A DNA stretch of 64,000 bases from Sulfuricurvum kujiense DSM 16994 (GTDB taxonomy: Bacteria; Campylobacterota; Campylobacteria; Campylobacterales; Sulfurimonadaceae), in contig NC_014762.1 in NCBI RefSeq assembly GCF_000183725.1, forward strand, positions 1,860,001-1,924,000, read 5' to 3'. This document shows positions 1 to 64,000 of this stretch, piece after piece. Below the pieces are notes generated by a model that was given only the letters and a program-made list of their open reading frames with translations, was not told where the DNA came from and did no database searches. The position numbers and the translations under genes were made by a program. Each line of letters starts with the position of its first letter. The first letter of the stretch is position 1.

Positions 1-627
1 GGTAAAGAGGTATTGAAAACTCAAATCTTCCAAAAGATTTTTCAAAAACGAGATCCCCAAACGGCTAGCAATCGGGGCATATACGACGAGCGTCTCTTCA
101 GCGATACGGTGCTGTTTTGCGGGAGCCAATGCCCCGAGAGTGAGCATGTTATGGAGACGGTCGCACAGTTTGACGACCAATACCCGCACATCTTCGATCG
201 AAGCGATCAGCATTTTTCGAAACGAAAGTGCCGAAACGACCAGTTTTTCATCCGAATTCGAAGGGATCAGCTGCGCATCGCGGATCGTATCAATCTTCGT
301 CAGCCCCTCAACTAAATGGGCAACGTCATCCCCGTACTCACGGGCAATCTCTTCTATTGTCGTGTGGGTATCTTCTACTACATCGTGAAGAAGCGCGGCG
401 ATGACCATTGCCTCATCACCGGTAATAGTTGCAACAATCGATGCGACTAAAATAGGATGAACGACATACGGTTCGCCGCTTTTTCGAAATTGGTTTTGAT
501 GTGCTTGCTGAGAAAAATTGAGGGCAGTTTGTGTGGCGGCAGAAAGGGGAATCTGTTTGTAAAGGTGCTCTATGGCACCCTCAACATCATTGATTCCGGC
601 TACTTTTTCTATATCGATGGTATTCAA
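1..627 (-). CDS. spoT: Bifunctional (p)ppGpp synthase/hydrolase, N-terminal part (window edge)
   Basis: The first 209 codons of a RelA/SpoT protein, running off the left edge. It makes and degrades the alarmone (p)ppGpp. The visible part is the N-terminal HD hydrolase domain: it contains the segment AALLHDVVEDT, whose HD pair binds the catalytic metal, followed by LVVKLCDRLHNM, a classic SpoT motif. The reading frame is closed just upstream, and the only start in the open part is TTG at 627 (leading MNTIDIEKV), with no strong ribosome site. It follows rpoZ by 22 bases, the same rpoZ-spoT order as in many proteobacteria. The synthetase and TGS/ACT regions lie outside the window. The start codon is inferred. 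Confidence 0.9.
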   Translation of the reverse strand, partial: MNTIDIEKVAGINDVEGAIEHLYKQIPLSAATQTALNFSQQAHQNQFRKSGEPYVVHPILVASIVATITGDEAMVIAALLHDVVEDTHTTIEEIAREYGDDVAHLVEGLTKIDTIRDAQLIPSNSDEKLVVSALSFRKMLIASIEDVRVLVVKLCDRLHNMLTLGALAPAKQHRIAEETLVVYAPIASRLGISFLKNLLEDLSFQYLFT

Positions 628-649
628 TGATGCAGCTTTGTATTGACGA

Positions 650-865
650 TTAGTCTCGGTTTACAAACCCTTTGACCGTGATATGCCCTTCGGCAATCTC
701 CATCAAAGCGATATCAGCCGTTTTAGCTTTTTTTACATCAACGTTCAGTTTCGTTGTTGCTCCGTTTAGAAGCTCTTCAGAGCGTTTTGCGACAGCGATA
801 GCCAATTGATAGCGATCGATATTGGCAGTTTCAAGTGCTTTTGCGGTGAGTTGTTCAAGTCTCAT
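650..865 (-). CDS. rpoZ: DNA-directed RNA polymerase subunit omega
   Basis: A 71-aa protein beginning MRLEQLTAKALE, the typical short omega subunit of Campylobacterota. It supports assembly and stability of RNA polymerase by binding the beta-prime subunit; in proteobacteria omega also forms part of a ppGpp site, which suits its place just before spoT. The conserved omega stretch RYQLAIAVAKRSEEL is present around residues 18-32. It lies between pyrH (21 bases upstream) and spoT, so the three probably share a transcript. Short length is normal for this phylum. Confidence 0.93.
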   Translation of the reverse strand: MRLEQLTAKALETANIDRYQLAIAVAKRSEELLNGATTKLNVDVKKAKTADIALMEIAEGHITVKGFVNRD

Positions 866-886
866 TTTTTTCCCTTAATTTTGGAT

Positions 887-1636
<750 letters not shown>

Positions 1637-1716
1637 TTACGCGTATTATACTTTATTGTCGCTTTAAGGTTGCTTTGATTACACTAAGCAAATCATAAGA
1701 GAAGGAAAAAACAGGG

Positions 1717-3045
1717 GTGAAACTGTTCGATACGATTAAAGACTGGTTTGTACCTCAGCCGATGCACCGTGCACCGCTATACGGAAGAGGGATTCATGCG
1801 CTGCCCAATCCCGATGAAAAAGAGCTGTTTGACCGTGCTTCCGAAGCTTTTGTCAGCGGCGATATACTCAGCGGGTACGAATGTTTTTTGTCCTCGATCG
1901 TCCATCAGGGAAACGGCATTTCGACACCGCATTTGAGTATCGTACGTTCTCATGATTCGCTTACGTTTACCCTTTATCAGGGGTATGCCCTTATCAAAGG
2001 TTTTGTAACCGAAACATCATTGGAAGCACATGCCGATATTGCCGTGAGCAAAAAACTTCATGTTGCGACCAAACGCCGCTTCTTGGAGCGGGATTTTCAA
2101 TTGACCTACTGCCGTTTCAGCGATGCGGAGGGGACTATAAAACTCTCGATCCGTCTTGATAACGCGACTATCACTCCCCAGAAAATATTTTATCCGCTCC
2201 GTGAAATCGCACTCAATGCCGATTTTGAAAAAGAGTTTATCGCCGGAGAGTTTGACGAATCGGTCCTTTTGGATACGGCGCATCTCCTCCCGATTGAGCG
2301 GGAAAAAATCGACTCTAATTACGCGTTTATGCACCAATGGATCAATGAGACACGGCAAAGCCTCATCGGGCTGTTATCCAACGATAACACGGGCATGACC
2401 TCTTTTAGCTATCTTGCCCTGCTGCTTCAAATCGATTATCTCCTCCTCCCCCATAAAAAAATGGCCAAAAATATCAGCGAAAAAATCAACGGATATTTTA
2501 TGGACGACGAGAAGTTGACCGAAGACAAAAATGCCGATTTGGAACAATATCTCAGCGAACTCGGCGCGATGGATATTGAATCGTTTTCAACACAGTTTTA
2601 CGATGCCGCCTATACCTTTTCCCCGTTCGAGCAGGCGATGCACGATGAGATCGCCGCCTTTATCGACGAATCGTTAGGCAAAGTACGGTGGTATAAAAAC
2701 AACCGTTCGACCTACGTTATCCCTGTTATTTACCGCTATATCTCCCTGTATATCCTCTACAACTACGGTCTTCACCCCTCATTGCGGGCATTGCTGCATC
2801 TGCATGTTGAAATCTACGCATCCGAATTTTTCAAGGCTGCCGGTGAGACGCCGCTGTACGACCCACATACGAAAACGTTTAAAGAGAATCTTATCGCACA
2901 GCGGATCCGTGAATCGATAGAGCCCTATATGAGCCGTTACAAAGGGCTGAGTAATTTTTCCGAGCACCTTAATTACAGCGACTTGGATCATTTCAGCCAA
3001 AGTTTTTATCTCCAAGTCAAAAATCTCGATTATACGGAAGTGTAA
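1717..3045 (+). CDS. Unrecognised 442-aa protein, operon partner of the trypsin-like protease
   Basis: I do not recognise a named domain. The GTG start at 1717 follows a purine-rich stretch (GAAGGA) and begins MKLFDTIKDWF. There is no signal peptide or transmembrane segment, so it looks cytoplasmic. The N-terminal 60 residues are followed by a mixed alpha/beta part (about 65-200) and a long helical C-terminal half, including a tyrosine-rich helix near residue 340. The stop at 3045 is two bases before the GTG of the protease gene, so the two are almost certainly co-transcribed. The protein may be a regulator, substrate or scaffold of that protease; this is inference from position alone. Confidence 0.85.
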   Translation: MKLFDTIKDWFVPQPMHRAPLYGRGIHALPNPDEKELFDRASEAFVSGDILSGYECFLSSIVHQGNGISTPHLSIVRSHDSLTFTLYQGYALIKGFVTETSLEAHADIAVSKKLHVATKRRFLERDFQLTYCRFSDAEGTIKLSIRLDNATITPQKIFYPLREIALNADFEKEFIAGEFDESVLLDTAHLLPIEREKIDSNYAFMHQWINETRQSLIGLLSNDNTGMTSFSYLALLLQIDYLLLPHKKMAKNISEKINGYFMDDEKLTEDKNADLEQYLSELGAMDIESFSTQFYDAAYTFSPFEQAMHDEIAAFIDESLGKVRWYKNNRSTYVIPVIYRYISLYILYNYGLHPSLRALLHLHVEIYASEFFKAAGETPLYDPHTKTFKENLIAQRIRESIEPYMSRYKGLSNFSEHLNYSDLDHFSQSFYLQVKNLDYTEV

Positions 3046-3047
3046 GT

Positions 3048-4145
3048 GTGAATACAGCTACCCAAAAAATGGTCGAACAAACGATTGAAAGTATCGTCCA
3101 AATTACCAACCCCTACGGCAGCGGAAGCGGTTTTGTGATCAATAATCTTATCATCACCAATTCGCACGTCGTGAGCGGACTCAAAGAGGTACTTATCAGT
3201 ACCAAAACCCTCTCCAAAACACTCGCTTCGGTCATTTATGACGATCCCGCCTTTGATTTGGCGTTTATCCGTTCCCCCATCCCGATCGAGTGCAAAAATC
3301 CGCTGCTTCTCTCCGAAATCCCGGTCCAGGACGGAGACGGAGTTATCGCTATCGGCCATCCCTACGGTCTGAATTATTCCACGACGGAGGGGATAGTTTC
3401 CAAAGCTTCACGATTGCAGGGGGAAGTCGAATACATCCAGTTTGATGCCGCCATCAATCCCGGAAACAGCGGAGGGCCGCTTTTAAACGAATCGGCGGAG
3501 GTGATCGGGGTCAATACCTTTATCATCCAAAACTCCAATAACCTCGGATTCGCCCTCCCCGCCTACACTCTAAAAGAGGCACTTGAACAGTTCCATGCAC
3601 TTAAAACCGAAGATGTCATCCGATGCGGATCATGCAAAAATCTGATTGTGGAAGCTACGATCCAAAACGATTACTGTCCTAAATGCGGCTCCAAACTCGA
3701 AGTCGCCAAACGCAGACGCGAAGGGTATAAACCCTCCGGTATCGTAGCGCTGATCGAGAAGATTTTGGGAACACTGAAAGTGAATGTCACCCTAGCACGC
3801 CGAAGTCAGCGAAGCTGGCGCTTTGAGATGGGAAGCGCCCGTATCGATATCAACTACTACGACAACGGTATTATAATTGCCGATTCGGCACTCTGCCGCA
3901 TACCGCAGGAAAATATCGAAGCGTTGTATGATTATCTTTTGGGGGAAAACAGCGTGTTGGAGAAATTGCAGTTTTCGATTAACGAAAACACCGTCTATCT
4001 CTCCTATATTATCGTCGACTCATCGCTCAGCGAAGCGCACGGAACCATGGCATTGCACAAACTCTTCGAGAGCGCTCCGCACTATCAACAGCTCCTCAAA
4101 GAGCGGTTTAAAGCTCCTGAGCCGAAGTTCGATGAGTTTGAATAA
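3048..4145 (+). CDS. Trypsin-like serine protease with zinc ribbon and C-terminal extra domain
   Basis: 365 aa. Residues 1-180 form an S1C (DegP/HtrA-like) protease domain with a recognisable triad: His40 in TNSHVV, Asp70 in FDLAFI and Ser141 in GNSGGPL. There is no signal peptide and no PDZ domain, unlike DegP, which points to a cytoplasmic protease. A zinc ribbon follows (CxxC at 193/196 and CPKC at 210/213). Residues 221-365 are an alpha/beta domain that vaguely resembles YbjN/secretion-chaperone-like folds (weak impression). GTG start at 3048, directly coupled to the 442-aa partner. The 3' end overlaps the convergent DUF502 gene by 38 bases. Confidence 0.88.
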   Translation: MNTATQKMVEQTIESIVQITNPYGSGSGFVINNLIITNSHVVSGLKEVLISTKTLSKTLASVIYDDPAFDLAFIRSPIPIECKNPLLLSEIPVQDGDGVIAIGHPYGLNYSTTEGIVSKASRLQGEVEYIQFDAAINPGNSGGPLLNESAEVIGVNTFIIQNSNNLGFALPAYTLKEALEQFHALKTEDVIRCGSCKNLIVEATIQNDYCPKCGSKLEVAKRRREGYKPSGIVALIEKILGTLKVNVTLARRSQRSWRFEMGSARIDINYYDNGIIIADSALCRIPQENIEALYDYLLGENSVLEKLQFSINENTVYLSYIIVDSSLSEAHGTMALHKLFESAPHYQQLLKERFKAPEPKFDEFE

Positions 4146-4728
4146 GGGCTGACACATCTTCTTTTTGGGAGAAATCGGCACCCATACTGATGATGAACGA
4201 TGAGGCTTCCTGAAGGGAAAGTGTCGTTTTTTTGATCAACGCTTCATCGACGAGAACCGTATATCCGCTGGTAGGATTCGGGGAGGTCGGGATGAAAAGG
4301 ACACAGATATTTTCATGGCGGTTCAGCAGATATGCCGGAACCCATAATCCCTCTTTGGGATACTCGACCAATACCACCTCTTTCTTTGTCCCGTCTTCAC
4401 CGCCGGAGAGCATGGCGGCCAGTTTTTTCGAAACCGAATAGACCGAGCGGATAGCGGGGATTTTCTCGAACGTACTATCGATCATCGAGACGAAGATAGA
4501 GCGTCCGTACTTCTCGATCGAAAACCCGAGCACGGCAAAAACACCGATAACACCGATCATCAACGCCAATGTCAATTCAAATGAATCGGTATAATCGTGC
4601 AAAGAAAGATAGGCGCTGATTCCCAGATTTTTCAGATAATTGACGACAACGATCACCAAGATCAAAGGAAACAGCGAAAGTGCCCCGACAAAAATATAGC
4701 GAAGCAAAAACCTGATTTTCGTACTCAT
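4108..4728 (-). CDS. DUF502 family membrane protein
   Basis: 206 aa with two N-terminal membrane helices (about residues 8-30 and 52-72), then a soluble domain containing the family-typical run FIPTSPNPTSGY around residues 145-156. DUF502 proteins are widespread inner-membrane proteins without a settled biochemical role. The pattern of two helices, a connecting segment with KIPAIRSVYSVSKK, and the PNPTSGY motif fits the family well. ATG start at 4728. It is transcribed toward the protease gene and overlaps its end by 38 bases. Downstream of it lies the DHOD-like gene's own unit. Confidence 0.9.
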   Translation of the reverse strand: MSTKIRFLLRYIFVGALSLFPLILVIVVVNYLKNLGISAYLSLHDYTDSFELTLALMIGVIGVFAVLGFSIEKYGRSIFVSMIDSTFEKIPAIRSVYSVSKKLAAMLSGGEDGTKKEVVLVEYPKEGLWVPAYLLNRHENICVLFIPTSPNPTSGYTVLVDEALIKKTTLSLQEASSFIISMGADFSQKEDVSALIQTHRTSAQEL

Positions 4729-4773
4729 TCATCACACCCTTTTTGATATGACGAATTATACCGCATAGGACTG

Positions 4774-5769
4774 CTATCGGCGGTAGTGCTGCAACGCGTA
4801 CATGTAAGAGTTTCGTTCATACACGGAGGGGTTATCGGTATGGGACAAAGAAATCGACCCTTTCATCTGTGCAATCGATTCGTATTCGTGTTTCTCCATC
4901 CACTCACGCATATCGCCCAGTATCCGTTTGATCTCATCCTCCCCTCTGATAAGGAGCACCGAAGCAAGAGCCGCCGCATCGGCTCCGCTCATAATCGCTT
5001 TGAGGACATCCTCGCCGCTGTGAACTCCCGTATTGGCGCAGAGCGAACAGGAGAGTTTATTGTAGAGGATCGCACACCACCGCAGTGTCTCACTGAGCCG
5101 GGGCGAAGAGGTAATATTGGCTTTCTGAAGCGGAGTGAGGAGTTCGAGATCGACATCCACGAGAGTCGGATTGTCAAAAAGGGTCAGTCCGTTCGCTCCC
5201 GCTTCGACAAACCGCTTGGCCATATTGGCAGGATTCGAGAAAAAAGAGTTCATTTTGACGTTCAGAGGAATATTGATTTGTTCGGCTACCGTCGCGACCG
5301 TATCGATATACATCTGTTCAACCCTATACCCTTCCAACTCCATGGAGGTTGGGATATAGGTGATATTCAGCTCCAGAGCGTCGGCACCGGCTTCTTGGAG
5401 TTTCTTCGCATACTTGACCCATCCTCCCGCCGAGACACCGTTTAAACTGGCAATGATAGGGATTGAAACATTCTCTTTGCTCAAACGGATCTCTTCGAGA
5501 TATTGATCGGCTTGCAGATTGTCAAACGTAACTTCGTCGGGCAGATAGGTGATCGCCTCGGCATATGAATCGCTGTTGACATGGAGAAAATGGTCGATCT
5601 GATGGATCTCATGATTGATCTCCTCTTCAAACAACGAATGCATGATGACGGCGGCGATACCGCTGTCTTCCAATTTTTTAACACCCTCCAACGACGCACT
5701 CATCGGGGATGCACTGGCGATAAGGGGATTTTTGAGTTCCAGTCCCAAAATTGAAGTTGTGAAATCCAT
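4774..5769 (-). CDS. Dihydroorotate dehydrogenase-like flavoprotein
   Basis: 331 aa, class-1 DHOD-like TIM barrel (the DHOD_like branch often encoded beside nifJ), probably FMN-dependent. It starts MDFTTSILGLELKNPL at 5769, two bases from the nifJ stop, with a near-perfect ribosome site (GAGGAGG, complement of 5776-5782) inside the end of nifJ; a longer frame upstream is only overlap with nifJ. Barrel motifs include NPLIASASPMS near residue 15 and ALELNITYIP mid-protein. The catalytic role is unproven: proteins of this branch are not the main pyrimidine DHOD, and translational coupling to PFOR suggests a redox role. Confidence 0.9.
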   Translation of the reverse strand: MDFTTSILGLELKNPLIASASPMSASLEGVKKLEDSGIAAVIMHSLFEEEINHEIHQIDHFLHVNSDSYAEAITYLPDEVTFDNLQADQYLEEIRLSKENVSIPIIASLNGVSAGGWVKYAKKLQEAGADALELNITYIPTSMELEGYRVEQMYIDTVATVAEQINIPLNVKMNSFFSNPANMAKRFVEAGANGLTLFDNPTLVDVDLELLTPLQKANITSSPRLSETLRWCAILYNKLSCSLCANTGVHSGEDVLKAIMSGADAAALASVLLIRGEDEIKRILGDMREWMEKHEYESIAQMKGSISLSHTDNPSVYERNSYMYALQHYRR

Positions 5770-5770
5770 G

Positions 5771-8700
5771 TTACGCCTCCTCAGATGACGGCTCATAATA
5801 CGCCTGCAGATTTTTGTAGCGCGCATAAAGTGATTCAGCGGTATGCGCCGCCGTTTCGAGATAGTGTCCTGCCGAGAGTGCATTCATCTTCTCAACCATT
5901 TTAAAGCGGGTTTCACGGTACATAAAATCTTTGACATCGATTTTAGGCCCTTTGTAATCCAGACTCATCGGATTCTCTCCGACTTTTTTCTTATCGGGGT
6001 TAAAACGGAAAATCGGCCATAAACCGCTGTCAACGGCACGTTTTTGCTGATCGAATCCGTATTTGAGATCGTATCCGTGAGCCACACAGTGCGAATAGGC
6101 GATGATAATGGAAGGTCCGTCAAAACGCTCCGCTTCAACGAATGCCTTGATGGTTGCCGTATCATTGGCACCCATCGCAACTTTGGCAACATAGACGTTT
6201 TCATAGGCAATGGCCATCGCAGCGAGGTCTTTCGGCAATCCCGCTTTCCCCCCTGCGGCGAATTTCGCCACTGCGCCCGTCATGGTCGCTTTGGACTGCT
6301 GTCCCCCCGTATTCGAATAGACCTGCGTATCAAGGACAAGGATATTGACGTTTTTGCCGCTGGCGAGGACATGGTCCAATCCGCCGTAGCCGATATCGTA
6401 TGCCCAGCCGTCTCCTCCCATGATCCAGACCGATTTTTTGACCAGATAATCGGCAAGTTCCGACAGGTTTTTGGCGTCATCACAATCTAACGTTTCCAAC
6501 GCGTGTTTGAGTTTTTTCACCCTCTCTCGCTGAAGATTGATCTGCGACTCTTCATGCTGCTCGGCACTCAGGATCTCTTCGACCAATGAAATATCCAACT
6601 GCTCTTTAAGCGCTTCCAGCAATCCCCGGGCACGGTCGGTGTGCGAATCGATAGAGAGGCGAAATCCCAGCCCAAATTCGGCGTTGTCTTCAAAAAGTGA
6701 ATTCGACCATGCCGGTCCTCGTCCCTCATCGTTCTTTTTCCACGGCGTAGTCGGAAGATTGCCGCCGTAGATCGAACTGCACCCCGTCGCATTGGCAATC
6801 ACCATCCGATCTCCGAACAGCTGGGAAGCGAGTTTGACGTACGGCGTCTCGCCGCACCCAGGACATGCACCGCTAAACTCAAAGAGCGGTTCTAGAAACT
6901 GCGACTCTTTGAGATTGGCATGATCAAGCGATGCGCGATCCATTTTAGGCAGGGAAAGGAAAAAATCCCATTGCGCGATGCCACTCTCACGGAGCGGAAG
7001 CTGCGGCATCATATTGATTGCTTTAAGATTGGTCTGGGACTTGTTTTTGGCAGGACACACTTCGACACAGAGGGCACATCCGGTACAGTCTTCAACCGCA
7101 ACCGAAATCGCGAAGACATCATTGTCGCCGAAATTTTTCCCTTTGGCCCCTTTGGCGCTGAATCCCTCGGGAGCCCCTTGCAGATAGGATGCGTCGAACA
7201 CGGATGAGCGGATCACCGAGTGGGGACAGGCAAGGACACATTTGTTGCACTGAATACAGGTATCGGCGTCCCACACGGGAACTTCCTGGGCGATGTTGCG
7301 TTTTTCATACTGGGTTGTCCCCGTCGGCCAGGTACCGTCATCGGGTATTTGGGATACCCGAAGCTCATCCCCCTTAAAGGCGGTGATTTTTCCGATCACC
7401 TCGCGGGCAAAGGCGGACATATCCCCTTTGAGCGGGCGGTGAAGTTCAAGCGACGAATCGGCGGTTGAGGGGACGTCAATCTCGTAGAGATTTTCCAACG
7501 TCGTATCCACCGCGGCGTAGTTCATCGCAACGATGACATCCCCTTTGGAACCGTAGGTCTTTTGGATAGAGCCTTTGATCTTTGCCATCGCCTCTTCTTT
7601 GCTCAGAATCCCGCTGATGGCGAAAAAGCACGTCTGCATTACCGTATTGATTCGCCGTCCCATATTGGAGGCCTGAGCCACTTTATACGCATCGATCGCA
7701 TAGAATTTGAGCTTTTTCTCAATGATTCTCTCCTGCGTTACCCTCGGGAGCCGATCCCACACCTCTTCTTTGGGATAAGGGGAGTTGAGCAAAAATATCC
7801 CCCCCTCTTTGGCAATCTCCAAAAGATCGAGTTTTTCTAAAAAGACAGCCTGATGGACCGCCACAAAATCGGCTTTTTGGATCAGATAGCTGGATTTGAT
7901 CGGCTTGGTACCGAAGCGCAGATGCGACGTCGTCATCGAACCCGATTTTTTCGAGTCATAGACGAAATAGCCCTGCGCGTAATGCTCCGTTTCGGTTCCG
8001 ATAATTTTGATCGTATTTTTGTTCGCCCCTACCGTTCCGTCCGATCCCAATCCGTAAAACACCGCTTGAAACTGATCGGGATTTTGAAGGATGAAATCAT
8101 GGTCAAACTCAAGCGAGGTGAACGTGACGTCATCATCAATCCCGATCGTAAAATGGTTTTTCATCAGCGGTTTGCTCAACTCCGCATAAATAGAGAAGAT
8201 CATGGACGGGGTAAACTCTTTGGAAGAGAGGCCGTATCGCCCGCCGATGATGCGCGGCATTGCAGAGGGCAGATTGTCCCTGTGTTCAAAGAGAGCGGTC
8301 AGAACGTCGTGATAGAGCGGTTCGCCGAGACTTCCCGGCTCTTTTGTACGATCCAGTACCGCAATTGAGCGAACCGATGGGGGAAGTGCGGCGATAAACG
8401 CCTCCGAAGCAAACGGCAACGCAAGTCGGACCTTGATCATCCCTACTTTTTCTCCGATAGATACAAGATGATTTACACTCTCTTCGACCGCTTCGGCACC
8501 CGAACCCATCAGAACGATCACCCGCTCCGCATCCGCTGCACCGACATAATCGAACAGATGATAAGACCGACCGCTCAACGAGGCAAATTTGTCCATCTCA
8601 TTCTGGAGAATTTGGGGGAGTGCTTGATAATAGCGGTTAACGCTCTCACGTCCTTGGAAATAGACATCGGGATTTTGCGCCGTCCCCCGAAGTACGGGGT

Positions 8701-9337
8701 GGTTTGGATTCAATCCGCGGCGGCGATGCTCGGCGACCAAATCCGGATCAATCATCGCTTTCAAAACGTCATCATCGAGTTTTTCGATCCGGCTCACTTC
8801 ATGGGAGGTTCGAAAACCGTCGAAAAAATGGAGAAAAGGGATACGAGATCGCAGACTCGCAGCTTGCGAAATCAGGGCAAAATCGTGCGCTTCCTGAACG
8901 GAGTTCGAAGCCATTAGAGCAAACCCGCTCTGGCGGACCCCCATCACATCCTGATGATCCCCGAAAATAGAGAGCCCCTGAGCAGCCAAAGAACGCGCCG
9001 CCACATGAAAGACCGTCGGCGTAAGCTCACCTGCGATCTTATACATATTCGGAATCATCAACAACAGCCCCTGCGATGCCGTAAAAGTCGTCGTCAGCGA
9101 TCCGGCCTGAAGAGCACCGTGTACCGCGCCGCTGGCACCCCCTTCACTTTGCATCTCATACACTTCGGGAACCGTACCGAAAATATTCTTTTGCCCTTTG
9201 GAACTATACAGATCGCTGAATTCGCCCATCGGCGAGGATGGGGTAATGGGATAAATGGCAATGACTTCGTTGATTTTATGGGCAACTAGGGCAACAGCTT
9301 CGTTTCCGTCCACAGTGATGGTGGTCGATTTACTCAT
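5771..9337 (-). CDS. nifJ: Pyruvate:ferredoxin (flavodoxin) oxidoreductase
   Basis: A 1188-aa single-chain PFOR. It interconverts pyruvate plus CoA with acetyl-CoA, CO2 and reduced ferredoxin; in autotrophic Campylobacterota it also serves the reverse TCA cycle. Order seen: N-terminal TPP-pyrimidine domain (residue 25 onward, AIYPITPSSPMGE), transketolase-C-like domain, gamma domain, two 4Fe-4S motifs (CIQCNKCVLACP near 690 and CTGCALCVEVCP near 745), a further cluster ligand site CPGCGE, and the TPP-binding core GGDGWAYDIGYGG near 972 with NTGGQ after it. Length matches the fused enzyme. ATG at 9337 with GGAG upstream and a TATAAT at 9380-9385. Coupled to the DHOD-like gene. Confidence 0.97.
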   Translation of the reverse strand: MSKSTTITVDGNEAVALVAHKINEVIAIYPITPSSPMGEFSDLYSSKGQKNIFGTVPEVYEMQSEGGASGAVHGALQAGSLTTTFTASQGLLLMIPNMYKIAGELTPTVFHVAARSLAAQGLSIFGDHQDVMGVRQSGFALMASNSVQEAHDFALISQAASLRSRIPFLHFFDGFRTSHEVSRIEKLDDDVLKAMIDPDLVAEHRRRGLNPNHPVLRGTAQNPDVYFQGRESVNRYYQALPQILQNEMDKFASLSGRSYHLFDYVGAADAERVIVLMGSGAEAVEESVNHLVSIGEKVGMIKVRLALPFASEAFIAALPPSVRSIAVLDRTKEPGSLGEPLYHDVLTALFEHRDNLPSAMPRIIGGRYGLSSKEFTPSMIFSIYAELSKPLMKNHFTIGIDDDVTFTSLEFDHDFILQNPDQFQAVFYGLGSDGTVGANKNTIKIIGTETEHYAQGYFVYDSKKSGSMTTSHLRFGTKPIKSSYLIQKADFVAVHQAVFLEKLDLLEIAKEGGIFLLNSPYPKEEVWDRLPRVTQERIIEKKLKFYAIDAYKVAQASNMGRRINTVMQTCFFAISGILSKEEAMAKIKGSIQKTYGSKGDVIVAMNYAAVDTTLENLYEIDVPSTADSSLELHRPLKGDMSAFAREVIGKITAFKGDELRVSQIPDDGTWPTGTTQYEKRNIAQEVPVWDADTCIQCNKCVLACPHSVIRSSVFDASYLQGAPEGFSAKGAKGKNFGDNDVFAISVAVEDCTGCALCVEVCPAKNKSQTNLKAINMMPQLPLRESGIAQWDFFLSLPKMDRASLDHANLKESQFLEPLFEFSGACPGCGETPYVKLASQLFGDRMVIANATGCSSIYGGNLPTTPWKKNDEGRGPAWSNSLFEDNAEFGLGFRLSIDSHTDRARGLLEALKEQLDISLVEEILSAEQHEESQINLQRERVKKLKHALETLDCDDAKNLSELADYLVKKSVWIMGGDGWAYDIGYGGLDHVLASGKNVNILVLDTQVYSNTGGQQSKATMTGAVAKFAAGGKAGLPKDLAAMAIAYENVYVAKVAMGANDTATIKAFVEAERFDGPSIIIAYSHCVAHGYDLKYGFDQQKRAVDSGLWPIFRFNPDKKKVGENPMSLDYKGPKIDVKDFMYRETRFKMVEKMNALSAGHYLETAAHTAESLYARYKNLQAYYEPSSEEA

Positions 9338-9379
9338 AATAAAACTCCATTTACATAAGATCGGTTTATACGTGATACC

Positions 9380-9385
9380 ATTATA
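9380..9385 (-). promoter_or_regulatory. Probable -10 box of nifJ
   Basis: Reading the minus strand, TATAAT lies 43 bases before the nifJ ATG within an AT-rich stretch. No good -35 is visible, as is usual in Campylobacterota sigma-70 promoters. The remaining 170 bases up to the M3 peptidase gene hold that gene's own TACAAT (9533-9538) and its AGGAGA ribosome site. Confidence 0.6.
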
Positions 9386-9559
9386 TACCGAAAAGGTTAC
9401 AACATTTATCCCAAAAAAGAAACATAGACGGTTAGTTTATACTGCCGTTTTTCAGAACGCCTCATCATTACTGGAAATGCCATATTTTTTAGATAATCGA
9501 TAATTTATAGAATAATTTTTGAAACACTTTACTACAATATCGCAACTACAGGAGAAACT

Positions 9560-11512
9560 ATGCACCCTTTTGCCGATTTTAAACTCAATTTAGAGACATT
9601 CATTTCTGAACTCAATACCATTATTGAAATCAACCATAAAACCATTGCCGATTTACTTGCCGTACCGAATAAGACCTATGCCAATTTCATCCGCCCTTTT
9701 GATTTTATGGAAGAAGATTTAGAGCTATTTTTTACTCCCCTTTCGCATATCAATGCCGTAAAAAATTCCGAAGCGAGCCAAAAAGTATATGCCGAGGCAC
9801 TTCCGATCCTCACCGAGTATTCGACATTCGTCGGTCAAAATCTCGATATTTACGAAGCATTTAAAACGATCAAAGCCAACGAGTACGATTCCCTTAACAT
9901 CGAGCAGCGCCGCATACTCGACCTCAATATTCTCCATTTCGAGCTCGCCGGCGCCCATCTAGACGATGTGTCCAAAGCGCGCTTAGCCGAAATAAACCAA
10001 CGTAAAAGTACCCTCACCAACGATTTTTCCCAAAACGTTCTTGATGCCACCAACGCGTATGAAAAAATCATCACAAATGAAGCCGATGTGGCGGGGATAC
10101 CCGAAAGTGATCTGGAGAATGCCCGCTTTGAAGAAGAGGGGGTAAGCAAATACCGTTTTACCCTCCAAATGCCCTCCTACATCGCCTATATGACCTACGG
10201 TCCCAACCGAGCTATCCGTGAAGAACTTTACCGTGCCTACACGACCCGTGCGCCCCAAAACGGTGCCATCATCGATGAGCTGATGGCGCTTCGTCAAGAG
10301 AGTGCCGAATTATTAGGCTTTGCAAACTATGCCGAATACTCTCTCGCCTCCAAAATGGCACCGAGTACGGAGAGCGTTTTGAAATTTTTGAACGAGCTCA
10401 TCGACGCATCCCGTGTTCAGGGGATGCGGGAACTCGAAGAGCTCCGTGCCGTCGCAAAAGGGATCGACCTGCAAAGTTACGACAGCGCCTACTACGGCGA
10501 GATCCTCAAAAAGGCCCAGTACGATATCGATGAAGAAGAGTACCGTCCCTACTTCGAGCAGCATAGTGTTATGGAGGGGATGTTCACTTTTTTAAACGAG
10601 CTATTCGGTCTCCATTTTGTCCGCCAAAACATCGAACTGTGGGATGAAAAAGCCCTCGCGTACGATATCTATGACGGTGAAAACCTTACCGCACGGGTCT
10701 ATTTCGATCTCGAAGCCCGCAAAGATAAACGGGGCGGTGCGTGGATGCACAATTTTCAGACCCATTGCGAAGATACGCAAGGGTGCGCCCATCTCTCCAG
10801 CGCCTTTGTCGTCTGCAACTTTCCCCCTTCTTCTGAGACGTCGCCATCCCTTCTGAGACATGATGACGTCGTCACCCTTTTTCATGAGATGGGACACACC
10901 CTCCATCATCTCCTCAGCCGTGTCAAAGAGCACGGTGTCAGCGGAGTCAACGGGGTCGAGTGGGATGCGGTTGAATTTCCCTCACAGTTTTTGGAAAATT
11001 TCGCGTATGAACCCAAAGTTCTTAAACTCTTTGCCAAACATCACCAAAGCGGAGAGATACTCAGTGATGAGCTGATTGCCAAACTGATCCGTGCGAAAAA
11101 TTTCCAAAGTGCCATGTTTATGCTCCGCCAGCTTGAGTTCTCATTGTTCGATTTCGAGCTTCACTCCAAACTCCACCAAGGCGAAGAGATCCAAAATCTT
11201 CTCGACAGCGTCCGTGCGCGAACATCCTTGATCAAACCGCCTGAGTATAACAAATTCCAAAACGGCTTCAGCCACATTTTCAGCGGGGGATACAGCGCGG
11301 GATACTACAGCTATAAATGGGCGGAGGTGCTCAGTGCCGACGCCTATTACGCCATCGTCGATGAGGGGGTATTCGGAAGCGAGCTGGCCCGCAAATACAA
11401 AGAGGTCGTCCTGGCCCGTGGGGGAAGCCAGAGTATGCAGGAGCTGTTTGTCGAGATGATGGGGAGAGAGTGCGAGTCTAAAAATCTCCTTCGGTTGAAC
11501 GGGATTGAATAG
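9560..11512 (+). CDS. M3 family oligopeptidase (PrlC/OpdA type)
   Basis: A 650-aa cytoplasmic zinc metallopeptidase that cuts short peptides. The zinc site HEMGH starts at residue 442 with a downstream Glu in the following helix (VEWDAVEFPSQFLENF), and the C-terminal region carries FSHIFSGGYSAGYYSYKWAEV, the substrate-binding segment of M3A oligopeptidases. Size is slightly below the 680 aa of E. coli OpdA. ATG at 9560 preceded by AGGAGA. The next gene starts directly after the stop, so the two are co-transcribed. Role is inferred from family: recycling of peptides such as cleaved signal peptides. Confidence 0.95.
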   Translation: MHPFADFKLNLETFISELNTIIEINHKTIADLLAVPNKTYANFIRPFDFMEEDLELFFTPLSHINAVKNSEASQKVYAEALPILTEYSTFVGQNLDIYEAFKTIKANEYDSLNIEQRRILDLNILHFELAGAHLDDVSKARLAEINQRKSTLTNDFSQNVLDATNAYEKIITNEADVAGIPESDLENARFEEEGVSKYRFTLQMPSYIAYMTYGPNRAIREELYRAYTTRAPQNGAIIDELMALRQESAELLGFANYAEYSLASKMAPSTESVLKFLNELIDASRVQGMRELEELRAVAKGIDLQSYDSAYYGEILKKAQYDIDEEEYRPYFEQHSVMEGMFTFLNELFGLHFVRQNIELWDEKALAYDIYDGENLTARVYFDLEARKDKRGGAWMHNFQTHCEDTQGCAHLSSAFVVCNFPPSSETSPSLLRHDDVVTLFHEMGHTLHHLLSRVKEHGVSGVNGVEWDAVEFPSQFLENFAYEPKVLKLFAKHHQSGEILSDELIAKLIRAKNFQSAMFMLRQLEFSLFDFELHSKLHQGEEIQNLLDSVRARTSLIKPPEYNKFQNGFSHIFSGGYSAGYYSYKWAEVLSADAYYAIVDEGVFGSELARKYKEVVLARGGSQSMQELFVEMMGRECESKNLLRLNGIE

Positions 11513-12520
11513 ATGCGTATTCTCTTCCTGTTAGCGTTAATACTATCATTTTTGGGAGGAGTTGAAGTGAAAATTGCGACCTATAACGTCGAAAATCTCT
11601 TCGATATGCATTATGACGGAACGGAATATGAAGAGTATATCCCTAACGGCGACTGGGGATGGACGAACGAAATGTACCGTGCGAAACTGATCAATACCGC
11701 CACTGTAATCAGAGGGATCGGTGCCGATATCATCGGTTTGCAAGAAATTGAATCGGAAAGTGCCCTCAAAGATCTCAAAGCCGAAATCAATCGCCAAGGA
11801 CTCTATTACCCCTACTACGCTTTTGCCAAAACACGAAACTCCGCCGTCAATGTCGCGCTTCTCAGCCGCTATCCGATCCAAAGTGCCCTCAAACACCCTG
11901 TCAATTACAGCGGAAAGTATAGAGATATCCTCGAAGCCAAAATCCTAATCGAGGAGAAACCGCTGCGGGTCTTCGTCAATCACTGGAAATCTAAAGGGGG
12001 ACCCGAAAGCGAGCGCATCGTCTGTGCTAAACGACTCCTTCAACGTTTGAATGAGCTTCCCGAAGATGAACCTTATGTCCTCGTCGGCGATTTTAATTCC
12101 CACTACGAAGAGCATAAGACGTTTCTCAAAAGCCGTAAACATAATAATACCGACGGAATAACCGGAATCAACCATATTCTGGGTACCGTCAATAAAGAAG
12201 GCAATCCGATCACCTATACAGCTTTAAAAAATACGCAGGGAGTCCGGTACAATCTTTGGTATGAACTGGACAAAGAGAAGCGGTGGAGTCATCAGTTTAG
12301 AGGACACGGCGAAGGGCTGGACAATATCATCATTTCTCAGGCATTAGCCGACGGCATCGGAATTGACTATATAGAGGGGAGTTTTGATCGTTATACCCCT
12401 GATTATCTTTTTGCAAAAGGGAAAGTCTACCGATGGCAGCAAAGCCGCCGCTATCCTAAACACCATTTGGGGGAAGGGTATTCCGATCATCTTCCGATCT
12501 ATGCTCGGTTTAAATTGTAA
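11513..12520 (+). CDS. Exported endonuclease/exonuclease/phosphatase-fold protein
   Basis: 335 aa. A hydrophobic N-terminus (MRILFLLALILSFLGG) is a likely signal peptide. The EEP fold is clear: IATYNVENLFD near residue 22-31, IGLQEIES with the catalytic Glu near 78, FVNHWKSK near 148, LVGDFNSH near 183 and the final SDHLPIY with Asp-His near 322. The fold covers nucleases and phosphodiesterases; the substrate cannot be told from sequence. Its ATG abuts the oligopeptidase stop without a gap. Extracellular or periplasmic DNA scavenging is one option. Confidence 0.9.
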   Translation: MRILFLLALILSFLGGVEVKIATYNVENLFDMHYDGTEYEEYIPNGDWGWTNEMYRAKLINTATVIRGIGADIIGLQEIESESALKDLKAEINRQGLYYPYYAFAKTRNSAVNVALLSRYPIQSALKHPVNYSGKYRDILEAKILIEEKPLRVFVNHWKSKGGPESERIVCAKRLLQRLNELPEDEPYVLVGDFNSHYEEHKTFLKSRKHNNTDGITGINHILGTVNKEGNPITYTALKNTQGVRYNLWYELDKEKRWSHQFRGHGEGLDNIIISQALADGIGIDYIEGSFDRYTPDYLFAKGKVYRWQQSRRYPKHHLGEGYSDHLPIYARFKL

Positions 12521-12531
12521 TACAAAGTGGT

Positions 12532-12537
12532 TATAAT
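12532..12537 (+). promoter_or_regulatory. -10 box six bases before the CHAD gene start
   Basis: A perfect TATAAT ends six bases before the ATG at 12544. Transcription normally begins about 6-8 bases after the -10 box, so the mRNA would begin at or next to the start codon. No ribosome-binding sequence precedes the ATG. This supports both the chosen start and a leaderless transcript. Confidence 0.6.
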
Positions 12538-12543
12538 GGCTCC

Positions 12544-13305
12544 ATGGAAGCTAATCTATTAACGCGCTATCTGCTCTATCAGCTCTATCATGCCCGCTTA
12601 ATGCTGCACTCTTTTGAACGGAGCAAAAAAGGGGAATATCTCCATGAATTTCGGATCGCATTGCGTCAGATACGTTCTTTAAGCGAGCTCTTTTTAGCCG
12701 ATACCATACAATTTCCGGAGCCTTTAAAAGCGACGGTCAAAGCCACCAATCCGATCCGGGAGCTTGACGTCCTTATCGATTCTCTCTCCTCTTCCGAGTA
12801 CAAAAAGCTCCTTAAACAACTTTCCAAAATTCGTAAAAATACACTCAAGAACCTTTTGACTCCGGAATTCGTAAAAGAAACCTCTTATTTGCTGGATGAG
12901 TACTATAACCTGATTGATCAAACCGATTTGCAACTCATTTCCGAGATATTGATTCAAAAAGTTCTAACCCACTATCAGCACTGTCTAAGTATCTATAAAT
13001 CGCTCGAAAAAGATGCCAAACCCAAAACGCTTCACCGTCTTCGAATCAAGTTCAAAGATGCCCGCTACGGATTTGAGTTCCTGGATGTCTCCGGCATTCA
13101 CAAAAGCCAAAAGATCATTCAACACTGCAAACAGATGCAAACCAGCCTCGGAGCCGTTCAAGACGCACTGAATCAAGTCGAGTGGCTCGAAAAGCTCTAT
13201 CTTAGCAATCCGACATCCGAATTAAAAGAGCTTCTGCAAAAACAGACCAAAGCCCTCAAAAAACTCAAAGACACCACTCTATCGGATCGATCCCCTGAGA
13301 TTTGA
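12544..13305 (+). CDS. CHAD domain protein
   Basis: 253 aa, nearly all helical, with the histidine-rich CHAD pattern: [12 protein letters not shown] near residues 30-42 (His29), NPIRELDVL near 73 and [17 protein letters not shown] near 162. CHAD domains bind inorganic polyphosphate; this is a stand-alone version without a CYTH/triphosphatase domain. ATG at 12544, placed six bases after a TATAAT. It runs into the convergent uracil-DNA glycosylase gene, overlapping 41 bases. Family assignment is good; the link to polyphosphate granules is from family knowledge. Confidence 0.87.
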
Positions 13306-13939
13306 GATAGTCGTTTGTCCGACTGAACGGTTTTGAGCCGAAAAAGCCCCGATACGATGAAAGAGGTGAGGGATGAGGCGCTTTGAGAATTAAATGTTTG
13401 CCCGCGTCGATGAGTGACGCTTTTTTTCCCGCCGGCGCACCCCATAGGATAAAAACAATATGTTCGCGCTGAAGGCTGAGCGTTCGGATCACCTGATCGG
13501 TAAACCGTTCCCATCCCCGCTCTTTGTGTGAGAACGGCTCGCCGGAACGGACGGTGAGCAGAGTGTTGAGCAGCAATACCCCCTCACGAGCCCAATGGCT
13601 CAAATCACCGCTTTTAGGGAACTCGCATCCGACATCGCTCACCAACTCTTTAAAAATATTTTGAAGGGATGGGGGAAGAGGAACGCCGTGCTGTACCGAA
13701 AACGATAACCCGTGCGCCTGACCCGGCCCGTGATAGGGGTCTTGGCCTAGAATAACGACTTTGACGTTTTCAAAGGGGGTCGAATTGAACGCATTGAAGA
13801 TATTGCTCCCCTGCGGGAAAATCGTATAGTTTTTTTTCTCTTCGATCAAAAACGCTTTGAGCTCTTCCATATACGGGTGGGTGAATTCGGTACGAAGCGC
13901 CTCTTTCCAGCTCTCATGAATGATCGGATTGATACTCAC
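13265..13939 (-). CDS. ung: Uracil-DNA glycosylase (family 1)
   Basis: 224 aa; removes uracil from DNA for base-excision repair. The water-activating motif [18 protein letters not shown] begins near residue 65 with Asp67, and the DNA-intercalation motif HPSPLS holds His189. Both key residues are intact and length is normal. It is the last gene of the cbpA-hspR-ung run on the minus strand, starting 4 bases after the hspR stop. The 3' end overlaps the CHAD gene tail to tail. Confidence 0.96.
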
Positions 13940-13943
13940 GCGT

Positions 13944-14330
13944 TTACTTTAAAATATCGTCTTCGAAGATAACCATCTCATACACGCTGCGTTTGGTGAC
14001 AAGCGATTTTTCGGGAGGGACACTGGAGCTGCTTCGCATCCGCGCCACTTCGCTTCGCAATTCGGAGAGCTCGTTTTCCATCATCTCCATTTTATCTTTG
14101 AGGCGCATAACGACATCCACTCCGGCAAGATTAACCCCGAGTTCGCGGGTAAGACGAAGAATCGTTTTGATCTTTTCGATATCGCGCTGGGAATAAAGGC
14201 GGATACGCCCGTCCGAACGCGAAGGGGCGATCAGATTTTCCCGTTCATATTGACGAAGGGTCTGAGGATGAATATCCAAAATCTTGGCAACAATACTGAT
14301 CATATAAACCGGTTCGTCAAAATGGTGCAT
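13944..14330 (-). CDS. hspR: Heat-shock repressor HspR (MerR family)
   Basis: 128 aa. The N-terminal MerR winged helix is evident ([27 protein letters not shown], then [16 protein letters not shown]), followed by a coiled-coil dimer helix. HspR represses chaperone genes by binding HAIR inverted repeats; in Helicobacter and Campylobacter it is encoded after cbpA, exactly as here (4 bases apart). A HAIR-like site upstream of cbpA (15265-15285) fits autoregulation. The glycosylase gene follows 4 bases downstream. Confidence 0.93.
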
Positions 14331-14333
14331 CGT

Positions 14334-15209
14334 TTACTCCTGCGGTAGAGATTGTTTCATTTGTTCAACCAAGGCCGGATCGATCTTATCGACCGGTGGC
14401 AGTATAATGTTCGCTTTCAAAAATAGATCCCCGCGAATGTTGGTCTGACGGTTCATCACCCCCATCTCTTTGAGACGGAACCGCTGACCGTTTTTCGTGT
14501 TTTCGGGGACTTTCAGCGTCACCTCTTTATCCAGAGTCTGAACACTCACTTTTCCGCCGAAAAGTGCCGCATAGAGCGGGACATTAAAGGTTTTAACGAG
14601 GTTGTCCCCTTCCCGTTCGTACTCGGGATTGGCGGCGACATCGATACGCAGATAGAGGTCACCCGCTTGTCCTCCCGAACGTTTCCCTTTTCCGCGGACA
14701 CGGAGTTTCTCTCCGCTTTTAATTCCTGCAGGAATTTTAATGTCGAAACTCTCGCCTGAAAGACTGATCGAGTGTTTTCCCCCCAATACCGCAACGGCAA
14801 ACGGAACGGTTACATTGGCATCGATATCGAGGTTCATGCCGCCGAAGCCGCCCCCTCCGAATCCTCCGAAACCGCCACCGAAGCCGCCCCCTCCGAAGCC
14901 GCCGCCCCCCTGGCCGAAGATATTACGGAGAATATCGTCCAGATCGACATTTCCCCCCTGACCTCGGGCGAAATCATGGAAATTCTGACCGCCGAACATC
15001 GAATCTCCGAACTGGTCGTATTTCGCCCGTTTCTCTTTATCGCTGAGGACTTCGTACGCCGCATTGATCTCTTTGAATTTCTCTTCCGCCTTGGGATCTT
15101 TGTTCACATCGGGGTGATACTGGCGGGCGAGCTTTCGGTACGCTTTTTTGATCTCGGCTTCGCTGGCACCGGGAGCGATTTCAAGTGTAGTGTATAAACT
15201 TTTAGACAT
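14334..15209 (-). CDS. cbpA: DnaJ-type co-chaperone CbpA
   Basis: 291 aa. J domain at residues 1-70 with the essential HPD (QYHPDVNK), then a very glycine- and phenylalanine-rich linker (about 75-125), then the DnaJ C-terminal substrate-binding domains. The cysteine zinc-finger of DnaJ is absent, which makes it a class-B/CbpA protein. It stimulates DnaK ATPase. ATG at 15209 with AGGA upstream, TATAAT at 15251-15256 and a HAIR-like operator covering the -35 region. The G/F linker is encoded by a GC-rich, repetitive stretch at about 14830-14960. Confidence 0.94.
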
Positions 15210-15250
15210 AGTTGTATCCTATTAAAATCATTGTAAATTATTTAGCAAAA

Positions 15251-15256
15251 ATTATA
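15251..15256 (-). promoter_or_regulatory. -10 box of the cbpA-hspR-ung operon
   Basis: TATAAT on the minus strand, 41 bases before the cbpA ATG. The position where a -35 element would sit (about 15274-15279) lies inside the HAIR-like operator, so repressor binding would block the polymerase. Confidence 0.65.
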
Positions 15257-15264
15257 GCACTAAG

Positions 15265-15285
15265 TTTGAGTCAATGTCAATCAAG
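15265..15285 (-). promoter_or_regulatory. HAIR-like operator for HspR
   Basis: On the minus strand the sequence reads CTTGATT-N7-ACTCAAA, compared with the HAIR consensus CTTGAGT-N7-ACTCAAG: 12 of 14 defined bases match, with the right spacer. It sits just upstream of the cbpA -10 box, the expected place for repression of the operon that encodes HspR itself. Confidence 0.75.
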
Positions 15286-15332
15286 GTTAAAAAGAGGAGT
15301 TCGTAAGATAGGGCTAAAGAGGGATTTTATCA

Positions 15333-15351
15333 TTGCGCCGATTAGGCGCAA
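15333..15351. repeat. Perfect 7-bp hairpin between cbpA and purH
   Basis: TTGCGCC-gatta-GGCGCAA. It is followed by no T-run on either strand, so a classical terminator is not clear. It lies beside the dispersed two-hairpin repeat, and the short string AGGGATTTTAT occurs both just before it (15320s) and inside that repeat, suggesting a related or degraded copy. Confidence 0.5.
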
Positions 15352-15368
15352 CTGTTCTTAGTATATCT

Positions 15369-15438
15369 GCCTCGATAGAGGCAAGCTTCAGTGCCTTAGC
15401 GGCTAGCGTAGTCAAAGGGATTTTATTCCTTTGACGTT
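15369..15438 (+). repeat. Dispersed two-hairpin repeat, copy A
   Basis: Hairpin 1 is GCCTC-gata-GAGGC (15369-15382). A conserved linker follows (15385-15410, containing TCAGTGCCTTAGCGGC). Hairpin 2 is an 8-bp stem GTCAAAGG/CCTTTGAC with a 9-base loop (15411-15435). The copy at 43018-43088 matches the linker with few changes but has compensatory changes in both stems. It ends 5 bases from the purH stop codon. Function unknown. Confidence 0.8.
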
Positions 15439-15443
15439 CAAAT

Positions 15444-16979
15444 TTAATGAAGAAAGTGGCGAACGCCGGTAAAGTAAAGGGCCATACCGTGCTCATCCGC
15501 TGCCGCAATGACCTCCTCATCGCGCACCGAACCGCCCGGCTGGATAACGGTTTTAACACCCGCACCCGCCGCCGCGTCGATCGAATCACGGAACGGGAAG
15601 AACGCTTCGGAAGCCAATGCCGAACCGCTGACATCCAGACCCATCTCTTCGGCTTTTTTAAGCGCACAGCGCGCCGCATCGACACGGGAAGTCATCCCCA
15701 TACCGACCGCGACCATCGCCGAGTCTTTGACGTAAACGACACAGTTCGATTTAGTCAACGATGCTACTTTATAGGCAATCTCCGCGTCTTTCATCGCCGC
15801 TTCATCGGCAACGTGTTTGGTTACCAATTTAGCGTTTTTAACTTCCTCTGCAGTTACACGGTCGGCATCTTGGAATACAAATCCGCCGTCGATGTGTTTG
15901 AAATCGATCGCATCATTGCTCAATGTAATACGCTCACTGCCGTATTCGAAGAGTTTGAGACGTTTTTTCGGCTCGAATACCGCAAGCGCTTCCTCATCGA
16001 TGCGTCCGGCGATGATCACTTCGAGGAACATCTCATTCATTTTTTCCGCCAATGCTTTCGTCACGACACCGTTTACCGCTACGACACCGCCGAATGCCGA
16101 GATAGGATCGCATTTAAGCGCTTCGTTATACGCATCGAGAAGATTATCACGGATCGCAAAACCGCACGGGTTGCCGTGTTTGACGATACAGATCGCATTT
16201 TCATCCCCGAATGCCGCCGCGATTTTAACCGCACCGCTGATATCGGTAAGGTTGTTGAAACTCGCTTCCCCTTTGAGGGTTTTAAAGTTTTTAGAGAAGA
16301 ACGCGTCAAACTCGTATAGCCCGCCTTTTTGGTGCGGGTTTTCACCGTAACGGGTATCCATCACTTTGTTTCCGACGATGAATTGCTTGTTCCCCATCCC
16401 GTTGTTGAAGCGTTTGTTCATGTAGTTGGCAATCATAGAATCGTATGCCGCAGTGTGCTCATACGCTTTGATCATCAAATCACGGCGGAATTCAACCGTA
16501 TTGTCACCGTTTGCAATCGCATTTAAAACGAGCGAATAATCTGACGGGTCGGTCAGGATGATAACGCTGTCGAAGTTTTTCGCCGCAGAGCGCACCATCG
16601 CCGGACCGCCGATGTCGATATTTTCGATGATCTCTTCGAAATCGTCGGTTTTTTCGATCGTCGCTTTGAACGGATAGAGGTTAACACACACCAAATCGAT
16701 CGCCTCGACACCCAGCTCTTTGGCCTGGTCAAGGTGAGATTGTTTGTCACGTCGGTGCAAGATTCCGCCGTGGATGTACGGATTCAATGTTTTTACACGC
16801 CCTTCGAAACACTCCGGGAATTTGGTCACCTCATCGATCTCGATCGCGGTAACTCCAGCTTCTTTGAGCATTTTATAGGTTCCGCCCGTAGAGATGATTT
16901 GATACTCCAATCCGATCAGAGATTTGGCGAATTCAACGATGTTGCTTTTGTCGCTGACGCTTAGCAATGCGCGCTTCAT
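15444..16979 (-). CDS. purH: Bifunctional AICAR transformylase / IMP cyclohydrolase
   Basis: 511 aa, the last two steps of de novo purine synthesis. N-terminal cyclohydrolase (MGS-like) domain begins [21 protein letters not shown] and contains [13 protein letters not shown]; the C-terminal transformylase carries [10 protein letters not shown] near 215 and the catalytic KHGNPCG near 268. It ends with RHFLH, the usual PurH C-terminus. Length is normal. ATG at 16979. A repeat element lies directly after its stop codon. Confidence 0.97.
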
Positions 16980-17060
16980 GGCAGTCCTTTGGCAAAATTA
17001 GTGGCGGAATTTTAGCTGAATATGTTTTAAGGTAAGGTAAAGTTAAGATAGCGTTTTTGT

Positions 17061-17366
17061 CTATATTAAAAACTCTGGATAATACTTGTTTACAAATTCA
17101 CGATCATGTATATACTCTTTTTTGATCCAATTTAATTGTATTTCTGTATCCGTCATAGACGGTAAAATATCCCAAAAAGACCTTAATTTATCTTCTATTA
17201 AAATCTCTTTTAATATCGATATTGTAATGTCTTTGTCTTTGATGACATAATGTCCAGTTCTTTTACTTTCCTTGACTTGAAAAGCATTTTTATCTTTAAC
17301 TAAAACGTATTTTTCCATCCATTTGTTCCATTCTGTATTTTGCTTGATTATATCCTCTTGACACAA
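17061..17366 (-). CDS. Small hypothetical protein, AT-rich
   Basis: 101 aa beginning MCQEDIIKQNTEWNKWM from a TTG at 17366; no ATG is available in the open frame. It is charged, mostly helical by eye, with no signal peptide or known motif. Base composition is clearly more AT-rich than purH, which suggests recent acquisition together with the divergent toxin-antitoxin pair. The start lies 40 bases from the antitoxin start, so promoters overlap. I do not recognise it; it may be truncated. Confidence 0.5.
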   Translation of the reverse strand: MCQEDIIKQNTEWNKWMEKYVLVKDKNAFQVKESKRTGHYVIKDKDITISILKEILIEDKLRSFWDILPSMTDTEIQLNWIKKEYIHDREFVNKYYPEFLI

Positions 17367-17374
17367 AGAAATGT

Positions 17375-17400
17375 TATAATTTTCTTATCACTACAGGAGG
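17375..17400 (+). promoter_or_regulatory. Promoter -10 and strong ribosome site of the toxin-antitoxin pair
   Basis: TATAAT at 17375-17380 and AGGAGG at 17395-17400, six bases before the antitoxin ATG at 17407. A TTGACA at 17358 is only 11 bases from the -10, too close to act as its -35. Confidence 0.6.
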
Positions 17401-17406
17401 AATGTT

Positions 17407-17616
17407 ATGACAGCCTACCATTTGGATATTCGTGATGAATCGGTCACCGAAAAAATCATCGCATTTTTACAATCACTGCCTGAGAACAGCATCTCTTTTT
17501 CAAAAGAAGAATACGATGAACAACTCGAATCGATGATCGATGAGGGATTTAATTCACCTATCGTAGGGACTCACGAAGAGGTATTTGCCAAACTTGGCAC
17601 AAAATATGCCTTATAA
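17407..17616 (+). CDS. Putative antitoxin of a ParE/RelE-type module
   Basis: 69 aa, acidic, beginning MTAYHLDIRDESVTEKIIAFLQSLP. Small antitoxins of this kind have an N-terminal DNA-binding/dimer part and a flexible acidic C-terminus that wraps the toxin. The assignment rests on size, acidity, the perfect ribosome site and the 11-base overlap with the ParE-like gene. It should neutralise the toxin and repress the shared promoter; neither is shown by the sequence itself. Confidence 0.75.
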   Translation: MTAYHLDIRDESVTEKIIAFLQSLPENSISFSKEEYDEQLESMIDEGFNSPIVGTHEEVFAKLGTKYAL

Positions 17617-17914
17617 AATCTACTATCTCAAACTCTCTTTTAGCGATCTCGAAAACATCTTAGATCATATCGCTGAAGATTCTCCCTCGCGTGCATCCCA
17701 ATACCTCGAATTTTTAAAAACCACTATTTCCAAATTAGCCGATTTTCCAAAAATGGGCGTTTTATGTAAACGCAAACATATCCGCAGAGAATGCCGTGTC
17801 CTCATCATCGACGATTATCTCATTTTTTATAAAATCGATGAATCTTCTCAGAGCGTTTTTATCGGTAGAGTATTGCACCAAAGTGTCAACTACAAACTAA
17901 AAAAACTTTTTTAA
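17606..17914 (+). CDS. ParE/RelE-superfamily toxin
   Basis: 102 aa from the ATG at 17606 (MPYKIYYLKLSFSDLENI); a start 21 bases further upstream is possible but less likely. The pattern of an N-terminal helical hairpin followed by a beta-sheet (CRVLIIDDYLIFYKIDE, then VFIGRVLHQSVNY) is that of ParE toxins, which usually poison DNA gyrase; RelE relatives cleave mRNA. It overlaps the antitoxin gene by 11 bases, giving coupled translation with antitoxin first. Whether it is active cannot be judged. Confidence 0.82.
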   Translation: MPYKIYYLKLSFSDLENILDHIAEDSPSRASQYLEFLKTTISKLADFPKMGVLCKRKHIRRECRVLIIDDYLIFYKIDESSQSVFIGRVLHQSVNYKLKKLF

Positions 17915-17924
17915 CTCTAACCTC

Positions 17925-18422
17925 ATGGAAAACAGATTCATCCACCCCTTTGACCCCATCATCAACGCTAATACCCGTATTCTATTCCTCGGAAGTTTTC
18001 CCAGTATCGCTTCATTCGAACAAGCCTTTTACTACGCCCATCCGCGCAACGCGTTTTGGCCGATCATCGAAGAGATTTTTGATGTGAAACTTGAAAACAA
18101 CGGAGCAAAAAAAACGTTTTGTTTGGAAAAGGGGATCGGATTGTGGGACGTCATCGCCTCCTGCGAGCGGAGCAATTCGAGTGATACTAATCTCAAAAAC
18201 TGTACCCCCAACGATTTCAAACAACTCCTGCATGAGTATCCTAATATCCGGGCACTCGGTTTTACAGGAAAGAAAAGCTATGATTTGTTTCAGAAGTATT
18301 TTAAAGAGTTGGAAGTTGAGAAGATCTTGCTCCCCTCCACATCACCTGCCCATGCCGCGATGAAGCGAGAAGAAAAGCTAAATATCTATAAAATTTTTTT
18401 GGACGGTTATCTAGCTGTTTAG
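17925..18422 (+). CDS. DNA-deoxyinosine (hypoxanthine) glycosylase, UDG family 6
   Basis: 165 aa. The motif ILFLGSFPSIASFEQAFYYAHPRNAFWPI (residues about 19-47; key GSFPS and HPRNAFW) marks the Hdg branch of the uracil-DNA glycosylase superfamily, which removes hypoxanthine from deaminated adenine. The C-terminal LPSTSPAHA corresponds to the HPSP-like motif 2. With ung 4 kb away, this gives the cell repair of both cytosine and adenine deamination. The 3' end overlaps the carboxypeptidase gene tail to tail by 12 bases. Confidence 0.87.
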   Translation: MENRFIHPFDPIINANTRILFLGSFPSIASFEQAFYYAHPRNAFWPIIEEIFDVKLENNGAKKTFCLEKGIGLWDVIASCERSNSSDTNLKNCTPNDFKQLLHEYPNIRALGFTGKKSYDLFQKYFKELEVEKILLPSTSPAHAAMKREEKLNIYKIFLDGYLAV

Positions 18423-19211
18423 CACTTGCTCGAAGATATTTTTAGCCGTCTTCCAGCGATCCCCTTTGGCATTCATCATCACGATAACGCAATCTTTGCC
18501 ATCTTTTTTCGCACGGGCGATCAGACACGGCCCCGCTTTGGCGGTGTATCCCGTTTTTACCCCGACCGCATACTGATAACGGTTGAGAAGACGGTTATGG
18601 GTGTAGGCGTAAAACTTCCGATGTTTATTAAGCGAGTAATAGGTATGTTCGTTCAATCGGCTGATATCGTTGAATTTTTTGTTCTTAATCGCGTATTCCG
18701 TCATTTTAAGAAGATCTTGCGGAGTCGAATAATGTTTTTTGTCATCGTATCCGCACGGATTCATAAAATGGGTGTGGTTCATCCCGATCTTTTTCGCTTT
18801 GGCGTTCATCATCTCGACAAAATGCTCTTCACTCCCTCCGATACTGATTGCAATCGCTTTTGCCGCATCGTTGTCCGATTTGATCATCGCCGCTTTGATC
18901 AAATCCTCCAGAATAATGACATCTCCCCGTCTATATCCCGCGATCGTCGGCTCGACTTTGGTCATCTCCCGCGTGATCGTTACCGGCTGATTCAACTTGC
19001 CGTGTTCAATAGCAAGCAGCGCGGTCATCACTTTTGTCAAACTCGCAGGATGAAGCTCTTTAAACGGCTCTTTGGAATAGAGCATTTGCTTGGACGTCAT
19101 ATCTTTGACAAGAAGCGCTTCGACTTTAAATTTATTCAATTCCGCTTTATCAATCTGTGCCGAAAGGCTAACCGAAAGTCCTAATAAAAGTGCGCTAAAT
19201 CGTTTTATCAT
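18411..19211 (-). CDS. D-alanyl-D-alanine carboxypeptidase (S11)
   Basis: 266 aa with signal peptide (about residues 1-18). All three penicillin-binding motifs are present: SLTK at 57-60 (nucleophile Ser57), SDN at 112-114 and KTG at 219-221. It trims the terminal D-Ala of peptidoglycan stem peptides in the periplasm. It is much shorter than E. coli PBP5 (about 400 aa): the C-terminal beta domain and membrane anchor are missing, so it is probably soluble or differently held. ATG at 19211, divergent from the zinc cluster. Confidence 0.93.
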   Translation of the reverse strand: MIKRFSALLLGLSVSLSAQIDKAELNKFKVEALLVKDMTSKQMLYSKEPFKELHPASLTKVMTALLAIEHGKLNQPVTITREMTKVEPTIAGYRRGDVIILEDLIKAAMIKSDNDAAKAIAISIGGSEEHFVEMMNAKAKKIGMNHTHFMNPCGYDDKKHYSTPQDLLKMTEYAIKNKKFNDISRLNEHTYYSLNKHRKFYAYTHNRLLNRYQYAVGVKTGYTAKAGPCLIARAKKDGKDCVIVMMNAKGDRWKTAKNIFEQVLNS

Positions 19212-19302
19212 ATGTATACCCTTAAAATATGTTTGTAATAATAGTATTCTGAAGCAAAGAGTATGCCACCTATGATAAAATTCGGTTAAAAAAGGGGGAT
19301 AG

Positions 19303-19578
19303 GTGCGACAATTCAGACGTTTTTTTACCGCCTTATTTGTCGTAGCAACTTTGATCGGTGCCCTTCATGAAATCATCCACGATCATCATCATGAGATAGG
19401 AAACGATGTCGAAGAGTCGTGTCCTATCTACCTTCTCACACATACGTCTGTCGTATTGGTAGACAATATTGGGTTGCAAAGCATTTCAGTATCCTATGAA
19501 CCTATTATCCTTCCTCTCAGCGTAGAAATTGCTTCTTCAATAATACATACTAAAAGCCGCTCCCCTCCACACGCCTAA
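19303..19578 (+). CDS. Small His-rich exported protein of the zinc cluster
   Basis: 91 aa from GTG at 19303, with GGGGGA five bases upstream. An N-terminal hydrophobic helix (about residues 7-22) is a signal peptide or anchor, followed directly by HEIIHDHHHEIG, a probable metal-binding stretch, one Cys (ESCPIY) and a C-terminus KSRSPPHA. Small proteins with such a tail and a His/Cys stretch are often found in metal-resistance or uptake operons. It is the first gene of the znu-type cluster. I infer a zinc-binding or sensing role in the periplasm; the family name is uncertain. Confidence 0.75.
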   Translation: MRQFRRFFTALFVVATLIGALHEIIHDHHHEIGNDVEESCPIYLLTHTSVVLVDNIGLQSISVSYEPIILPLSVEIASSIIHTKSRSPPHA

Positions 19579-19628
19579 TCGCAATCACAAACCATACAAC
19601 TATTTTATTTACCGATTAGGATATCTCT

Positions 19629-21035
19629 ATGCAAAAATTATTATTATCAACAATAACTGCCGCATCTCTTTTAGGAAACGATGCTGAACTTCAGAACTTG
19701 AAAACTCAAATGGAACAAATGACGCTAATGATGAAAGCAATGCAGGAAAAAATCAATATTCTTGAGAATGCAAAGCCATCAACGGTTACTACTTCAACGG
19801 AATCCAGCACTTCGGCCTCTTTAGCAAAAAGCGCTCAAAAAGCTGCTTCCAATCTTGATCTCTCACTAATCCTTGATGCCTCTTTTGTAAGCCGATCAAA
19901 AAAAGATGAAGTTACACAGCATTTTGAACTCCCCAGCGTTGCCCACGGCATTATCGGTTCCCACTCCCATGACGGACATGAGCATGCTACCTACAACGCA
20001 GCCAACGGATTTAATCTCAACTATGCCGAAATGGCAATCCATAGCACTGTTGATCCCTACCTCGATGCCGACGCTGTGTTTCACTTCTCTGAAAATAACG
20101 TAGAAATTGAAGAGGCTTACTTCACCAGCCGTAATCTACCCTACAACATACGTGCACGCGGCGGTAAGTTTTTGAGCGAATTCGGTCGTCTAAACAACCA
20201 GCATCACCATACATGGAGCTTTTCGGATATGCCCCTCGTGTATGAAGCGTTTTTAGGAAATCACGGTATCAACGAAATCGGTGCACAGCTGCAATGGGTT
20301 GCGCCGACAAGCAACTATCTAATGTTCGGAATCGAAGCACTGCAAGGGAAAAATGAGGGGATGTTCGGACAAACCGCAATTACTAATCCTTATGATGCTG
20401 AAGAACTCCTAAGCGGTTCGACCCATCAGCCCTCTCTTCTCGTCGCCTATGTCAAAACTTCTGCCGATATCGGCGATACTACCATTCTTGCAGGTGCGAG
20501 CATTGCCGATGGAAAAAGCCGAATCAATCATTTCAGCGATGAAGAACCTCACGCCTTTGCGGGAGATAGCACCCTTTATGGAATCGATCTGACTCTCAAA
20601 CACTATTTTGACAGCTATAGTTCACTCACTTGGCAAAGCGAATGGCTGTATCGTGATATGGAAGGGACACAGTTTTCCGACCCTGACGGTGATTTAACTA
20701 CCGATGATATGCTAACTCCGCGTATGCATAAAAAACAAGCAGGATACTATACTCAGTTCGTTTATGCCCCCGATCAAAACTGGAAAGTGGGGACGCGCTA
20801 TGACTCTATATACCAAAACGATGTGATCAAAAACGGTATTAACCAAAAGCAACCGGAAAATATGGATCAGTATTCGGCTATGATCGAATACAGTACCAGC
20901 GAATTTGCCCGCTACCGTCTTCAGTATACCCATTCAAATGCCCTATTCAATGAAGATGGCTTACGTCAAAACCTCGACTCGCTGATTTTCTCAGTCAATA
21001 TCGCCCTCGGTACCCACGCAGCCCATGCGTTCTAA
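19629..21035 (+). CDS. Putative zinc-linked outer-membrane beta-barrel protein
   Basis: 468 aa. A short signal-like N-terminus is followed by a coiled coil (about residues 20-47, typical of trimeric or porin-like proteins), a Ser/Thr linker, and then long alternating beta strands ending in an aromatic-rich C-terminus, as in outer-membrane barrels. A His-rich loop GSHSHDGHEHATYN sits near residues 114-127. It is 50 bases after the His-rich small gene and 9 bases before znuA. A role as a zinc channel or receptor is inferred from these neighbours; the exact family was not recognised. Confidence 0.8.
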   Translation: MQKLLLSTITAASLLGNDAELQNLKTQMEQMTLMMKAMQEKINILENAKPSTVTTSTESSTSASLAKSAQKAASNLDLSLILDASFVSRSKKDEVTQHFELPSVAHGIIGSHSHDGHEHATYNAANGFNLNYAEMAIHSTVDPYLDADAVFHFSENNVEIEEAYFTSRNLPYNIRARGGKFLSEFGRLNNQHHHTWSFSDMPLVYEAFLGNHGINEIGAQLQWVAPTSNYLMFGIEALQGKNEGMFGQTAITNPYDAEELLSGSTHQPSLLVAYVKTSADIGDTTILAGASIADGKSRINHFSDEEPHAFAGDSTLYGIDLTLKHYFDSYSSLTWQSEWLYRDMEGTQFSDPDGDLTTDDMLTPRMHKKQAGYYTQFVYAPDQNWKVGTRYDSIYQNDVIKNGINQKQPENMDQYSAMIEYSTSEFARYRLQYTHSNALFNEDGLRQNLDSLIFSVNIALGTHAAHAF

Positions 21036-21044
21036 GGAAATACA

Positions 21045-21917
21045 ATGCGTATAATCTTTCTATTTTTGGCACTCTTAGTGAATGTCAACGCCAAACTTAC
21101 CGTTGCGGTAAGTTACCCCTATATCGCCTCCTTAACCCAGAGTATCGGAGGGGATAATGTTCGGGTGGAGACACTTGCGCAGGGAAACTGGGATCCCCAC
21201 TTTGTCATCCCGAGACCCTCTTTGATTACAAAAGTACGCGATGCCGATCTACTCATTACCAACGGCGCCGATTTGGAAATCGGGTGGCTCCCTCCGCTCC
21301 TGAATCGCGCGGCAAATGAACGGCTGAACCAAAAATCAAACCTCCTTGAACTCTCAAAAAAAGTGACCCTCATTGACGTTCCTTCCGATATCAGCCGTGC
21401 CGGAGGAGATGTCCATAGTGAGGGGAACCCACATTTTCATCTCGATCCGCGCAATATTCCCCTCCTTGCCGATGCGGTTACCATTTTTTTAAGCCAAAAA
21501 GATCCATCTCATGCAACTCAATATCGCCAAAATCTGACTCTTTTTAAACAACAATGGAGCATCCATCTCAAACGCTGGGAGAACCAAATGGCAGCACTTC
21601 GCGGAGAGGAGATCATACAATACCATCCTGTATTCAATTATTTTCTCCGTACCTACGGTCTGAAAACCATCGGAACTATCGAACCGCTCGCAGGTATCCC
21701 CCCATCATCGGCACATACGATGAAACTTATCACATTAATGAAAGAGAAAAAACCGTATATGATTATGCACGATGTATATCATCCGACCAAAACCGGAGAG
21801 TTTATCGCCGATAAAAGCGGAGTAAAACTCGTTCTCCTTCCCCACGATGTAGGGGCAACTTCACGTGCCGATAATCTGGTGAGTTTGTTTGACACCTTGA
21901 TACAGGCTATGAGATGA
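21045..21917 (+). CDS. znuA: Zinc ABC transporter substrate-binding protein
   Basis: 290 aa periplasmic cluster-9 (ZnuA/TroA) binding protein with signal peptide (about 1-17). Metal ligands are expected at the His of WDPHFVIP (near 50), of NPHFHLDP (near 131) and of QYHPVFNY (near 193), all present. It lacks the long His-rich loop of E. coli ZnuA. Its last codons overlap the permease gene by 4 bases (ATGA). Zinc rather than manganese is inferred from the three histidines and the His-rich neighbours. Confidence 0.92.
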   Translation: MRIIFLFLALLVNVNAKLTVAVSYPYIASLTQSIGGDNVRVETLAQGNWDPHFVIPRPSLITKVRDADLLITNGADLEIGWLPPLLNRAANERLNQKSNLLELSKKVTLIDVPSDISRAGGDVHSEGNPHFHLDPRNIPLLADAVTIFLSQKDPSHATQYRQNLTLFKQQWSIHLKRWENQMAALRGEEIIQYHPVFNYFLRTYGLKTIGTIEPLAGIPPSSAHTMKLITLMKEKKPYMIMHDVYHPTKTGEFIADKSGVKLVLLPHDVGATSRADNLVSLFDTLIQAMR

Positions 21918-22669
21918 TTGATCTCTTTTGGATACCGATAACACTCATTATCGCCCTTGTGGCAATTCATGCATGGTTTGGAAAAGGGATTTTAGAGAGG
22001 GGGATTATCTTTACTGATCTCTCTATCGCCCAAATGGCGGCACTGGGATCAGCGGTGAGTTTGGGATACGCTCATGGAGAGTACCAAACACTCCTCACTT
22101 TGTCGTTTGCACTGGGAACAGGGCTTCTTATCGCGTGGGCAACAACACGGCGTCTGCAGTTGGAAGCATTTATCGGACTTATCTATGTACTGGGCGCCAG
22201 CGGGATATTAATGGTTCTCTCCCACAGTGCCGAAGGGATGGAGCATTTCAAATCGCTCCTAGCCAACGATATTCTTTTTACTACCGAAACACAGCTTTAC
22301 CAATCGCTGCTGCTGTATGGAGCTATTGCTTTGGTGATCCGATTTCTCTACCCGTATACCGACGGATTCGCCCGTGAGGTTCTTTTCTTTACTTTTCTCG
22401 CCCTCACGGTCACCTCATCGGTTCAGCTTGCAGGAGTATTGGTCGTTTTTGTCCTCCTCATTGCTCCGGTTCTTGCCGCTTCAATACAGCAGCGATTCGA
22501 TTCTTATCCGTTTGCTTTATTTTTCGGATGGAGCTTTTCGATTTTTTCCCTTTTTTTAGCTTTTTACACCGACCTCCCCACGGGATATACGATTGTCTTT
22601 ACAGGTGCTCTTGCTACTCTTGTTGCAATAATCACATTGTCGCCTAAAAAAGATCTGAATTTGTTATAA
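21914..22669 (+). CDS. znuB: Zinc ABC transporter permease
   Basis: 251 aa, ABC-3 family permease with about seven to eight membrane helices. The signature region near ERGIIFTDLSIAQMAALGSAV (residues 29-49) couples to the ATPase in this family. It overlaps znuA by 4 bases. No znuC ATPase gene is present in the cluster: the next ATPase, at 23791, belongs by sequence and context to the lipid transporter. The partner ATPase must be elsewhere, or the system is unusual. A TATAAT at 22665-22670 overlaps the stop codon. Confidence 0.92.
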   Translation: MIDLFWIPITLIIALVAIHAWFGKGILERGIIFTDLSIAQMAALGSAVSLGYAHGEYQTLLTLSFALGTGLLIAWATTRRLQLEAFIGLIYVLGASGILMVLSHSAEGMEHFKSLLANDILFTTETQLYQSLLLYGAIALVIRFLYPYTDGFAREVLFFTFLALTVTSSVQLAGVLVVFVLLIAPVLAASIQQRFDSYPFALFFGWSFSIFSLFLAFYTDLPTGYTIVFTGALATLVAIITLSPKKDLNLL

Positions 22670-22670
22670 T
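22665..22670 (+). promoter_or_regulatory. -10 box at the znuB/mlaE junction
   Basis: TATAAT ends two bases before the first and five bases before the second of two adjacent ATG codons of mlaE (22673 and 22676). No ribosome site precedes them. This could let the lipid-transport genes be expressed apart from the zinc genes, with a leaderless mRNA starting at the second ATG. Confidence 0.5.
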
Positions 22671-22672
22671 AA

Positions 22673-23794
22673 ATGATGCAAAGTATAACACCCGCATCTC
22701 TTACCGTTACCCAAAAAGATGCACATATGCAAATACTGTGCAGCGGTTCATGGACGATTGAACATCTCTCCGATGCGGCTCGTGAGCTTGAAGCCCTTAT
22801 TCCCCTCTCTCTTGTCACATGGGATATGAGCGGGATCACCGAAATCGATTCTTCCGGTATAGCACTATGGCAGCTTACTAACCGAACTTTTGAAGAGCGG
22901 GGGCATACGTGCGAGACCGTCAATGAGAGAGAAGATCTTTCCCGTCTTTTTCGCCTCCTTTATTCCAAACCTTTTCGTGATGTTCCCATCCCAGCCGTCC
23001 CTTCAAGCCTCTACCGATTGGGAAAAGAGACGTATGAAATATTTCGGGGCATCGGTACCTTCTTAGCCTTTTTAGGAGAGGCGTTTATTTTGTTTTTTTA
23101 TACGCTGCGCCATCCCCGTCTTATCCGGTACCGCTCCATCGGCGTTCACATTTTGGAGACCGGGGCACGCGCTCTGCCTATTATCGCCCTAAGCGCGTTT
23201 TTGATCGGGGTCGTTGTAGCCTATCAAAGCGTCGTTCAGCTTCAAAAATTCGGAGCCGATATCTTTATCGTCGATATGATCGGTATCTCGCTTACCCGTG
23301 AGCTTGCCCCCCTCATTACCGCTATCGTCGTCGCCGGACGGAGCGGCTCGGCATTCACCGCCCAAATCGGAACAATGAAGATGACCCAAGAGATCGATGC
23401 GATGAGAACCATGGGATTTGATCCGTTTACGTTTCTAGTGTGGCCGAGGGTCATCGCGCTGATGATCATTATGCCGTTGCTGATTTTCTTCGCCGATATG
23501 GTAGGGATTTTCGGGGGGATGGTGATTGCGCAGGTCCACTCCCATCTAAGTTTCTCCGAGTTTATTCACCGGCTTCAGGGGGCGCTTGCACTCAAACACT
23601 ACCTTATCGGACTGATCAAGGGACCGTTTTTTGCATTTTTGATCGCTTTTGTGAGTACCTATCGCGGATTTCAGGTATCCATGAATACCGAAAGTATCGG
23701 TCAGTACACCACCAAAAGTGTCGTCAATGCCATCTTTCTCGTTATTGCCTGCGATGCGATCTTTTCGGTTTTGCTGACGGAGCTTAGACTATGA
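22673..23794 (+). CDS. mlaE: MlaE-type lipid transport permease with N-terminal STAS domain
   Basis: 373 aa. Residues about 8-100 are a STAS domain (WDMSGITEIDSSGIALWQL is the MlaB-like core), and residues about 130-373 are the MlaE permease with five to six membrane helices and LALREL-type conserved segments (ISLTRELAPLITAIVVAGRSGSAF). E. coli has MlaB and MlaE as separate proteins; here they are fused. The complex moves phospholipid between inner and outer membranes. Overlaps mlaF by 4 bases. The start may be the second ATG (22676). Confidence 0.92.
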   Translation: MMQSITPASLTVTQKDAHMQILCSGSWTIEHLSDAARELEALIPLSLVTWDMSGITEIDSSGIALWQLTNRTFEERGHTCETVNEREDLSRLFRLLYSKPFRDVPIPAVPSSLYRLGKETYEIFRGIGTFLAFLGEAFILFFYTLRHPRLIRYRSIGVHILETGARALPIIALSAFLIGVVVAYQSVVQLQKFGADIFIVDMIGISLTRELAPLITAIVVAGRSGSAFTAQIGTMKMTQEIDAMRTMGFDPFTFLVWPRVIALMIIMPLLIFFADMVGIFGGMVIAQVHSHLSFSEFIHRLQGALALKHYLIGLIKGPFFAFLIAFVSTYRGFQVSMNTESIGQYTTKSVVNAIFLVIACDAIFSVLLTELRL

Positions 23795-24546
23795 ACACTC
23801 CGATAATAGAAGTCCGTGATGTCGTCACCGTACTGGGCGGGAACCTGATCCATGACCATGTCAGCTGTATCGTACGTCAGAATGAAATTTACGCCCTTTT
23901 GGGGGGAAGCGGCTCGGGAAAATCGACGCTGATGAGGGAAATGATTCTGCTGGAACATCCGAAAAGCGGTACCATACGCCTCCTGGGACATGACCTCTCA
24001 ACCCTATCACCGCTTGAAGCGATGCAGCTGCGCCGCTCATGGGGAGTGCTGTTCCAATCGGGTGCGTTGTATTCTTCGCTCACCGTAGGGGAAAATATTG
24101 CCCTGCTCTATAATGAATATACCGATCTCACCCCGAAGCTGATAGAGGAGCTGATTCATTTAAAAATCAATCTCGTCGGTCTCCCTCCCCATGCAAAACA
24201 CCTTTACCCCTCACAGCTCAGCGGCGGTATGGTTAAACGCGCGGCCCTTGCCCGAGCGGTTGCCCTTGATCCGAAACTCCTCTTTTTGGATGAACCGACA
24301 TCGGGTCTCGATCCGCTCAGTTCACGCCAATTTGATGAGCTCATTTTACAATTGCGGGAACTTTTAGGGCTTACCATCGTCATGGTAACCCATGATTTGG
24401 ATACAATTCATCATATTGTGGATCGTTTCACGTTACTGGGTGACAAAAAAGCGATTGCGGAGGGGAGTCTCGAAGAGGTTCTTGCCGTTGATCATCCGAT
24501 TGTCGATTATTTTTTTCAAAAGGGTCAGCATGGAATCGCGCGTTAA
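23791..24546 (+). CDS. mlaF: MlaF-type ABC transporter ATPase
   Basis: 251 aa ATPase of the Mla/MCE lipid transporter. Walker A GGSGSGKST begins near residue 37, the signature LSGGMVKRAALARA is near 145-158, and Walker B LLFLDEPTSGLDP near 166-178; the H-loop His is in MVTHDLDT. MVKR after the signature is typical for MlaF-type proteins. Overlaps mlaE by 4 bases and mlaD by 17. It should pair with the STAS-MlaE permease rather than with ZnuB. Confidence 0.94.
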   Translation: MNTPIIEVRDVVTVLGGNLIHDHVSCIVRQNEIYALLGGSGSGKSTLMREMILLEHPKSGTIRLLGHDLSTLSPLEAMQLRRSWGVLFQSGALYSSLTVGENIALLYNEYTDLTPKLIEELIHLKINLVGLPPHAKHLYPSQLSGGMVKRAALARAVALDPKLLFLDEPTSGLDPLSSRQFDELILQLRELLGLTIVMVTHDLDTIHHIVDRFTLLGDKKAIAEGSLEEVLAVDHPIVDYFFQKGQHGIAR

Positions 24547-25498
24547 TTACACCGCCATCGGCGTCTTTGTCATCCTCTTTACCGTAGCGGTGGTCGCTTT
24601 TGGTTTTTGGCTGGGCAAATACAGCCAAGACGAGCGCCTATACCGCCGCTATAAAGTCTATATGACCGAATCGGTCTCGGGGCTTTCCCCGGAAGCGGCT
24701 GTCAAATTTCAAGGGGTCGATGTCGGTAAAGTCGAATCAATTCAAATCAATCCCCATAACAGCGAAGAGGTCGAATTAACCCTGAAAATCAAAAAAGAGA
24801 CTCCGATAAAAACCGATTCGAATGCCATGCTCAAATTTTACGGCATCACAGGGTTGGCATTTATCGAAATTGCCGGCGGTTCGCGACACGCTCCCCTCCT
24901 TTCCGACGGGAAAGATACCGTCCTCACCATACCTTCCAGCCCCTCTTTAATCACACGTCTGGATGAATCTCTTAGCAACGTTGCTGCCAAACTCTCCCTT
25001 ACCCTCGATCGTGCCAATAAAATTTTCAGCGATAAAAATATTGATAATGTCGCCCAATCATTGGAAAATTTACGCTCTTTAACCGCTCAGATCGACGGCT
25101 ATCAAATTCAAATCAAGTCCCTGCTGGCACAAAGTATCGCTCTAGAGCACAATGCATCCAAATCCTTTGTCGCTATGGGTGAAGCAGCCGGAAGCGTCAA
25201 AACCGCTTCGGGCAACTTCAATACCCTGATCCAGACCAAAATGGCGAGTACCCTGGAGTCGCTTGATGCAACCTCTAAAGAGAGTCATAAACTGATCCAA
25301 AAACTCGAAGCCTCCCTCGATCACGGTGACTACGATATGCGCGCCATTGCCGCTCCCGCAAGCGGCGAACTCACTACCCTTTTGGAACAGACCCGTACGC
25401 TCAGCAATGAGATGGAGACGACTCTGCGCTCTTTGCGTGAAAACCCCTCTGATTTGTTGTTTAAAAAATCCACCCCTAAACCGGGCCCGGGAGAATAA
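24530..25498 (+). CDS. mlaD: MlaD-type MCE domain protein
   Basis: 322 aa from the ATG at 24530 (MESRVNYTAIGVFVIL); a longer frame upstream is only mlaF overlap. One N-terminal membrane helix (about 8-28), an MCE domain (about 40-120, with VKFQGVDVGKVESIQI) and a long helical tail (about 150-300) longer than E. coli MlaD, which may form a needle-like extension as in PqiB/YebT relatives. It would bind lipids in the periplasm between permease and outer membrane. Confidence 0.92.
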   Translation: MESRVNYTAIGVFVILFTVAVVAFGFWLGKYSQDERLYRRYKVYMTESVSGLSPEAAVKFQGVDVGKVESIQINPHNSEEVELTLKIKKETPIKTDSNAMLKFYGITGLAFIEIAGGSRHAPLLSDGKDTVLTIPSSPSLITRLDESLSNVAAKLSLTLDRANKIFSDKNIDNVAQSLENLRSLTAQIDGYQIQIKSLLAQSIALEHNASKSFVAMGEAAGSVKTASGNFNTLIQTKMASTLESLDATSKESHKLIQKLEASLDHGDYDMRAIAAPASGELTTLLEQTRTLSNEMETTLRSLRENPSDLLFKKSTPKPGPGE

Positions 25499-25500
25499 CT

Positions 25501-26100
25501 ATGCGCCGATACCCTCTCTATTTCTTTTTTATCTTTATTCTGTTCGGATGTTCGGCTTCGACACCGACAATCAATGAATACACCCTCTTCTCTTCCCAAA
25601 TCAGCCAACCCAAAAGTCCCCCCATCTCCTCCAAAACCCTCTCCGTCACTTTAAGTAAATCGATCGGATCACTTTTGGGCAAAAATATTATCTACCTCTA
25701 TGAAAACGGCCAAACCGGCCCTTATTTATACAGCCGCTGGAGTGACACCCCCGCCGCATTGATACAACGCTCACTCCTCGCATCCCTCAATGAAAAAGCT
25801 CTATTCGCTTCGCTTTCATCCGCGACTTCCCTGGCACAGACCGATTGGATGCTGGAATCGAATTTGGATGCTTTTTATCATCGATTTTATGACGATAAAA
25901 GCGAAGGGTACATCGACATCACCTATCGGCTCGTCGATACCCGTACCAAGCAGCTGCTGGCATCCAAACGTTTTACTGTCTTCTCGCCCGCTGCGAGCAT
26001 GGATGCAAAAGGGGGCGTAGAAGCACTGAAAATTGCGACCGGGGAGCTTAACCGCCAATGCATCGATTGGCTAACCAAACTTTTAAAGGAGAAAAAATGA
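25501..26100 (+). CDS. ABC-type transport auxiliary lipoprotein (PqiC-like)
   Basis: 199 aa with a lipoprotein signal: hydrophobic stretch then the lipobox LFGC at about residues 14-17 (MRRYPLYFFFIFILFGC). The rest fits the PqiC/ABC_trans_aux family, in which a lipoprotein joins an MCE transporter to the outer membrane. Two bases after mlaD; overlaps pfkA by 4 bases. No mlaC or mlaA homologue is nearby, so this lipoprotein may serve as the outer-membrane end. Confidence 0.82.
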   Translation: MRRYPLYFFFIFILFGCSASTPTINEYTLFSSQISQPKSPPISSKTLSVTLSKSIGSLLGKNIIYLYENGQTGPYLYSRWSDTPAALIQRSLLASLNEKALFASLSSATSLAQTDWMLESNLDAFYHRFYDDKSEGYIDITYRLVDTRTKQLLASKRFTVFSPAASMDAKGGVEALKIATGELNRQCIDWLTKLLKEKK

Positions 26101-27077
26101 ATCAAAAAATAGCTATTCTCTGCTCCGGCGGAGATGTTTCGGGGATGAATCCCGCATTGAAACGTTTTGTCGAATACGCCTATGCCCGTAATCTCCAACC
26201 CTATTTTGTCCGAAACGGCTACGAGGGGCTTATCGACAATCATATTGTCCCCGCAGACTATCATGATGTCGCCGGAATCATTACCCGAGGAGGGACTAAG
26301 ATCGGTTCGGCCCGCTCATTACGGTTTAAAGAGGCTTCCTATCGTGCGGTTGCCGCAGAAAATCTCAGGTCTCACGGCATTGACAGACTGATCGTACTAG
26401 GAGGAGACGGGAGCTTTCGCGGAATGGAACGCTTCTATCACGAGACCGGGATAGCATTTTGCGGAATTCCCTCAACCATTGACAATGATATCAACGGTAC
26501 CGATTATTGTCTGGGGGTCGATACGGCGTTGGGAGTCATCAAAGATGCGATTGACCAGATCCGTGACACCGCATCCTCGTTTCACCGGGCATTCGTCATC
26601 GAGACGATGGGGCGCGACTGCGGCTATCTTACTTTGATTTCCGCCATTACTTCAGGAGCGGAGCTATGTCTGATCCCCGAACTTCCGGTCGATATCGATG
26701 ACTTCAAAGGGTGTTTTCAATCCCAGATCGCCAAAGGACGCGACTATTTCATTGCTGTCGTATCCGAAGCGCTTGATAGCAAAAAAGTGGCGGAGTGGTT
26801 CGAAAAAGAGTTGGGATTTGAATCGCGTGTTTCGGTACTGGGACATATTCAGCGCGGCGGAAACCCGAGCGTATATGACCGGCTAATGGCCTTTAAATTC
26901 GTTACCTACGCGATCGATGCACTATTGGAAGGGAAAAACCATTCCATTATCTGCTACAACAAAAGCCATTTCAATTTTAAAACAATTGACGAAGTCGCAT
27001 TGCACCCTTACCGCCTAGATGAAGAACTCCTTAATCTGGCACGCGAACAATTTCTTCCAACGCGCTGTCAAATGTAG
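26097..27077 (+). CDS. pfkA: 6-phosphofructokinase (ATP-type)
   Basis: 326 aa from ATG at 26097, four-base overlap with the lipoprotein gene. Motifs: CSGGDVSGMN at 8-17, GGDGSFRGM near 99-107, PSTIDNDINGTD near 124-135 (catalytic Asp), GRDCGY near 170 and HIQRGG near 250. The Gly after GGD favours ATP over pyrophosphate as donor. Many Campylobacter lack this enzyme, so its presence indicates a working upper glycolysis or glycogen use. Placement at the end of a lipid-transport operon is odd. The 3' end overlaps the next convergent gene by 47 bases. Confidence 0.93.
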   Translation: MNQKIAILCSGGDVSGMNPALKRFVEYAYARNLQPYFVRNGYEGLIDNHIVPADYHDVAGIITRGGTKIGSARSLRFKEASYRAVAAENLRSHGIDRLIVLGGDGSFRGMERFYHETGIAFCGIPSTIDNDINGTDYCLGVDTALGVIKDAIDQIRDTASSFHRAFVIETMGRDCGYLTLISAITSGAELCLIPELPVDIDDFKGCFQSQIAKGRDYFIAVVSEALDSKKVAEWFEKELGFESRVSVLGHIQRGGNPSVYDRLMAFKFVTYAIDALLEGKNHSIICYNKSHFNFKTIDEVALHPYRLDEELLNLAREQFLPTRCQM

Positions 27078-27894
27078 GGTAGCGAAACGCAAACCCTGCA
27101 TCTTGCAAAACCCGCGGATAAACTTCTTTGGAATCCAGCATAACACTGGAACCCTCTCCGAATACGAGTTTCACTACCCACTCGGGGAGATCAAAAAACG
27201 TAGGTCGATGCAAAATCTGCCCCATAGTTTTGGTCTGTGCCATATTGCTGATCGGTTCGGGCGAAGTAAAGTTGACGCCCCCCTTTATCTCTTTATGATC
27301 AATTAAAAATGCCGCCGCACGTATCAAATCGTCCAAATGGATCCACGAGATCATCTGAAATCCGTCTCCCATTTTCCCACCGAGTCCGATCTTGAAAGGG
27401 GTAAGCATTTTCGCCATCGCACCGCCTCTCCTGCCGTAAACGACGCCGAAACGCATTGCACAGACACGGGTAACATCCGATTGAGCCTTAAATGCGGCAT
27501 ATTCCCAATCCTGTGCCAATGAGGCTAAAAAATCATCTCCGAAATGGGAAGAAAATTCATCATGTTGATGGTAAGAATCATAAATTCCGACGGCAGAAGC
27601 ATTTAAAAGAGTATGGGGAGGAGACTCGCACAAAGAGAGGGCTTCGACCAAAGTTTCCGTCGTCTCTAACCGGCTGTTGCGTAAAATTTCTTTATAGCTT
27701 TTCGTCCACCGCCCCAAAATATTGGCTCCGGCCAAATTTATCAGGACATCCGAACCCTCCAGCTTTTTAGCGACTGTTTCAGCTGACATCCCGCTGCGTA
27801 TACTCAGTGCGACAACCTCATCTCCCCTGCTTTCAAAGAAAACCTTCATTCCGCTTCCCACAAATCCGCTTACACCGCAAATTACTATCTTCAT
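27031..27894 (-). CDS. NAD(P)-dependent epimerase-like protein (TIGR01777 type)
   Basis: 287 aa from ATG at 27894 (MKIVICGVSGFVGSGMK); an upstream extension has no support. N-terminal Rossmann motif GVSGFVGSG, then DVLINLAGANILGRWTKSYK, which is the hallmark of the TIGR01777/YfcH branch, and a C-terminal DUF1731-like part containing LPEWVVKLVFGEGS. The family's physiological substrate is unknown. Divergent from the NIF3-like gene and overlapping pfkA tail to tail. Confidence 0.88.
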   Translation of the reverse strand: MKIVICGVSGFVGSGMKVFFESRGDEVVALSIRSGMSAETVAKKLEGSDVLINLAGANILGRWTKSYKEILRNSRLETTETLVEALSLCESPPHTLLNASAVGIYDSYHQHDEFSSHFGDDFLASLAQDWEYAAFKAQSDVTRVCAMRFGVVYGRRGGAMAKMLTPFKIGLGGKMGDGFQMISWIHLDDLIRAAAFLIDHKEIKGGVNFTSPEPISNMAQTKTMGQILHRPTFFDLPEWVVKLVFGEGSSVMLDSKEVYPRVLQDAGFAFRYPTFDSALEEIVRVPD

Positions 27895-27999
27895 ATGCTT
27901 CCTTTTCCTGCTTGTTCTATTGTAGCTTAAAGGGTGCATGGTATGATTAAAGATATAATTGAATTCACTCTTTAATCCAATTCTAATGGAGTCTCGGCC

Positions 28000-28323
28000 A
28001 TGTTCTTCCATTTATTTGTCTATGTTCCCGTCCAAGACGCCGAAAAGCTCAAACAGGCCCTTTTTAATGCCGGAGCAGGAAAATACGAACATTACGATCA
28101 ATGCTGCTGGGAAGTACGGGGAATCGGTCAATTTCGCCCTTTAACAGGTTCAAATCCCTTCATCGGAGCTCAAAATACGCTGGAAAAAGTGGAAGAGGTA
28201 AAAATTGAAATGATTTGTGAAGATGAACAGATCAAGGGTGTTTTAAAAGCGTTAAAAGAGAATCATCCGTATGAAGAACCGGCTTATGGAGTGATAGGAA
28301 TTAAGACGTTGGAAGATTTTTAA
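28000..28323 (+). CDS. YqfO/NIF3 C-terminal-like (CutA-fold) protein
   Basis: 107 aa stand-alone version of the CutA/PII-like domain found inserted in YqfO/NIF3 proteins. Marks are KLFVYVP-like start (FHLFVYVPVQDAEKLKQAL), CCWEVRGIGQFRP, GSNPFIG and the end NHPYEEPAYGVI. The fold suggests trimer or small-molecule binding; function unknown. ATG at 28000, GGAG 9-12 bases before it. Convergent with the cytochrome gene. Confidence 0.85.
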   Translation: MFFHLFVYVPVQDAEKLKQALFNAGAGKYEHYDQCCWEVRGIGQFRPLTGSNPFIGAQNTLEKVEEVKIEMICEDEQIKGVLKALKENHPYEEPAYGVIGIKTLEDF

Positions 28324-28342
28324 AATTCCCCGAGAGGGGAAT
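28321..28342 (-). terminator. Probable terminator of the cytochrome c gene
   Basis: On the minus strand ATTCCCC-tctc-GGGGAAT is followed by TTTTA, 6 bases after the cytochrome stop codon. The T-run is short, so efficiency is uncertain. Confidence 0.6.
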
Positions 28343-28348
28343 GTGGCA

Positions 28349-28681
28349 TCAGCCGCAAGAAGGAACGTTTCCTGAGTCTGAACCGTACATGAACAAGAAA
28401 TCGCGTAGATCTTGTGCTTGGTTTTTGAATGCTTCACCGTTGAAATATGCAGCAGATTTGTCTTTTGCATGAGCAGCTTTAATTTTTTCGCCACCGTTTG
28501 CGAATAGGTCATCCCACTCGTCTTGTGTATGCATTGCTGCACCTTTTGTACCGTTACCGTGACAATTTTTACAGGTTTTCAAATATACTTTTTGACCTTT
28601 TTTGTCATCAGCGGATACAGTTGTACTGATCATTCCTACAGCAACTACTGCCGCAAGAAAAAGTGATGTTGACTTTTTCAT
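28349..28681 (-). CDS. Small periplasmic c-type cytochrome
   Basis: 110 aa with a Sec signal peptide (about 1-24, ending TVSADD). One haem site, CKNCH, at about residues 37-41. The C-terminus YGSDSGNVPSCG ends with another Cys. Met residues near 49 and 94 could be axial ligands. It probably carries electrons in the periplasm; no partner is encoded next to it. ATG at 28681, preceded by a leader containing a 12-bp perfect inverted repeat (28712-28753). Confidence 0.87.
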   Translation of the reverse strand: MKKSTSLFLAAVVAVGMISTTVSADDKKGQKVYLKTCKNCHGNGTKGAAMHTQDEWDDLFANGGEKIKAAHAKDKSAAYFNGEAFKNQAQDLRDFLFMYGSDSGNVPSCG

Positions 28682-28711
28682 ATATCATTCTCCTAGGAAA
28701 TTATTGTTTAT

Positions 28712-28753
28712 AAGACACCTTCACCGTTTTCAATAAAAAAATGAAGGTGTCTT
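28712..28753. repeat. 12-bp perfect inverted repeat upstream of the cytochrome gene
   Basis: AAGACACCTTCA (28712-28723) and TGAAGGTGTCTT (28742-28753) are exact reverse complements separated by 18 AT-rich bases. It lies 31 bases upstream of the cytochrome ATG. No T-run follows on either strand, so an operator or an mRNA leader hairpin is more likely than a terminator. The rest of the 28682-28860 spacer holds a possible -10 (TATCAT on the minus strand near 28767) and nothing else evident. Confidence 0.8.
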
Positions 28754-28860
28754 GCTACATGAGTATGATATCGGATAAAGGATAAATAGAGGTTTAACAG
28801 AATCTGAATTTAATATTCTTTTGATTTATTTTATCAAAAATGTATCAAATTATCACATTG

Positions 28861-29202
28861 TTACTCGGCATCTACTTCCGGTTCAAATTCCTCTTTTCCT
28901 TGGCTTGCACGAACTTCTAAACGGATTTTATCCTGGCGGATTTTTCGGTATGCTTTGTATTGGGCCTTTTTCAACTCATCACCGCTCAATCCCACTTCTT
29001 CACCGATCTCTTCAGCAGAAAGCCCCCCCTCGTTCATCATCACCATACGAAACTCTTTCTTCGTTAGATGACGTTTCAGCGATGCATACAACGCCCGCTC
29101 ATCATCTCCGATCTCTACGGCGCTGCATTCGTAGAGCCGTGCCAATACTTCTCGGATGGTTTTATTCGGGTTGTAGCGAAGCCATAAAGAATTTTCTAAC
29201 AT
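28861..29202 (-). CDS. Small protein with sigma-70 region-4-like helix-turn-helix
   Basis: 113 aa from ATG at 29202 (MLENSLWLRYNPNKTIREVLARLY), one-base overlap with the serB stop (TAATG). The middle, KRHLTKKEFRMVMMNEGGLSAEEIGEEVGLSGDEL (residues about 50-84), looks like the C-terminal HTH of sigma factors; the end is strongly acidic. It has no region 2, so it is not a sigma factor itself. It may be a DNA-binding regulator; I infer this from the pattern only. Confidence 0.75.
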   Translation of the reverse strand: MLENSLWLRYNPNKTIREVLARLYECSAVEIGDDERALYASLKRHLTKKEFRMVMMNEGGLSAEEIGEEVGLSGDELKKAQYKAYRKIRQDKIRLEVRASQGKEEFEPEVDAE

Positions 29203-29828
29203 TAAAATACCTTTGTAATAATCTGTGTGAGGTCTTTCGTATCTACGATAATATTCGCCTCTTTTTTGAGAATCTCTTTGGCGCAAAAGGCGACTCGTGT
29301 TCCGGCGTGCGCAAACATGGAACGATCATTCGCCCCATCCCCAACGACCATCGTCTCTTCTTCGGAAATCCCGAAAAGTCCCTGCAAACGCTGCAGCATG
29401 TCCCCTTTGGAGAAATCGAACATCATGTCTCCGCCGACAAGGCCGGTCAGGTGTCCGTGTTTTTCATGCAAGACATTGGAAAAATCGGCATCGTATCCTA
29501 GGATATGTTTGGCATACGATGTAGCCGAACGGAATCCGCCGCTGAAACAAACGACCTTCATTCCCCGGCTTTTTAGATCGGCAATCGTTTCGACGGCTCC
29601 GGGCATATAGGGGAGATTATGACAAATCTTCTCGACCTTTGAAAATTCCAACCCTTTTAGAAGACCGACACGCTCACGCAAACTCTCAAAAAAATCGAGT
29701 TCTCCGTTCATCGCCCTCTCGGTTATGGCGGATACCTGTGCACCGATTCCGAGCGCCTCGGCGAAAAAATCGATCGTCTCCCCGTCCATCAGAGTAGAAT
29801 CAAAATCAAATACCGCTAACTTTATCAA
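29202..29828 (-). CDS. serB: Phosphoserine phosphatase
   Basis: 208 aa HAD-family enzyme: last step of serine synthesis. With the TTG start at 29828 it begins MIKLAVFDFDSTLMDGETID; DFDST (8-12) supplies nucleophile Asp8 and acid Asp10, CFSGGF near 95 and GDGANDRSM near 163 complete the HAD motifs. Upstream frame extension would run into metF on the other strand, so the TTG is preferred; length then matches Campylobacter SerB. Translationally coupled to the small HTH gene. Confidence 0.9.
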   Translation of the reverse strand: MIKLAVFDFDSTLMDGETIDFFAEALGIGAQVSAITERAMNGELDFFESLRERVGLLKGLEFSKVEKICHNLPYMPGAVETIADLKSRGMKVVCFSGGFRSATSYAKHILGYDADFSNVLHEKHGHLTGLVGGDMMFDFSKGDMLQRLQGLFGISEEETMVVGDGANDRSMFAHAGTRVAFCAKEILKKEANIIVDTKDLTQIITKVF

Positions 29829-29846
29829 ATCATCTTTCCTATTTGT

Positions 29847-29852
29847 TATAAT
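29847..29852 (+). promoter_or_regulatory. -10 box of metF
   Basis: TATAAT, 27 bases before the metF start codon, in the 51-base spacer shared with the divergent serB gene. Confidence 0.5.
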
Positions 29853-29879
29853 GACGCAATTATATCCAAAAGGGCCCTT

Positions 29880-30788
29880 TTGTTCGAAACCTTTATCCAT
29901 AAACTTCGTCACGACACCTATATTACTCTGGAAACGACGCCGTCGCGCTCTGCCCAGTTTGCCCCCACAATCGAAAAAATCGCCGCTTTAGGGCTGGATA
30001 AACTGGTAGACGGGTTCAGTACGACCGACAATCCTCTGGCAAAACTCAAATACAATGCCCTTTTTGCCGCCATGAAACTCCAAGACCGATTCGGCCTCCC
30101 GACTTTGGCGACGATGAGCATGCGTGACCGCAACCGCATCGCTTTGCAATCCGATCTTCTCGGAGCCAACGAAGCGAACGTACGGGCGATTCTTGCCCTC
30201 ACCGGCGACAGCGCCCACTACTCCGATCAGCCTCATGCCAAAGGGGTCTTTGAGGGGAACAGCAAACTGCTTCTCGACATCATCACGACCCTTAACCGCG
30301 GTACCGATATTGCGGAACAAAAACTTCTCGCTCCCGTTCAGGAGATTTACCCGTTTGCCGTTATCGACTCGTATGCCAAAAGTGCCGCAACCTTGCAAAA
30401 AAAGATGATAAAAAAAGTAGCCCACGGCGCCATCGCGATCATCTCCCAGCCCGTGTACGATATTGAGAATGCAAAACAGCTGCTCTCTATGATGGAGAGT
30501 GCGAACGAACAATCGCCTCATGCCGAAAAAAGTATCCTCGTTCTCGGTTTTTTTCCGATTACCAAACTCCGTACCGCCCGCTTTTTGGATGAAAACGTTC
30601 CGGGGATTTACGTCCCGCACGCATGGGTCGAAGCGCTCGAAGCCGCATCACTCATCAGCCCCGAGGAAGAGTACCGCGTGGGGTTTGAGCTGAGTAAAAC
30701 CCTTTTCGAAGAACTCAAAGCGCTCCATCCGAAAATCCACATCATGACCGCCAATCAGTTTGAGTTAGCCAAGGCGATTTTGAGCTAA
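29880..30788 (+). CDS. metF: Methylenetetrahydrofolate reductase
   Basis: 302 aa, TIM-barrel flavoprotein reducing methylene-THF to methyl-THF for methionine synthesis. Begins MFETFIHKLRHDTYITLETTPSRSAQF from a TTG at 29880, which follows AAAAGGGCCC. Later, RAILALTGDSAHY (the FAD/folate region), and AIISQPVYDIENAKQLLSMM, matching the GAITQxFFD-type segment, and ILVLGFFPITKLRTARFL support it. The sequence is a divergent Campylobacterota form, so the name is likely rather than certain. Divergent from serB. Confidence 0.84.
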   Translation: MFETFIHKLRHDTYITLETTPSRSAQFAPTIEKIAALGLDKLVDGFSTTDNPLAKLKYNALFAAMKLQDRFGLPTLATMSMRDRNRIALQSDLLGANEANVRAILALTGDSAHYSDQPHAKGVFEGNSKLLLDIITTLNRGTDIAEQKLLAPVQEIYPFAVIDSYAKSAATLQKKMIKKVAHGAIAIISQPVYDIENAKQLLSMMESANEQSPHAEKSILVLGFFPITKLRTARFLDENVPGIYVPHAWVEALEAASLISPEEEYRVGFELSKTLFEELKALHPKIHIMTANQFELAKAILS

Positions 30789-30802
30789 TCAATTTTATCT
30801 CT

Positions 30803-32335
30803 TTACGAAAACTGACCCGCTTGTAAAACGAGATTAGGATATGAGTTTAAATTAGGTACTGATTGATTATTTTTTTGAGTATCTGAAATCATTTTATCAA
30901 TGATTTTGGAATATACTAAATTGTTATTATTTCTCTTTTCATATAATTTTTCTAAACTTACCTCTAATAATGAAGAATATGTATTGATTAATCCATCCAA
31001 TGAATGATGTTTAATCTCTCGTGTTCCATTATAAAAACCATTTTGATTAGTTATCACGTTTGATTGAAATTGACGTGATAAATCAAGTTTTAGTTGATCT
31101 ACCTTGTCTTTAAAAAATGTCCCTTTTTTATTATTCGGTGTTTCAATATAAATATCAAATTCATTGTTAGAAGATTGTTTTAACATAATCAAAAATAATA
31201 AATAGCCTAAGTGTATTGAGTCAGTCATTTGCCAAGTCAAGACAATAGCTGATAAAACCGTCGCTACTTGTTCCTGATCTCTTAAACCCAATTTAAAAAA
31301 GTTAGCATAGAGGGTAAAAAGCTCGACATTAAGGTCTTTGTCTTTGTAAACCTCTTGTTCCAAAGGGGAAAATAGTTTTTCATCTTTGGTAATACCGTGA
31401 AGTTCAAAAAGATAATAAGCAAAGGCATAATTATCAGGTATTTTGAGATTATATTCTTGATCGAAAAAACGTTTTAGATAGCGCTCAGATGCAAAATTTT
31501 GACCATAAACAGCATTGATGGAATGTGAAAGTTGTTTCGAATCGGTTGCAATCACAAACACAATTCCGGGAATATCAAAAATATGTTTGATATTTTCGAG
31601 CAATTCAATCGCATAATTTGGTCGACATCGATCCAACTCATCGATAAAAACAAACATCGGTAAATTTTTGGATTGAATGTTTTTATCGATAAATTTTAAT
31701 AGTTTCCCCATATTTTCTTTGAATGTACTGATACTTTGTCGAACGGTTTCATGCTCTGACAATGCAAACTCGGCTAATTTTGAAAGTACCGATTCGACTT
31801 CATTTTTAAGTGAATCATCTTCTGTCTCATTCTCATTTTTTATATTTTCAGTACTATCACCAAATTCTTCTTTTAACTGATCATATGTTAATCCTGTAAT
31901 CTTTTTAATAACTATTGGCATTAGCAGTTTTTTTGATGTCTTACATACTGTCGTAAATAGTTGTTGACCTTTTACGCTTTTAGTAAGAAAAGGACTTAAC
32001 GAAGTATTCATTTCTGAGATAAAAGCTAACAGTGGCTGATCCGAATAATCGTTTTGCCACGCATCAAAATAGATGACAGGATGTTTTTGTGATGCAAGTT
32101 CTTCAGAAAGATTTTTTAAAAAGTAGGTTTTGCCAAATCCCCATTCGGCATTGATATTTAATACAAAAGGCTTATTTGGGGTGTTTGCATAACGCTTTAA
32201 GAGATATTCGGAAAGATACTTGCCTTCACTCTGTCGGTTCAGTAAATCATCTTTCCAAACAACTTGTTTTTCTTTCATTTTACATCTCGTTCGATTGTAT
32301 TTTTGGAGTAGATAGTTTACAGCAAATTCATTCAT
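30803..32335 (-). CDS. KAP-family P-loop NTPase, AT-rich
   Basis: 510 aa (a start at residue 20, 32278, is also possible). Walker A region NAEWGFGKT at about 62-70, with Ala replacing the first Gly; the second conserved strand YFDAWQNDYSDQPL near 89; Walker B FVFIDELDRCRPNYAIELL near 228-246, the KAP hallmark; then VFVIATDSKQL as sensor. No membrane helices are evident, unlike many KAP proteins. KAP NTPases include phage-exclusion factors such as PifA. The gene is far more AT-rich than serS and metF beside it, and its 5' side borders a palindromic repeat: signs of horizontal gain. Confidence 0.88.
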   Translation of the reverse strand: MNEFAVNYLLQKYNRTRCKMKEKQVVWKDDLLNRQSEGKYLSEYLLKRYANTPNKPFVLNINAEWGFGKTYFLKNLSEELASQKHPVIYFDAWQNDYSDQPLLAFISEMNTSLSPFLTKSVKGQQLFTTVCKTSKKLLMPIVIKKITGLTYDQLKEEFGDSTENIKNENETEDDSLKNEVESVLSKLAEFALSEHETVRQSISTFKENMGKLLKFIDKNIQSKNLPMFVFIDELDRCRPNYAIELLENIKHIFDIPGIVFVIATDSKQLSHSINAVYGQNFASERYLKRFFDQEYNLKIPDNYAFAYYLFELHGITKDEKLFSPLEQEVYKDKDLNVELFTLYANFFKLGLRDQEQVATVLSAIVLTWQMTDSIHLGYLLFLIMLKQSSNNEFDIYIETPNNKKGTFFKDKVDQLKLDLSRQFQSNVITNQNGFYNGTREIKHHSLDGLINTYSSLLEVSLEKLYEKRNNNNLVYSKIIDKMISDTQKNNQSVPNLNSYPNLVLQAGQFS

Positions 32336-32353
32336 TATTGTATAGGTGTATTT

Positions 32354-32412
32354 CGTTCGTGGTGAGCCTGTCGAACCATGAACTTACCCTTCGACAAGCT
32401 CAGGGCGAACGG
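32354..32412. repeat. REP-like palindromic element
   Basis: Two imperfect inverted arms, CGTTCGTGGTGAGCCTGTCGAA and the complement of CTTCGACAAGCTCAGGGCGAACGG split by about 14 bases, form a long hairpin. This motif is a common intergenic palindrome in many bacterial genomes; when wrongly translated it gives the strings LRQAQGER and VRPELVEG. It lies between the KAP gene and serS. Only this copy was seen in the window. Confidence 0.85.
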
Positions 32413-32495
32413 AGGAAGCTACGGAACGATTTTCACCTAATTTCAGCCTCTTTTGGCTATAATCGATCATTATTAAATTGCAGGAATGACCCTTT

Positions 32496-33740
32496 ATGAT
32501 CGATGTAAAACTTCTCCAGAAAAATTTTGACGAAACGACTACTGCACTTATGCGCAAAAAAGTAGACCCATCCGTTATCAATGAACTAAGAACCGCTAAC
32601 GAAAACCTCAAAAGCGCCAAAACGGCGTATGAAACGCTGCAAGCCAAACAAAACGAACTCAGCCGCCTTTTCGGTCAATACAAAAAAGAGGGAAAAAGCA
32701 CCGATGAGCTAAAAATCGAAGTCGATGCCAACAAAGCAACGCTTAACGATCTCCTTGATGCGCAGCGTGCAGCCGAAGAGGCCCTCGATGCGATCATCAT
32801 GCGTATCCCGAACATCCCCGATGCGGATGTACCCGACGGCGAAGATGAAAACGACAATATCGAAATCCGCAAAGTCCTCACCCCGCCTACATTTTCTTTT
32901 ACCCCGAAAGAGCACTGGGAACTGGCTGAGCAAAACGGATGGATCGATTTCGAGCGCGGTGTCAAACTCGCCAAAAGCCGTTTCAGCGTCGTAAGCGGCA
33001 TGGGTGCGCGTTTAGAGCGTGCCCTCATCAACTTCATGCTCGATTTCAACCGTGAGCGGGGATTTGAAGAGTATAGTGTTCCGATGCTCGTCAACCGCCG
33101 TGCATTAGAGGGGACAGGTCAGCTTCCGAAATTCGAAGACGATCTGTTTAAAGTCGAAGAAGAAGAACTCTATCTCATCCCGACCGCCGAAGTTCCCCTC
33201 ACCAATCTTTTTCAAGATGAAATCCTAAACGGCACCGATTTGCCGATCAAAATGACGGGATATACCTCATGTTTCCGCAAAGAAGCAGGTTCGGGCGGAC
33301 GCGACGTTCGCGGTATGATCCGCCAACACCAGTTTCACAAAGTGGAACTCGTTGCCATCACCCGTGCCGACCAAAGTGATGCGGTCTTTGAGGATATGGT
33401 GGCCTGTGCATCTGACCTCTTGGCTGCACTAGGACTTCCGCACCGTCTCGTCACCCTCTGTACGGGCGATTTGGGATTCGGTGCGGCACGCACCGTCGAT
33501 CTGGAAGTATGGCTACCGGGACAAAACAGCTACCGTGAAATCAGTTCCGTCTCCAATACACGGGACTTCCAAGCCCGCCGAGCGAAGATCCGCTACAAAG
33601 AAGAGGGGAAAAATATCCTCGCCCATACCCTAAACGGTTCAAGTTTAGCGGTCGGACGGACGATGATAGCTATTATGGAAAATTTCCAGCAAGAAGACGG
33701 CACGATACTTATCCCTGCCGTATTGCAAAAATACCTCTAA
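32496..33740 (+). CDS. serS: Seryl-tRNA synthetase
   Basis: 414 aa class II synthetase. The N-terminal tRNA-binding coiled coil covers about residues 28-100; motif 2 is [31 protein letters not shown] near 265-290 and motif 3 [19 protein letters not shown] near 379-397. Length is normal. ATG at 32496 with AGGA upstream and TATAAT at 32458-32463. Followed 17 bases later by the TPR/PflB-like gene, as I recall for C. jejuni. Confidence 0.97.
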
Positions 33741-33757
33741 AAGGTTAAAGAGAGCCC

Positions 33758-36106
33758 ATGGCTGAAGAGCAAGAAGAGATAATTATTATCGAGGAAGCCG
33801 ATGCTGCCGGCGTCGAAAAAACGGCGGCAGGTGCTTCTGAGCCTACCGGTGAAAAACCGAGCCTACTCAAAAATAAACGTCTTATTCTCATTATTGCCGG
33901 TGCTGTAGGTCTGCTCCTCCTCGTAGGTGGAGGTGTGGCATTTTTCTCCTCTCATTCTTCACAAGAGGCCAAGCCTACGGAGCAGCCTATCGCCGATGCG
34001 GTAAAACCTTCCCAAGAAAATATCATCGCCCCCAGCGCACTGGAAAACATGATCGAACGTGCCAATTATCTTTACGCCAACGGAAATCCGACCGAGGCAT
34101 TAAAACTGTATGAAAAAATAGCCCTCTATTCCGAAGCGATCTCCCAGTATAATTTGGGTGTCGTCCAACTCAAAGAGGGGGAGTACAAAGAAGCTTTGGA
34201 GAATTTCAAACACTCTATCGCCAATGGTGAAAACCGATGTGTCAGTGCTATCAATGCCGCTGTCTGCTGTCTCAATCTAAAACGTGAAAAAGAGTTCAAT
34301 TATTACATCAAGATGGCTGATTCCTATCTCCCGCAAGAGAGCAGCTCGCCAATGTATTCTTATTATTATTCCCTGGTCAATTACTACAAAGGCAATTACC
34401 TCGAAGCTCTCAGTGCGCTAAAGCATCCGACAACGGATGAGTATCAAACGATACAAAACAAGCTGCGTGCCAAAATCAGCGCGATGTACGGAAATTTCAC
34501 CGATGCCATCAATACACTTGAGAATCCGAAACAGGAAGAGGACTCTTTCTCTCGTGGACTTTTGTATGCCAACCTCGGAGATTTAAAGTCGGCAAAAAAA
34601 TATTTGACCGATGCCATCAAGCAAAATGACGAGCCGGTAGAAGAGCAACTTGCTTTAGCCCTTGTCGATCTTAAAATGGGGCTGCACGAAGAAGCCGCAA
34701 AGCTGATTAAAGACAGTACCGATACCTATCGCAATGATGTCTATGCCCCCTATCCTCTCCATGTCTTTTTGAAGCCGTCCCTATACAATCCCGATGATAT
34801 CCAACGCCTCTATCGCAAAAGCAGCGGGGATAACCGCCAGCAAGTCTATCGAAGCATTTTGTACTTTGCACCGTATAAAATTTTTAATGCGGAACAAACC
34901 ATTAACTATATCCGAAAAGGGAATGCCAATATTTATATTGATGACATTGAGAGTGCAAAAGAGTATCTTAAAACGAGTACACGGGCATCAAGTGTCGACT
35001 ACGGTATTGTCCTCGCGATCCAAAAAGCTCTAAAATTTCGCCTAAGAGATGCGAATGCACAACTATCGGCATTGCTTAAACGTAATCCACAACACTCGAT
35101 TCTCCACTACGATCTGGCTTTGACCTACGCTCAAATGGGAGATATGTCGAAAGCGCATGAGCATTTTTTACGCTCCTATTATCTTGATGCCAATAATTAC
35201 ATGTCCGGTATTTTTGCCGTTATGTGCTCCGATATGATCGGAAATAATAATCCGAAACTGACCTCTATTCTGAAAGACAACCTTTCACAAGAACCGGAAA
35301 AAGAGGAATTCGAGCTATACCGAACCCTTCTGGATATTACCCAAAACAATTTCCCGAGTGCCTCTAAATGGCTGGATAACACTTACAAAGAACGCCCTTT
35401 ATATCTTGCACTTAATGTTTTAATCGCAACCGAAATGGAACAATACGATGTCGCCCGCACGAGTGCAAAACGCTTGAGCGCTCTTCAACCGCATGACATG
35501 CTTCCGAATTTTATGGTCATCGAGACAAATTTTAGTGATATGAAACCGAAGGCTTTTGCCTCTTCGGCACTTAATTATCTTAAAAAACAGACATTTCATT
35601 ATGACGATCTCTATTACGGTCCTCAGCTGACTCGTGACAAAGCGGTACAAATGGCAGCGATGACCGGCCAGCTGACCCCGTTTATAAAACGCCTCGAAAC
35701 CATATTGCCGACAACGACGGACAATACCGCCGATATCATATCAGCGTTGGCGGAGGGGCATTTTTACAATCAGGATTTTGAAAAATCGTATGTCCTCTAC
35801 AATCAGCTTATCGATACGTACAAAATCCGTGATGAACAGACCCTCTTTTTAGGGGCATGTGCCTCTATCGGAGCGGAACATTACGAAAATGCGATTGCAT
35901 TGTTGGAACTGTCAAGAATGAAGAATCCGTCTTATTCAGAAACACGCTATGCTTTGGGTCTTTTATACATGCAAACGTTCAATAATCAAGCGGCTACTAA
36001 CCTATTCGGCAAAATGGGCAATACGGGATTTCAATCGCGGTACTTCGACTTTGCGATTGACACAAATAAGCTCTTAACGGAGCCTCAAAATTTTCACCCT
36101 CTGTGA
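33758..36106 (+). CDS. pflB: PflB-like TPR protein of the flagellar motor
   Basis: 782 aa. An acidic cytoplasmic N-terminus (1-40), one membrane helix (about 41-63), then a long periplasmic array of TPR-type helical repeats (for example ANYLYANGNPTEALKLYEKIALYSEAISQYNLGVVQ near 103-138; key pattern of small residues at 8, 20, 27). C. jejuni PflB has the same layout and sits next to serS; it is a scaffold of the high-torque motor disks and is needed for motility. Similarity was not computed, so the name rests on topology, size and synteny. The end overlaps pssA by 13 bases. Confidence 0.8.
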   Translation: MAEEQEEIIIIEEADAAGVEKTAAGASEPTGEKPSLLKNKRLILIIAGAVGLLLLVGGGVAFFSSHSSQEAKPTEQPIADAVKPSQENIIAPSALENMIERANYLYANGNPTEALKLYEKIALYSEAISQYNLGVVQLKEGEYKEALENFKHSIANGENRCVSAINAAVCCLNLKREKEFNYYIKMADSYLPQESSSPMYSYYYSLVNYYKGNYLEALSALKHPTTDEYQTIQNKLRAKISAMYGNFTDAINTLENPKQEEDSFSRGLLYANLGDLKSAKKYLTDAIKQNDEPVEEQLALALVDLKMGLHEEAAKLIKDSTDTYRNDVYAPYPLHVFLKPSLYNPDDIQRLYRKSSGDNRQQVYRSILYFAPYKIFNAEQTINYIRKGNANIYIDDIESAKEYLKTSTRASSVDYGIVLAIQKALKFRLRDANAQLSALLKRNPQHSILHYDLALTYAQMGDMSKAHEHFLRSYYLDANNYMSGIFAVMCSDMIGNNNPKLTSILKDNLSQEPEKEEFELYRTLLDITQNNFPSASKWLDNTYKERPLYLALNVLIATEMEQYDVARTSAKRLSALQPHDMLPNFMVIETNFSDMKPKAFASSALNYLKKQTFHYDDLYYGPQLTRDKAVQMAAMTGQLTPFIKRLETILPTTTDNTADIISALAEGHFYNQDFEKSYVLYNQLIDTYKIRDEQTLFLGACASIGAEHYENAIALLELSRMKNPSYSETRYALGLLYMQTFNNQAATNLFGKMGNTGFQSRYFDFAIDTNKLLTEPQNFHPL

Positions 36107-36816
36107 ATAAGGCGTCTTAAAAGATAAAACGAGGCACGAATCGGCCCGTAAAGCAAATATCCGGCTGCCAATAGAGCCAAGGCTTCGATCGGGTAGACAA
36201 AAATTCCCATGGCAACAACAATCAAAGCGATGAGAAAACGGATAAAGTGAAACGCTTTAAAATTCATTTTTTTGAAGCTCGGATATCGGATATTGCTCAC
36301 CATCAAAATCGCTAAAATAATCCCAAGAGGCAATAATGCCACTTTGAGTTCATAAAACTCTTTATACCGTTCCATCAATAATACTGCAATTGATATCATA
36401 ATGGCTGCTGTCGGAATCGGCAATCCGATAAACACACTCGGCTCGATGCGCGATGTCGTTACATTAAACCGTGCCAGCCTCACGGCGCCGAAAATGATAA
36501 ACAGCGCACTGACGACAATGCCGATCCGTCCGTACGTTTCACCGACGTATAAATAAAGCAAAAATGCCGGAGCGACTCCGAATGCGACGATGTCCGCTAA
36601 AGAATCGAATTCAACCCCGAAATGGCTTGCCGTATTGGTCATGCGCGCTACACGTCCGTCAAGTCCGTCAAAAACAAGAGCCAGAAAAATAAACCATGCC
36701 GCAATATCAAATGAGTTTTGCAACGCCAATGAAATCGCATAAAAGCCGGTAAAAATGGGAGCTGCGGTAAAAAGATTGGGGAGAAGATACGCGATAGGAG
36801 GAGGTGCTTGTCGCAT
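36094..36816 (-). CDS. pssA: Phosphatidylserine synthase (CDP-alcohol phosphatidyltransferase)
   Basis: 240 aa membrane enzyme making phosphatidylserine from CDP-diacylglycerol. The catalytic motif DG(x)2AR(x)8G(x)3D(x)3D is complete in DGRVARMTNTASHFGVEFDSLAD near residues 52-74. About six to seven membrane helices. ATG at 36816. Follows psd by 45 bases in the order ftsH-psd-pssA, as in C. jejuni. Confidence 0.94.
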   Translation of the reverse strand: MRQAPPPIAYLLPNLFTAAPIFTGFYAISLALQNSFDIAAWFIFLALVFDGLDGRVARMTNTASHFGVEFDSLADIVAFGVAPAFLLYLYVGETYGRIGIVVSALFIIFGAVRLARFNVTTSRIEPSVFIGLPIPTAAIMISIAVLLMERYKEFYELKVALLPLGIILAILMVSNIRYPSFKKMNFKAFHFIRFLIALIVVAMGIFVYPIEALALLAAGYLLYGPIRASFYLLRRLIHRG

Positions 36817-36861
36817 AGGGGTAACTTCCTTTCAAACATTAAACAAAGGGGATCCCTTCGC

Positions 36862-37512
36862 TCAAGCAGCGCTTAGATATCCGATAATGCTTTCGCCCGC
36901 ACGTACGCTCGATCCGGCATTCACCGATATTCGCGCATGTTCAGGCAAATAAATAATACTTCGTCCTTTGGCTAAAAATCCGTATCGTGCTCCCTCTTTG
37001 AACTTTTGGCTTTTTTCCACCTCGATTCCGATAGGAAAACAGCTTTGTTCACTCAGATGCTCAATATAGACTTCATCCCCTTTGGCAGAACGAAACGATA
37101 GTACCGCTTTCTCATTCAACGTATCCGCCATAGGATGATACAGTGGCAATGAGGCGCCGTGACGGATTTTAAACCCTTCAACTACACCGTCAAACGGAGC
37201 TCTAAGCATCGAGACATCCCACAATGAATTCATGATCGTCACTTTGGACATTTTTTGATCATCCACTACCGTCTCCTCAATTGAGAGGACAACCCCGTCA
37301 ACACTGCTGATAACGGCATCCGAATGTGTTTCTGCCGTATTACGCTCCGGATTACGGAAAATCACCAATACACTCAGAAGGAATGCACCGCTGATAAATT
37401 GAAAAAGGGTCAGCCCCGTCATCGTAAAAAATAAAAAGAGAGAGGCGATCACTCCCGACAAAAGCCATCCTCGGGATGAGAGGATAAAGGTATCATTTTG
37501 GGTACTCATCAC
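36862..37512 (-). CDS. psd: Phosphatidylserine decarboxylase proenzyme
   Basis: 216 aa, the short type (related to archaetidylserine decarboxylases). Two membrane helices near 15-50; the self-cleavage site is in VNAGSSVRAGESIIG near residues 194-208, where the Ser of GSS becomes the pyruvoyl group. It converts phosphatidylserine to phosphatidylethanolamine, the step after PssA. Starts 9 bases after the ftsH stop. Confidence 0.93.
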   Translation of the reverse strand: MMSTQNDTFILSSRGWLLSGVIASLFLFFTMTGLTLFQFISGAFLLSVLVIFRNPERNTAETHSDAVISSVDGVVLSIEETVVDDQKMSKVTIMNSLWDVSMLRAPFDGVVEGFKIRHGASLPLYHPMADTLNEKAVLSFRSAKGDEVYIEHLSEQSCFPIGIEVEKSQKFKEGARYGFLAKGRSIIYLPEHARISVNAGSSVRAGESIIGYLSAA

Positions 37513-37521
37513 ATTCTCCTT

Positions 37522-39480
37522 TTACTCGTCGATGACGACAGTTTTGCTCGAAGGGATCTCTTTACGGGGTTCTAATTTTGTTTCTATATTATGTTCGGTT
37601 TCATACGCTTCAATGATTTCACGAACCTGGTCGCCGCTGATATTCTCTTTGGCATACAGAAGCTCAACAATTTTCTCAATCGCATCACGATATTCTTCTA
37701 ATCGCCCTTTTACCGCTTCATATCGCTCTTGCAGCGATTGTTTGATAAAAGTATCCATATCTTCTGCCATCTTATCGCTGTACTCACGTCCCTGTGTCAT
37801 TCCGCCGCCAAGGAAAGTACTGCGCTGTTTTTCAAGTACCATCAATCCGGCGACATCACTCATACCGTACATTTGCACCATCGCTTTGATGATGTCGGTA
37901 GAGCGTTCCAAGTCGTTTGCCGCACCGGTCGAGATTTCACCGATAAAGACCTCTTCGGCCGCACGGCCGCCGAGGAGAACATCCACTTCCGCCCACAATT
38001 CATGACGCTGCATCAAATATTTATTCTCTTCAGGGGTATTAAGCGTGTACCCCAGTGCTGCCAATCCGCGAGGAACGATAGAGACTTTGGAAACTTTTTT
38101 CGCCCCCTTCGTCGTTTCCGCCAGCAATGCATGACCGCTTTCGTGGTACGCGACGATCCGTTTCTCTTTTTCATCGATACGGCGGCTCTTTTTAGACAAT
38201 CCGGCAATCGCACGCTCAACCGCTTCGCGCATATCGGCCTGACGAACGGTTTTTTGGCTTTTACGTCCGGCGAGCAAGGCCGCTTCATTGACGATATTAG
38301 CCAAATCGGCCCCTGCAAGACCTGCGGTCAGACGTGCAATCTCTTCAAGATCAACATCTGAATCTTGTTTAACCCCTTTTACATGGACTTTTAGGATATC
38401 TATACGCCCCTGATAATCGGGTTTGTCAACCAATACCTGCCGATCAAAACGGCCCGGGCGAAGCAATGCGGGATCGAGAATTTCCGGACGGTTGGTTGCC
38501 GCTAAAATAATAATCGGCGTGTCGGTTCCGAATCCGTCCATCTCGGCGAGAAGCTGATTAAGCGTTTGTTCACGTTCATCGTTCCCTCCCATCATGCCGC
38601 CTGCGGCACGGCTTTTACCGATCGCATCGATTTCGTCGATAAAGATGATAGAAGGAGCGTCTTTTTTCGCCTGTTCAAACAAATCGCGTACACGGGCGGC
38701 ACCCACACCGACAAACATCTCGATAAAACTTGAACCCGATACCGAGAAAAATGGAACTTCCGCCTCGCCGGCTACCGCTTTTGCCAGCAACGTTTTCCCC
38801 GTTCCCGGACTACCGACGAGCAGTACCCCTTTAGGGATCTTGGCACCCAGTTCGACATAGCGGTCGGGAAATTTCAAGAAGTCGACGATTTCATGAACCT
38901 CTTCTTTTGCCTCTTGGGCACCGGCTACGTCTTCAAATTTGGTTTTCGGTTTTTCCGAATTAATGAGTTTTTTGGAGTTGCCCATCCCCAAAATACCGCT
39001 GCCCATACTTTTTTGCATTCGTCCCGCAAAAAACATCCAAATAGCGATGATAATCAAAAACGGGAAAAGCCATCCGAACATCTCGGTAAACCAGTTGGTC
39101 TCGCTGAAACCGTTGTAATTGATTTTGTTTTGATCCAACAGCGGGATAAGTGTCGAATCAGGCCCGACGATACGGGTCGTATAGGCTACTTTTCCGTTTC
39201 CGTCATTTCCGATCGCACGGATATAGGTTTGTCCGATGGAGACTTTTTCGACCTCTTTATTTTGGATCAGACGTTTGAGATCGGCATAGGTAATCTCTTG
39301 TGTACGGGTAACATTCTGCCCGTTAATTTTACTTGCCAAATCACTTTCATCGCCGATTACCGCTTTAAAAAGGACAATGACTATAATCGAAAAAAGGATA
39401 AAAGTTACAAGGGGATTTTTGTTAAAAAAGTTTCCGTTTTTATCCGGTGTCGGATTTTGGTTCGGTTCATTATTTGCCAT
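37522..39480 (-). CDS. ftsH: ATP-dependent zinc metalloprotease FtsH
   Basis: 652 aa from ATG at 39480 (MANNEPNQ). An upstream in-frame ATG at 39489 is only one base from the AAGGA ribosome site, too close, so the second is preferred. Two N-terminal membrane helices (about 23-40 and 137-154), AAA domain with Walker A GSPGTGKT near 223-230 and Walker [12 protein letters not shown] region, and zinc-protease site HESGH near 443. It degrades misassembled membrane proteins and short-lived regulators. Almost abuts prmA (two bases). Confidence 0.97.
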
Positions 39481-39481
39481 T

Positions 39482-40318
39482 TTATGCATTTCCTTTTTGA
39501 GTCACTACCAGAGTTACCCATTCGTTTTCGACAAGGCGTTCTGTCAATTCAAAATTTTTATAAGCGCGAAGAACTTTATCTTCATATTTATCCATAATTC
39601 CTGAGAGAATCAAGACTCCGCCCTCCCGCAACCGTTTTCTAAGGTCGCTTGCGATGAAAACCAAGACATCGGCAACAATATTGGCAATAATAACGTCGTA
39701 TTTTTCATCCGTCTCATTGATCGGACCTTCCCATAAACGGCGATAGGAAATATGGTTTTGTTCTGCATTGACCGATGCATTTTCAACGGAAAGAGGATCG
39801 GTATCGCACGCATCGACGACAGCCCCTTTTTTGATAGCCGCAATTGCCAATATGCCGCTTCCGCAGCCTACGTCCATGACGACATCGCCCTCTTTGACAT
39901 ATTTCGCAATACCGCGAAGGCATGAAGCGGTTGTAGGGTGATGCCCCGTACCGAACGCCAATGCGGGATCGATCGCTATATTGAGCATCCCCTCTTTCGG
40001 TTCTTCCCATGTCGGGTGAATATAAAACGGTGCTATTTCAACAGGACTAATCCCCTGTTGGTACTGCGCAATCCAATCGTCGTTTTTCTCTTTGGTAAGG
40101 GTCATGTCGACATCGATTACTTCGCCCAAAGCACGCTGCAATGCTTCGGAAAACTGCTCGATCCCCCACTGCACGGTCTCAAGATCCTCTTCACTGCGAA
40201 TAATAAATCCATCATCAATCTCTTCGAAGCCGACCGGCAATACATCAACAAGAAAGTCACTAAAAAGCTCTAAATGCGATGATGGCTTAACCACCAACAT
40301 GTAATAGTAATCTTGCAT
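39482..40318 (-). CDS. prmA: Ribosomal protein L11 methyltransferase
   Basis: 278 aa SAM-dependent methyltransferase. The SAM motif VMDVGCGSGILAIAAIKKGA is near residues 144-163 and the substrate motif ANIVADVLV near 211; LAFGTGHHPTT precedes them, typical of PrmA. Its ATG overlaps the cheY stop by one base (TAATG), so it is coupled to cheY. Confidence 0.95.
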   Translation of the reverse strand: MQDYYYMLVVKPSSHLELFSDFLVDVLPVGFEEIDDGFIIRSEEDLETVQWGIEQFSEALQRALGEVIDVDMTLTKEKNDDWIAQYQQGISPVEIAPFYIHPTWEEPKEGMLNIAIDPALAFGTGHHPTTASCLRGIAKYVKEGDVVMDVGCGSGILAIAAIKKGAVVDACDTDPLSVENASVNAEQNHISYRRLWEGPINETDEKYDVIIANIVADVLVFIASDLRKRLREGGVLILSGIMDKYEDKVLRAYKNFELTERLVENEWVTLVVTQKGNA

Positions 40319-40692
40319 TAACCCTCAGTACCTAGTACGGCGGAGAGTTTCTCTTTTAAAACCTGAGGTGTAAACGGCTTAACGATATAGTTGTTTACGC
40401 CTGCTTTTAGTGCGGTGATTACTTCCGCTTTACCGCCCTCTGTCGTTACCATGATAATCGGCAAGTCGGCAAAACGCGCATCCGCACGTACTTTCTTGAC
40501 CAATTCCAATCCGTTCATCTCCGGCATATTCCAGTCGGTAATCAGCATCCCCATGTCCGGATTCTCATTTAGAACCGACCACCCTTGTACTCCGTCCTCA
40601 CCTTCCAAAACATCTTCATAGCCGAGCCGAGAGAGTGTGTTTTTAATAATCCGGCGCATAGTCGAACTATCATCTACAACCAATAATTTCAA
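40318..40692 (-). CDS. cheY: Chemotaxis response regulator CheY (copy 1)
   Basis: 124 aa single receiver domain. Phosphorylation Asp53 (LITDWNMPEMNG), acidic pocket Asp7/Asp8, Thr83-region TTEGG and Lys at KPFTPQ near 105 are present. It binds the flagellar switch when phosphorylated. TTG start at 40692, AAAGGA 8 bases upstream. The coding DNA from 40346 to 40692 differs from the copy at 52666 in only four bases, all silent. First gene of the cheY-prmA-ftsH-psd-pssA run. Confidence 0.97.
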   Translation of the reverse strand: MKLLVVDDSSTMRRIIKNTLSRLGYEDVLEGEDGVQGWSVLNENPDMGMLITDWNMPEMNGLELVKKVRADARFADLPIIMVTTEGGKAEVITALKAGVNNYIVKPFTPQVLKEKLSAVLGTEG

Positions 40693-40764
40693 AGTACGTC
40701 CTTTAATTGATACATTTTTAGAGAATAAATACCCAATGATAACCTAACCAACTTTGCGGTAAGT

Positions 40765-41463
40765 TTAAAAAAAGTTATTGAGGTTAATTCTCCCCTCATA
40801 AAATGCCTTCCCGATGATAACACCGGAAACTTCACCGCTTTTTTGGAGTGCTACGATATCACTGTCATCTTTTACACCGCCGCTGGCGATGGTCGGGATA
40901 CCGGATGCTCGGGCAATCTCAAGGGTAAAATCGACATTTACGCCGGAAAGTGTACCGTCACGCCCCACATCGGTGCAAATAATCGCTTCAACACCCGCAT
41001 CGGCAAACGCACGGGCCAAATCGGTCGCCCTCATCGAACTCACTTCACCCCACCCTTCGACGGCGACATAGCCGTCAATCGCATCGATGCCGACGACGAT
41101 AGGGTATTTTGCCGCCATAGATTTGACAAATTCGGGATCTCGCAGAGCGATAGAACCTAAAATAAGGCGATCGATCCCCAGTTCCAGATAGCGTTGAATC
41201 GTCGCTTCATCCCGGATTCCTCCGCCGAGCTGTAATTTAACGTTACAGTTTTCTCTGATGGCACGGATCTGCTCCAGATTTTTCGGCTCACCCGCAAACG
41301 CACCGTTCAAATCAACAAGATGAACCCATTTAGCACCCATCTCTTCAAATGTTTTTACGAGTTCCCACGGCGTATCGGAGTAGATTTTTGCACTCTCCAT
41401 CAGCCCTTTGGTCAGGCGTACCGCCTTGCCGTCTTTAAGATCGATTGCCGGAAAGATTGTCAT
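40765..41463 (-). CDS. hisA: Phosphoribosylformimino-5-aminoimidazole carboxamide ribotide isomerase
   Basis: 232 aa TIM barrel of histidine synthesis. Asp8 ([12 protein letters not shown]) and Asp125 region ([16 protein letters not shown]) are the acid-base pair; [14 protein letters not shown] lies mid-barrel. Thirteen bases after hisH. Ordinary length. Confidence 0.96.
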
Positions 41464-41475
41464 TGAGTTGTCCTA

Positions 41476-42087
41476 TTAGAGATTGATAAAATTTTTAAGA
41501 ATATTCAGCCCGTTTTTGTGGCTTTTTTCGGGATGGGGCTGTATCCCCATCACATTCTCGTGTGCGACGGCACTCGTAAAGCGGTATCCGTAAACCGATT
41601 CACCGATACTGTCGCGCTCATGGGTACAAAGAGCATGATACGAGTGGACGAAATAGAGATAGTGGGCTTCATCAAGCCCCTCAAACAAAGGATGATCTTT
41701 GGTAAACATACGGTTCCACCCCATATGCGGAACTTTGAGCGGAGTCGAAAAACGGCTCGTATCAAAAGCGACCACCCGCCCTTGGATCAATCCAAGCCCC
41801 TCAGAAACACCGAATTCTTCGCTCGATTCAAACAACAGCTGCATCCCCAGACAAATCCCCAACAGATATTTTCCGCTGGCGGCATATTCACGAACCGCTT
41901 CATCCATACCGCGATCTCGCAAATGTTCCATCGCATCACCGAATGCCCCGACACCGGGTAAGATGATACGATCATACGAACGTAATTTTTCCGGATCGGA
42001 TTCAACGACTACTTTTTCTCCCAACAGATCAAAAGCATTTTTAACACTGGCCAAATTGCCCATGTTGTAATCAACAATTGCTATCAA
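41476..42087 (-). CDS. hisH: Imidazole glycerol phosphate synthase, glutaminase subunit
   Basis: 203 aa class I glutamine amidotransferase. Nucleophile Cys in GICLGMQLLFESS near residue 79, His-x-Glu in GIQPHPEKS near 184. Supplies ammonia to HisF in histidine synthesis. Its ATG overlaps the stop of the PDC-sensor membrane gene by 4 bases, an unusual companion for a his gene. Confidence 0.96.
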   Translation of the reverse strand: MIAIVDYNMGNLASVKNAFDLLGEKVVVESDPEKLRSYDRIILPGVGAFGDAMEHLRDRGMDEAVREYAASGKYLLGICLGMQLLFESSEEFGVSEGLGLIQGRVVAFDTSRFSTPLKVPHMGWNRMFTKDHPLFEGLDEAHYLYFVHSYHALCTHERDSIGESVYGYRFTSAVAHENVMGIQPHPEKSHKNGLNILKNFINL

Positions 42088-42992
42088 CGGCGCTCTCCTA
42101 AATTTGTAAAACGGATATATACGGCAAGACCGACCAAAAGCAGAGCCACCCCTCCGATAATATAAATTGCATTCACCAGCATATGCGGTTCGGTCATTGC
42201 AAATTTAAACACGAGCATCAACGCTTCAATGGAGAGGGCGATAATAATCGAGCCTAAAAAGCGGACCATCGTTTTATGGATACTGGAATCGGGATCGTGT
42301 TTCGGACGCCCCAAAACTTCTTCTTCAAAGAGGGTTTTTACCAAATCGAGTATCGCCAGAGAGAGGGTCAGCAAAATCGTCGCTTCAAAAATATCTTTGA
42401 TCTCTATCTTGTCGTAATGGCCCGCTCCGTAGGCTAAGAACCCTTCAATCCCTTTGACAAAAAGGAGCAGCGACACCAATGCCAAAACAACGGTAAACGC
42501 GGCATAAGCAGCTCTAAAAAATCGTCCGGCAGTCGATTCAAGCGCCATCGGATGGGCAATTTTCAAAACCTCGGCCAATGGCATATCGATACAGGCGACA
42601 TAGACGATATCGCCGTTTTCATCAAAGATAGGCTCCGAAGCGGTAACCGTCAATTCATCGTTGAGAAGCGAAGGATACGGATCGGTAATGGTGCAGCGCC
42701 GTTCATGCATAGCACGGTAATAGTACGCCCGTGTTGAGCGGCTTACCCCTATATCTTCCTCTTTCTTCCCGTTTTTAAGATAGGTGGGGGTTACTTGATT
42801 TCCCGCAGCATCAAGCAAATAAGCCGCTTCAAGTCCCTGAAGATCGCCGCGTATCTTCAATAAACGGGCGGTTAGCGATTCTATCGATACCGAAGGGAGA
42901 TGATTGGGAAGATTTTTATGAAACAGATAGCAAAAATAAGCGCGTGCTTTCGGGCGGATTTCCGAATACTGCTGGATATCTTGAACAACCAT
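42084..42992 (-). CDS. PDC/Cache-sensor-like membrane protein
   Basis: 302 aa. Residues 1-155 resemble half of a PDC/Cache ligand-binding domain (AAYLLDAAGNQVTPTYLKNG, then RAYYYRAMHERRCTITDPYPSLLNDELTVTASEPIFDENGDIVYVACID). Four membrane helices follow (about 163-185, 205-222, 245-265, 275-295). No signalling output domain is present. Unusually, no signal helix precedes the sensor part. Coupled to hisH by a 4-base overlap; first gene of the his pair's transcript. Role unknown; a sensor that passes its signal to another membrane protein is possible. Confidence 0.8.
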   Translation of the reverse strand: MVVQDIQQYSEIRPKARAYFCYLFHKNLPNHLPSVSIESLTARLLKIRGDLQGLEAAYLLDAAGNQVTPTYLKNGKKEEDIGVSRSTRAYYYRAMHERRCTITDPYPSLLNDELTVTASEPIFDENGDIVYVACIDMPLAEVLKIAHPMALESTAGRFFRAAYAAFTVVLALVSLLLFVKGIEGFLAYGAGHYDKIEIKDIFEATILLTLSLAILDLVKTLFEEEVLGRPKHDPDSSIHKTMVRFLGSIIIALSIEALMLVFKFAMTEPHMLVNAIYIIGGVALLLVGLAVYIRFTNLGERR

Positions 42993-43017
42993 AATCTCTC
43001 CCTCTTAAGCTAAAATC

Positions 43018-43088
43018 GTCTCATAAGAGACACGCTTCAGTGCCTTAGCGGCAAGCGTAGCCAAAGGGATTTTATTCCTTTTGGCGTT
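43018..43088 (+). repeat. Dispersed two-hairpin repeat, copy B
   Basis: Hairpin 1 is GTCTC-ataa-GAGAC (43018-43031); linker 43034-43059 is nearly identical to copy A; hairpin 2 is GCCAAAGGG/CCTTTTGGC (43060-43085), nine pairs with one G-U. Compared with copy A, C-G in place of T-A occurs in both stems, keeping pairing. It lies in the spacer between two divergent genes, 36 bases before the waaC promoter box. Confidence 0.8.
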
Positions 43089-43123
43089 TATAAAAATAAA
43101 TGTGAAGTGTAGCTTAGTTGCGC

Positions 43124-43129
43124 TATAGT
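43124..43129 (+). promoter_or_regulatory. -10 box close to the waaC start
   Basis: TATAGT ends seven bases before the ATG at 43137 and only one base before an alternative ATG at 43131. A transcript would start at or near 43137, favouring that codon and a leaderless mRNA; no ribosome site is visible. Confidence 0.5.
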
Positions 43130-43136
43130 TATGCTT

Positions 43137-44132
43137 ATGAATACTCGAAATTTCCGAATAGCTATCGTACGGTTAAGTGCATTAGGCGACATTGTCAATA
43201 CTGCCGTAGTCTTGCAAATCATCCGTAAGCATTATCCTGAAGCGACGATCGACTGGTACGTCGAAGAAGCTTTCGCACCTATACTCAACGACCATCCTCT
43301 GATCAGCAAGGTGATCTCCGTTCCCCTGAAACGGATCAAAAAAACAAAAAGTTTACACCTTCTCAAAGAGACGGTCCGCAGCCTAAAATCCCATCCCCCT
43401 TACGATCAGATTATCGATGCGCAGGGTTTGCTTAAATCGGCACTCGTGACCTATTTTTTACAAGGGAAAGTGCACGGATTTGACCGTTTCAGCGCGCGCG
43501 AAAAACTTGCCGCACGATTTTATGATACCGTATCGTCCATCCCTTATGAACTCAATATCATTAAAAGGAATGTTCTCGTCATTACCGAAGCGTTAAACAT
43601 CCCGTACAATGAAAACGATATTCTCAATAAAGAACCTCTTTTTCCTCTCCGTGACAAACCGAAAACTTTGAGTGAAACAAAAAATATCGCCTGCGTGATC
43701 GGGGCTTCGTGGCCGAGTAAATGCTATCCCAAAGAGCATTTTGCCGCACTTTGTTCGCAATTGCCTTATCCCTGTCATCTGATCTGGGGAAGCGAAGCCG
43801 AGAAACTCGATGCGCAATGGATATGCGAACAGACTTCCAATGCCAAAGTCGCCCCGAAAATGTCGCTGGGTGAACTGGTCAGTTTTATCGGACATTGCGA
43901 TCTCACGATCGGCAATGATACAGGCCCTACCCACATGGCATGGGCGATGAACAAAGCCTCCATTACCCTCTTCGGTCCTACCAATGAGCGGATGATCTTT
44001 CCGACAGAGATCAATATCGGGATCAAATCCCCCTCTTCGGTCAATATTCTTAAAATCAACCGCAACGATTTTTCGATTCAAGAAATTGACCCGCAGACGG
44101 TGCTTCAAAAAGCCAAGGAACTTTTATCATGA
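43137..44132 (+). CDS. waaC: Lipopolysaccharide heptosyltransferase I
   Basis: 331 aa GT9 glycosyltransferase adding the first heptose to Kdo of the LPS inner core. N-terminal motif IAIVRLSALGDIVNTAVVL and C-terminal IGNDTGPTHMAWAMNK plus LFGPTNERM are typical. I chose 43137 rather than the ATG six bases upstream because of the promoter spacing. It overlaps waaM by 4 bases, the same waaC-waaM order as in C. jejuni. Confidence 0.94.
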   Translation: MNTRNFRIAIVRLSALGDIVNTAVVLQIIRKHYPEATIDWYVEEAFAPILNDHPLISKVISVPLKRIKKTKSLHLLKETVRSLKSHPPYDQIIDAQGLLKSALVTYFLQGKVHGFDRFSAREKLAARFYDTVSSIPYELNIIKRNVLVITEALNIPYNENDILNKEPLFPLRDKPKTLSETKNIACVIGASWPSKCYPKEHFAALCSQLPYPCHLIWGSEAEKLDAQWICEQTSNAKVAPKMSLGELVSFIGHCDLTIGNDTGPTHMAWAMNKASITLFGPTNERMIFPTEINIGIKSPSSVNILKINRNDFSIQEIDPQTVLQKAKELLS

Positions 44133-45010
44133 TCCTATTTCGTCTCTTTTTACTTTTAGACGCGGTATTGATGAAATTGCCCTCTTCATGGCGCAAAAGG
44201 CTTTTTACCTCATTGGCGGCACTCGTCCATCGTTTGGCGGGAAAACGTAACCTCATAATTCGGCAAAATTTGGATTTTGCATTCCAAGAGACCCTCACCT
44301 CTCATGAAAGAGCAGAAATCGAACGCTATTGCTACCGCAATCTGGGATTGAACCTTTTACAGGTCATGGAAAACCGGCACGCTACCTCTGAGTATTTTTC
44401 CAAACGCATCCGATTCGAAAATCGTGAAAAAGTAGATGCCCTTTTGGCGGAAGGGAGAAGTATGATTTTTATCTCTGCCCATTTCGGGAACTGGGAAATA
44501 GGAGCAACGGCCCTTTCTTTGCTGGTAACACCCACGACAGCAATCTATAAGGGATTTAAGCGGGCCGAATTTGACCCCTATCTTCTGGAGTCACGTACCC
44601 GTCACAGAATGAATCTTGCCGAAAAAAGCGGAGCACTCAAACATATGGCCAGAGCTCTAAAAAACGGTCAATCAATCTCTTTGATGATTGATCAGTCGAG
44701 TAATCCGCGAGACGGAGTCGCCGTCGATTTCTTCGGACATCCGACCTATCACTCCTCTACGCCTGCCGTTTTATCCTACAAATACAATGCTCCGATCGTT
44801 GCCCTCTATATCAGCAGCGAAGATGAAGAAAATTTTGTTATCCGTTTTGAAGAACCGATCGAAGTGCAAAGCGATGACAAAAGTTCTATCACCGAAGCGA
44901 CTCAACGGCAAGTCGCCACTTTGGAACACATTATCCGACGCTCCCCGAAACATTGGTTTTGGTGCCACAAGCGCTGGAAGAATGAATATAACGAAATTTA
45001 CGCCGGATAA
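44129..45010 (+). CDS. waaM: Lipid A biosynthesis late acyltransferase (LpxL/HtrB type)
   Basis: 293 aa inner-membrane acyltransferase. Catalytic HX4E motif: His118 and Glu123 in SAHFGNWEIG. N-terminal hydrophobic helix; SLMIDQSSNPRDGVAVDFFG near 190 is the second family motif. It adds a secondary acyl chain to lipid A. The end overlaps dut tail to tail by 13 bases. Confidence 0.94.
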   Translation: MILFRLFLLLDAVLMKLPSSWRKRLFTSLAALVHRLAGKRNLIIRQNLDFAFQETLTSHERAEIERYCYRNLGLNLLQVMENRHATSEYFSKRIRFENREKVDALLAEGRSMIFISAHFGNWEIGATALSLLVTPTTAIYKGFKRAEFDPYLLESRTRHRMNLAEKSGALKHMARALKNGQSISLMIDQSSNPRDGVAVDFFGHPTYHSSTPAVLSYKYNAPIVALYISSEDEENFVIRFEEPIEVQSDDKSSITEATQRQVATLEHIIRRSPKHWFWCHKRWKNEYNEIYAG

Positions 45011-45684
45011 GCCGCCTGAAGCGCTTTATATAAATCATCCGGCGTCATATCGGGATTGGCTTCCCACGCACCTTTCATTACGGCGTTATCTTCCAAACCG
45101 TTCCAGATTTTAATATAGCTTCCCTCTTTGTATCCGTGATCCTGACGGAACTGATTGAGAATATTTTTACCGACATACAAGCGGTATAGCTGTGTTGCGT
45201 TCAAAGCACCGAGATAAGCAAGATCAAAAAACTCTTCGATCAATGCTCCGATCATCTCCGGAGTGATCGGAATCAATGAAAGTCGCATAACATTCTCGAT
45301 CTTTGTCATCAGGATATCATCGGTGCCGAATGTCAACGCTGCATCGGTACTGAGTTTTTGATATTCCGGTGTTTGGGTGATACGCTTCGCCAACTCTTCG
45401 ACGCTCTCCGCTTTGCTGATATAGGCAAATTCCAACACCAGACTCATCACGAAATGCCATACATCGACGATCTCGATTTGAAGATTTTCATAATCGGTCT
45501 CTTGGGCGATACTTTTCCAGTGTTTCCATCCGAACGAATCGATCATCTCCGCCGACTCCATGTAAATACAGCGGCGCCAGTTGATCTTTTTGCCGTTTTT
45601 CGTAACCCCTTTCTCCCAGCCTGTTCCGTTGGTCGCATCGTTCAATTTTTGTTGGAGTTCTAACATACAAAGTAATTTATTCAT
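44998..45684 (-). CDS. dut: Dimeric dUTPase
   Basis: 228 aa, all-helical dimeric dUTPase of the kind found in Campylobacter (and unrelated to the trimeric enzyme). Metal-binding acids lie in ESAEMIDSFGWKHWK near 43-57 (ExxxD) and LQIEIVDVWHF near 69-79 (ExxD). Hydrolyses dUTP to dUMP, keeping uracil out of DNA, consistent with ung at 13 kb. ATG at 45684. Confidence 0.93.
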   Translation of the reverse strand: MNKLLCMLELQQKLNDATNGTGWEKGVTKNGKKINWRRCIYMESAEMIDSFGWKHWKSIAQETDYENLQIEIVDVWHFVMSLVLEFAYISKAESVEELAKRITQTPEYQKLSTDAALTFGTDDILMTKIENVMRLSLIPITPEMIGALIEEFFDLAYLGALNATQLYRLYVGKNILNQFRQDHGYKEGSYIKIWNGLEDNAVMKGAWEANPDMTPDDLYKALQAAYPA

Positions 45685-45729
45685 ATTTATCCTTTAAAAA
45701 GTTTCTAATTATACGGTAATATTTCATCC

Positions 45730-45906
45730 ATGCAAAAGATCAACTGTCATAAATGTATCTACTATTTTGTCACATGGGAAGCGCATCAGCCTCACGGATG
45801 CAAGGCGTACGGCTTTAAAGCAAAATTTCTCCCCTCCCAGGTCGTCCTCAGTTCCAGCGGTGCACCTTGTTCTTACTTTACTCCGAAAAAGAGCGCTTCC
45901 AACTGA
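45730..45906 (+). CDS. 58-aa conserved Cys-rich small protein
   Basis: Reads MQKINCHKCIYYFVTWEAHQ, then PHGCKAYGFKAKFLPSQVVL and SSSGAPCSYFTPKKSASN. Four cysteines (CxxC at 6/9, Cys23 and Cys46) suggest a zinc or metal site. I recall similar small proteins in many bacteria, sometimes mislabelled as uracil-DNA glycosylase. ATG at 45730, stop at 45904-45906; it overlaps the UPF0306 gene tail to tail by 29 bases. Function unknown. Confidence 0.72.
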   Translation: MQKINCHKCIYYFVTWEAHQPHGCKAYGFKAKFLPSQVVLSSSGAPCSYFTPKKSASN

Positions 45907-46291
45907 TTTTTTTACCGAATCCCAAAGTATTATCAGTCATTTTCACCTCATCGAGACGTATTGTCCATAATGTCGGGTTCATGATTCTCGCATACGGAAA
46001 CGCCTCAAAATATAACTCGGCACTTTGTTTTTCAGCCTTTTGTATCACTCCGGCAAACTGTATTCCCTGAATCTTTCCGAGTGTTTTCGTCTCCAACGCC
46101 ACCGTTCCGGCGACATGAGCATTTTTTAGCACATTGCCCATATGCTCCGTCATCTCATCCGATGCAACGATAAATCCCTGATTTGCTTCATCGTATGCAT
46201 AAAACATCGAACAGCACCATAGCCTCTCTCCCGCCGTCGCAAGGGAGAGAAGATGATGTTTTTTGATAAAAGAGTCTATTTTTTTATCCAC
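45878..46291 (-). CDS. UPF0306/YhbP-like protein (PNPOx fold)
   Basis: 137 aa. The C-terminal run [26 protein letters not shown] is near the YhbP/UPF0306 signature ([20 protein letters not shown]). The fold is the split-barrel of pyridoxamine-phosphate-oxidase-like flavoproteins; function unknown. It overlaps the PLP-enzyme gene by 8 bases and so is the third gene of the ovoA-like operon. A flavin-dependent redox role there is only inference. Confidence 0.87.
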   Translation of the reverse strand: [137 protein letters not shown]

Positions 46292-47447
46292 GCAGCGCTC
46301 CGCTTAGTTTTTCCAGCGCATCTTCTAACACCACGGTAGGAACGGCAAAATTTAGCCGCATAAAGCCCGATCCCTCTTTGCCGAAACTAAGACCGGGGCT
46401 TAGCCCCAGTCCCGCTTTGTGGACAAAAAACTCTCTTAACTCCCGATCACCCAGCCCAAGCTCCCTGCAATCGAGCCATGCCAGATAGGTCGCTTCGGGG
46501 GGGCGGAACCGTATAACGGGATTTTTACGGCACCACTCTTCGATTAAACGAACATTTCGGCTCAAGTGATCCATCACGTTACGATGCCATGGCCCGCCGT
46601 ACGTATAGGCCGCTTCAAACGCAACGTGAGAAAGTGCCGCGCCGTCTCCGAAGTGGACGCGCTGACGTTCCTCTTCGTACGCTCTTTGGAGGGTGTCGGA
46701 TGCGATGCATACGGTCGAAATCGAAAATCCCGCCATATTAAACGTTTTCCCCGGTCCTATCAATGTAACGGTATTCTCTGAAAGCTCCAAAGAGAGTGAT
46801 GCCATCGGAATATGCGTATGCGGTTTATAGACTATATCGCAATGGATTTCATCGCTGATAATGCGGATACCGTGTTCAAGACAAAATCTACCTAAGAGGG
46901 TGAGCTCTTCACGACTCCATACCCGTCCGATCGGGTTATGGGGGGAGCAGAACAATAACAGTTTGGTTTTCGAAGTGATTTGGGTACGCAGCTGTTCCAA
47001 GTCAAAGTGATATTTCCCTTCCACATCCGGTTTGAGCGGATGGAGGATAAGATGGCGGTTATTCTCTTTGACCATACTGTAAAACGGCGGATAGACGGGA
47101 TCCATAACGATCACCTCATCACCCTCTTCGCTCAAAGCCCGGATCGCGCATCCGATCGATGCCACCACCGATGGGGAATAACTGAGCCATTCGCGTTTGA
47201 TTTCAAACGAGTGGTGTTCTCTCATCCACGCTATTTGAGCCGCATAGGCGGAATCCGGCATAATCTCATATCCGAATATCGGATGGTTTAAACGCTCTTT
47301 GAGCGCTTCCAAGACACACTCAGGGGTCGCTATATCCATATCGGCAACCCACATCGGCATCACCTCTTCGGTATGAAAGAGCTTTTTTCTCAGGGTGTAT
47401 TTTTCAGCATTGGAATTGCTTCGATCGATGAAACGAAACTCATCCAT
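46284..47447 (-). CDS. PLP-dependent C-S lyase, MalY/PatB type (candidate OvoB)
   Basis: 387 aa from ATG at 47447 (MDEFRFIDRSNSNAEKY). PLP lysine is Lys234 in GPGKTFNMAGFSIS; other fold-type-I marks are MPMWVADMDIATP near 30, CSPHNPIGRVW near 167-177 and SDEIHCDIVY near 198. MalY/PatB enzymes cleave C-S bonds of cystathionine. The gene starts inside the end of the OvoA-like gene (8-base overlap), so a role as the sulfoxide lyase that releases 5-thiohistidine is likely, but simple cystathionine beta-lyase activity is the alternative. Confidence 0.88.
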   Translation of the reverse strand: MDEFRFIDRSNSNAEKYTLRKKLFHTEEVMPMWVADMDIATPECVLEALKERLNHPIFGYEIMPDSAYAAQIAWMREHHSFEIKREWLSYSPSVVASIGCAIRALSEEGDEVIVMDPVYPPFYSMVKENNRHLILHPLKPDVEGKYHFDLEQLRTQITSKTKLLLFCSPHNPIGRVWSREELTLLGRFCLEHGIRIISDEIHCDIVYKPHTHIPMASLSLELSENTVTLIGPGKTFNMAGFSISTVCIASDTLQRAYEEERQRVHFGDGAALSHVAFEAAYTYGGPWHRNVMDHLSRNVRLIEEWCRKNPVIRFRPPEATYLAWLDCRELGLGDRELREFFVHKAGLGLSPGLSFGKEGSGFMRLNFAVPTVVLEDALEKLSGALRG

Positions 47448-48858
47448 ACCGTTTTTTCCACCGTTCATACATCTGCTCGATACGAGCATATTTTTCGGAT
47501 TCAGTTTCCCCATCACCGACGACGTAACGAAATCCCGCATGCTGGATAAAATGGCGTCGGAACGCATAGCGCGACGATCGGAGTATTTCGTTCCCCGTCG
47601 AGATCCATGAGCCCCCTTTGATCAGATTGTGTTTTCCGTCAAACGTCGGCTCGGAGAAATCGTCATACCACGGGTGGGTGAAAAATCCCTTAAACGCGTC
47701 CATCTGCGTTTGGGTCCACTGCCACACATTGCCCGCAACATCGTAGAGTCTGCCGTGGGCAAACGTATCGACGGGTACCGATGAGGCTGCGTGGGCAAGA
47801 TTGATATTGGAGCGCGTATCATCGAAAAACTCTTCTCCAACTCCACCCTCTTGCGCCATCACGGCCCATTCATCTTCGGTCGGGAGGCGGTAAACTTCCC
47901 CATCCTGAGCACTTTTCCATCGGCAAAACGCTTCCGCTTCGAGGGCATTCACCTCGACCGGCCAGTTGAGGGGCATATCGATTTCGGCACTCAGTGTACG
48001 GAATTTATAGCTTCCGTCCTCCTGCAAAACCCAAAACGGCGGACAGAGCGCTTGACGGATCTGTAGATATTTCAGCCCCTCTTCATCCCACCAACGCGGT
48101 GTTGTGTACCCCCCAGCCAAAACGAATTCCATATATTCGCCGTTGCTGACGAGATATTGTGAAGCCTGAAACGCTTTAACCTGCGCTTTGTGTTCTCCGT
48201 ATTCGTTATCCCAGCCGTACAATCCGTGATCACCAGACCCTTTCCCCAGCTGTATGTCACAAGCCTCAAATCCGACCAATCTGTTTTGCGGAGAAACATC
48301 TTGTATCGGACAAATCGGGAAATCCTTATGGGATCGGACAAACTGAAGCGGCATCTGCCGATGGAGTACGCTGGAAGTTTCGATATGGATACGTTCATGC
48401 TCTATCCCCATCCAAATCGCCCAAAACGGATCTTTTTGGGTGATAGGTAAACTCATCGGCATTGAGGTGATCAGTTCATCCACCATAGTCCTGACGTGTT
48501 TGCGATATTCTCGTACGTCATCGATACTCGGCCATTTGAGCGTATCGCTGGCGGCATCCCACGTCATCTCATCGACACCGACGGCAAACAGCTGCTCAAA
48601 ATGGGGATTGATCCGCTCACGCAGCGCCCCGGATGCAACCAATTTGTTAACGTAAAAAATTGCCGTGTGTCCGAAATAAAAAATCATCGGATGGCGTGTC
48701 GGTTCGGATTGGCGGTAAAAAACCTCATCGGAAATCAACAGCTCGAATAGCGACTCAAACAAATCGTAGCTTTGATGAAAATAAGCTCTCAGCTCTTCAC
48801 GTTTGGCAGAAATATCATCCCCGTCCACTCGCGGTGATTTCATCTGTCTATGCAACAC
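47440..48858 (-). CDS. ovoA: OvoA-like 5-histidylcysteine sulfoxide synthase, methyltransferase domain missing
   Basis: 472 aa (TTG at 48858 with AAGGA upstream; ATG at 48843 is the alternative). N-terminal DinB-like part supplies the iron ligands expected from EgtB/OvoA: His64 in FYFGHTAIFYVNKL and His154/His158 in GIEHERIHIETSSV. The FGE-sulfatase-like domain spans about 180-460, with YGWDNEYGEH, ASQYLVSNGEYMEF, MPLNWPVEVNALEAEAFCRWK and RLPTEDEW, closely OvoA-like rather than EgtB-like. Known OvoA is about 700 aa and ends in a SAM methyltransferase; this one stops at 472. It joins Cys and His with oxygen. The product would be unmethylated unless a methyltransferase is elsewhere. Confidence 0.88.
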   Translation of the reverse strand: MLHRQMKSPRVDGDDISAKREELRAYFHQSYDLFESLFELLISDEVFYRQSEPTRHPMIFYFGHTAIFYVNKLVASGALRERINPHFEQLFAVGVDEMTWDAASDTLKWPSIDDVREYRKHVRTMVDELITSMPMSLPITQKDPFWAIWMGIEHERIHIETSSVLHRQMPLQFVRSHKDFPICPIQDVSPQNRLVGFEACDIQLGKGSGDHGLYGWDNEYGEHKAQVKAFQASQYLVSNGEYMEFVLAGGYTTPRWWDEEGLKYLQIRQALCPPFWVLQEDGSYKFRTLSAEIDMPLNWPVEVNALEAEAFCRWKSAQDGEVYRLPTEDEWAVMAQEGGVGEEFFDDTRSNINLAHAASSVPVDTFAHGRLYDVAGNVWQWTQTQMDAFKGFFTHPWYDDFSEPTFDGKHNLIKGGSWISTGNEILRSSRYAFRRHFIQHAGFRYVVGDGETESEKYARIEQMYERWKKRYG

Positions 48859-48920
48859 TCATCAATCCTTTTCCGTTTTAATTGTATTTTATCCTATTTC
48901 GATCGAGTAACACATTATTC

Positions 48921-48965
48921 TTCTGTATCAGACCTGAGTGCTTTACTCAGGATTCTAATACAGAA
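48921..48965. repeat. Long imperfect palindrome in the ovoA/mcp spacer
   Basis: The outer arms TTCTGTAT/ATACAGAA (8 bp), a short AGA/TCT segment and the inner arms CCTGAGT/ACTCAGG (7 bp, loop GCTTT) form one 45-base hairpin. No T-run follows. The 312-base spacer (48859-49170) also holds the tandem TTTGCAACA repeat (49054-49073) and the chemoreceptor's AAGGA ribosome site; no gene is evident. Confidence 0.75.
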
Positions 48966-49053
48966 TTAGAAAAAAATATTATAATACATCACATTATCAT
49001 CACATCCGAATGAACGTAGACTCTTTAAATCCGTTTTTTTTAACTCCAACTAT

Positions 49054-49073
49054 TTTGCAACATATTTGCAACA
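49054..49073 (+). repeat. Tandem TTTGCAACA repeat, 11-bp period
   Basis: TTTGCAACA occurs at 49054-49062 and 49065-49073, one helical turn apart, about 100 bases upstream of the chemoreceptor gene. Such spacing is usual for head-to-tail binding of a dimeric regulator. No regulator is assigned. Confidence 0.55.
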
Positions 49074-49170
49074 CTAATCTGGAACAATGAAACACGAATA
49101 TCAAACTTTCTTTACATTCTTTTTATGAGGATTGGATATAAAACAATGGTTAAAAATATAAAGGATTTTT

Positions 49171-51075
49171 ATGTTCAATAATGCCCTTCATCATCTCAGC
49201 ATCCGGCAGCGGATGCATTATCTGGTCATCACAGCAACCTTATCGGTCATCGGAGCCGCCGTTTTTGTCTATTTTGCCCTTAGCAGCATTGAGTCCAAAT
49301 ACGACGATTTACAGAAAAACTCTACCCAAGGGGCTTTATTGGCCCTTGAAATCGAAAAAGACATCAACTACGTCAGCCGTACCAGCCGAGATATTATGCT
49401 GGGGGGAAGCTACGATAAAAACATCGTCAAACTCGGAGAACGGATCGAAAATGTCCATACGGCATTCACTAAACTGGAACAAACATCAACCGATGAAAAA
49501 TCCAAAACGTTGATAGAAGAAGCCAAGAAAAGTACAATCCAGTTTCTGGACAACTCCTTTGCTATGATGAAATCGCTGGATCCGGGTTCCATCACCGCCA
49601 ACAGTGCCGAAATATATGCCAAATACAAAAAAGAGTTTACCCCTATCGCCGAGGCGTCGCGTGATGACTTTGAAGAGGTTCTTAAAATAAAGCAGGATGC
49701 ATTGGAAAGTGCTTCGGCCGATTTGCACAACGAGATCAGCTTTTATAAGCTCTTCGTACTCGTTTCAGGGATCGCCGTAGCTATTGTCATTTTTGCTTTT
49801 GCCACCCTCATTCAGGCCTCTATAATATCAGCGTTGGAAAGTTTTACCCGTGTCATCAAACAAGTGTCCGAAGGTAATTTTTCCGATACCCATATCAATG
49901 CAAGTCCCGGAACGGAACTTGGAATCATGGCGGATGCGCTCCAACAGCTCCTTATGCAAATTGAGAACTTTATCTCTCAAATCAATATCTCTATCACCAA
50001 TGCCACCGTCGGCGATTTTTCCCATCCGATCAGCGATGAGGGGATGCACGGAGCATTTGTCGATGCGATAGGCCATGTCAAAGAGAGCATCGATATCATG
50101 AAAGATCAGGAGCTGAAAAAACGGCGCGATGCGATGAATGCACAGCTCAGTCATCTTAATATCCAAGTCACTGAAAGCCTCAGCGTCATTCAGCATGATT
50201 TGCATAACAATATTCAAAATCTCAAACAAGTCACCTCGGCAACCGAAGATGCGGCGACCTTAGCCGACGGAAGCCGTCAAACTATCAGCGAGATTATTTC
50301 CGAACTGGGGAAATTGACCGAAAAAGTAGCCAATAACAACGAAGCGATTTCACATATCTCCGGCCGGGCTGCCGAAATCACTTCGATTATCGAGTTTATC
50401 ACCGATATAGCCGATCAGACCAATCTATTGGCACTGAATGCGGCGATCGAAGCGGCACGTGCGGGAGAACACGGACGCGGGTTTGCCGTTGTTGCCGATG
50501 AAGTCCGTAAACTTGCCGAACGTACCCATAAAGCAACAGGAGAAATATCGGTATCGATCAATTCGTTGCAGCAGGACATGAGTGATATTCAATCCAGCGC
50601 CGAAGAGATGAACAGTGTCGTAGAGAGTTCCAGCGAGAAAATCAATAATTTCGAGCACACGCTCATCCGTCTCAATGAGAGTTCGTCCCGTATTGTCGGC
50701 TCTTCATTCAAAATGGAAAACAGTGTCTTCATCGTATTGGCGAAAATTGAGCACATTCTCTACAAATCACGTGCCTATAACAGCATTATGACAAGTGAGC
50801 AGGCACTGGAGACGATGGATACGCATCAATGTCAAATGGGACAATGGTATGACGATGAGGGGAAACGCCGTTTCGGCAATACGCGCAGCTACTCCCAATT
50901 AAGAATACCGCATACGCTCGTACACGAAAAAGCCAATGAAAATCTAAATTTTGTCCATTTATACAAAGAAAAATCGATCGATCACGCACCGAAAATCATC
51001 GCAAATTTTGAGGAGATGGAAAAAGCATCGCATGAGTTGTTTGTTCTGATGGATACTATGTTATCGGAAGCCTAA
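49171..51075 (+). CDS. Methyl-accepting chemotaxis protein with C-terminal CZB domain
   Basis: 634 aa. Two membrane helices (about 16-37 and 192-212) flank a four-helix-bundle sensor domain; a HAMP follows; the signalling hairpin tip [17 protein letters not shown] and the upstream [33 protein letters not shown] are complete (about 410-455). The last 110 residues are a CZB zinc-binding domain ([18 protein letters not shown] and HTLVHEKA, giving the His/Cys ligands). Such receptors sense zinc or hypochlorite-oxidised zinc sites in other bacteria. ATG at 49171; a good terminator follows. Confidence 0.95.
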
Positions 51076-51088
51076 GAGTTTTTAATCC

Positions 51089-51125
51089 TAAGAGCAGTCA
51101 TTTGTATCAACTGCTCTTATTTTTA
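51089..51125 (+). terminator. Rho-independent terminator of the CZB chemoreceptor gene
   Basis: Perfect 10-bp stem TAAGAGCAGT (51089-51098) with ACTGCTCTTA (51110-51119), followed by TTTTTAT. It sits 14 bases after the stop codon. Confidence 0.88.
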
Positions 51126-51137
51126 TCTTTGTAGTGA

Positions 51138-52247
51138 TTATTGCAAACGATCCATCGAGTTCAGCACCTCACTCATTTTATCATCAACCGTTCCGACATA
51201 CTGAGTCAAATTCATCATCTCATCCATGTTTTTATTCAGTGAATCACTGTTGTCATTAATGGCTTGAATAAGGATATTGATAGTAGCAGAGGTCTCAGCC
51301 AAACTTTTCTGGGTACGTTCGGCAAGTTTACGGACTTCATCGGCAACAACGGCAAACCCGCGTCCGTGTTCTCCCGCACGTGCCGCTTCGATCGCCGCAT
51401 TCAGTGCCAATAAATTGGTCTGATCGGCTATATCGCCGATAGTGGTCAATATCTGTTTCGTCTCTTGGGCATTACCCGCCAAGGTTTGGAGGTTATCGGA
51501 GAGTTCATGCTCTTTGTTGGCAACTCTTTGTATCCGTTCTACAGTCGTATTAATCATGCCGTTGAGCTCCACAAACTCTTTTGCACGGAGAGATTCCAGC
51601 GTATCTTTCAGCTGTTTCGTATTGTTGTTCAGCACCTCTTTGGCTTCGTTGTTTTGCGTCTCCATCGATTGTAATGCTGTACCCAATGCATTGATTTTCT
51701 CCAGCATTTCGGCCATTTTGCCTTCGACACCGACCGACGCGCGTGTAGAGAATTTCCCTTCGCTTAGTGCCCCTAAAACATTAATCGCCTGATCGAGATT
51801 TTTTTCGGTCGCATCAAGCATTGCATTCATCGTTTTACGGAGCAAATGGACATGCGGCGTTTTGGTATCGCTGGCGACACGGCACATAAAATGGCCTCTG
51901 CGGACCTTATCGGCAAGCAGTACCATTTCACCCGCGACCTTGGTATCCTGTTCCAAAATCAATTCGTGGGTTTTAGCCAGATGACTGAGTTTCTCTTCCA
52001 TACTGCCGGGTTGTGCCGGATGAGGCTCCATTTGATTGCGTTTGAACTGCATCAGTTCTTCGAGTTCGGCTAACTGTTTGATTGCTTCGTTCCCAGACGA
52101 AACGGAGGCGGTATTTAACCCTATAGCTGTTCCCATAAGTATTACCATAGCTATTGCAGAAACCCATGCAGAGTTAACCGTCACGGCTAATACGACTCCA
52201 AAGATGCCTAAAATAGATAAAATAATTATTTTTGTGCTGTTTTTCAT
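51138..52247 (-). CDS. CetA-like energy-taxis signalling protein
   Basis: 369 aa. Two adjacent N-terminal membrane helices (about 6-24 and 26-45) with almost no periplasmic loop, then cytoplasmic helices and an MCP signalling domain with [43 protein letters not shown] near 275-315. It ends soon after the hairpin. With no sensor of its own it resembles CetA, which receives redox signals from the PAS protein CetB. The PAS gene lies 18 bases upstream. Named by analogy. Confidence 0.87.
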
Positions 52248-52265
52248 ATGTATAGTATCCCTTAA

Positions 52266-52646
52266 TTAACGCATGGTTTTGTAAAGCGCTTCGGCTTTTT
52301 GTATCTCTGCCGTGGAAGCTTTGCGGCGGCATGACATATAGCCCCCCTCACCCTCTCCGCACGCGATGTTGGGATAAACCGTCGCAAATACCCAGTAAAA
52401 CCCGCCGTTTTTGGTTTTATTTTTTACGTACCCTTTCCATACCTTTCCGCTTTTAACGGTATCCCAAAGATCTTGGAACGCCGCTTTAGGCATATCGGGA
52501 TGTCGGACGATGTTATGCGGTTTGCCGATCAGCTCTTCGAGAGTGTATCCCGCAATGCTGCAAAAATCCTCATTGGCAAAAAGTATTTTCCCTTTTGCAT
52601 CCGTTTGTGATACCAAAAAATCGGTATCTTTTAGTATTTGCTCCAT
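52266..52646 (-). CDS. CetB/Aer-like PAS domain protein
   Basis: 126 aa, one PAS domain. The segment HNIVRHPDMP at residues 44-53 matches the Aer-type motif whose Arg/His/Asp residues help bind FAD in E. coli Aer; a Trp follows at 61. It should report redox or respiratory state to the CetA-like partner encoded 18 bases downstream. Sits between cheY copy 2 and the cetA-like gene on one transcript. Confidence 0.88.
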   Translation of the reverse strand: MEQILKDTDFLVSQTDAKGKILFANEDFCSIAGYTLEELIGKPHNIVRHPDMPKAAFQDLWDTVKSGKVWKGYVKNKTKNGGFYWVFATVYPNIACGEGEGGYMSCRRKASTAEIQKAEALYKTMR

Positions 52647-52665
52647 CTTTATCCCTTTTTGATAT

Positions 52666-53037
52666 TTATGCTGTTCCCAATACAGCCGAAAGTTTCTCTT
52701 TTAAAACCTGAGGTGTAAACGGCTTAACGATATAGTTGTTTACTCCTGCTTTTAGTGCGGTGATTACTTCCGCTTTACCGCCCTCTGTCGTAACCATGAT
52801 AATCGGCAAGTCGGCAAAACGCGCATCCGCACGTACTTTCTTGACCAATTCCAATCCGTTCATCTCCGGCATATTCCAGTCGGTAATCAGCATCCCCATG
52901 TCCGGATTCTCATTGAGAACCGACCACCCTTGTACTCCGTCCTCACCTTCCAAAACATCTTCATAGCCGAGCCGAGAGAGTGTGTTTTTAATAATCCGGC
53001 GCATAGTCGAACTATCATCTACGACCAATAATTTCAA
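52666..53037 (-). CDS. CheY, near-identical second copy
   Basis: 123 aa, protein identical to copy 1 (40318-40692) except the last residues (ends GTA rather than GTEG). Asp53 and all active-site residues intact. TTG start at 53037 with AAGGA upstream. DNA identity covers the coding region but not the flanks. It heads a cheY-cetB-cetA unit, and a 40-codon frame upstream overlaps its start by 4 bases. Confidence 0.95.
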   Translation of the reverse strand: MKLLVVDDSSTMRRIIKNTLSRLGYEDVLEGEDGVQGWSVLNENPDMGMLITDWNMPEMNGLELVKKVRADARFADLPIIMVTTEGGKAEVITALKAGVNNYIVKPFTPQVLKEKLSAVLGTA

Positions 53038-53156
53038 TCTGCATCCTTCTTCTCTTGATTATATTTTCGCATCAATGGCAGTATACGGATCAGACACCGC
53101 TCTTTGAAACGACCCTCTTTCGATAATTTTTCAAGTGCCCATCCACTTTCATACAT
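53034..53156 (-). CDS. Possible 40-aa leader gene coupled to cheY copy 2
   Basis: The frame begins MYESGWALEKLSKEGRFKER and continues CLIRILPLMRKYNQEKKDAD; its TGA overlaps the cheY TTG (TTGA). The frame stays open for a further 16-18 codons upstream without a start codon, so it may be the tail of a decayed gene instead. No ribosome site is clear. It would couple translation to cheY. The rest of the 53157-53364 spacer holds the tandem repeat at 53324 and no other feature. Confidence 0.35.
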   Translation of the reverse strand: MYESGWALEKLSKEGRFKERCLIRILPLMRKYNQEKKDAD

Positions 53157-53323
53157 GCAGACAGCCGCATCGGATATTCTTAGCCGATGTATTGAAAAGC
53201 GTGCGCCTGGAACCCGCTAAATTTTTGTGCCTTATTTAACAATAATAACGCATAATGCCTCAATTGTCTTAAATTTTCGGCGACCTGCCGCACATGAGTA
53301 TTTTGACATGGTATCAATGGAAA

Positions 53324-53341
53324 GTTATTTTTCGGTTATTT
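53324..53341 (-). promoter_or_regulatory. Tandem-repeat regulator site, copy 1
   Basis: GTTATTTTTCGGTTATTT on the plus strand: GTTATTT twice with an 11-base period. The identical 18 bases occur at 59675-59692, next to a promoter. Here the motif lies between the OmpR-type regulator's stop codon and the cheY-cetB-cetA unit; a TTTCCA lies next to it on the minus strand where a -35 would be, but the -10 is weak. Confidence 0.55.
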
Positions 53342-53364
53342 TATGTGAAGTTAACAGGAAATGT

Positions 53365-54081
53365 TTAGTCTGTAGAAATTTTGTAGCCTAGATTTTTTAC
53401 GGTTACGATAGAGTCTTCACCAATTTTTTCACGGAGTTTTTTCATAAGTGTTTTGACACTTCTCTCAGAAATCAGTTCACCGTTCCATAGCGAATATTCA
53501 ATTTGGGTCTTGCTCAAAACAGAATGTTTGTTTTTTAATAATAGGGTGAGCAGTTCAAACTCTTTTTTCGTTAATAAAATCATCATATCGTTTTGGTACA
53601 CTGTTTTATCCCCCAAATCGACATGAATACCGTTTGGAAGATAATGTATGTTTCTTTCAGCGCGCTGTTTATTGAGATTTTCACTTTTTTCTCTGAACAT
53701 TTTTTGACAAAGTTCTAAAACTTTCTCAATTTGGATCGGTTTGATTAAGTATTCGGTGATATTTAACGGAATGACTCTCAGCAGTGTTTCGGAATCCGAG
53801 TGTGCCGACATAAAAATTACCGGCGTATTAAAGTCCAGTTCTCGTATTTGTTTGACGAAATCGACCCCGTCTTGATATGGCATACGCATATCGGTCAGGA
53901 TAATATCTATTTTTTTGGACAAAATACAATCCGATGCTTCGTACCCGTTTGTAGCCGTTATAACATTTTTAAAATAGCGTTTTAAAACATTGACGAGAGA
54001 AGCCAATGCCGCCTTTTCATCTTCAACGATCAGAATTGAATAGTTTTTTAACTCTTCGTAAAGTGGCTTGCTTGTTTCCAA
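53365..54081 (-). CDS. OmpR-family response regulator
   Basis: 238 aa. Receiver domain 1-125 with Asp64 (ILTDMRMPYQDG), Lys in LIKPIQI, then a winged-helix DNA-binding domain (about 145-238) containing LTKKEFELLTLLLKNKHSVLSKTQIEYSLW and SVKTLMKKLREKIGEDSI. It follows the histidine kinase by 22 bases and should be its partner. Two copies of an 18-bp tandem motif flank the local signalling block and are candidates for its binding site. Confidence 0.93.
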   Translation of the reverse strand: METSKPLYEELKNYSILIVEDEKAALASLVNVLKRYFKNVITATNGYEASDCILSKKIDIILTDMRMPYQDGVDFVKQIRELDFNTPVIFMSAHSDSETLLRVIPLNITEYLIKPIQIEKVLELCQKMFREKSENLNKQRAERNIHYLPNGIHVDLGDKTVYQNDMMILLTKKEFELLTLLLKNKHSVLSKTQIEYSLWNGELISERSVKTLMKKLREKIGEDSIVTVKNLGYKISTD

Positions 54082-54103
54082 AATATATCCCCTTTCTAAC
54101 GTA

Positions 54104-56233
54104 TCATTGATCTTGAAGTGTACGCGGCAAGATCAGAATAAATTTCGTAATCCCGTTAAACGTATCCGTTTCAAACATCAATTTTGCATTCAGGTGGCGT
54201 TCACACAGGATTTTACAAATGTAAAGCCCCAAACCGACCCCTTTTTCTTTAGTCGTGTAATACGGTTCAAAAATACGACCCGCAATCTCTGCACCTATTC
54301 CTCCCGCCCGATCGGAAACCTCAATTCGAATCGACGTCTCTGAGGCGTTAAGGGTTATAGTGATCGTATTGCGGAGCCTTTTATCTTCCGGACGGAGTGC
54401 TTCAATCGCCTCTTTCGAATTGGATATCAGATTGAGAAGAATCTGTTTGACTTCGGAAGGATAGGTTTTAAACCTAAAGGCATCTTGATCTTCACCTGAC
54501 TCTACCCCCCCGAAACCGTCTCCATAGCGCACTTGCAATCTTACATTATAGGCTTCCAGCTGTGGTCGGTATAACTCTTCAATTTCGCTCACCAGTTTAA
54601 TTGCATTGCATTCAACAGCCACCTCTTCTTGAATAAAAAAACTTCGAAATTCATCTATCGTTTTTGACATATGAAGAAGCTGCCCCATGATCTCATTTTG
54701 AGACTTCTTAAAATAACTCTTTTCAAGATCATCATTCTCAAATGCCAAAACGAGATCCTGAATAATCAGACCGATGGAATTGAGAGGCTGCCGCCACTGA
54801 TGAGCGACCGTACCCAGCATCTCACCCATTGCGGCAAGTTTGGATTGGTGAATCAACATCGTTTCATTCGACTTCTCTCTTCGTTCTAGCTCTCGAATAT
54901 GGGTAAGGTCTCGAATACTTCCGATAAAAAATATTTTATCATTAATCCGCATATGCGTTACGATCAATGAGATAGGAATAAGGGTTCCATCAGACTTTAG
55001 GGCATCAAAATTCCGTTCTTCATGCTCCATTCCCTTTTTCTTGGATGTATCATTGCGTATAAACCCGTCATGCAAAGAGTGGTACGGCTCCGGAATAATT
55101 ATATTGACATTTTTTCCGATCAACTCATCATCTTTATATCCGAATAGACTGCATACCTGATTATTAATCCGTTGTATGGTCCCCCATTGGTCAATAACAA
55201 TCACCGCATCGAATACACTGTTCAAGAGTGTCGACAGATATATTTTCCCCTCTTTAATTTTTGTTTTTTCTTCATCTATCCGACGGATATAGAGTCGTAT
55301 CATCCGGATAAGCGGAATCACGATCAAAGCCAATGATGTCAAAACGATCAATACGAACTGCAGATTTTTTTGAAAAAACAATTTGAGAACCGGCTCATGC
55401 GGGTGATATAATGCCCAGAGTTTCTGCCCGAACATGTTGAGAGGAACCGCTACCGTATCGTTGTTGATCCAGTGATAGTGTGTATTCCCAAATGATTCAA
55501 GCTCAAAAGGAGATAAACCGAAATATTCAGCCGCTTTTCTGGATGGGCGTTGATAGCGTGACCACTCCCATTTCTTATCAGGATGGATTAAAAAGTATCC
55601 GTCGCGATCGATGAGCATCAGCTCATTGTTTGTGTAATGCAGCAAGTTTTCAATCCAATCTTGCATATAGAAATTAATCACAACAATCCCGGTTTTCATT
55701 CCATTGTTATAAACCGGCATTCCGATCCTCAGCGTCGGATTAAAAGGAACATCGAGTTTGCCGTGTTCGATATTCAGATCAAAGTCCGAAAATCCTATGG
55801 AACCTTCGGAAAGCTGCATAAACTCCTGAAAATAGTAACGATTTGCTTTATTCTGAAGTTCATCCTTCACAATACGTTTGATTGTTCCGTCTCGAAGCCG
55901 ATCAACCCGTACCAATTCATTGCCGAAAGTATCAATCAGACGTACCTGCATAATTTCATAATGTCCTTTCAGGACATCGTAAAAAAGAGATTCCGTATCC
56001 ATTCGATCGGTCGGTTCATAGTATTGGACGTTCGGATGCTCTGAGAGCATCTTAATTAGAGATTTCTCCTTCTTTTCAAAATCTTCAATATGAAAATGTG
56101 TAATCGCATGCTGCTGCATTATCAATGCGAGTATTCGGGAACGGGTATCGTTATAAATCGCCCATGCACCGACTAAGAGTACAAGCACCGAAAGAAATAC
56201 CCCGATCCAAACATGTCGTAAAGAAGTGTTCAC
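54104..56233 (-). CDS. Membrane sensor histidine kinase with Cache and PAS domains
   Basis: 709 aa. Helix at about 8-28, a long periplasmic Cache-like region (about 30-300, with GMPVYNNGMKTGIVVINFYM and LMLIDRDGYFLIHPDKKWEWSRY), helix near 300-320, a PAS domain (about 340-460), phospho-acceptor region HQWRQPLNSIGLIIQDL near 478, and a C-terminal ATPase domain with NLISNSKEAIEAL, DRAGGIG and EPYYTTKEKGVGLGLYICK. Small carboxylates or similar ligands are usual for Cache domains. Transcribed with the regulator downstream. Confidence 0.93.
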   Translation of the reverse strand: MNTSLRHVWIGVFLSVLVLLVGAWAIYNDTRSRILALIMQQHAITHFHIEDFEKKEKSLIKMLSEHPNVQYYEPTDRMDTESLFYDVLKGHYEIMQVRLIDTFGNELVRVDRLRDGTIKRIVKDELQNKANRYYFQEFMQLSEGSIGFSDFDLNIEHGKLDVPFNPTLRIGMPVYNNGMKTGIVVINFYMQDWIENLLHYTNNELMLIDRDGYFLIHPDKKWEWSRYQRPSRKAAEYFGLSPFELESFGNTHYHWINNDTVAVPLNMFGQKLWALYHPHEPVLKLFFQKNLQFVLIVLTSLALIVIPLIRMIRLYIRRIDEEKTKIKEGKIYLSTLLNSVFDAVIVIDQWGTIQRINNQVCSLFGYKDDELIGKNVNIIIPEPYHSLHDGFIRNDTSKKKGMEHEERNFDALKSDGTLIPISLIVTHMRINDKIFFIGSIRDLTHIRELERREKSNETMLIHQSKLAAMGEMLGTVAHQWRQPLNSIGLIIQDLVLAFENDDLEKSYFKKSQNEIMGQLLHMSKTIDEFRSFFIQEEVAVECNAIKLVSEIEELYRPQLEAYNVRLQVRYGDGFGGVESGEDQDAFRFKTYPSEVKQILLNLISNSKEAIEALRPEDKRLRNTITITLNASETSIRIEVSDRAGGIGAEIAGRIFEPYYTTKEKGVGLGLYICKILCERHLNAKLMFETDTFNGITKFILILPRTLQDQ

Positions 56234-56451
56234 GATAACCTTTTCCGTTAATTCTTCGTAAAATATCTCTTATTTTACTGACTTTAGACATTTTAAACCT
56301 TTAAGCCGTGCCCGCGACTCACATAAATATGTAAAACCCGTCTTTGGACAGAAAACTGCCGTAAAAGGAGATGGAATTCTCACCGTTATCTTTTATGTTA
56401 TAATCATTACGGTAGGGAATTGAACTCTGCATCTAATCACCGGGCAAACAA

Positions 56452-57408
56452 TTGGACTCTTATAAAAAATACAACAGTTACAAAGCTTTTACGATTGAAA
56501 CCATTATCCTTAACGAGCCGCTGGCGTTTGATCTTTATATCAATAATTCAAGCCGTTTGGTTAAATTTATAAAATCAGGGGATACATTATCCTTTGATAA
56601 AAAAGAAAAACTTCTCCAAAACGGGGTCGATCATTTTTATCTTTCTTCACACCATTCCAAAGCGTTTGACACATATCTTACCAACCATCTCGGGACGGTA
56701 CTCAGTTCTCCGTATCTCAACAAGAAGCAAAAATCCAAAATTATCTATTCTTCGGCGATTCATATCATGCAAGATATGTTTGAAAGCGATATTTCCCAAT
56801 CTAAAATTATGATTGCCAAAGATATCATGACCGAAACGGTCAAACAAATCATTTCCAATAACGTGACAGCCGCTTCAATTTTGCAGCTCAGTACACACGA
56901 CTATCAAACCTATTCGCATTGTGTAAATGTCGCCCTCTACTCGATCGGAATGGCCCATGAACACGGTTTGGATGAAGCAATGATACACAAGATCGCATCC
57001 GGAGCAATTTTACATGATTTGGGAAAATGCAAAATTGATCAGTGCATTATCAATAAACAGGGCAAGCTGAGTTTAGATGAATTTGAAGCAATGAAAGAGC
57101 ATCCTCAGTACAGCTACGAAACCCTTATCAGCAATGGAGAAACCTGTCCTGAGACACTGGAGATTGTCTTAAATCACCACGAAAAGCTTGACGGAAGCGG
57201 TTACGCAAGAGCCCTGAGAGAAAAAGAGATTTCATTTGCGGCACAGATTGTGACCATTGCCGATATTTTCGATGCGCTTACCTCCAACCGTTCCTATAAA
57301 GAGGCGGAAAGTTTCTTCAACGCACTTAAAATAATGAAAGAGGAGATGAAAGAACAGCTTAATATTAAACTGGTTGACTCTCTCATTAAAATGATGGGAA
57401 AAGCCTAG
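56452..57408 (+). CDS. HD-GYP domain c-di-GMP phosphodiesterase
   Basis: 318 aa from TTG at 56452 (MDSYKKYNSYKAFT). Residues 1-130 form a DUF3391-like N-terminal part; the HD-GYP core has HCVNVAL near 158, HDLGK at 188-192, HPQYSYE near 220, NHHEKLDGSGYARAL near 242 and ADIFDALTSNRSYK. GSGY replaces GYP in part (DGSGYA), which is common in active enzymes' HHExxDGxGYP motif apart from the last Pro becoming Ala. A TATAAT lies at 56400-56405. Convergent with the larger HD-GYP gene. Confidence 0.9.
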   Translation: MDSYKKYNSYKAFTIETIILNEPLAFDLYINNSSRLVKFIKSGDTLSFDKKEKLLQNGVDHFYLSSHHSKAFDTYLTNHLGTVLSSPYLNKKQKSKIIYSSAIHIMQDMFESDISQSKIMIAKDIMTETVKQIISNNVTAASILQLSTHDYQTYSHCVNVALYSIGMAHEHGLDEAMIHKIASGAILHDLGKCKIDQCIINKQGKLSLDEFEAMKEHPQYSYETLISNGETCPETLEIVLNHHEKLDGSGYARALREKEISFAAQIVTIADIFDALTSNRSYKEAESFFNALKIMKEEMKEQLNIKLVDSLIKMMGKA

Positions 57409-57414
57409 TTCCAA

Positions 57415-59607
57415 TTAATCATGATAACAGTTTCGGATTTCTAAAAATTCATCAAGATTATTCAAAAGCAAGTCAACGAGTACGGGATCAAAATGTTTTC
57501 CTTTTTGTTCGTGAAACAAATCGATAATTTCCTCCAAGGTCCACTCTTTTTTATAAGGACGTTTACTCCCAAGCGCATCAAAAACGTCGGCTACTGCTAC
57601 AATACGGCCGTACATATGGATCTCTTCTCCCGCCAATCCGTAAGGATATCCGCTTCCGTCATATTTTTCATGGTGTTCTTTGGCAATGATTGATGCCGCT
57701 TTCAGAATACTCCGTTCTGATCCTGCGAGTACATTTGCTCCGATAATGGCGTGTGAACGCATGATGTTCCATTCATCTTCATCTAACTTCCCCGGTTTGA
57801 GCAAGACTGCGTCGGGAATCGCAACTTTTCCTATGTCATGCATCGGTGAAGCCATTGCGATAAGTTCGGATTCTTCATCATTTAATCCGGCTTTATATGC
57901 CAATAATTTTGCATATTCCGCAACCCGGCGGACATGGTTTCCGGTCTCTTTATTTCGGCTCTCTCCGATCTCTCCCATCTTGTAAATAATCTCGCTTTGG
58001 GTTGACTCAATTTCTTGATGGAGATGGATCTCCTCTGTGACATCACACATCAAATGAAGATGCTCAATGATAGTTCCCTCTTTATCCGCGATAGGATAGA
58101 TAGTTGTATCAGTAAAAAAGTGTTTACCGTTTTTACCGATATTTTCAAACATGCACTTTACAATTTGCTTTTTTGCCAACTCTCCTTGAATCCGTTCACA
58201 ATCTTTATTCTCGTGATGTTTGTGTGTTCTAAGTGTTGAACATTCGATGCCGATGACATCCGATTCTTCGTATCCGCTGATCTCGCAAAATGTTTTATTG
58301 ACAAATGTGATAATGTTATCGGTATCTGTCCGAAGCATTGCGAGCGTACTGCCCATCGCATCTTCGTACTGATGCGCAAGCAGTTTGATATCTTCAATAT
58401 TATCGGATGTCAGTTTTAGATCATTTGCCATACGTTCTTTATACTCTTCGCTTGACGTAACATCCCGGCGGATGGCAATGTATTCGATGATATTGCCGTT
58501 TATATCACGTATTGGGTTGATAATGCTTTCAACCCAATACGCTGATCCGTCTTTTTTCCTGTTTTTAACGATCCCTTCCCACACATTGCCTGCTAATATC
58601 GTTTCCCACATCTCTTTGAATACTTCTTTCGGCATATCGGGATGGCGCACGATATTGTGGAGCATTCCGATCAGTTCAGCATAGCTGTATCCGGAAATTT
58701 CACAAAACTTATCATTGACAAATGTGATAATCCCCCGCTTATCGGTTTTAGAGACGATAGAACTTCTATCCACCGTATCTTTATATTCTTGGAGCAGCTG
58801 CCGCTCGCACTCGATCTCTCTGGATTTGCGTTTGGAATCGATCCAAAAATCGATTTTCAGCAGAAGCTCTTCCGGGACAAAAGGTTTGAGGAAAAACTCC
58901 GTCGCCCCCTGTTTGATTAATTTGGCAACCGTTGAAGCATCGTATCTCCCCGTTAGGATAAATACGGGGGTCTCAAAAGTCATGCTGTTTTTTTTCAGAT
59001 ACTTCAACACCTCTTCTCCGTTCATGTCGGGAAGTTCAAGATCGAGTAAAATAAGATCGAAGCGCTGCGTATTAATACTTTTGATAGCACTCTCCCCGTC
59101 AACAGCCGTATGGATACGATAATTGCGCGGTTGTAATAACATGGAAACATGCCCTCTCACAACGGTAGAATCATCCACGATCAATATATTGTAATTAGTA
59201 TTTTCAGCAATCGCTTTGAGTGTCGTATCAATCTCTTGAATCACAAAATGAAAAGGGTCGTTTTTAGATAAATACCCGAGCACACCGTAGCGAAACCACT
59301 CATTACGTCGTTCTTTATCCGGATCAGACGTATAAACGACAATTTTTAGTTTTTGCTTCGTACTCAATCGTTCAAGCAATTCTTCACCCTCACCGTCGGG
59401 CAAATGCAAATCCAAAACCACTAAATCAAAACTATCGGATTCTAATGCGCTCAAAGCATCTGAAAGTGTAAAGGCGCTGGAAACGGTATATCCTAAAGCC
59501 TTTATTCCATTACCAAGGGCATTGTTAAAAAATGCGGAATCTTCTATGATAAGTACCGAACCGACAGTTCGGTCATTGGCTATGTGATTGTTTTTACATA
59601 AATTCAT
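57415..59607 (-). CDS. Double-receiver, double-PAS, HD-GYP regulator
   Basis: 730 aa. REC1 (about 16-130, Asp66), REC2 (about 138-255, Asp189), PAS1 (about 280-385) with the Aer-type HNIVRHPDMP at 317-326 and Trp334, PAS2 (about 410-525), and HD-GYP (about 545-730) with HDIGK at 590-594 and the HHEKYDGSGYP motif near 645-655, fully conserved. It should lower c-di-GMP in response to phosphorylation and probably a flavin-based redox signal. ATG at 59607; a TATAAT and tandem repeat lie upstream. Confidence 0.93.
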   Translation of the reverse strand: MNLCKNNHIANDRTVGSVLIIEDSAFFNNALGNGIKALGYTVSSAFTLSDALSALESDSFDLVVLDLHLPDGEGEELLERLSTKQKLKIVVYTSDPDKERRNEWFRYGVLGYLSKNDPFHFVIQEIDTTLKAIAENTNYNILIVDDSTVVRGHVSMLLQPRNYRIHTAVDGESAIKSINTQRFDLILLDLELPDMNGEEVLKYLKKNSMTFETPVFILTGRYDASTVAKLIKQGATEFFLKPFVPEELLLKIDFWIDSKRKSREIECERQLLQEYKDTVDRSSIVSKTDKRGIITFVNDKFCEISGYSYAELIGMLHNIVRHPDMPKEVFKEMWETILAGNVWEGIVKNRKKDGSAYWVESIINPIRDINGNIIEYIAIRRDVTSSEEYKERMANDLKLTSDNIEDIKLLAHQYEDAMGSTLAMLRTDTDNIITFVNKTFCEISGYEESDVIGIECSTLRTHKHHENKDCERIQGELAKKQIVKCMFENIGKNGKHFFTDTTIYPIADKEGTIIEHLHLMCDVTEEIHLHQEIESTQSEIIYKMGEIGESRNKETGNHVRRVAEYAKLLAYKAGLNDEESELIAMASPMHDIGKVAIPDAVLLKPGKLDEDEWNIMRSHAIIGANVLAGSERSILKAASIIAKEHHEKYDGSGYPYGLAGEEIHMYGRIVAVADVFDALGSKRPYKKEWTLEEIIDLFHEQKGKHFDPVLVDLLLNNLDEFLEIRNCYHD

Positions 59608-59645
59608 TTCACTAAAACTTTCTAATACATAAATTTTTATGCTTA

Positions 59646-59692
59646 ATTATAAACAAAAATATTAACTTTATAAGGTTATTTTTCGGTTATTT
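59646..59692 (-). promoter_or_regulatory. Promoter with tandem-repeat regulator site, copy 2
   Basis: On the minus strand TATAAT (59646-59651) is preceded by 17 bases and CTTATA (59669-59674), and directly upstream lies the 18-base motif 59675-59692 (plus strand GTTATTTTTCGGTTATTT, repeats 11 bases apart). This is the layout expected of an OmpR-type activator touching RNA polymerase at -35. It would drive the double-receiver HD-GYP gene. Confidence 0.62.
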
Positions 59693-59718
59693 AATAATGA
59701 ATATACTAGAAAGTTTAC

Positions 59719-59796
59719 TGGTCGGAGCGACCTGACTCGAACAGGCGACCTCTACCACCCCAAGGTAGTGCGCTAGCCAAACTGCGCTACGCCCCG
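59719..59796 (-). tRNA. tRNA-Pro (anticodon GGG)
   Basis: On the minus strand the gene starts CGGGGCG, which pairs with CGCTCCG at the 3' end (one G-U), followed by A and an encoded CCA. The anticodon arm is CTACC-TTGGGGT-GGTAG, giving anticodon GGG at positions 34-36. The T loop is TTCGAGT (GTTCGAGTC). D arm GCGC with loop AGTTTGGCTA is normal. Length 78 with CCA. Confidence 0.95.
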
Positions 59797-59860
59797 ACAA
59801 AAAAAGAAGAATAGAAGAATAATAAATAGCTCTTTAATTCCAACTAAAACGCCCGCAGGG

Positions 59861-59866
59861 TATACT
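59861..59866 (+). promoter_or_regulatory. -10 box six bases before the pgeF start
   Basis: TATACT ends six bases before the ATG at 59873. No ribosome site is present upstream. The expected transcript would begin at the start codon (leaderless). Confidence 0.55.
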
Positions 59867-59872
59867 CACTGT

Positions 59873-60628
59873 ATGAAAACATTCACGCCGTCTCTTTTAT
59901 CTCCGTTTACAAACGTTACCGCCGTATTTACGACGCGGCACGGCGGTGTGTCGAAAGTTCCCTATACCAGCGCCAATCTTGCCTTTCATGTCGGAGACAA
60001 TCCAAATGATGTCATGCAGAATCATGATCTTTTGGCCCGATCACTCGGCTATGAACGGAGTCGGCTCATCCATATGCGCCAAATCCATTCCGATCGGATC
60101 GTTGTAGCGGATGAAACCTGCACATTCGATACTCCGCCCGAATGCGATGCCCTTATCACAAACATTCAAAACACCCCGCTTATGGTGATGAGCGCCGACT
60201 GCACCCCGATTCTCATCTACGATCCGCTCAATCGTGCAATCGGTGCGGTTCATGCGGGACGTGCCGGAGCGCTCAATGCCATCTTGCCCAAAACGCTTGA
60301 GCGAATGGCGCAAATATACGGAACAACAATCGACGATGTGCGGATCAGCATGGGCCCTTCTATTCACGGATGCTGCTACGAAATCAATCCGAATATCGCG
60401 GCTGAAGTAGAAGAAAAAGGATATTATGAAGCACTTAGGAGAGAAGGGGAAAAACTTTTTTTGGATGTCAATACCGTTTTACGGCAGCAGTTAACCGCGC
60501 TGGACGTACCGCTTAACAACATCGAGGTTATCAATGAGTGTACAGCCTGCCGCCATGACACTTATTTTTCGTATCGCGCCGATCGGCAGCATACAGGGCG
60601 CATTGCCGGAGTTATACTTCTTCGCTGA
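59873..60628 (+). CDS. pgeF: Peptidoglycan editing factor PgeF (YfiH/laccase-domain family)
   Basis: 251 aa. Family motifs: TTRHGGVS near 21-28, LIHMRQIHSDRIVV near 63-76, MSADCTPILIYD near 105-116 with the zinc Cys, GAVHAGRAGALNAI near 123 with the zinc His, and GPSIHGCCYEI near 162-172. YfiH proteins have been linked to removal of wrong residues from cell-wall precursors and to nucleoside processing. ATG at 59873. Its end overlaps dxs tail to tail by 17 bases. Confidence 0.92.
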   Translation: MKTFTPSLLSPFTNVTAVFTTRHGGVSKVPYTSANLAFHVGDNPNDVMQNHDLLARSLGYERSRLIHMRQIHSDRIVVADETCTFDTPPECDALITNIQNTPLMVMSADCTPILIYDPLNRAIGAVHAGRAGALNAILPKTLERMAQIYGTTIDDVRISMGPSIHGCCYEINPNIAAEVEEKGYYEALRREGEKLFLDVNTVLRQQLTALDVPLNNIEVINECTACRHDTYFSYRADRQHTGRIAGVILLR

Positions 60629-62432
60629 CCTTTTGCGCGAGTTGCTCAGGGAGAAGACCCAAAAATTCCTCCACAAGCTTGGTATTTCCGTGTTTGATAA
60701 ATTTATCATCATATTCGAAGCTGATAACCTGTACATCGCTGATCTTCGCTTCACTGAGCCACTCTAACAAAGCGCTTGCCACGCCGCCGAGACGTGCCGA
60801 ATCACTAAAGACGTACCAACGCTTGTGACGGTGCGCCATCAGCTCTAACATCTCCTCGTCCAAAGGCTTTACAAAACGAAGATCCAGAAGCGAAGGCTTC
60901 GACTCCATCATCTCGATTGTTTGGGCCGCACGTCCGACGCCGTTTCCGTATCCGATAAAGAGGATATCGGAGTTATTGGAGATCAAAAGGTGCGATTTAC
61001 CCGTCTCAAACGGAACCGATTCGGGGAGATCGGCTTCCAAAAACGCCCCTCTCGGATAGCGGATCGAACACGGATGGTCATACCCTGCGGCATACGCAAC
61101 GATTTGATGAAACGATTTTTCATCCCGCGGAGCACACAGCGTCATATTGGGAATCAGGCGTAAAAAACTGATATCAAATGCCCCTTGATGGGTCTCTCCG
61201 TCTTCGCCGACGATTCCGGCTCTATCCAGAGCAAAAACGACCGGCAGATCCATCAGACACACATCGTGGATCACCTGATCGAATCCCCGCTGCAAAAAGG
61301 TCGAATAGATGGTACAAAACGGCTTAAATCCCTCTTTTGCCAATGCCCCCATAGAAGTTACGGCATGCTGTTCGGCAATCGCCACGTCCCAAAAACGCTC
61401 CGGAAATTTTTCCATCAACTCGCTCATACCCGTTCCGCTCGGCATTGCGGCGGTAACCCCTACGATTTTATCATTTTTGAGTGCTTGGGACATTAGGGCA
61501 TCAGCATAAATCTGAGTAGCGCTTTTGGCTGAACTTTTAGCGTTAGCCGTACCGCTTTTGAGGTCAAACGGGGATACTCCGTGCCATTTTTCATGTTTTC
61601 CCTCGGCGATCTCATACCCCTTGCCTTTGATCGTCTGTACATGTACCAGTACCGGTTTTCCCATCCCTTTGGCGATCTCAAACGTATCGATCAACGATTT
61701 CAGGTCATGTCCGTCGATAGGGCCGATGTATTCGATCCCCATCTCTTCAAACATAATTCCCGGCGTGATGAGTTTGAACGACTCTTCAAACCGCTTGGCA
61801 AGGTAATGTGCCCCCTCCCCGAAATTATCGACGAACTGTTCTGTTTTTCGTTTAAACCGTTGGTAAAACGGGCTTGCCATTGCTGAACTGAGCATCCGGC
61901 TGATCGCACCGATCGGTTTTGAAATACTCATCTCATTGTCGTTGAGAATAATCACCATCGGATATTTTCGATCCCCGAGCTCATTCAATGCTTCGTACGC
62001 CATCCCCGCCGACATCGCACCGTCGCCGATAACGACGACGGGGATCCGGCTTGATTGTTCATTATTGAGAGCAATGGCTTTAGCCGCACCGACACCCAAA
62101 GATATAGAAGTCGAACTGTGCCCCGCCACGAAATAATCCATCGGCGATTCGGAGGGTTTCGTATAGCCGCTAAGCCCGTTGAACTGACGCAGCGTAGAAA
62201 ATTCTTCCCAGCGGTCACTCAGAAGTTTATGGGCATACGATTGATGGGATACGTCAAAAATAAAGGGATCCTGAGCCGCATTAAAAACTTTATGCATAGC
62301 TACTATAATCTCGGTAGCCCCGAGTGTAGAGCTTAAATGGCCGCCGTTGGTACTCACTACTTCTAAAATACGGTTACGAATTTTTTGAGAGAGTTCTTCC
62401 AACTGAGGCAATGTGAAATTTTTTATATCCAT
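60612..62432 (-). CDS. dxs: 1-deoxy-D-xylulose-5-phosphate synthase
   Basis: 606 aa TPP enzyme starting the MEP isoprenoid pathway. GDGAMSAGMAYEALN near 140 with later NDNEMSIS is the TPP/Mg site; HQSYAHKLLSDR near 63 and the C-terminal DRAGIVGEDGETHQGAFD near 405 are Dxs signatures. Slightly shorter than E. coli Dxs (620), as usual in the phylum. It follows fliH by 73 bases, matching the fliG-fliH-dxs order recalled for C. jejuni. Confidence 0.97.
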   Translation of the reverse strand: MDIKNFTLPQLEELSQKIRNRILEVVSTNGGHLSSTLGATEIIVAMHKVFNAAQDPFIFDVSHQSYAHKLLSDRWEEFSTLRQFNGLSGYTKPSESPMDYFVAGHSSTSISLGVGAAKAIALNNEQSSRIPVVVIGDGAMSAGMAYEALNELGDRKYPMVIILNDNEMSISKPIGAISRMLSSAMASPFYQRFKRKTEQFVDNFGEGAHYLAKRFEESFKLITPGIMFEEMGIEYIGPIDGHDLKSLIDTFEIAKGMGKPVLVHVQTIKGKGYEIAEGKHEKWHGVSPFDLKSGTANAKSSAKSATQIYADALMSQALKNDKIVGVTAAMPSGTGMSELMEKFPERFWDVAIAEQHAVTSMGALAKEGFKPFCTIYSTFLQRGFDQVIHDVCLMDLPVVFALDRAGIVGEDGETHQGAFDISFLRLIPNMTLCAPRDEKSFHQIVAYAAGYDHPCSIRYPRGAFLEADLPESVPFETGKSHLLISNNSDILFIGYGNGVGRAAQTIEMMESKPSLLDLRFVKPLDEEMLELMAHRHKRWYVFSDSARLGGVASALLEWLSEAKISDVQVISFEYDDKFIKHGNTKLVEEFLGLLPEQLAQKVSEEV

Positions 62433-62505
62433 TGTGATGCACTGTCCTAAAAATAGTTATCTGTTCAAATACTTAATAGTATATAAGTGAATATTTGTAA
62501 ATGCT

Positions 62506-63282
62506 TTACGATTCTAGCAACAAGGAACGCTTCAGTCTCTCGTAACGCTTTTTAATCTCTGAGTCGATATTCCCGGCGTCGCTGATTGCGACAACCCCTC
62601 CCGGACTGATTGCACGGTCGGACAGCACCTCTACATGGGCTAGCGAGCCCACTTTTTCCGAGATAAATCCGTGATCGGCCGGATTAACCCGAAGCGTTAT
62701 TTTGGAGGCATCTTTCAACTCTTCAATCAGATCATTGGAGAGTTTTGCCGCTATTTTACCACTGTGTTCTGCAGTTTCAATCCCTATCACCTCTTTGGCG
62801 ATATCCAGCGCCGTATGGGTCAGCTCTTTTTGAATCGATGAAAGCGCTATCGTAAACTCTGCTGCGGCATTCTCCAATGTTTTTACCGATTGTGCCAGCT
62901 GATCATGCGATTGGGCGCTTTGTCCCTCTTTTTGTGCCTTTTCCTGAGCAATACCGGCTTCCAAACCCTCTTGATAGGCAATCTTTTTAGCCTCTTCAAG
63001 TGCGCTTACATGTTCTTCCTGGAGTGATTCAAGCCTCATCTGCATTTTGATGACATTGGAACTCATTTCGTCCGCTTTTTTCAGCAACGATTCGATCAAT
63101 TCATCTTTGGAAGATTTCGATTCCTCCTTGCGGGCTTCCGTAGCCGGCTCGTTGATCGGAATACTGTTCATTTCATGCGCCGCTTCTCCGACACTCATCC
63201 CTGAAAGCGATGAAAGAATTTTGAACTGATATTTGCTAATGGAGTGAGCCCCTGCAGCATTCTGCTGAATTACCACATCCAT
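62506..63282 (-). CDS. fliH: Flagellar assembly protein FliH
   Basis: 258 aa. The middle is a long charged coiled coil (about 50-150, rich in Glu/Lys/Ala) and the C-terminal 100 residues form the FliH/YscL-type domain (LDIAKEVIGIETAEHSGKIAAKLSNDLIEELKDASKITLRVNPADHGFI). It regulates the FliI ATPase of the flagellar export machine. Starts 5 bases after the fliG stop. Confidence 0.92.
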   Translation of the reverse strand: MDVVIQQNAAGAHSISKYQFKILSSLSGMSVGEAAHEMNSIPINEPATEARKEESKSSKDELIESLLKKADEMSSNVIKMQMRLESLQEEHVSALEEAKKIAYQEGLEAGIAQEKAQKEGQSAQSHDQLAQSVKTLENAAAEFTIALSSIQKELTHTALDIAKEVIGIETAEHSGKIAAKLSNDLIEELKDASKITLRVNPADHGFISEKVGSLAHVEVLSDRAISPGGVVAISDAGNIDSEIKKRYERLKRSLLLES

Positions 63283-63287
63283 ATCGG

Positions 63288-64000
63288 TTACTCTACCATC
63301 TCTTCAGATTCGCCGATTTGTATAACACCCTGATCGGCCAGTGACTGAACGGCATCGACGATTTTACGCTGCGCGGCTTCGACCTCTTTCATCTTAACGG
63401 CACCCAGGAACTGAAGTTCCTCGATAAAAGCGTCTTTCGCACGTTGGGACATATTGGCGTAAAACTTCTCTTTGAGCTCTTCGGCGGCATTTTTAAGGGC
63501 CAGCATAAGATCGTTTTTATCCACCGCTTTAAGAATCTCTCGGATGCTGTTATTATCCAAATCAACCATATCTTCGAACGTAAACATCATCTCTTTGATC
63601 GATGCGGCCAGTTCCTGATCGAGTTGTTCGATTTGTGTGAGGGTCGCTTTGGACGCTTTCGCCCCCAAACGGTTGAAGACATCCGCCACGGCGCGAGGTC
63701 CGCCCACTTCGACTTTGTAGCTTGCAAGTGATTCGAGTTTCGATTCCAGGACGGCACTGACCCGCTTGATGATAGAAGGAGAGATATCCCCGAGTTTTGC
63801 CATACGCATCGCCACTTCGGCCCGTAAATCATCCGGGAAGATATAAAGGGTCTCCGCAGCGGCAGAAGGGTCCATGTGGGCCAAAATCAACGCAATCGTC
63901 TGCGGATGTTCGTTCATAATAAAGTCGGCAAGCTGCTGCGGTTTGATTTTAGAGAGATAGGCAAAGTTCTGAGTCCCCTGCATCGTCTTGCTCAGACGTT
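63288..64000 (-). CDS. fliG: Flagellar motor switch protein FliG, partial (window edge)
   Basis: 237 codons of the C-terminal two-thirds; the gene runs past the right edge, as the frame continues upstream of the Met at 63983 with RLSKT. The middle and C-terminal domains are present, with the EHPQTIALILAHMDP motif, and the torque helix region KNDLMLALKNAAEELKEKFYANMSQRAKDAF. FliG couples the stator to the rotor and binds CheY-controlled switch proteins. Same transcript as fliH. Confidence 0.95.
   Translation of the reverse strand, partial: RLSKTMQGTQNFAYLSKIKPQQLADFIMNEHPQTIALILAHMDPSAAAETLYIFPDDLRAEVAMRMAKLGDISPSIIKRVSAVLESKLESLASYKVEVGGPRAVADVFNRLGAKASKATLTQIEQLDQELAASIKEMMFTFEDMVDLDNNSIREILKAVDKNDLMLALKNAAEELKEKFYANMSQRAKDAFIEELQFLGAVKMKEVEAAQRKIVDAVQSLADQGVIQIGESEEMVE

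Follow-up and report, generated by a model that had tools for sequence, protein, structure and literature searches.

Two short repeats in the window (the whole stretch of DNA analysed, 64 kb of a 2.57 Mb contig of Sulfuricurvum kujiense DSM 16994, whose 2.82 Mb genome comprises five contigs) belong to a dispersed element of about 78 bp with three hairpins, the fold of which is strongly conserved while the letters of its stems change freely. With roughly even confidence, we interpret it as a REP-like mobile element that is non-autonomous and is recognised as folded single-stranded DNA by a putative enzyme. Occurring in numerous genera of the order Campylobacterales, with heavy covariation and no Rfam entry, the repeat appears to have been overlooked so far, and its hundreds of variants constitute a natural library of one folded element.

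The copies predicted at 15369–15438 and 43018–43088 are both present in the sequence, with ends that the covariance model extends slightly (Table 1), and the gene coordinates agree with the predicted contexts at the purH 3' end and upstream of waaC, the second copy being flanked by a minus-strand sensor-like gene and waaC. The stem pairs given for the two copies (GCCTC/GAGGC versus GTCTC/GAGAC, among others) are correct, and the linker, described as nearly unchanged, differs at two positions. All of 200 shuffles folded worse than either copy, as DNA or as RNA (z −3.7 to −5.7, + strand). Chance similarity is excluded: a 111-base query found 20 places in the genome (best non-self E 6e-19), and a 22-base linker pattern gave 23 matches in the genome versus 0 for a reversed control pattern. 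This contig carries about 23 copies, most of them intergenic and no more than a few tens of bases from a gene.

Table 1. Features of the two element copies and neighbouring genes, in window positions
Feature	Position	Strand	Remarks
Copy 1, whole element	15366–15443	+	purH 3' end; covariance-model match 15366–15442, 103 bits
Copy 1, H1 hairpin TGCCTC-GATA-GAGGCA	15368–15383	+	from sequence
Copy 1, linker including GTAG	15385–15411	+	from sequence
Copy 1, near-invariant linker	15385–15407	+	inner hairpin GCC(TTAGC)GGC 15393–15403; outer 3 bp 15385–15387/15405–15407
Copy 1, GTAG, 5' foot of H2	15408–15411	+	
Copy 1, H2 hairpin, conserved G-T pair close to loop	15411–15435	+	
Copy 1, right tail GTTCAAAT	15436–15443	+	adjoins purH stop codon
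purH stop codon TTA	15444–15446	purH on −	first triplet past copy 1
purH	15444–16979	−	
Copy 2, whole element	43015–43092	+	covariance-model match, 82.4 bits
Copy 2, H1 hairpin GTCTC-ATAA-GAGAC	43018–43031	+	sequence, fold
Copy 2, linker hairpin and GTAG (GTAG 43057–43060)	43034–43060	+	sequence, fold
Copy 2, H2 hairpin GCCAAAGGG...CCTTTTGGC	43060–43085	+	sequence, fold
Family 9 heptosyltransferase (waaC-like)	43131–44132	+	

Read 5' to 3', the element consists of hairpin H1, a near-invariant linker containing a small hairpin, the tetranucleotide GTAG and hairpin H2 of 10–11 bp, that is, TCTGCC(TC..GA)GGCA, AGCTTYAGTGCCWTAGCGGCNAGCGTAG, the 10–11 bp hairpin and CGTTCAAA. The linker folds as GCC-WTAGC-GGC enclosed by GCT/AGC and occurs in rare compensatory versions (ACC/GGT at L060 and L238, GGC/GCC at L264). 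The original prediction took it for a recognition element; a plain recognition stretch it is not, since it folds and carries these compensatory changes. The foot of H2 is GTAG in 79 of 99 copies and GCAG in 8, and a G-T pair near the H2 loop is likewise conserved in 79 of the 99. H1 carries GTAG on neither strand, and the sequences of the two ends of the element are not inverted copies of one another. The GC hairpin followed by a T run of an intrinsic terminator was found at neither hairpin, H2 being followed by CGTTCAAA and H1 by AGCTTC.

The covariance-model search proposed for this and related genomes returned family- and order-wide matches. The element was detected in 40 of 41 genomes of the genus, 187 of 228 of the family (14 of 18 genera) and 88 of 399 of the order (seven families). 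A draw of 249 genomes from across the phylum gave 29 carriers, every one of these in the same order. All counts are lower bounds, obtained with strict filters and a Sulfuricurvum-trained model. Named relatives sharing the linker were almost all Sulfuricurvum; a single exact linker match in Niabella (L024) had no element around it and was taken as chance. Plasmid and phage records gave no match, no curated Rfam covariance model matched the element, and no description of the repeat was found in the literature outside subscription papers, so that the family is apparently undescribed. Head-to-tail tandem copies with a spacing of 86–111 bases occur in other genera and families (L260, L264, L265, L271, L272).

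That the paired stem changes reflect selection on structure, as first proposed from the two copies, is supported by an independent MAFFT alignment of 54 copies, made with no fitting to the structure, in which 95.9% of cells pair and slid controls collapse. In this alignment 15 of 22 pairs had changed on both sides versus 6.5 when shuffled, a value reached in 0 of 500 shuffles, although such shuffle tests are inflated by related sequences. RNAalifold, unaided, recovered much the same hairpins, and order-wide, in a model-fitted alignment of 99 distinct copies from several families, both-side changes were seen in 17 of 22 pairs (6/6 in H1, 9/10 in H2), again reached in 0 of 500 shuffles. With 61 distinct pair types beyond the first, many events are needed despite the kinship of the sequences. 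Copies with broken stems, or with a linker as variable as the stems, were looked for and the opposite was found: order-wide, variation is concentrated in the stems and the linker is nearly constant.

Where the structure is irrelevant on one strand, G-T and A-C intermediates should be equally common. The observed G-T:A-C ratio was 51:7 (p 2e-9, leaving out the conserved G-T column near the H2 loop), and 18:1 (p 8e-5) in the 46 copies whose two neighbouring genes are both antisense to the element. Since the wobble bias holds in these antisense copies, what folds is the top strand of the element itself, as opposed to the mRNA of its neighbours. No promoter motif was found in the left flank of the copies, which makes single-stranded DNA the simpler reading, RNA arising by read-through or from an unseen promoter being possible.

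In 57 copies the H2 side points at a gene's 3' end, and in 41 of these the stop codon is at most 5 nt away, versus 21.8 expected by random placement in the same gaps, with genes taken as mechanical ORFs; none of 20,000 simulations reached the observed count. For the H1 end the figure is 8 of 34, versus 8.4 expected. In a dozen or so cases the stop codon is supplied by the element's own end (distances −3 to −5). Gene orientations around the copies are mixed. This placement poses a concrete puzzle of targeting or selection. One alternative reading, which we consider unlikely, is that the copies are cis-acting 3'-end or intercistronic elements, mRNA hairpins behind stop codons that are kept for a local function, with decay protection, ribosome stalling and operon tuning as candidate roles, as proposed for E. 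coli REPs. The position of the H2 end would fit such a role, as would the intergenic location of the copies, often between co-directional genes, and the different hairpin sequence that a relative carries at the same site (L244). However, in the largest class the wobble tolerance is on the strand opposite the mRNA (18:1), 14 of the 99 copies lie between divergent genes, one orthologous copy has decayed and the purH copy is missing in relatives.

Some 25 orthologous purH loci of the genus are without the element, and their flanks join cleanly in most; the purH copy is an insertion relative to these relatives. An 8-base overlap at this site (TTAGTGTA) was considered as a target-site duplication and rejected, 41 copies showing none family-wide (several hundred offsets, best z 2.4); the overlap is accounted for by insertion at the stop codon with AT-rich ends. 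G035 and G038, closely related genomes with about 92–98% identity around shared copies, differ in whether the element is present at L224, L227, L237 and L238. Several presence/absence sites hold other sequence and are not cleanly empty, and at some of the G035/G038 differences the other genome has a different hairpin repeat; hot spots seem to trade repeat families. Where G038 carries the element, G035 has a CGTC-tagged-REP-like repeat (TCATACCCGCTTTCGCGGGAATGACGG) at L243 (contig C32, 6987–7341) and another palindromic repeat (GTTCGCCCTGAGCTTCTCGAAGGGTGA ... GGTTCGACAGGCTCACC) at L248 (contig C27, 578–958).

Copies shared by G035 and G038 are about as conserved as their own flanks. At the waaC site, G000 and G020 each have an intact copy, the two H2 stems being quite different, and G002 has a decayed one (28 bits). 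Copies within a genome are no more alike than copies between genomes, and a recent burst of copying is therefore not seen. On a Mu-like phage contig, an intact-looking copy lies between the terminase gene and the portal gene, making such a phage a possible vehicle. A Mu-like phage contig (L186, ~1295) and a genome of the family (L272, 1000–1190) have a common sequence, AAATGAGGGGTTCC(C)TTCATTTTGTAAAACAAA, right after the element, which suggests phage-borne copies. Single-strand transposition is expected to leave a lagging-strand bias; replication-strand counts of 56:38 showed no significant bias (p 0.08), with contig starts checked for dnaA, the terminus assumed at mid-contig and some insertions shared between genomes. 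A full-length autonomous form was considered and rejected, all linker matches in the genome being the short form or one 35–50 bases longer.

On the reading that we favour, of a REP-like element handled as folded single-stranded DNA, the top strand, once single-stranded, would fold into the three hairpins, and a candidate trans-acting enzyme would bind this fold, reading the linker, GTAG and the mismatched H2. The enzyme would cut near both ends (TCTG on the left, GTTC on the right), and the H2 end would be joined to DNA near gene 3' ends. Copies may be born, swap stems and loops by recombination and decay, and the covariation would persist because only still-folding copies propagate. It is conceivable, if rather improbable, that the element represents a novel non-autonomous class, mobilised as folded single-stranded DNA by an enzyme without relationship to RAYT/TnpA and integrating at gene 3' ends with the H2 end meeting or supplying the stop codon.

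GTAG and a conserved stem mismatch are recognition features of REPs, and such REPs are cut by RAYT/TnpA-REP (PMC8266576). A GTAG-type REP family that a RAYT transposase mobilises or once mobilised, H1 and the linker being passengers, would account for the GTAG at the H2 foot (79/99), the short loop and the conserved mismatch. It would also fit a genome-level co-occurrence with RAYT genes, which across the order are present in 64 of the 88 genomes that bear the element versus 114 of 311 others (counted by hand from listings), but this is confounded by phylogeny and genome size. We nevertheless regard RAYT mobilisation as quite doubtful and, on present evidence, unsupported: no element was found near any of 79 Y1/RAYT loci of the genus and order, the high-copy genomes G020, G034, G038 and G104 are without any RAYT/Y1 gene, H2 is no more strongly conserved than the linker and H1, and the inverted REP partner is missing. 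Conversely, G012 has a RAYT gene and no element. The RAYT loci inspected carry different inverted repeats (GGGGTCTGACCCC, GGGGTCAG) and resemble the TIR-flanked group of PMC3733652. It is on the empty loci, the RAYT-less high-copy genomes and these other repeats that we file the element as REP-like but outside RAYT-REP systems. The REP-like form, GTAG with a mismatched hairpin, is here separated from any linked RAYT gene, and so the spread of RAYT-less palindromic repeats becomes directly testable. Three neighbouring RAYT-like Y1 transposase genes, one a truncated duplicate, lie near GGGGTCTGACCCC and GGTGTCAGGCACC palindromes in G000 (L021–L023, contig C4, ~2.122–2.129 Mb).

Compared with known systems, the element is like GTAG-tagged REPs (PMC3733652) in having a short palindrome, located outside genes and bearing GTAG (or GYAG) at one foot, a 6–13 bp stem with G-T pairs, a loop of 2–4 bases and tens of copies. 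Unlike in those REPs, the palindrome is invariably accompanied by a structured, near-invariant linker and by a second hairpin without GTAG, and the element lacks the RAYT-gene association of a REPtron (0/79 loci). Those REPs show strand-specific single-stranded recognition with CT/CA cleavage, on which the G-T:A-C asymmetry of the element bears only indirectly. The text of Di Nocera et al. (2013, PMC3733652) reports GTAG repeats for epsilon Proteobacteria, and for Sulfurovum NBC37-1 repeats of the GTAG as well as the CGTC type, and it names no Sulfuricurvum, Sulfurimonas, Sulfurospirillum, Campylobacter or Arcobacter; possibly, H2 in Sulfurovum was partly sighted there. REPINs/BIMEs, believed to be mobilised as folded single-stranded DNA (PMC3116915), are likewise composite palindromic units with compensatory changes, whereas the present element has no two inverted REPs but is asymmetric, with two unlike hairpins and a conserved spacer that has its own hairpin. 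The ends of IS200/IS605 and their gene-less derivatives resemble it in that sub-terminal hairpins lie at either end, the target is not duplicated and folding is strand-specific; they differ in that no transposase-bearing relative was found here in the flanks of the 79 Y1/RAYT genes (a divergent master being possible), the 27-base linker is constant, and the H2 end lies at stop codons and not at a fixed tetranucleotide target. CGTC-tagged REPs are similarly dispersed and unlinked to transposases, but the element has neither their CGTC tag nor their CCA tail, and, in contrast to MITEs, both terminal inverted repeats and target duplication are missing.

The original prediction had left the choice between a mobile palindromic element and a regulatory RNA. 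The former gained from the purH insertion absent in relatives and from the G035/G038 differences; the latter, while still possible, was weakened by the wobble asymmetry, which indicates the element's own strand even in copies with both neighbours antisense, by the mixed gene orientations and by the lack of a promoter motif. Its specific form, a multi-copy structured small RNA for which the top strand of every copy is transcribed and the linker serves as binding site, is very unlikely in our judgement: the top-strand G-T preference, conserved linker and stable RNA fold are what it would lead one to expect, yet the left flank is without a promoter motif, Rfam gave no match, a T run is missing after H2, and it would be unusual for such an RNA to have 20–40 sibling copies dispersed over varied contexts. 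That the paired stem changes arise by mutation and not selection, template switching perfecting near-palindromes, would suit the one site (L242/L252) at which the stems of G035 and G038 differ in their entirety but is extremely improbable, as such correction would erase the G-T pair that 79 of 99 copies retain and leaves the order-wide conservation of the linker unexplained.

Two structural variants were also observed. In a longer form, 35–50 additional bases lie between H1 and GTGCC (L112, L113, L117 and L118 in this genome, L247 in G035), and one copy, at the same site in both genomes, is of the long form in G035 and of the short form in G038. At L104, L113 and L118, H2 contains a further hairpin within its loop (CACGTGCCCTTT..AGGGTATTG), similar across these loci.
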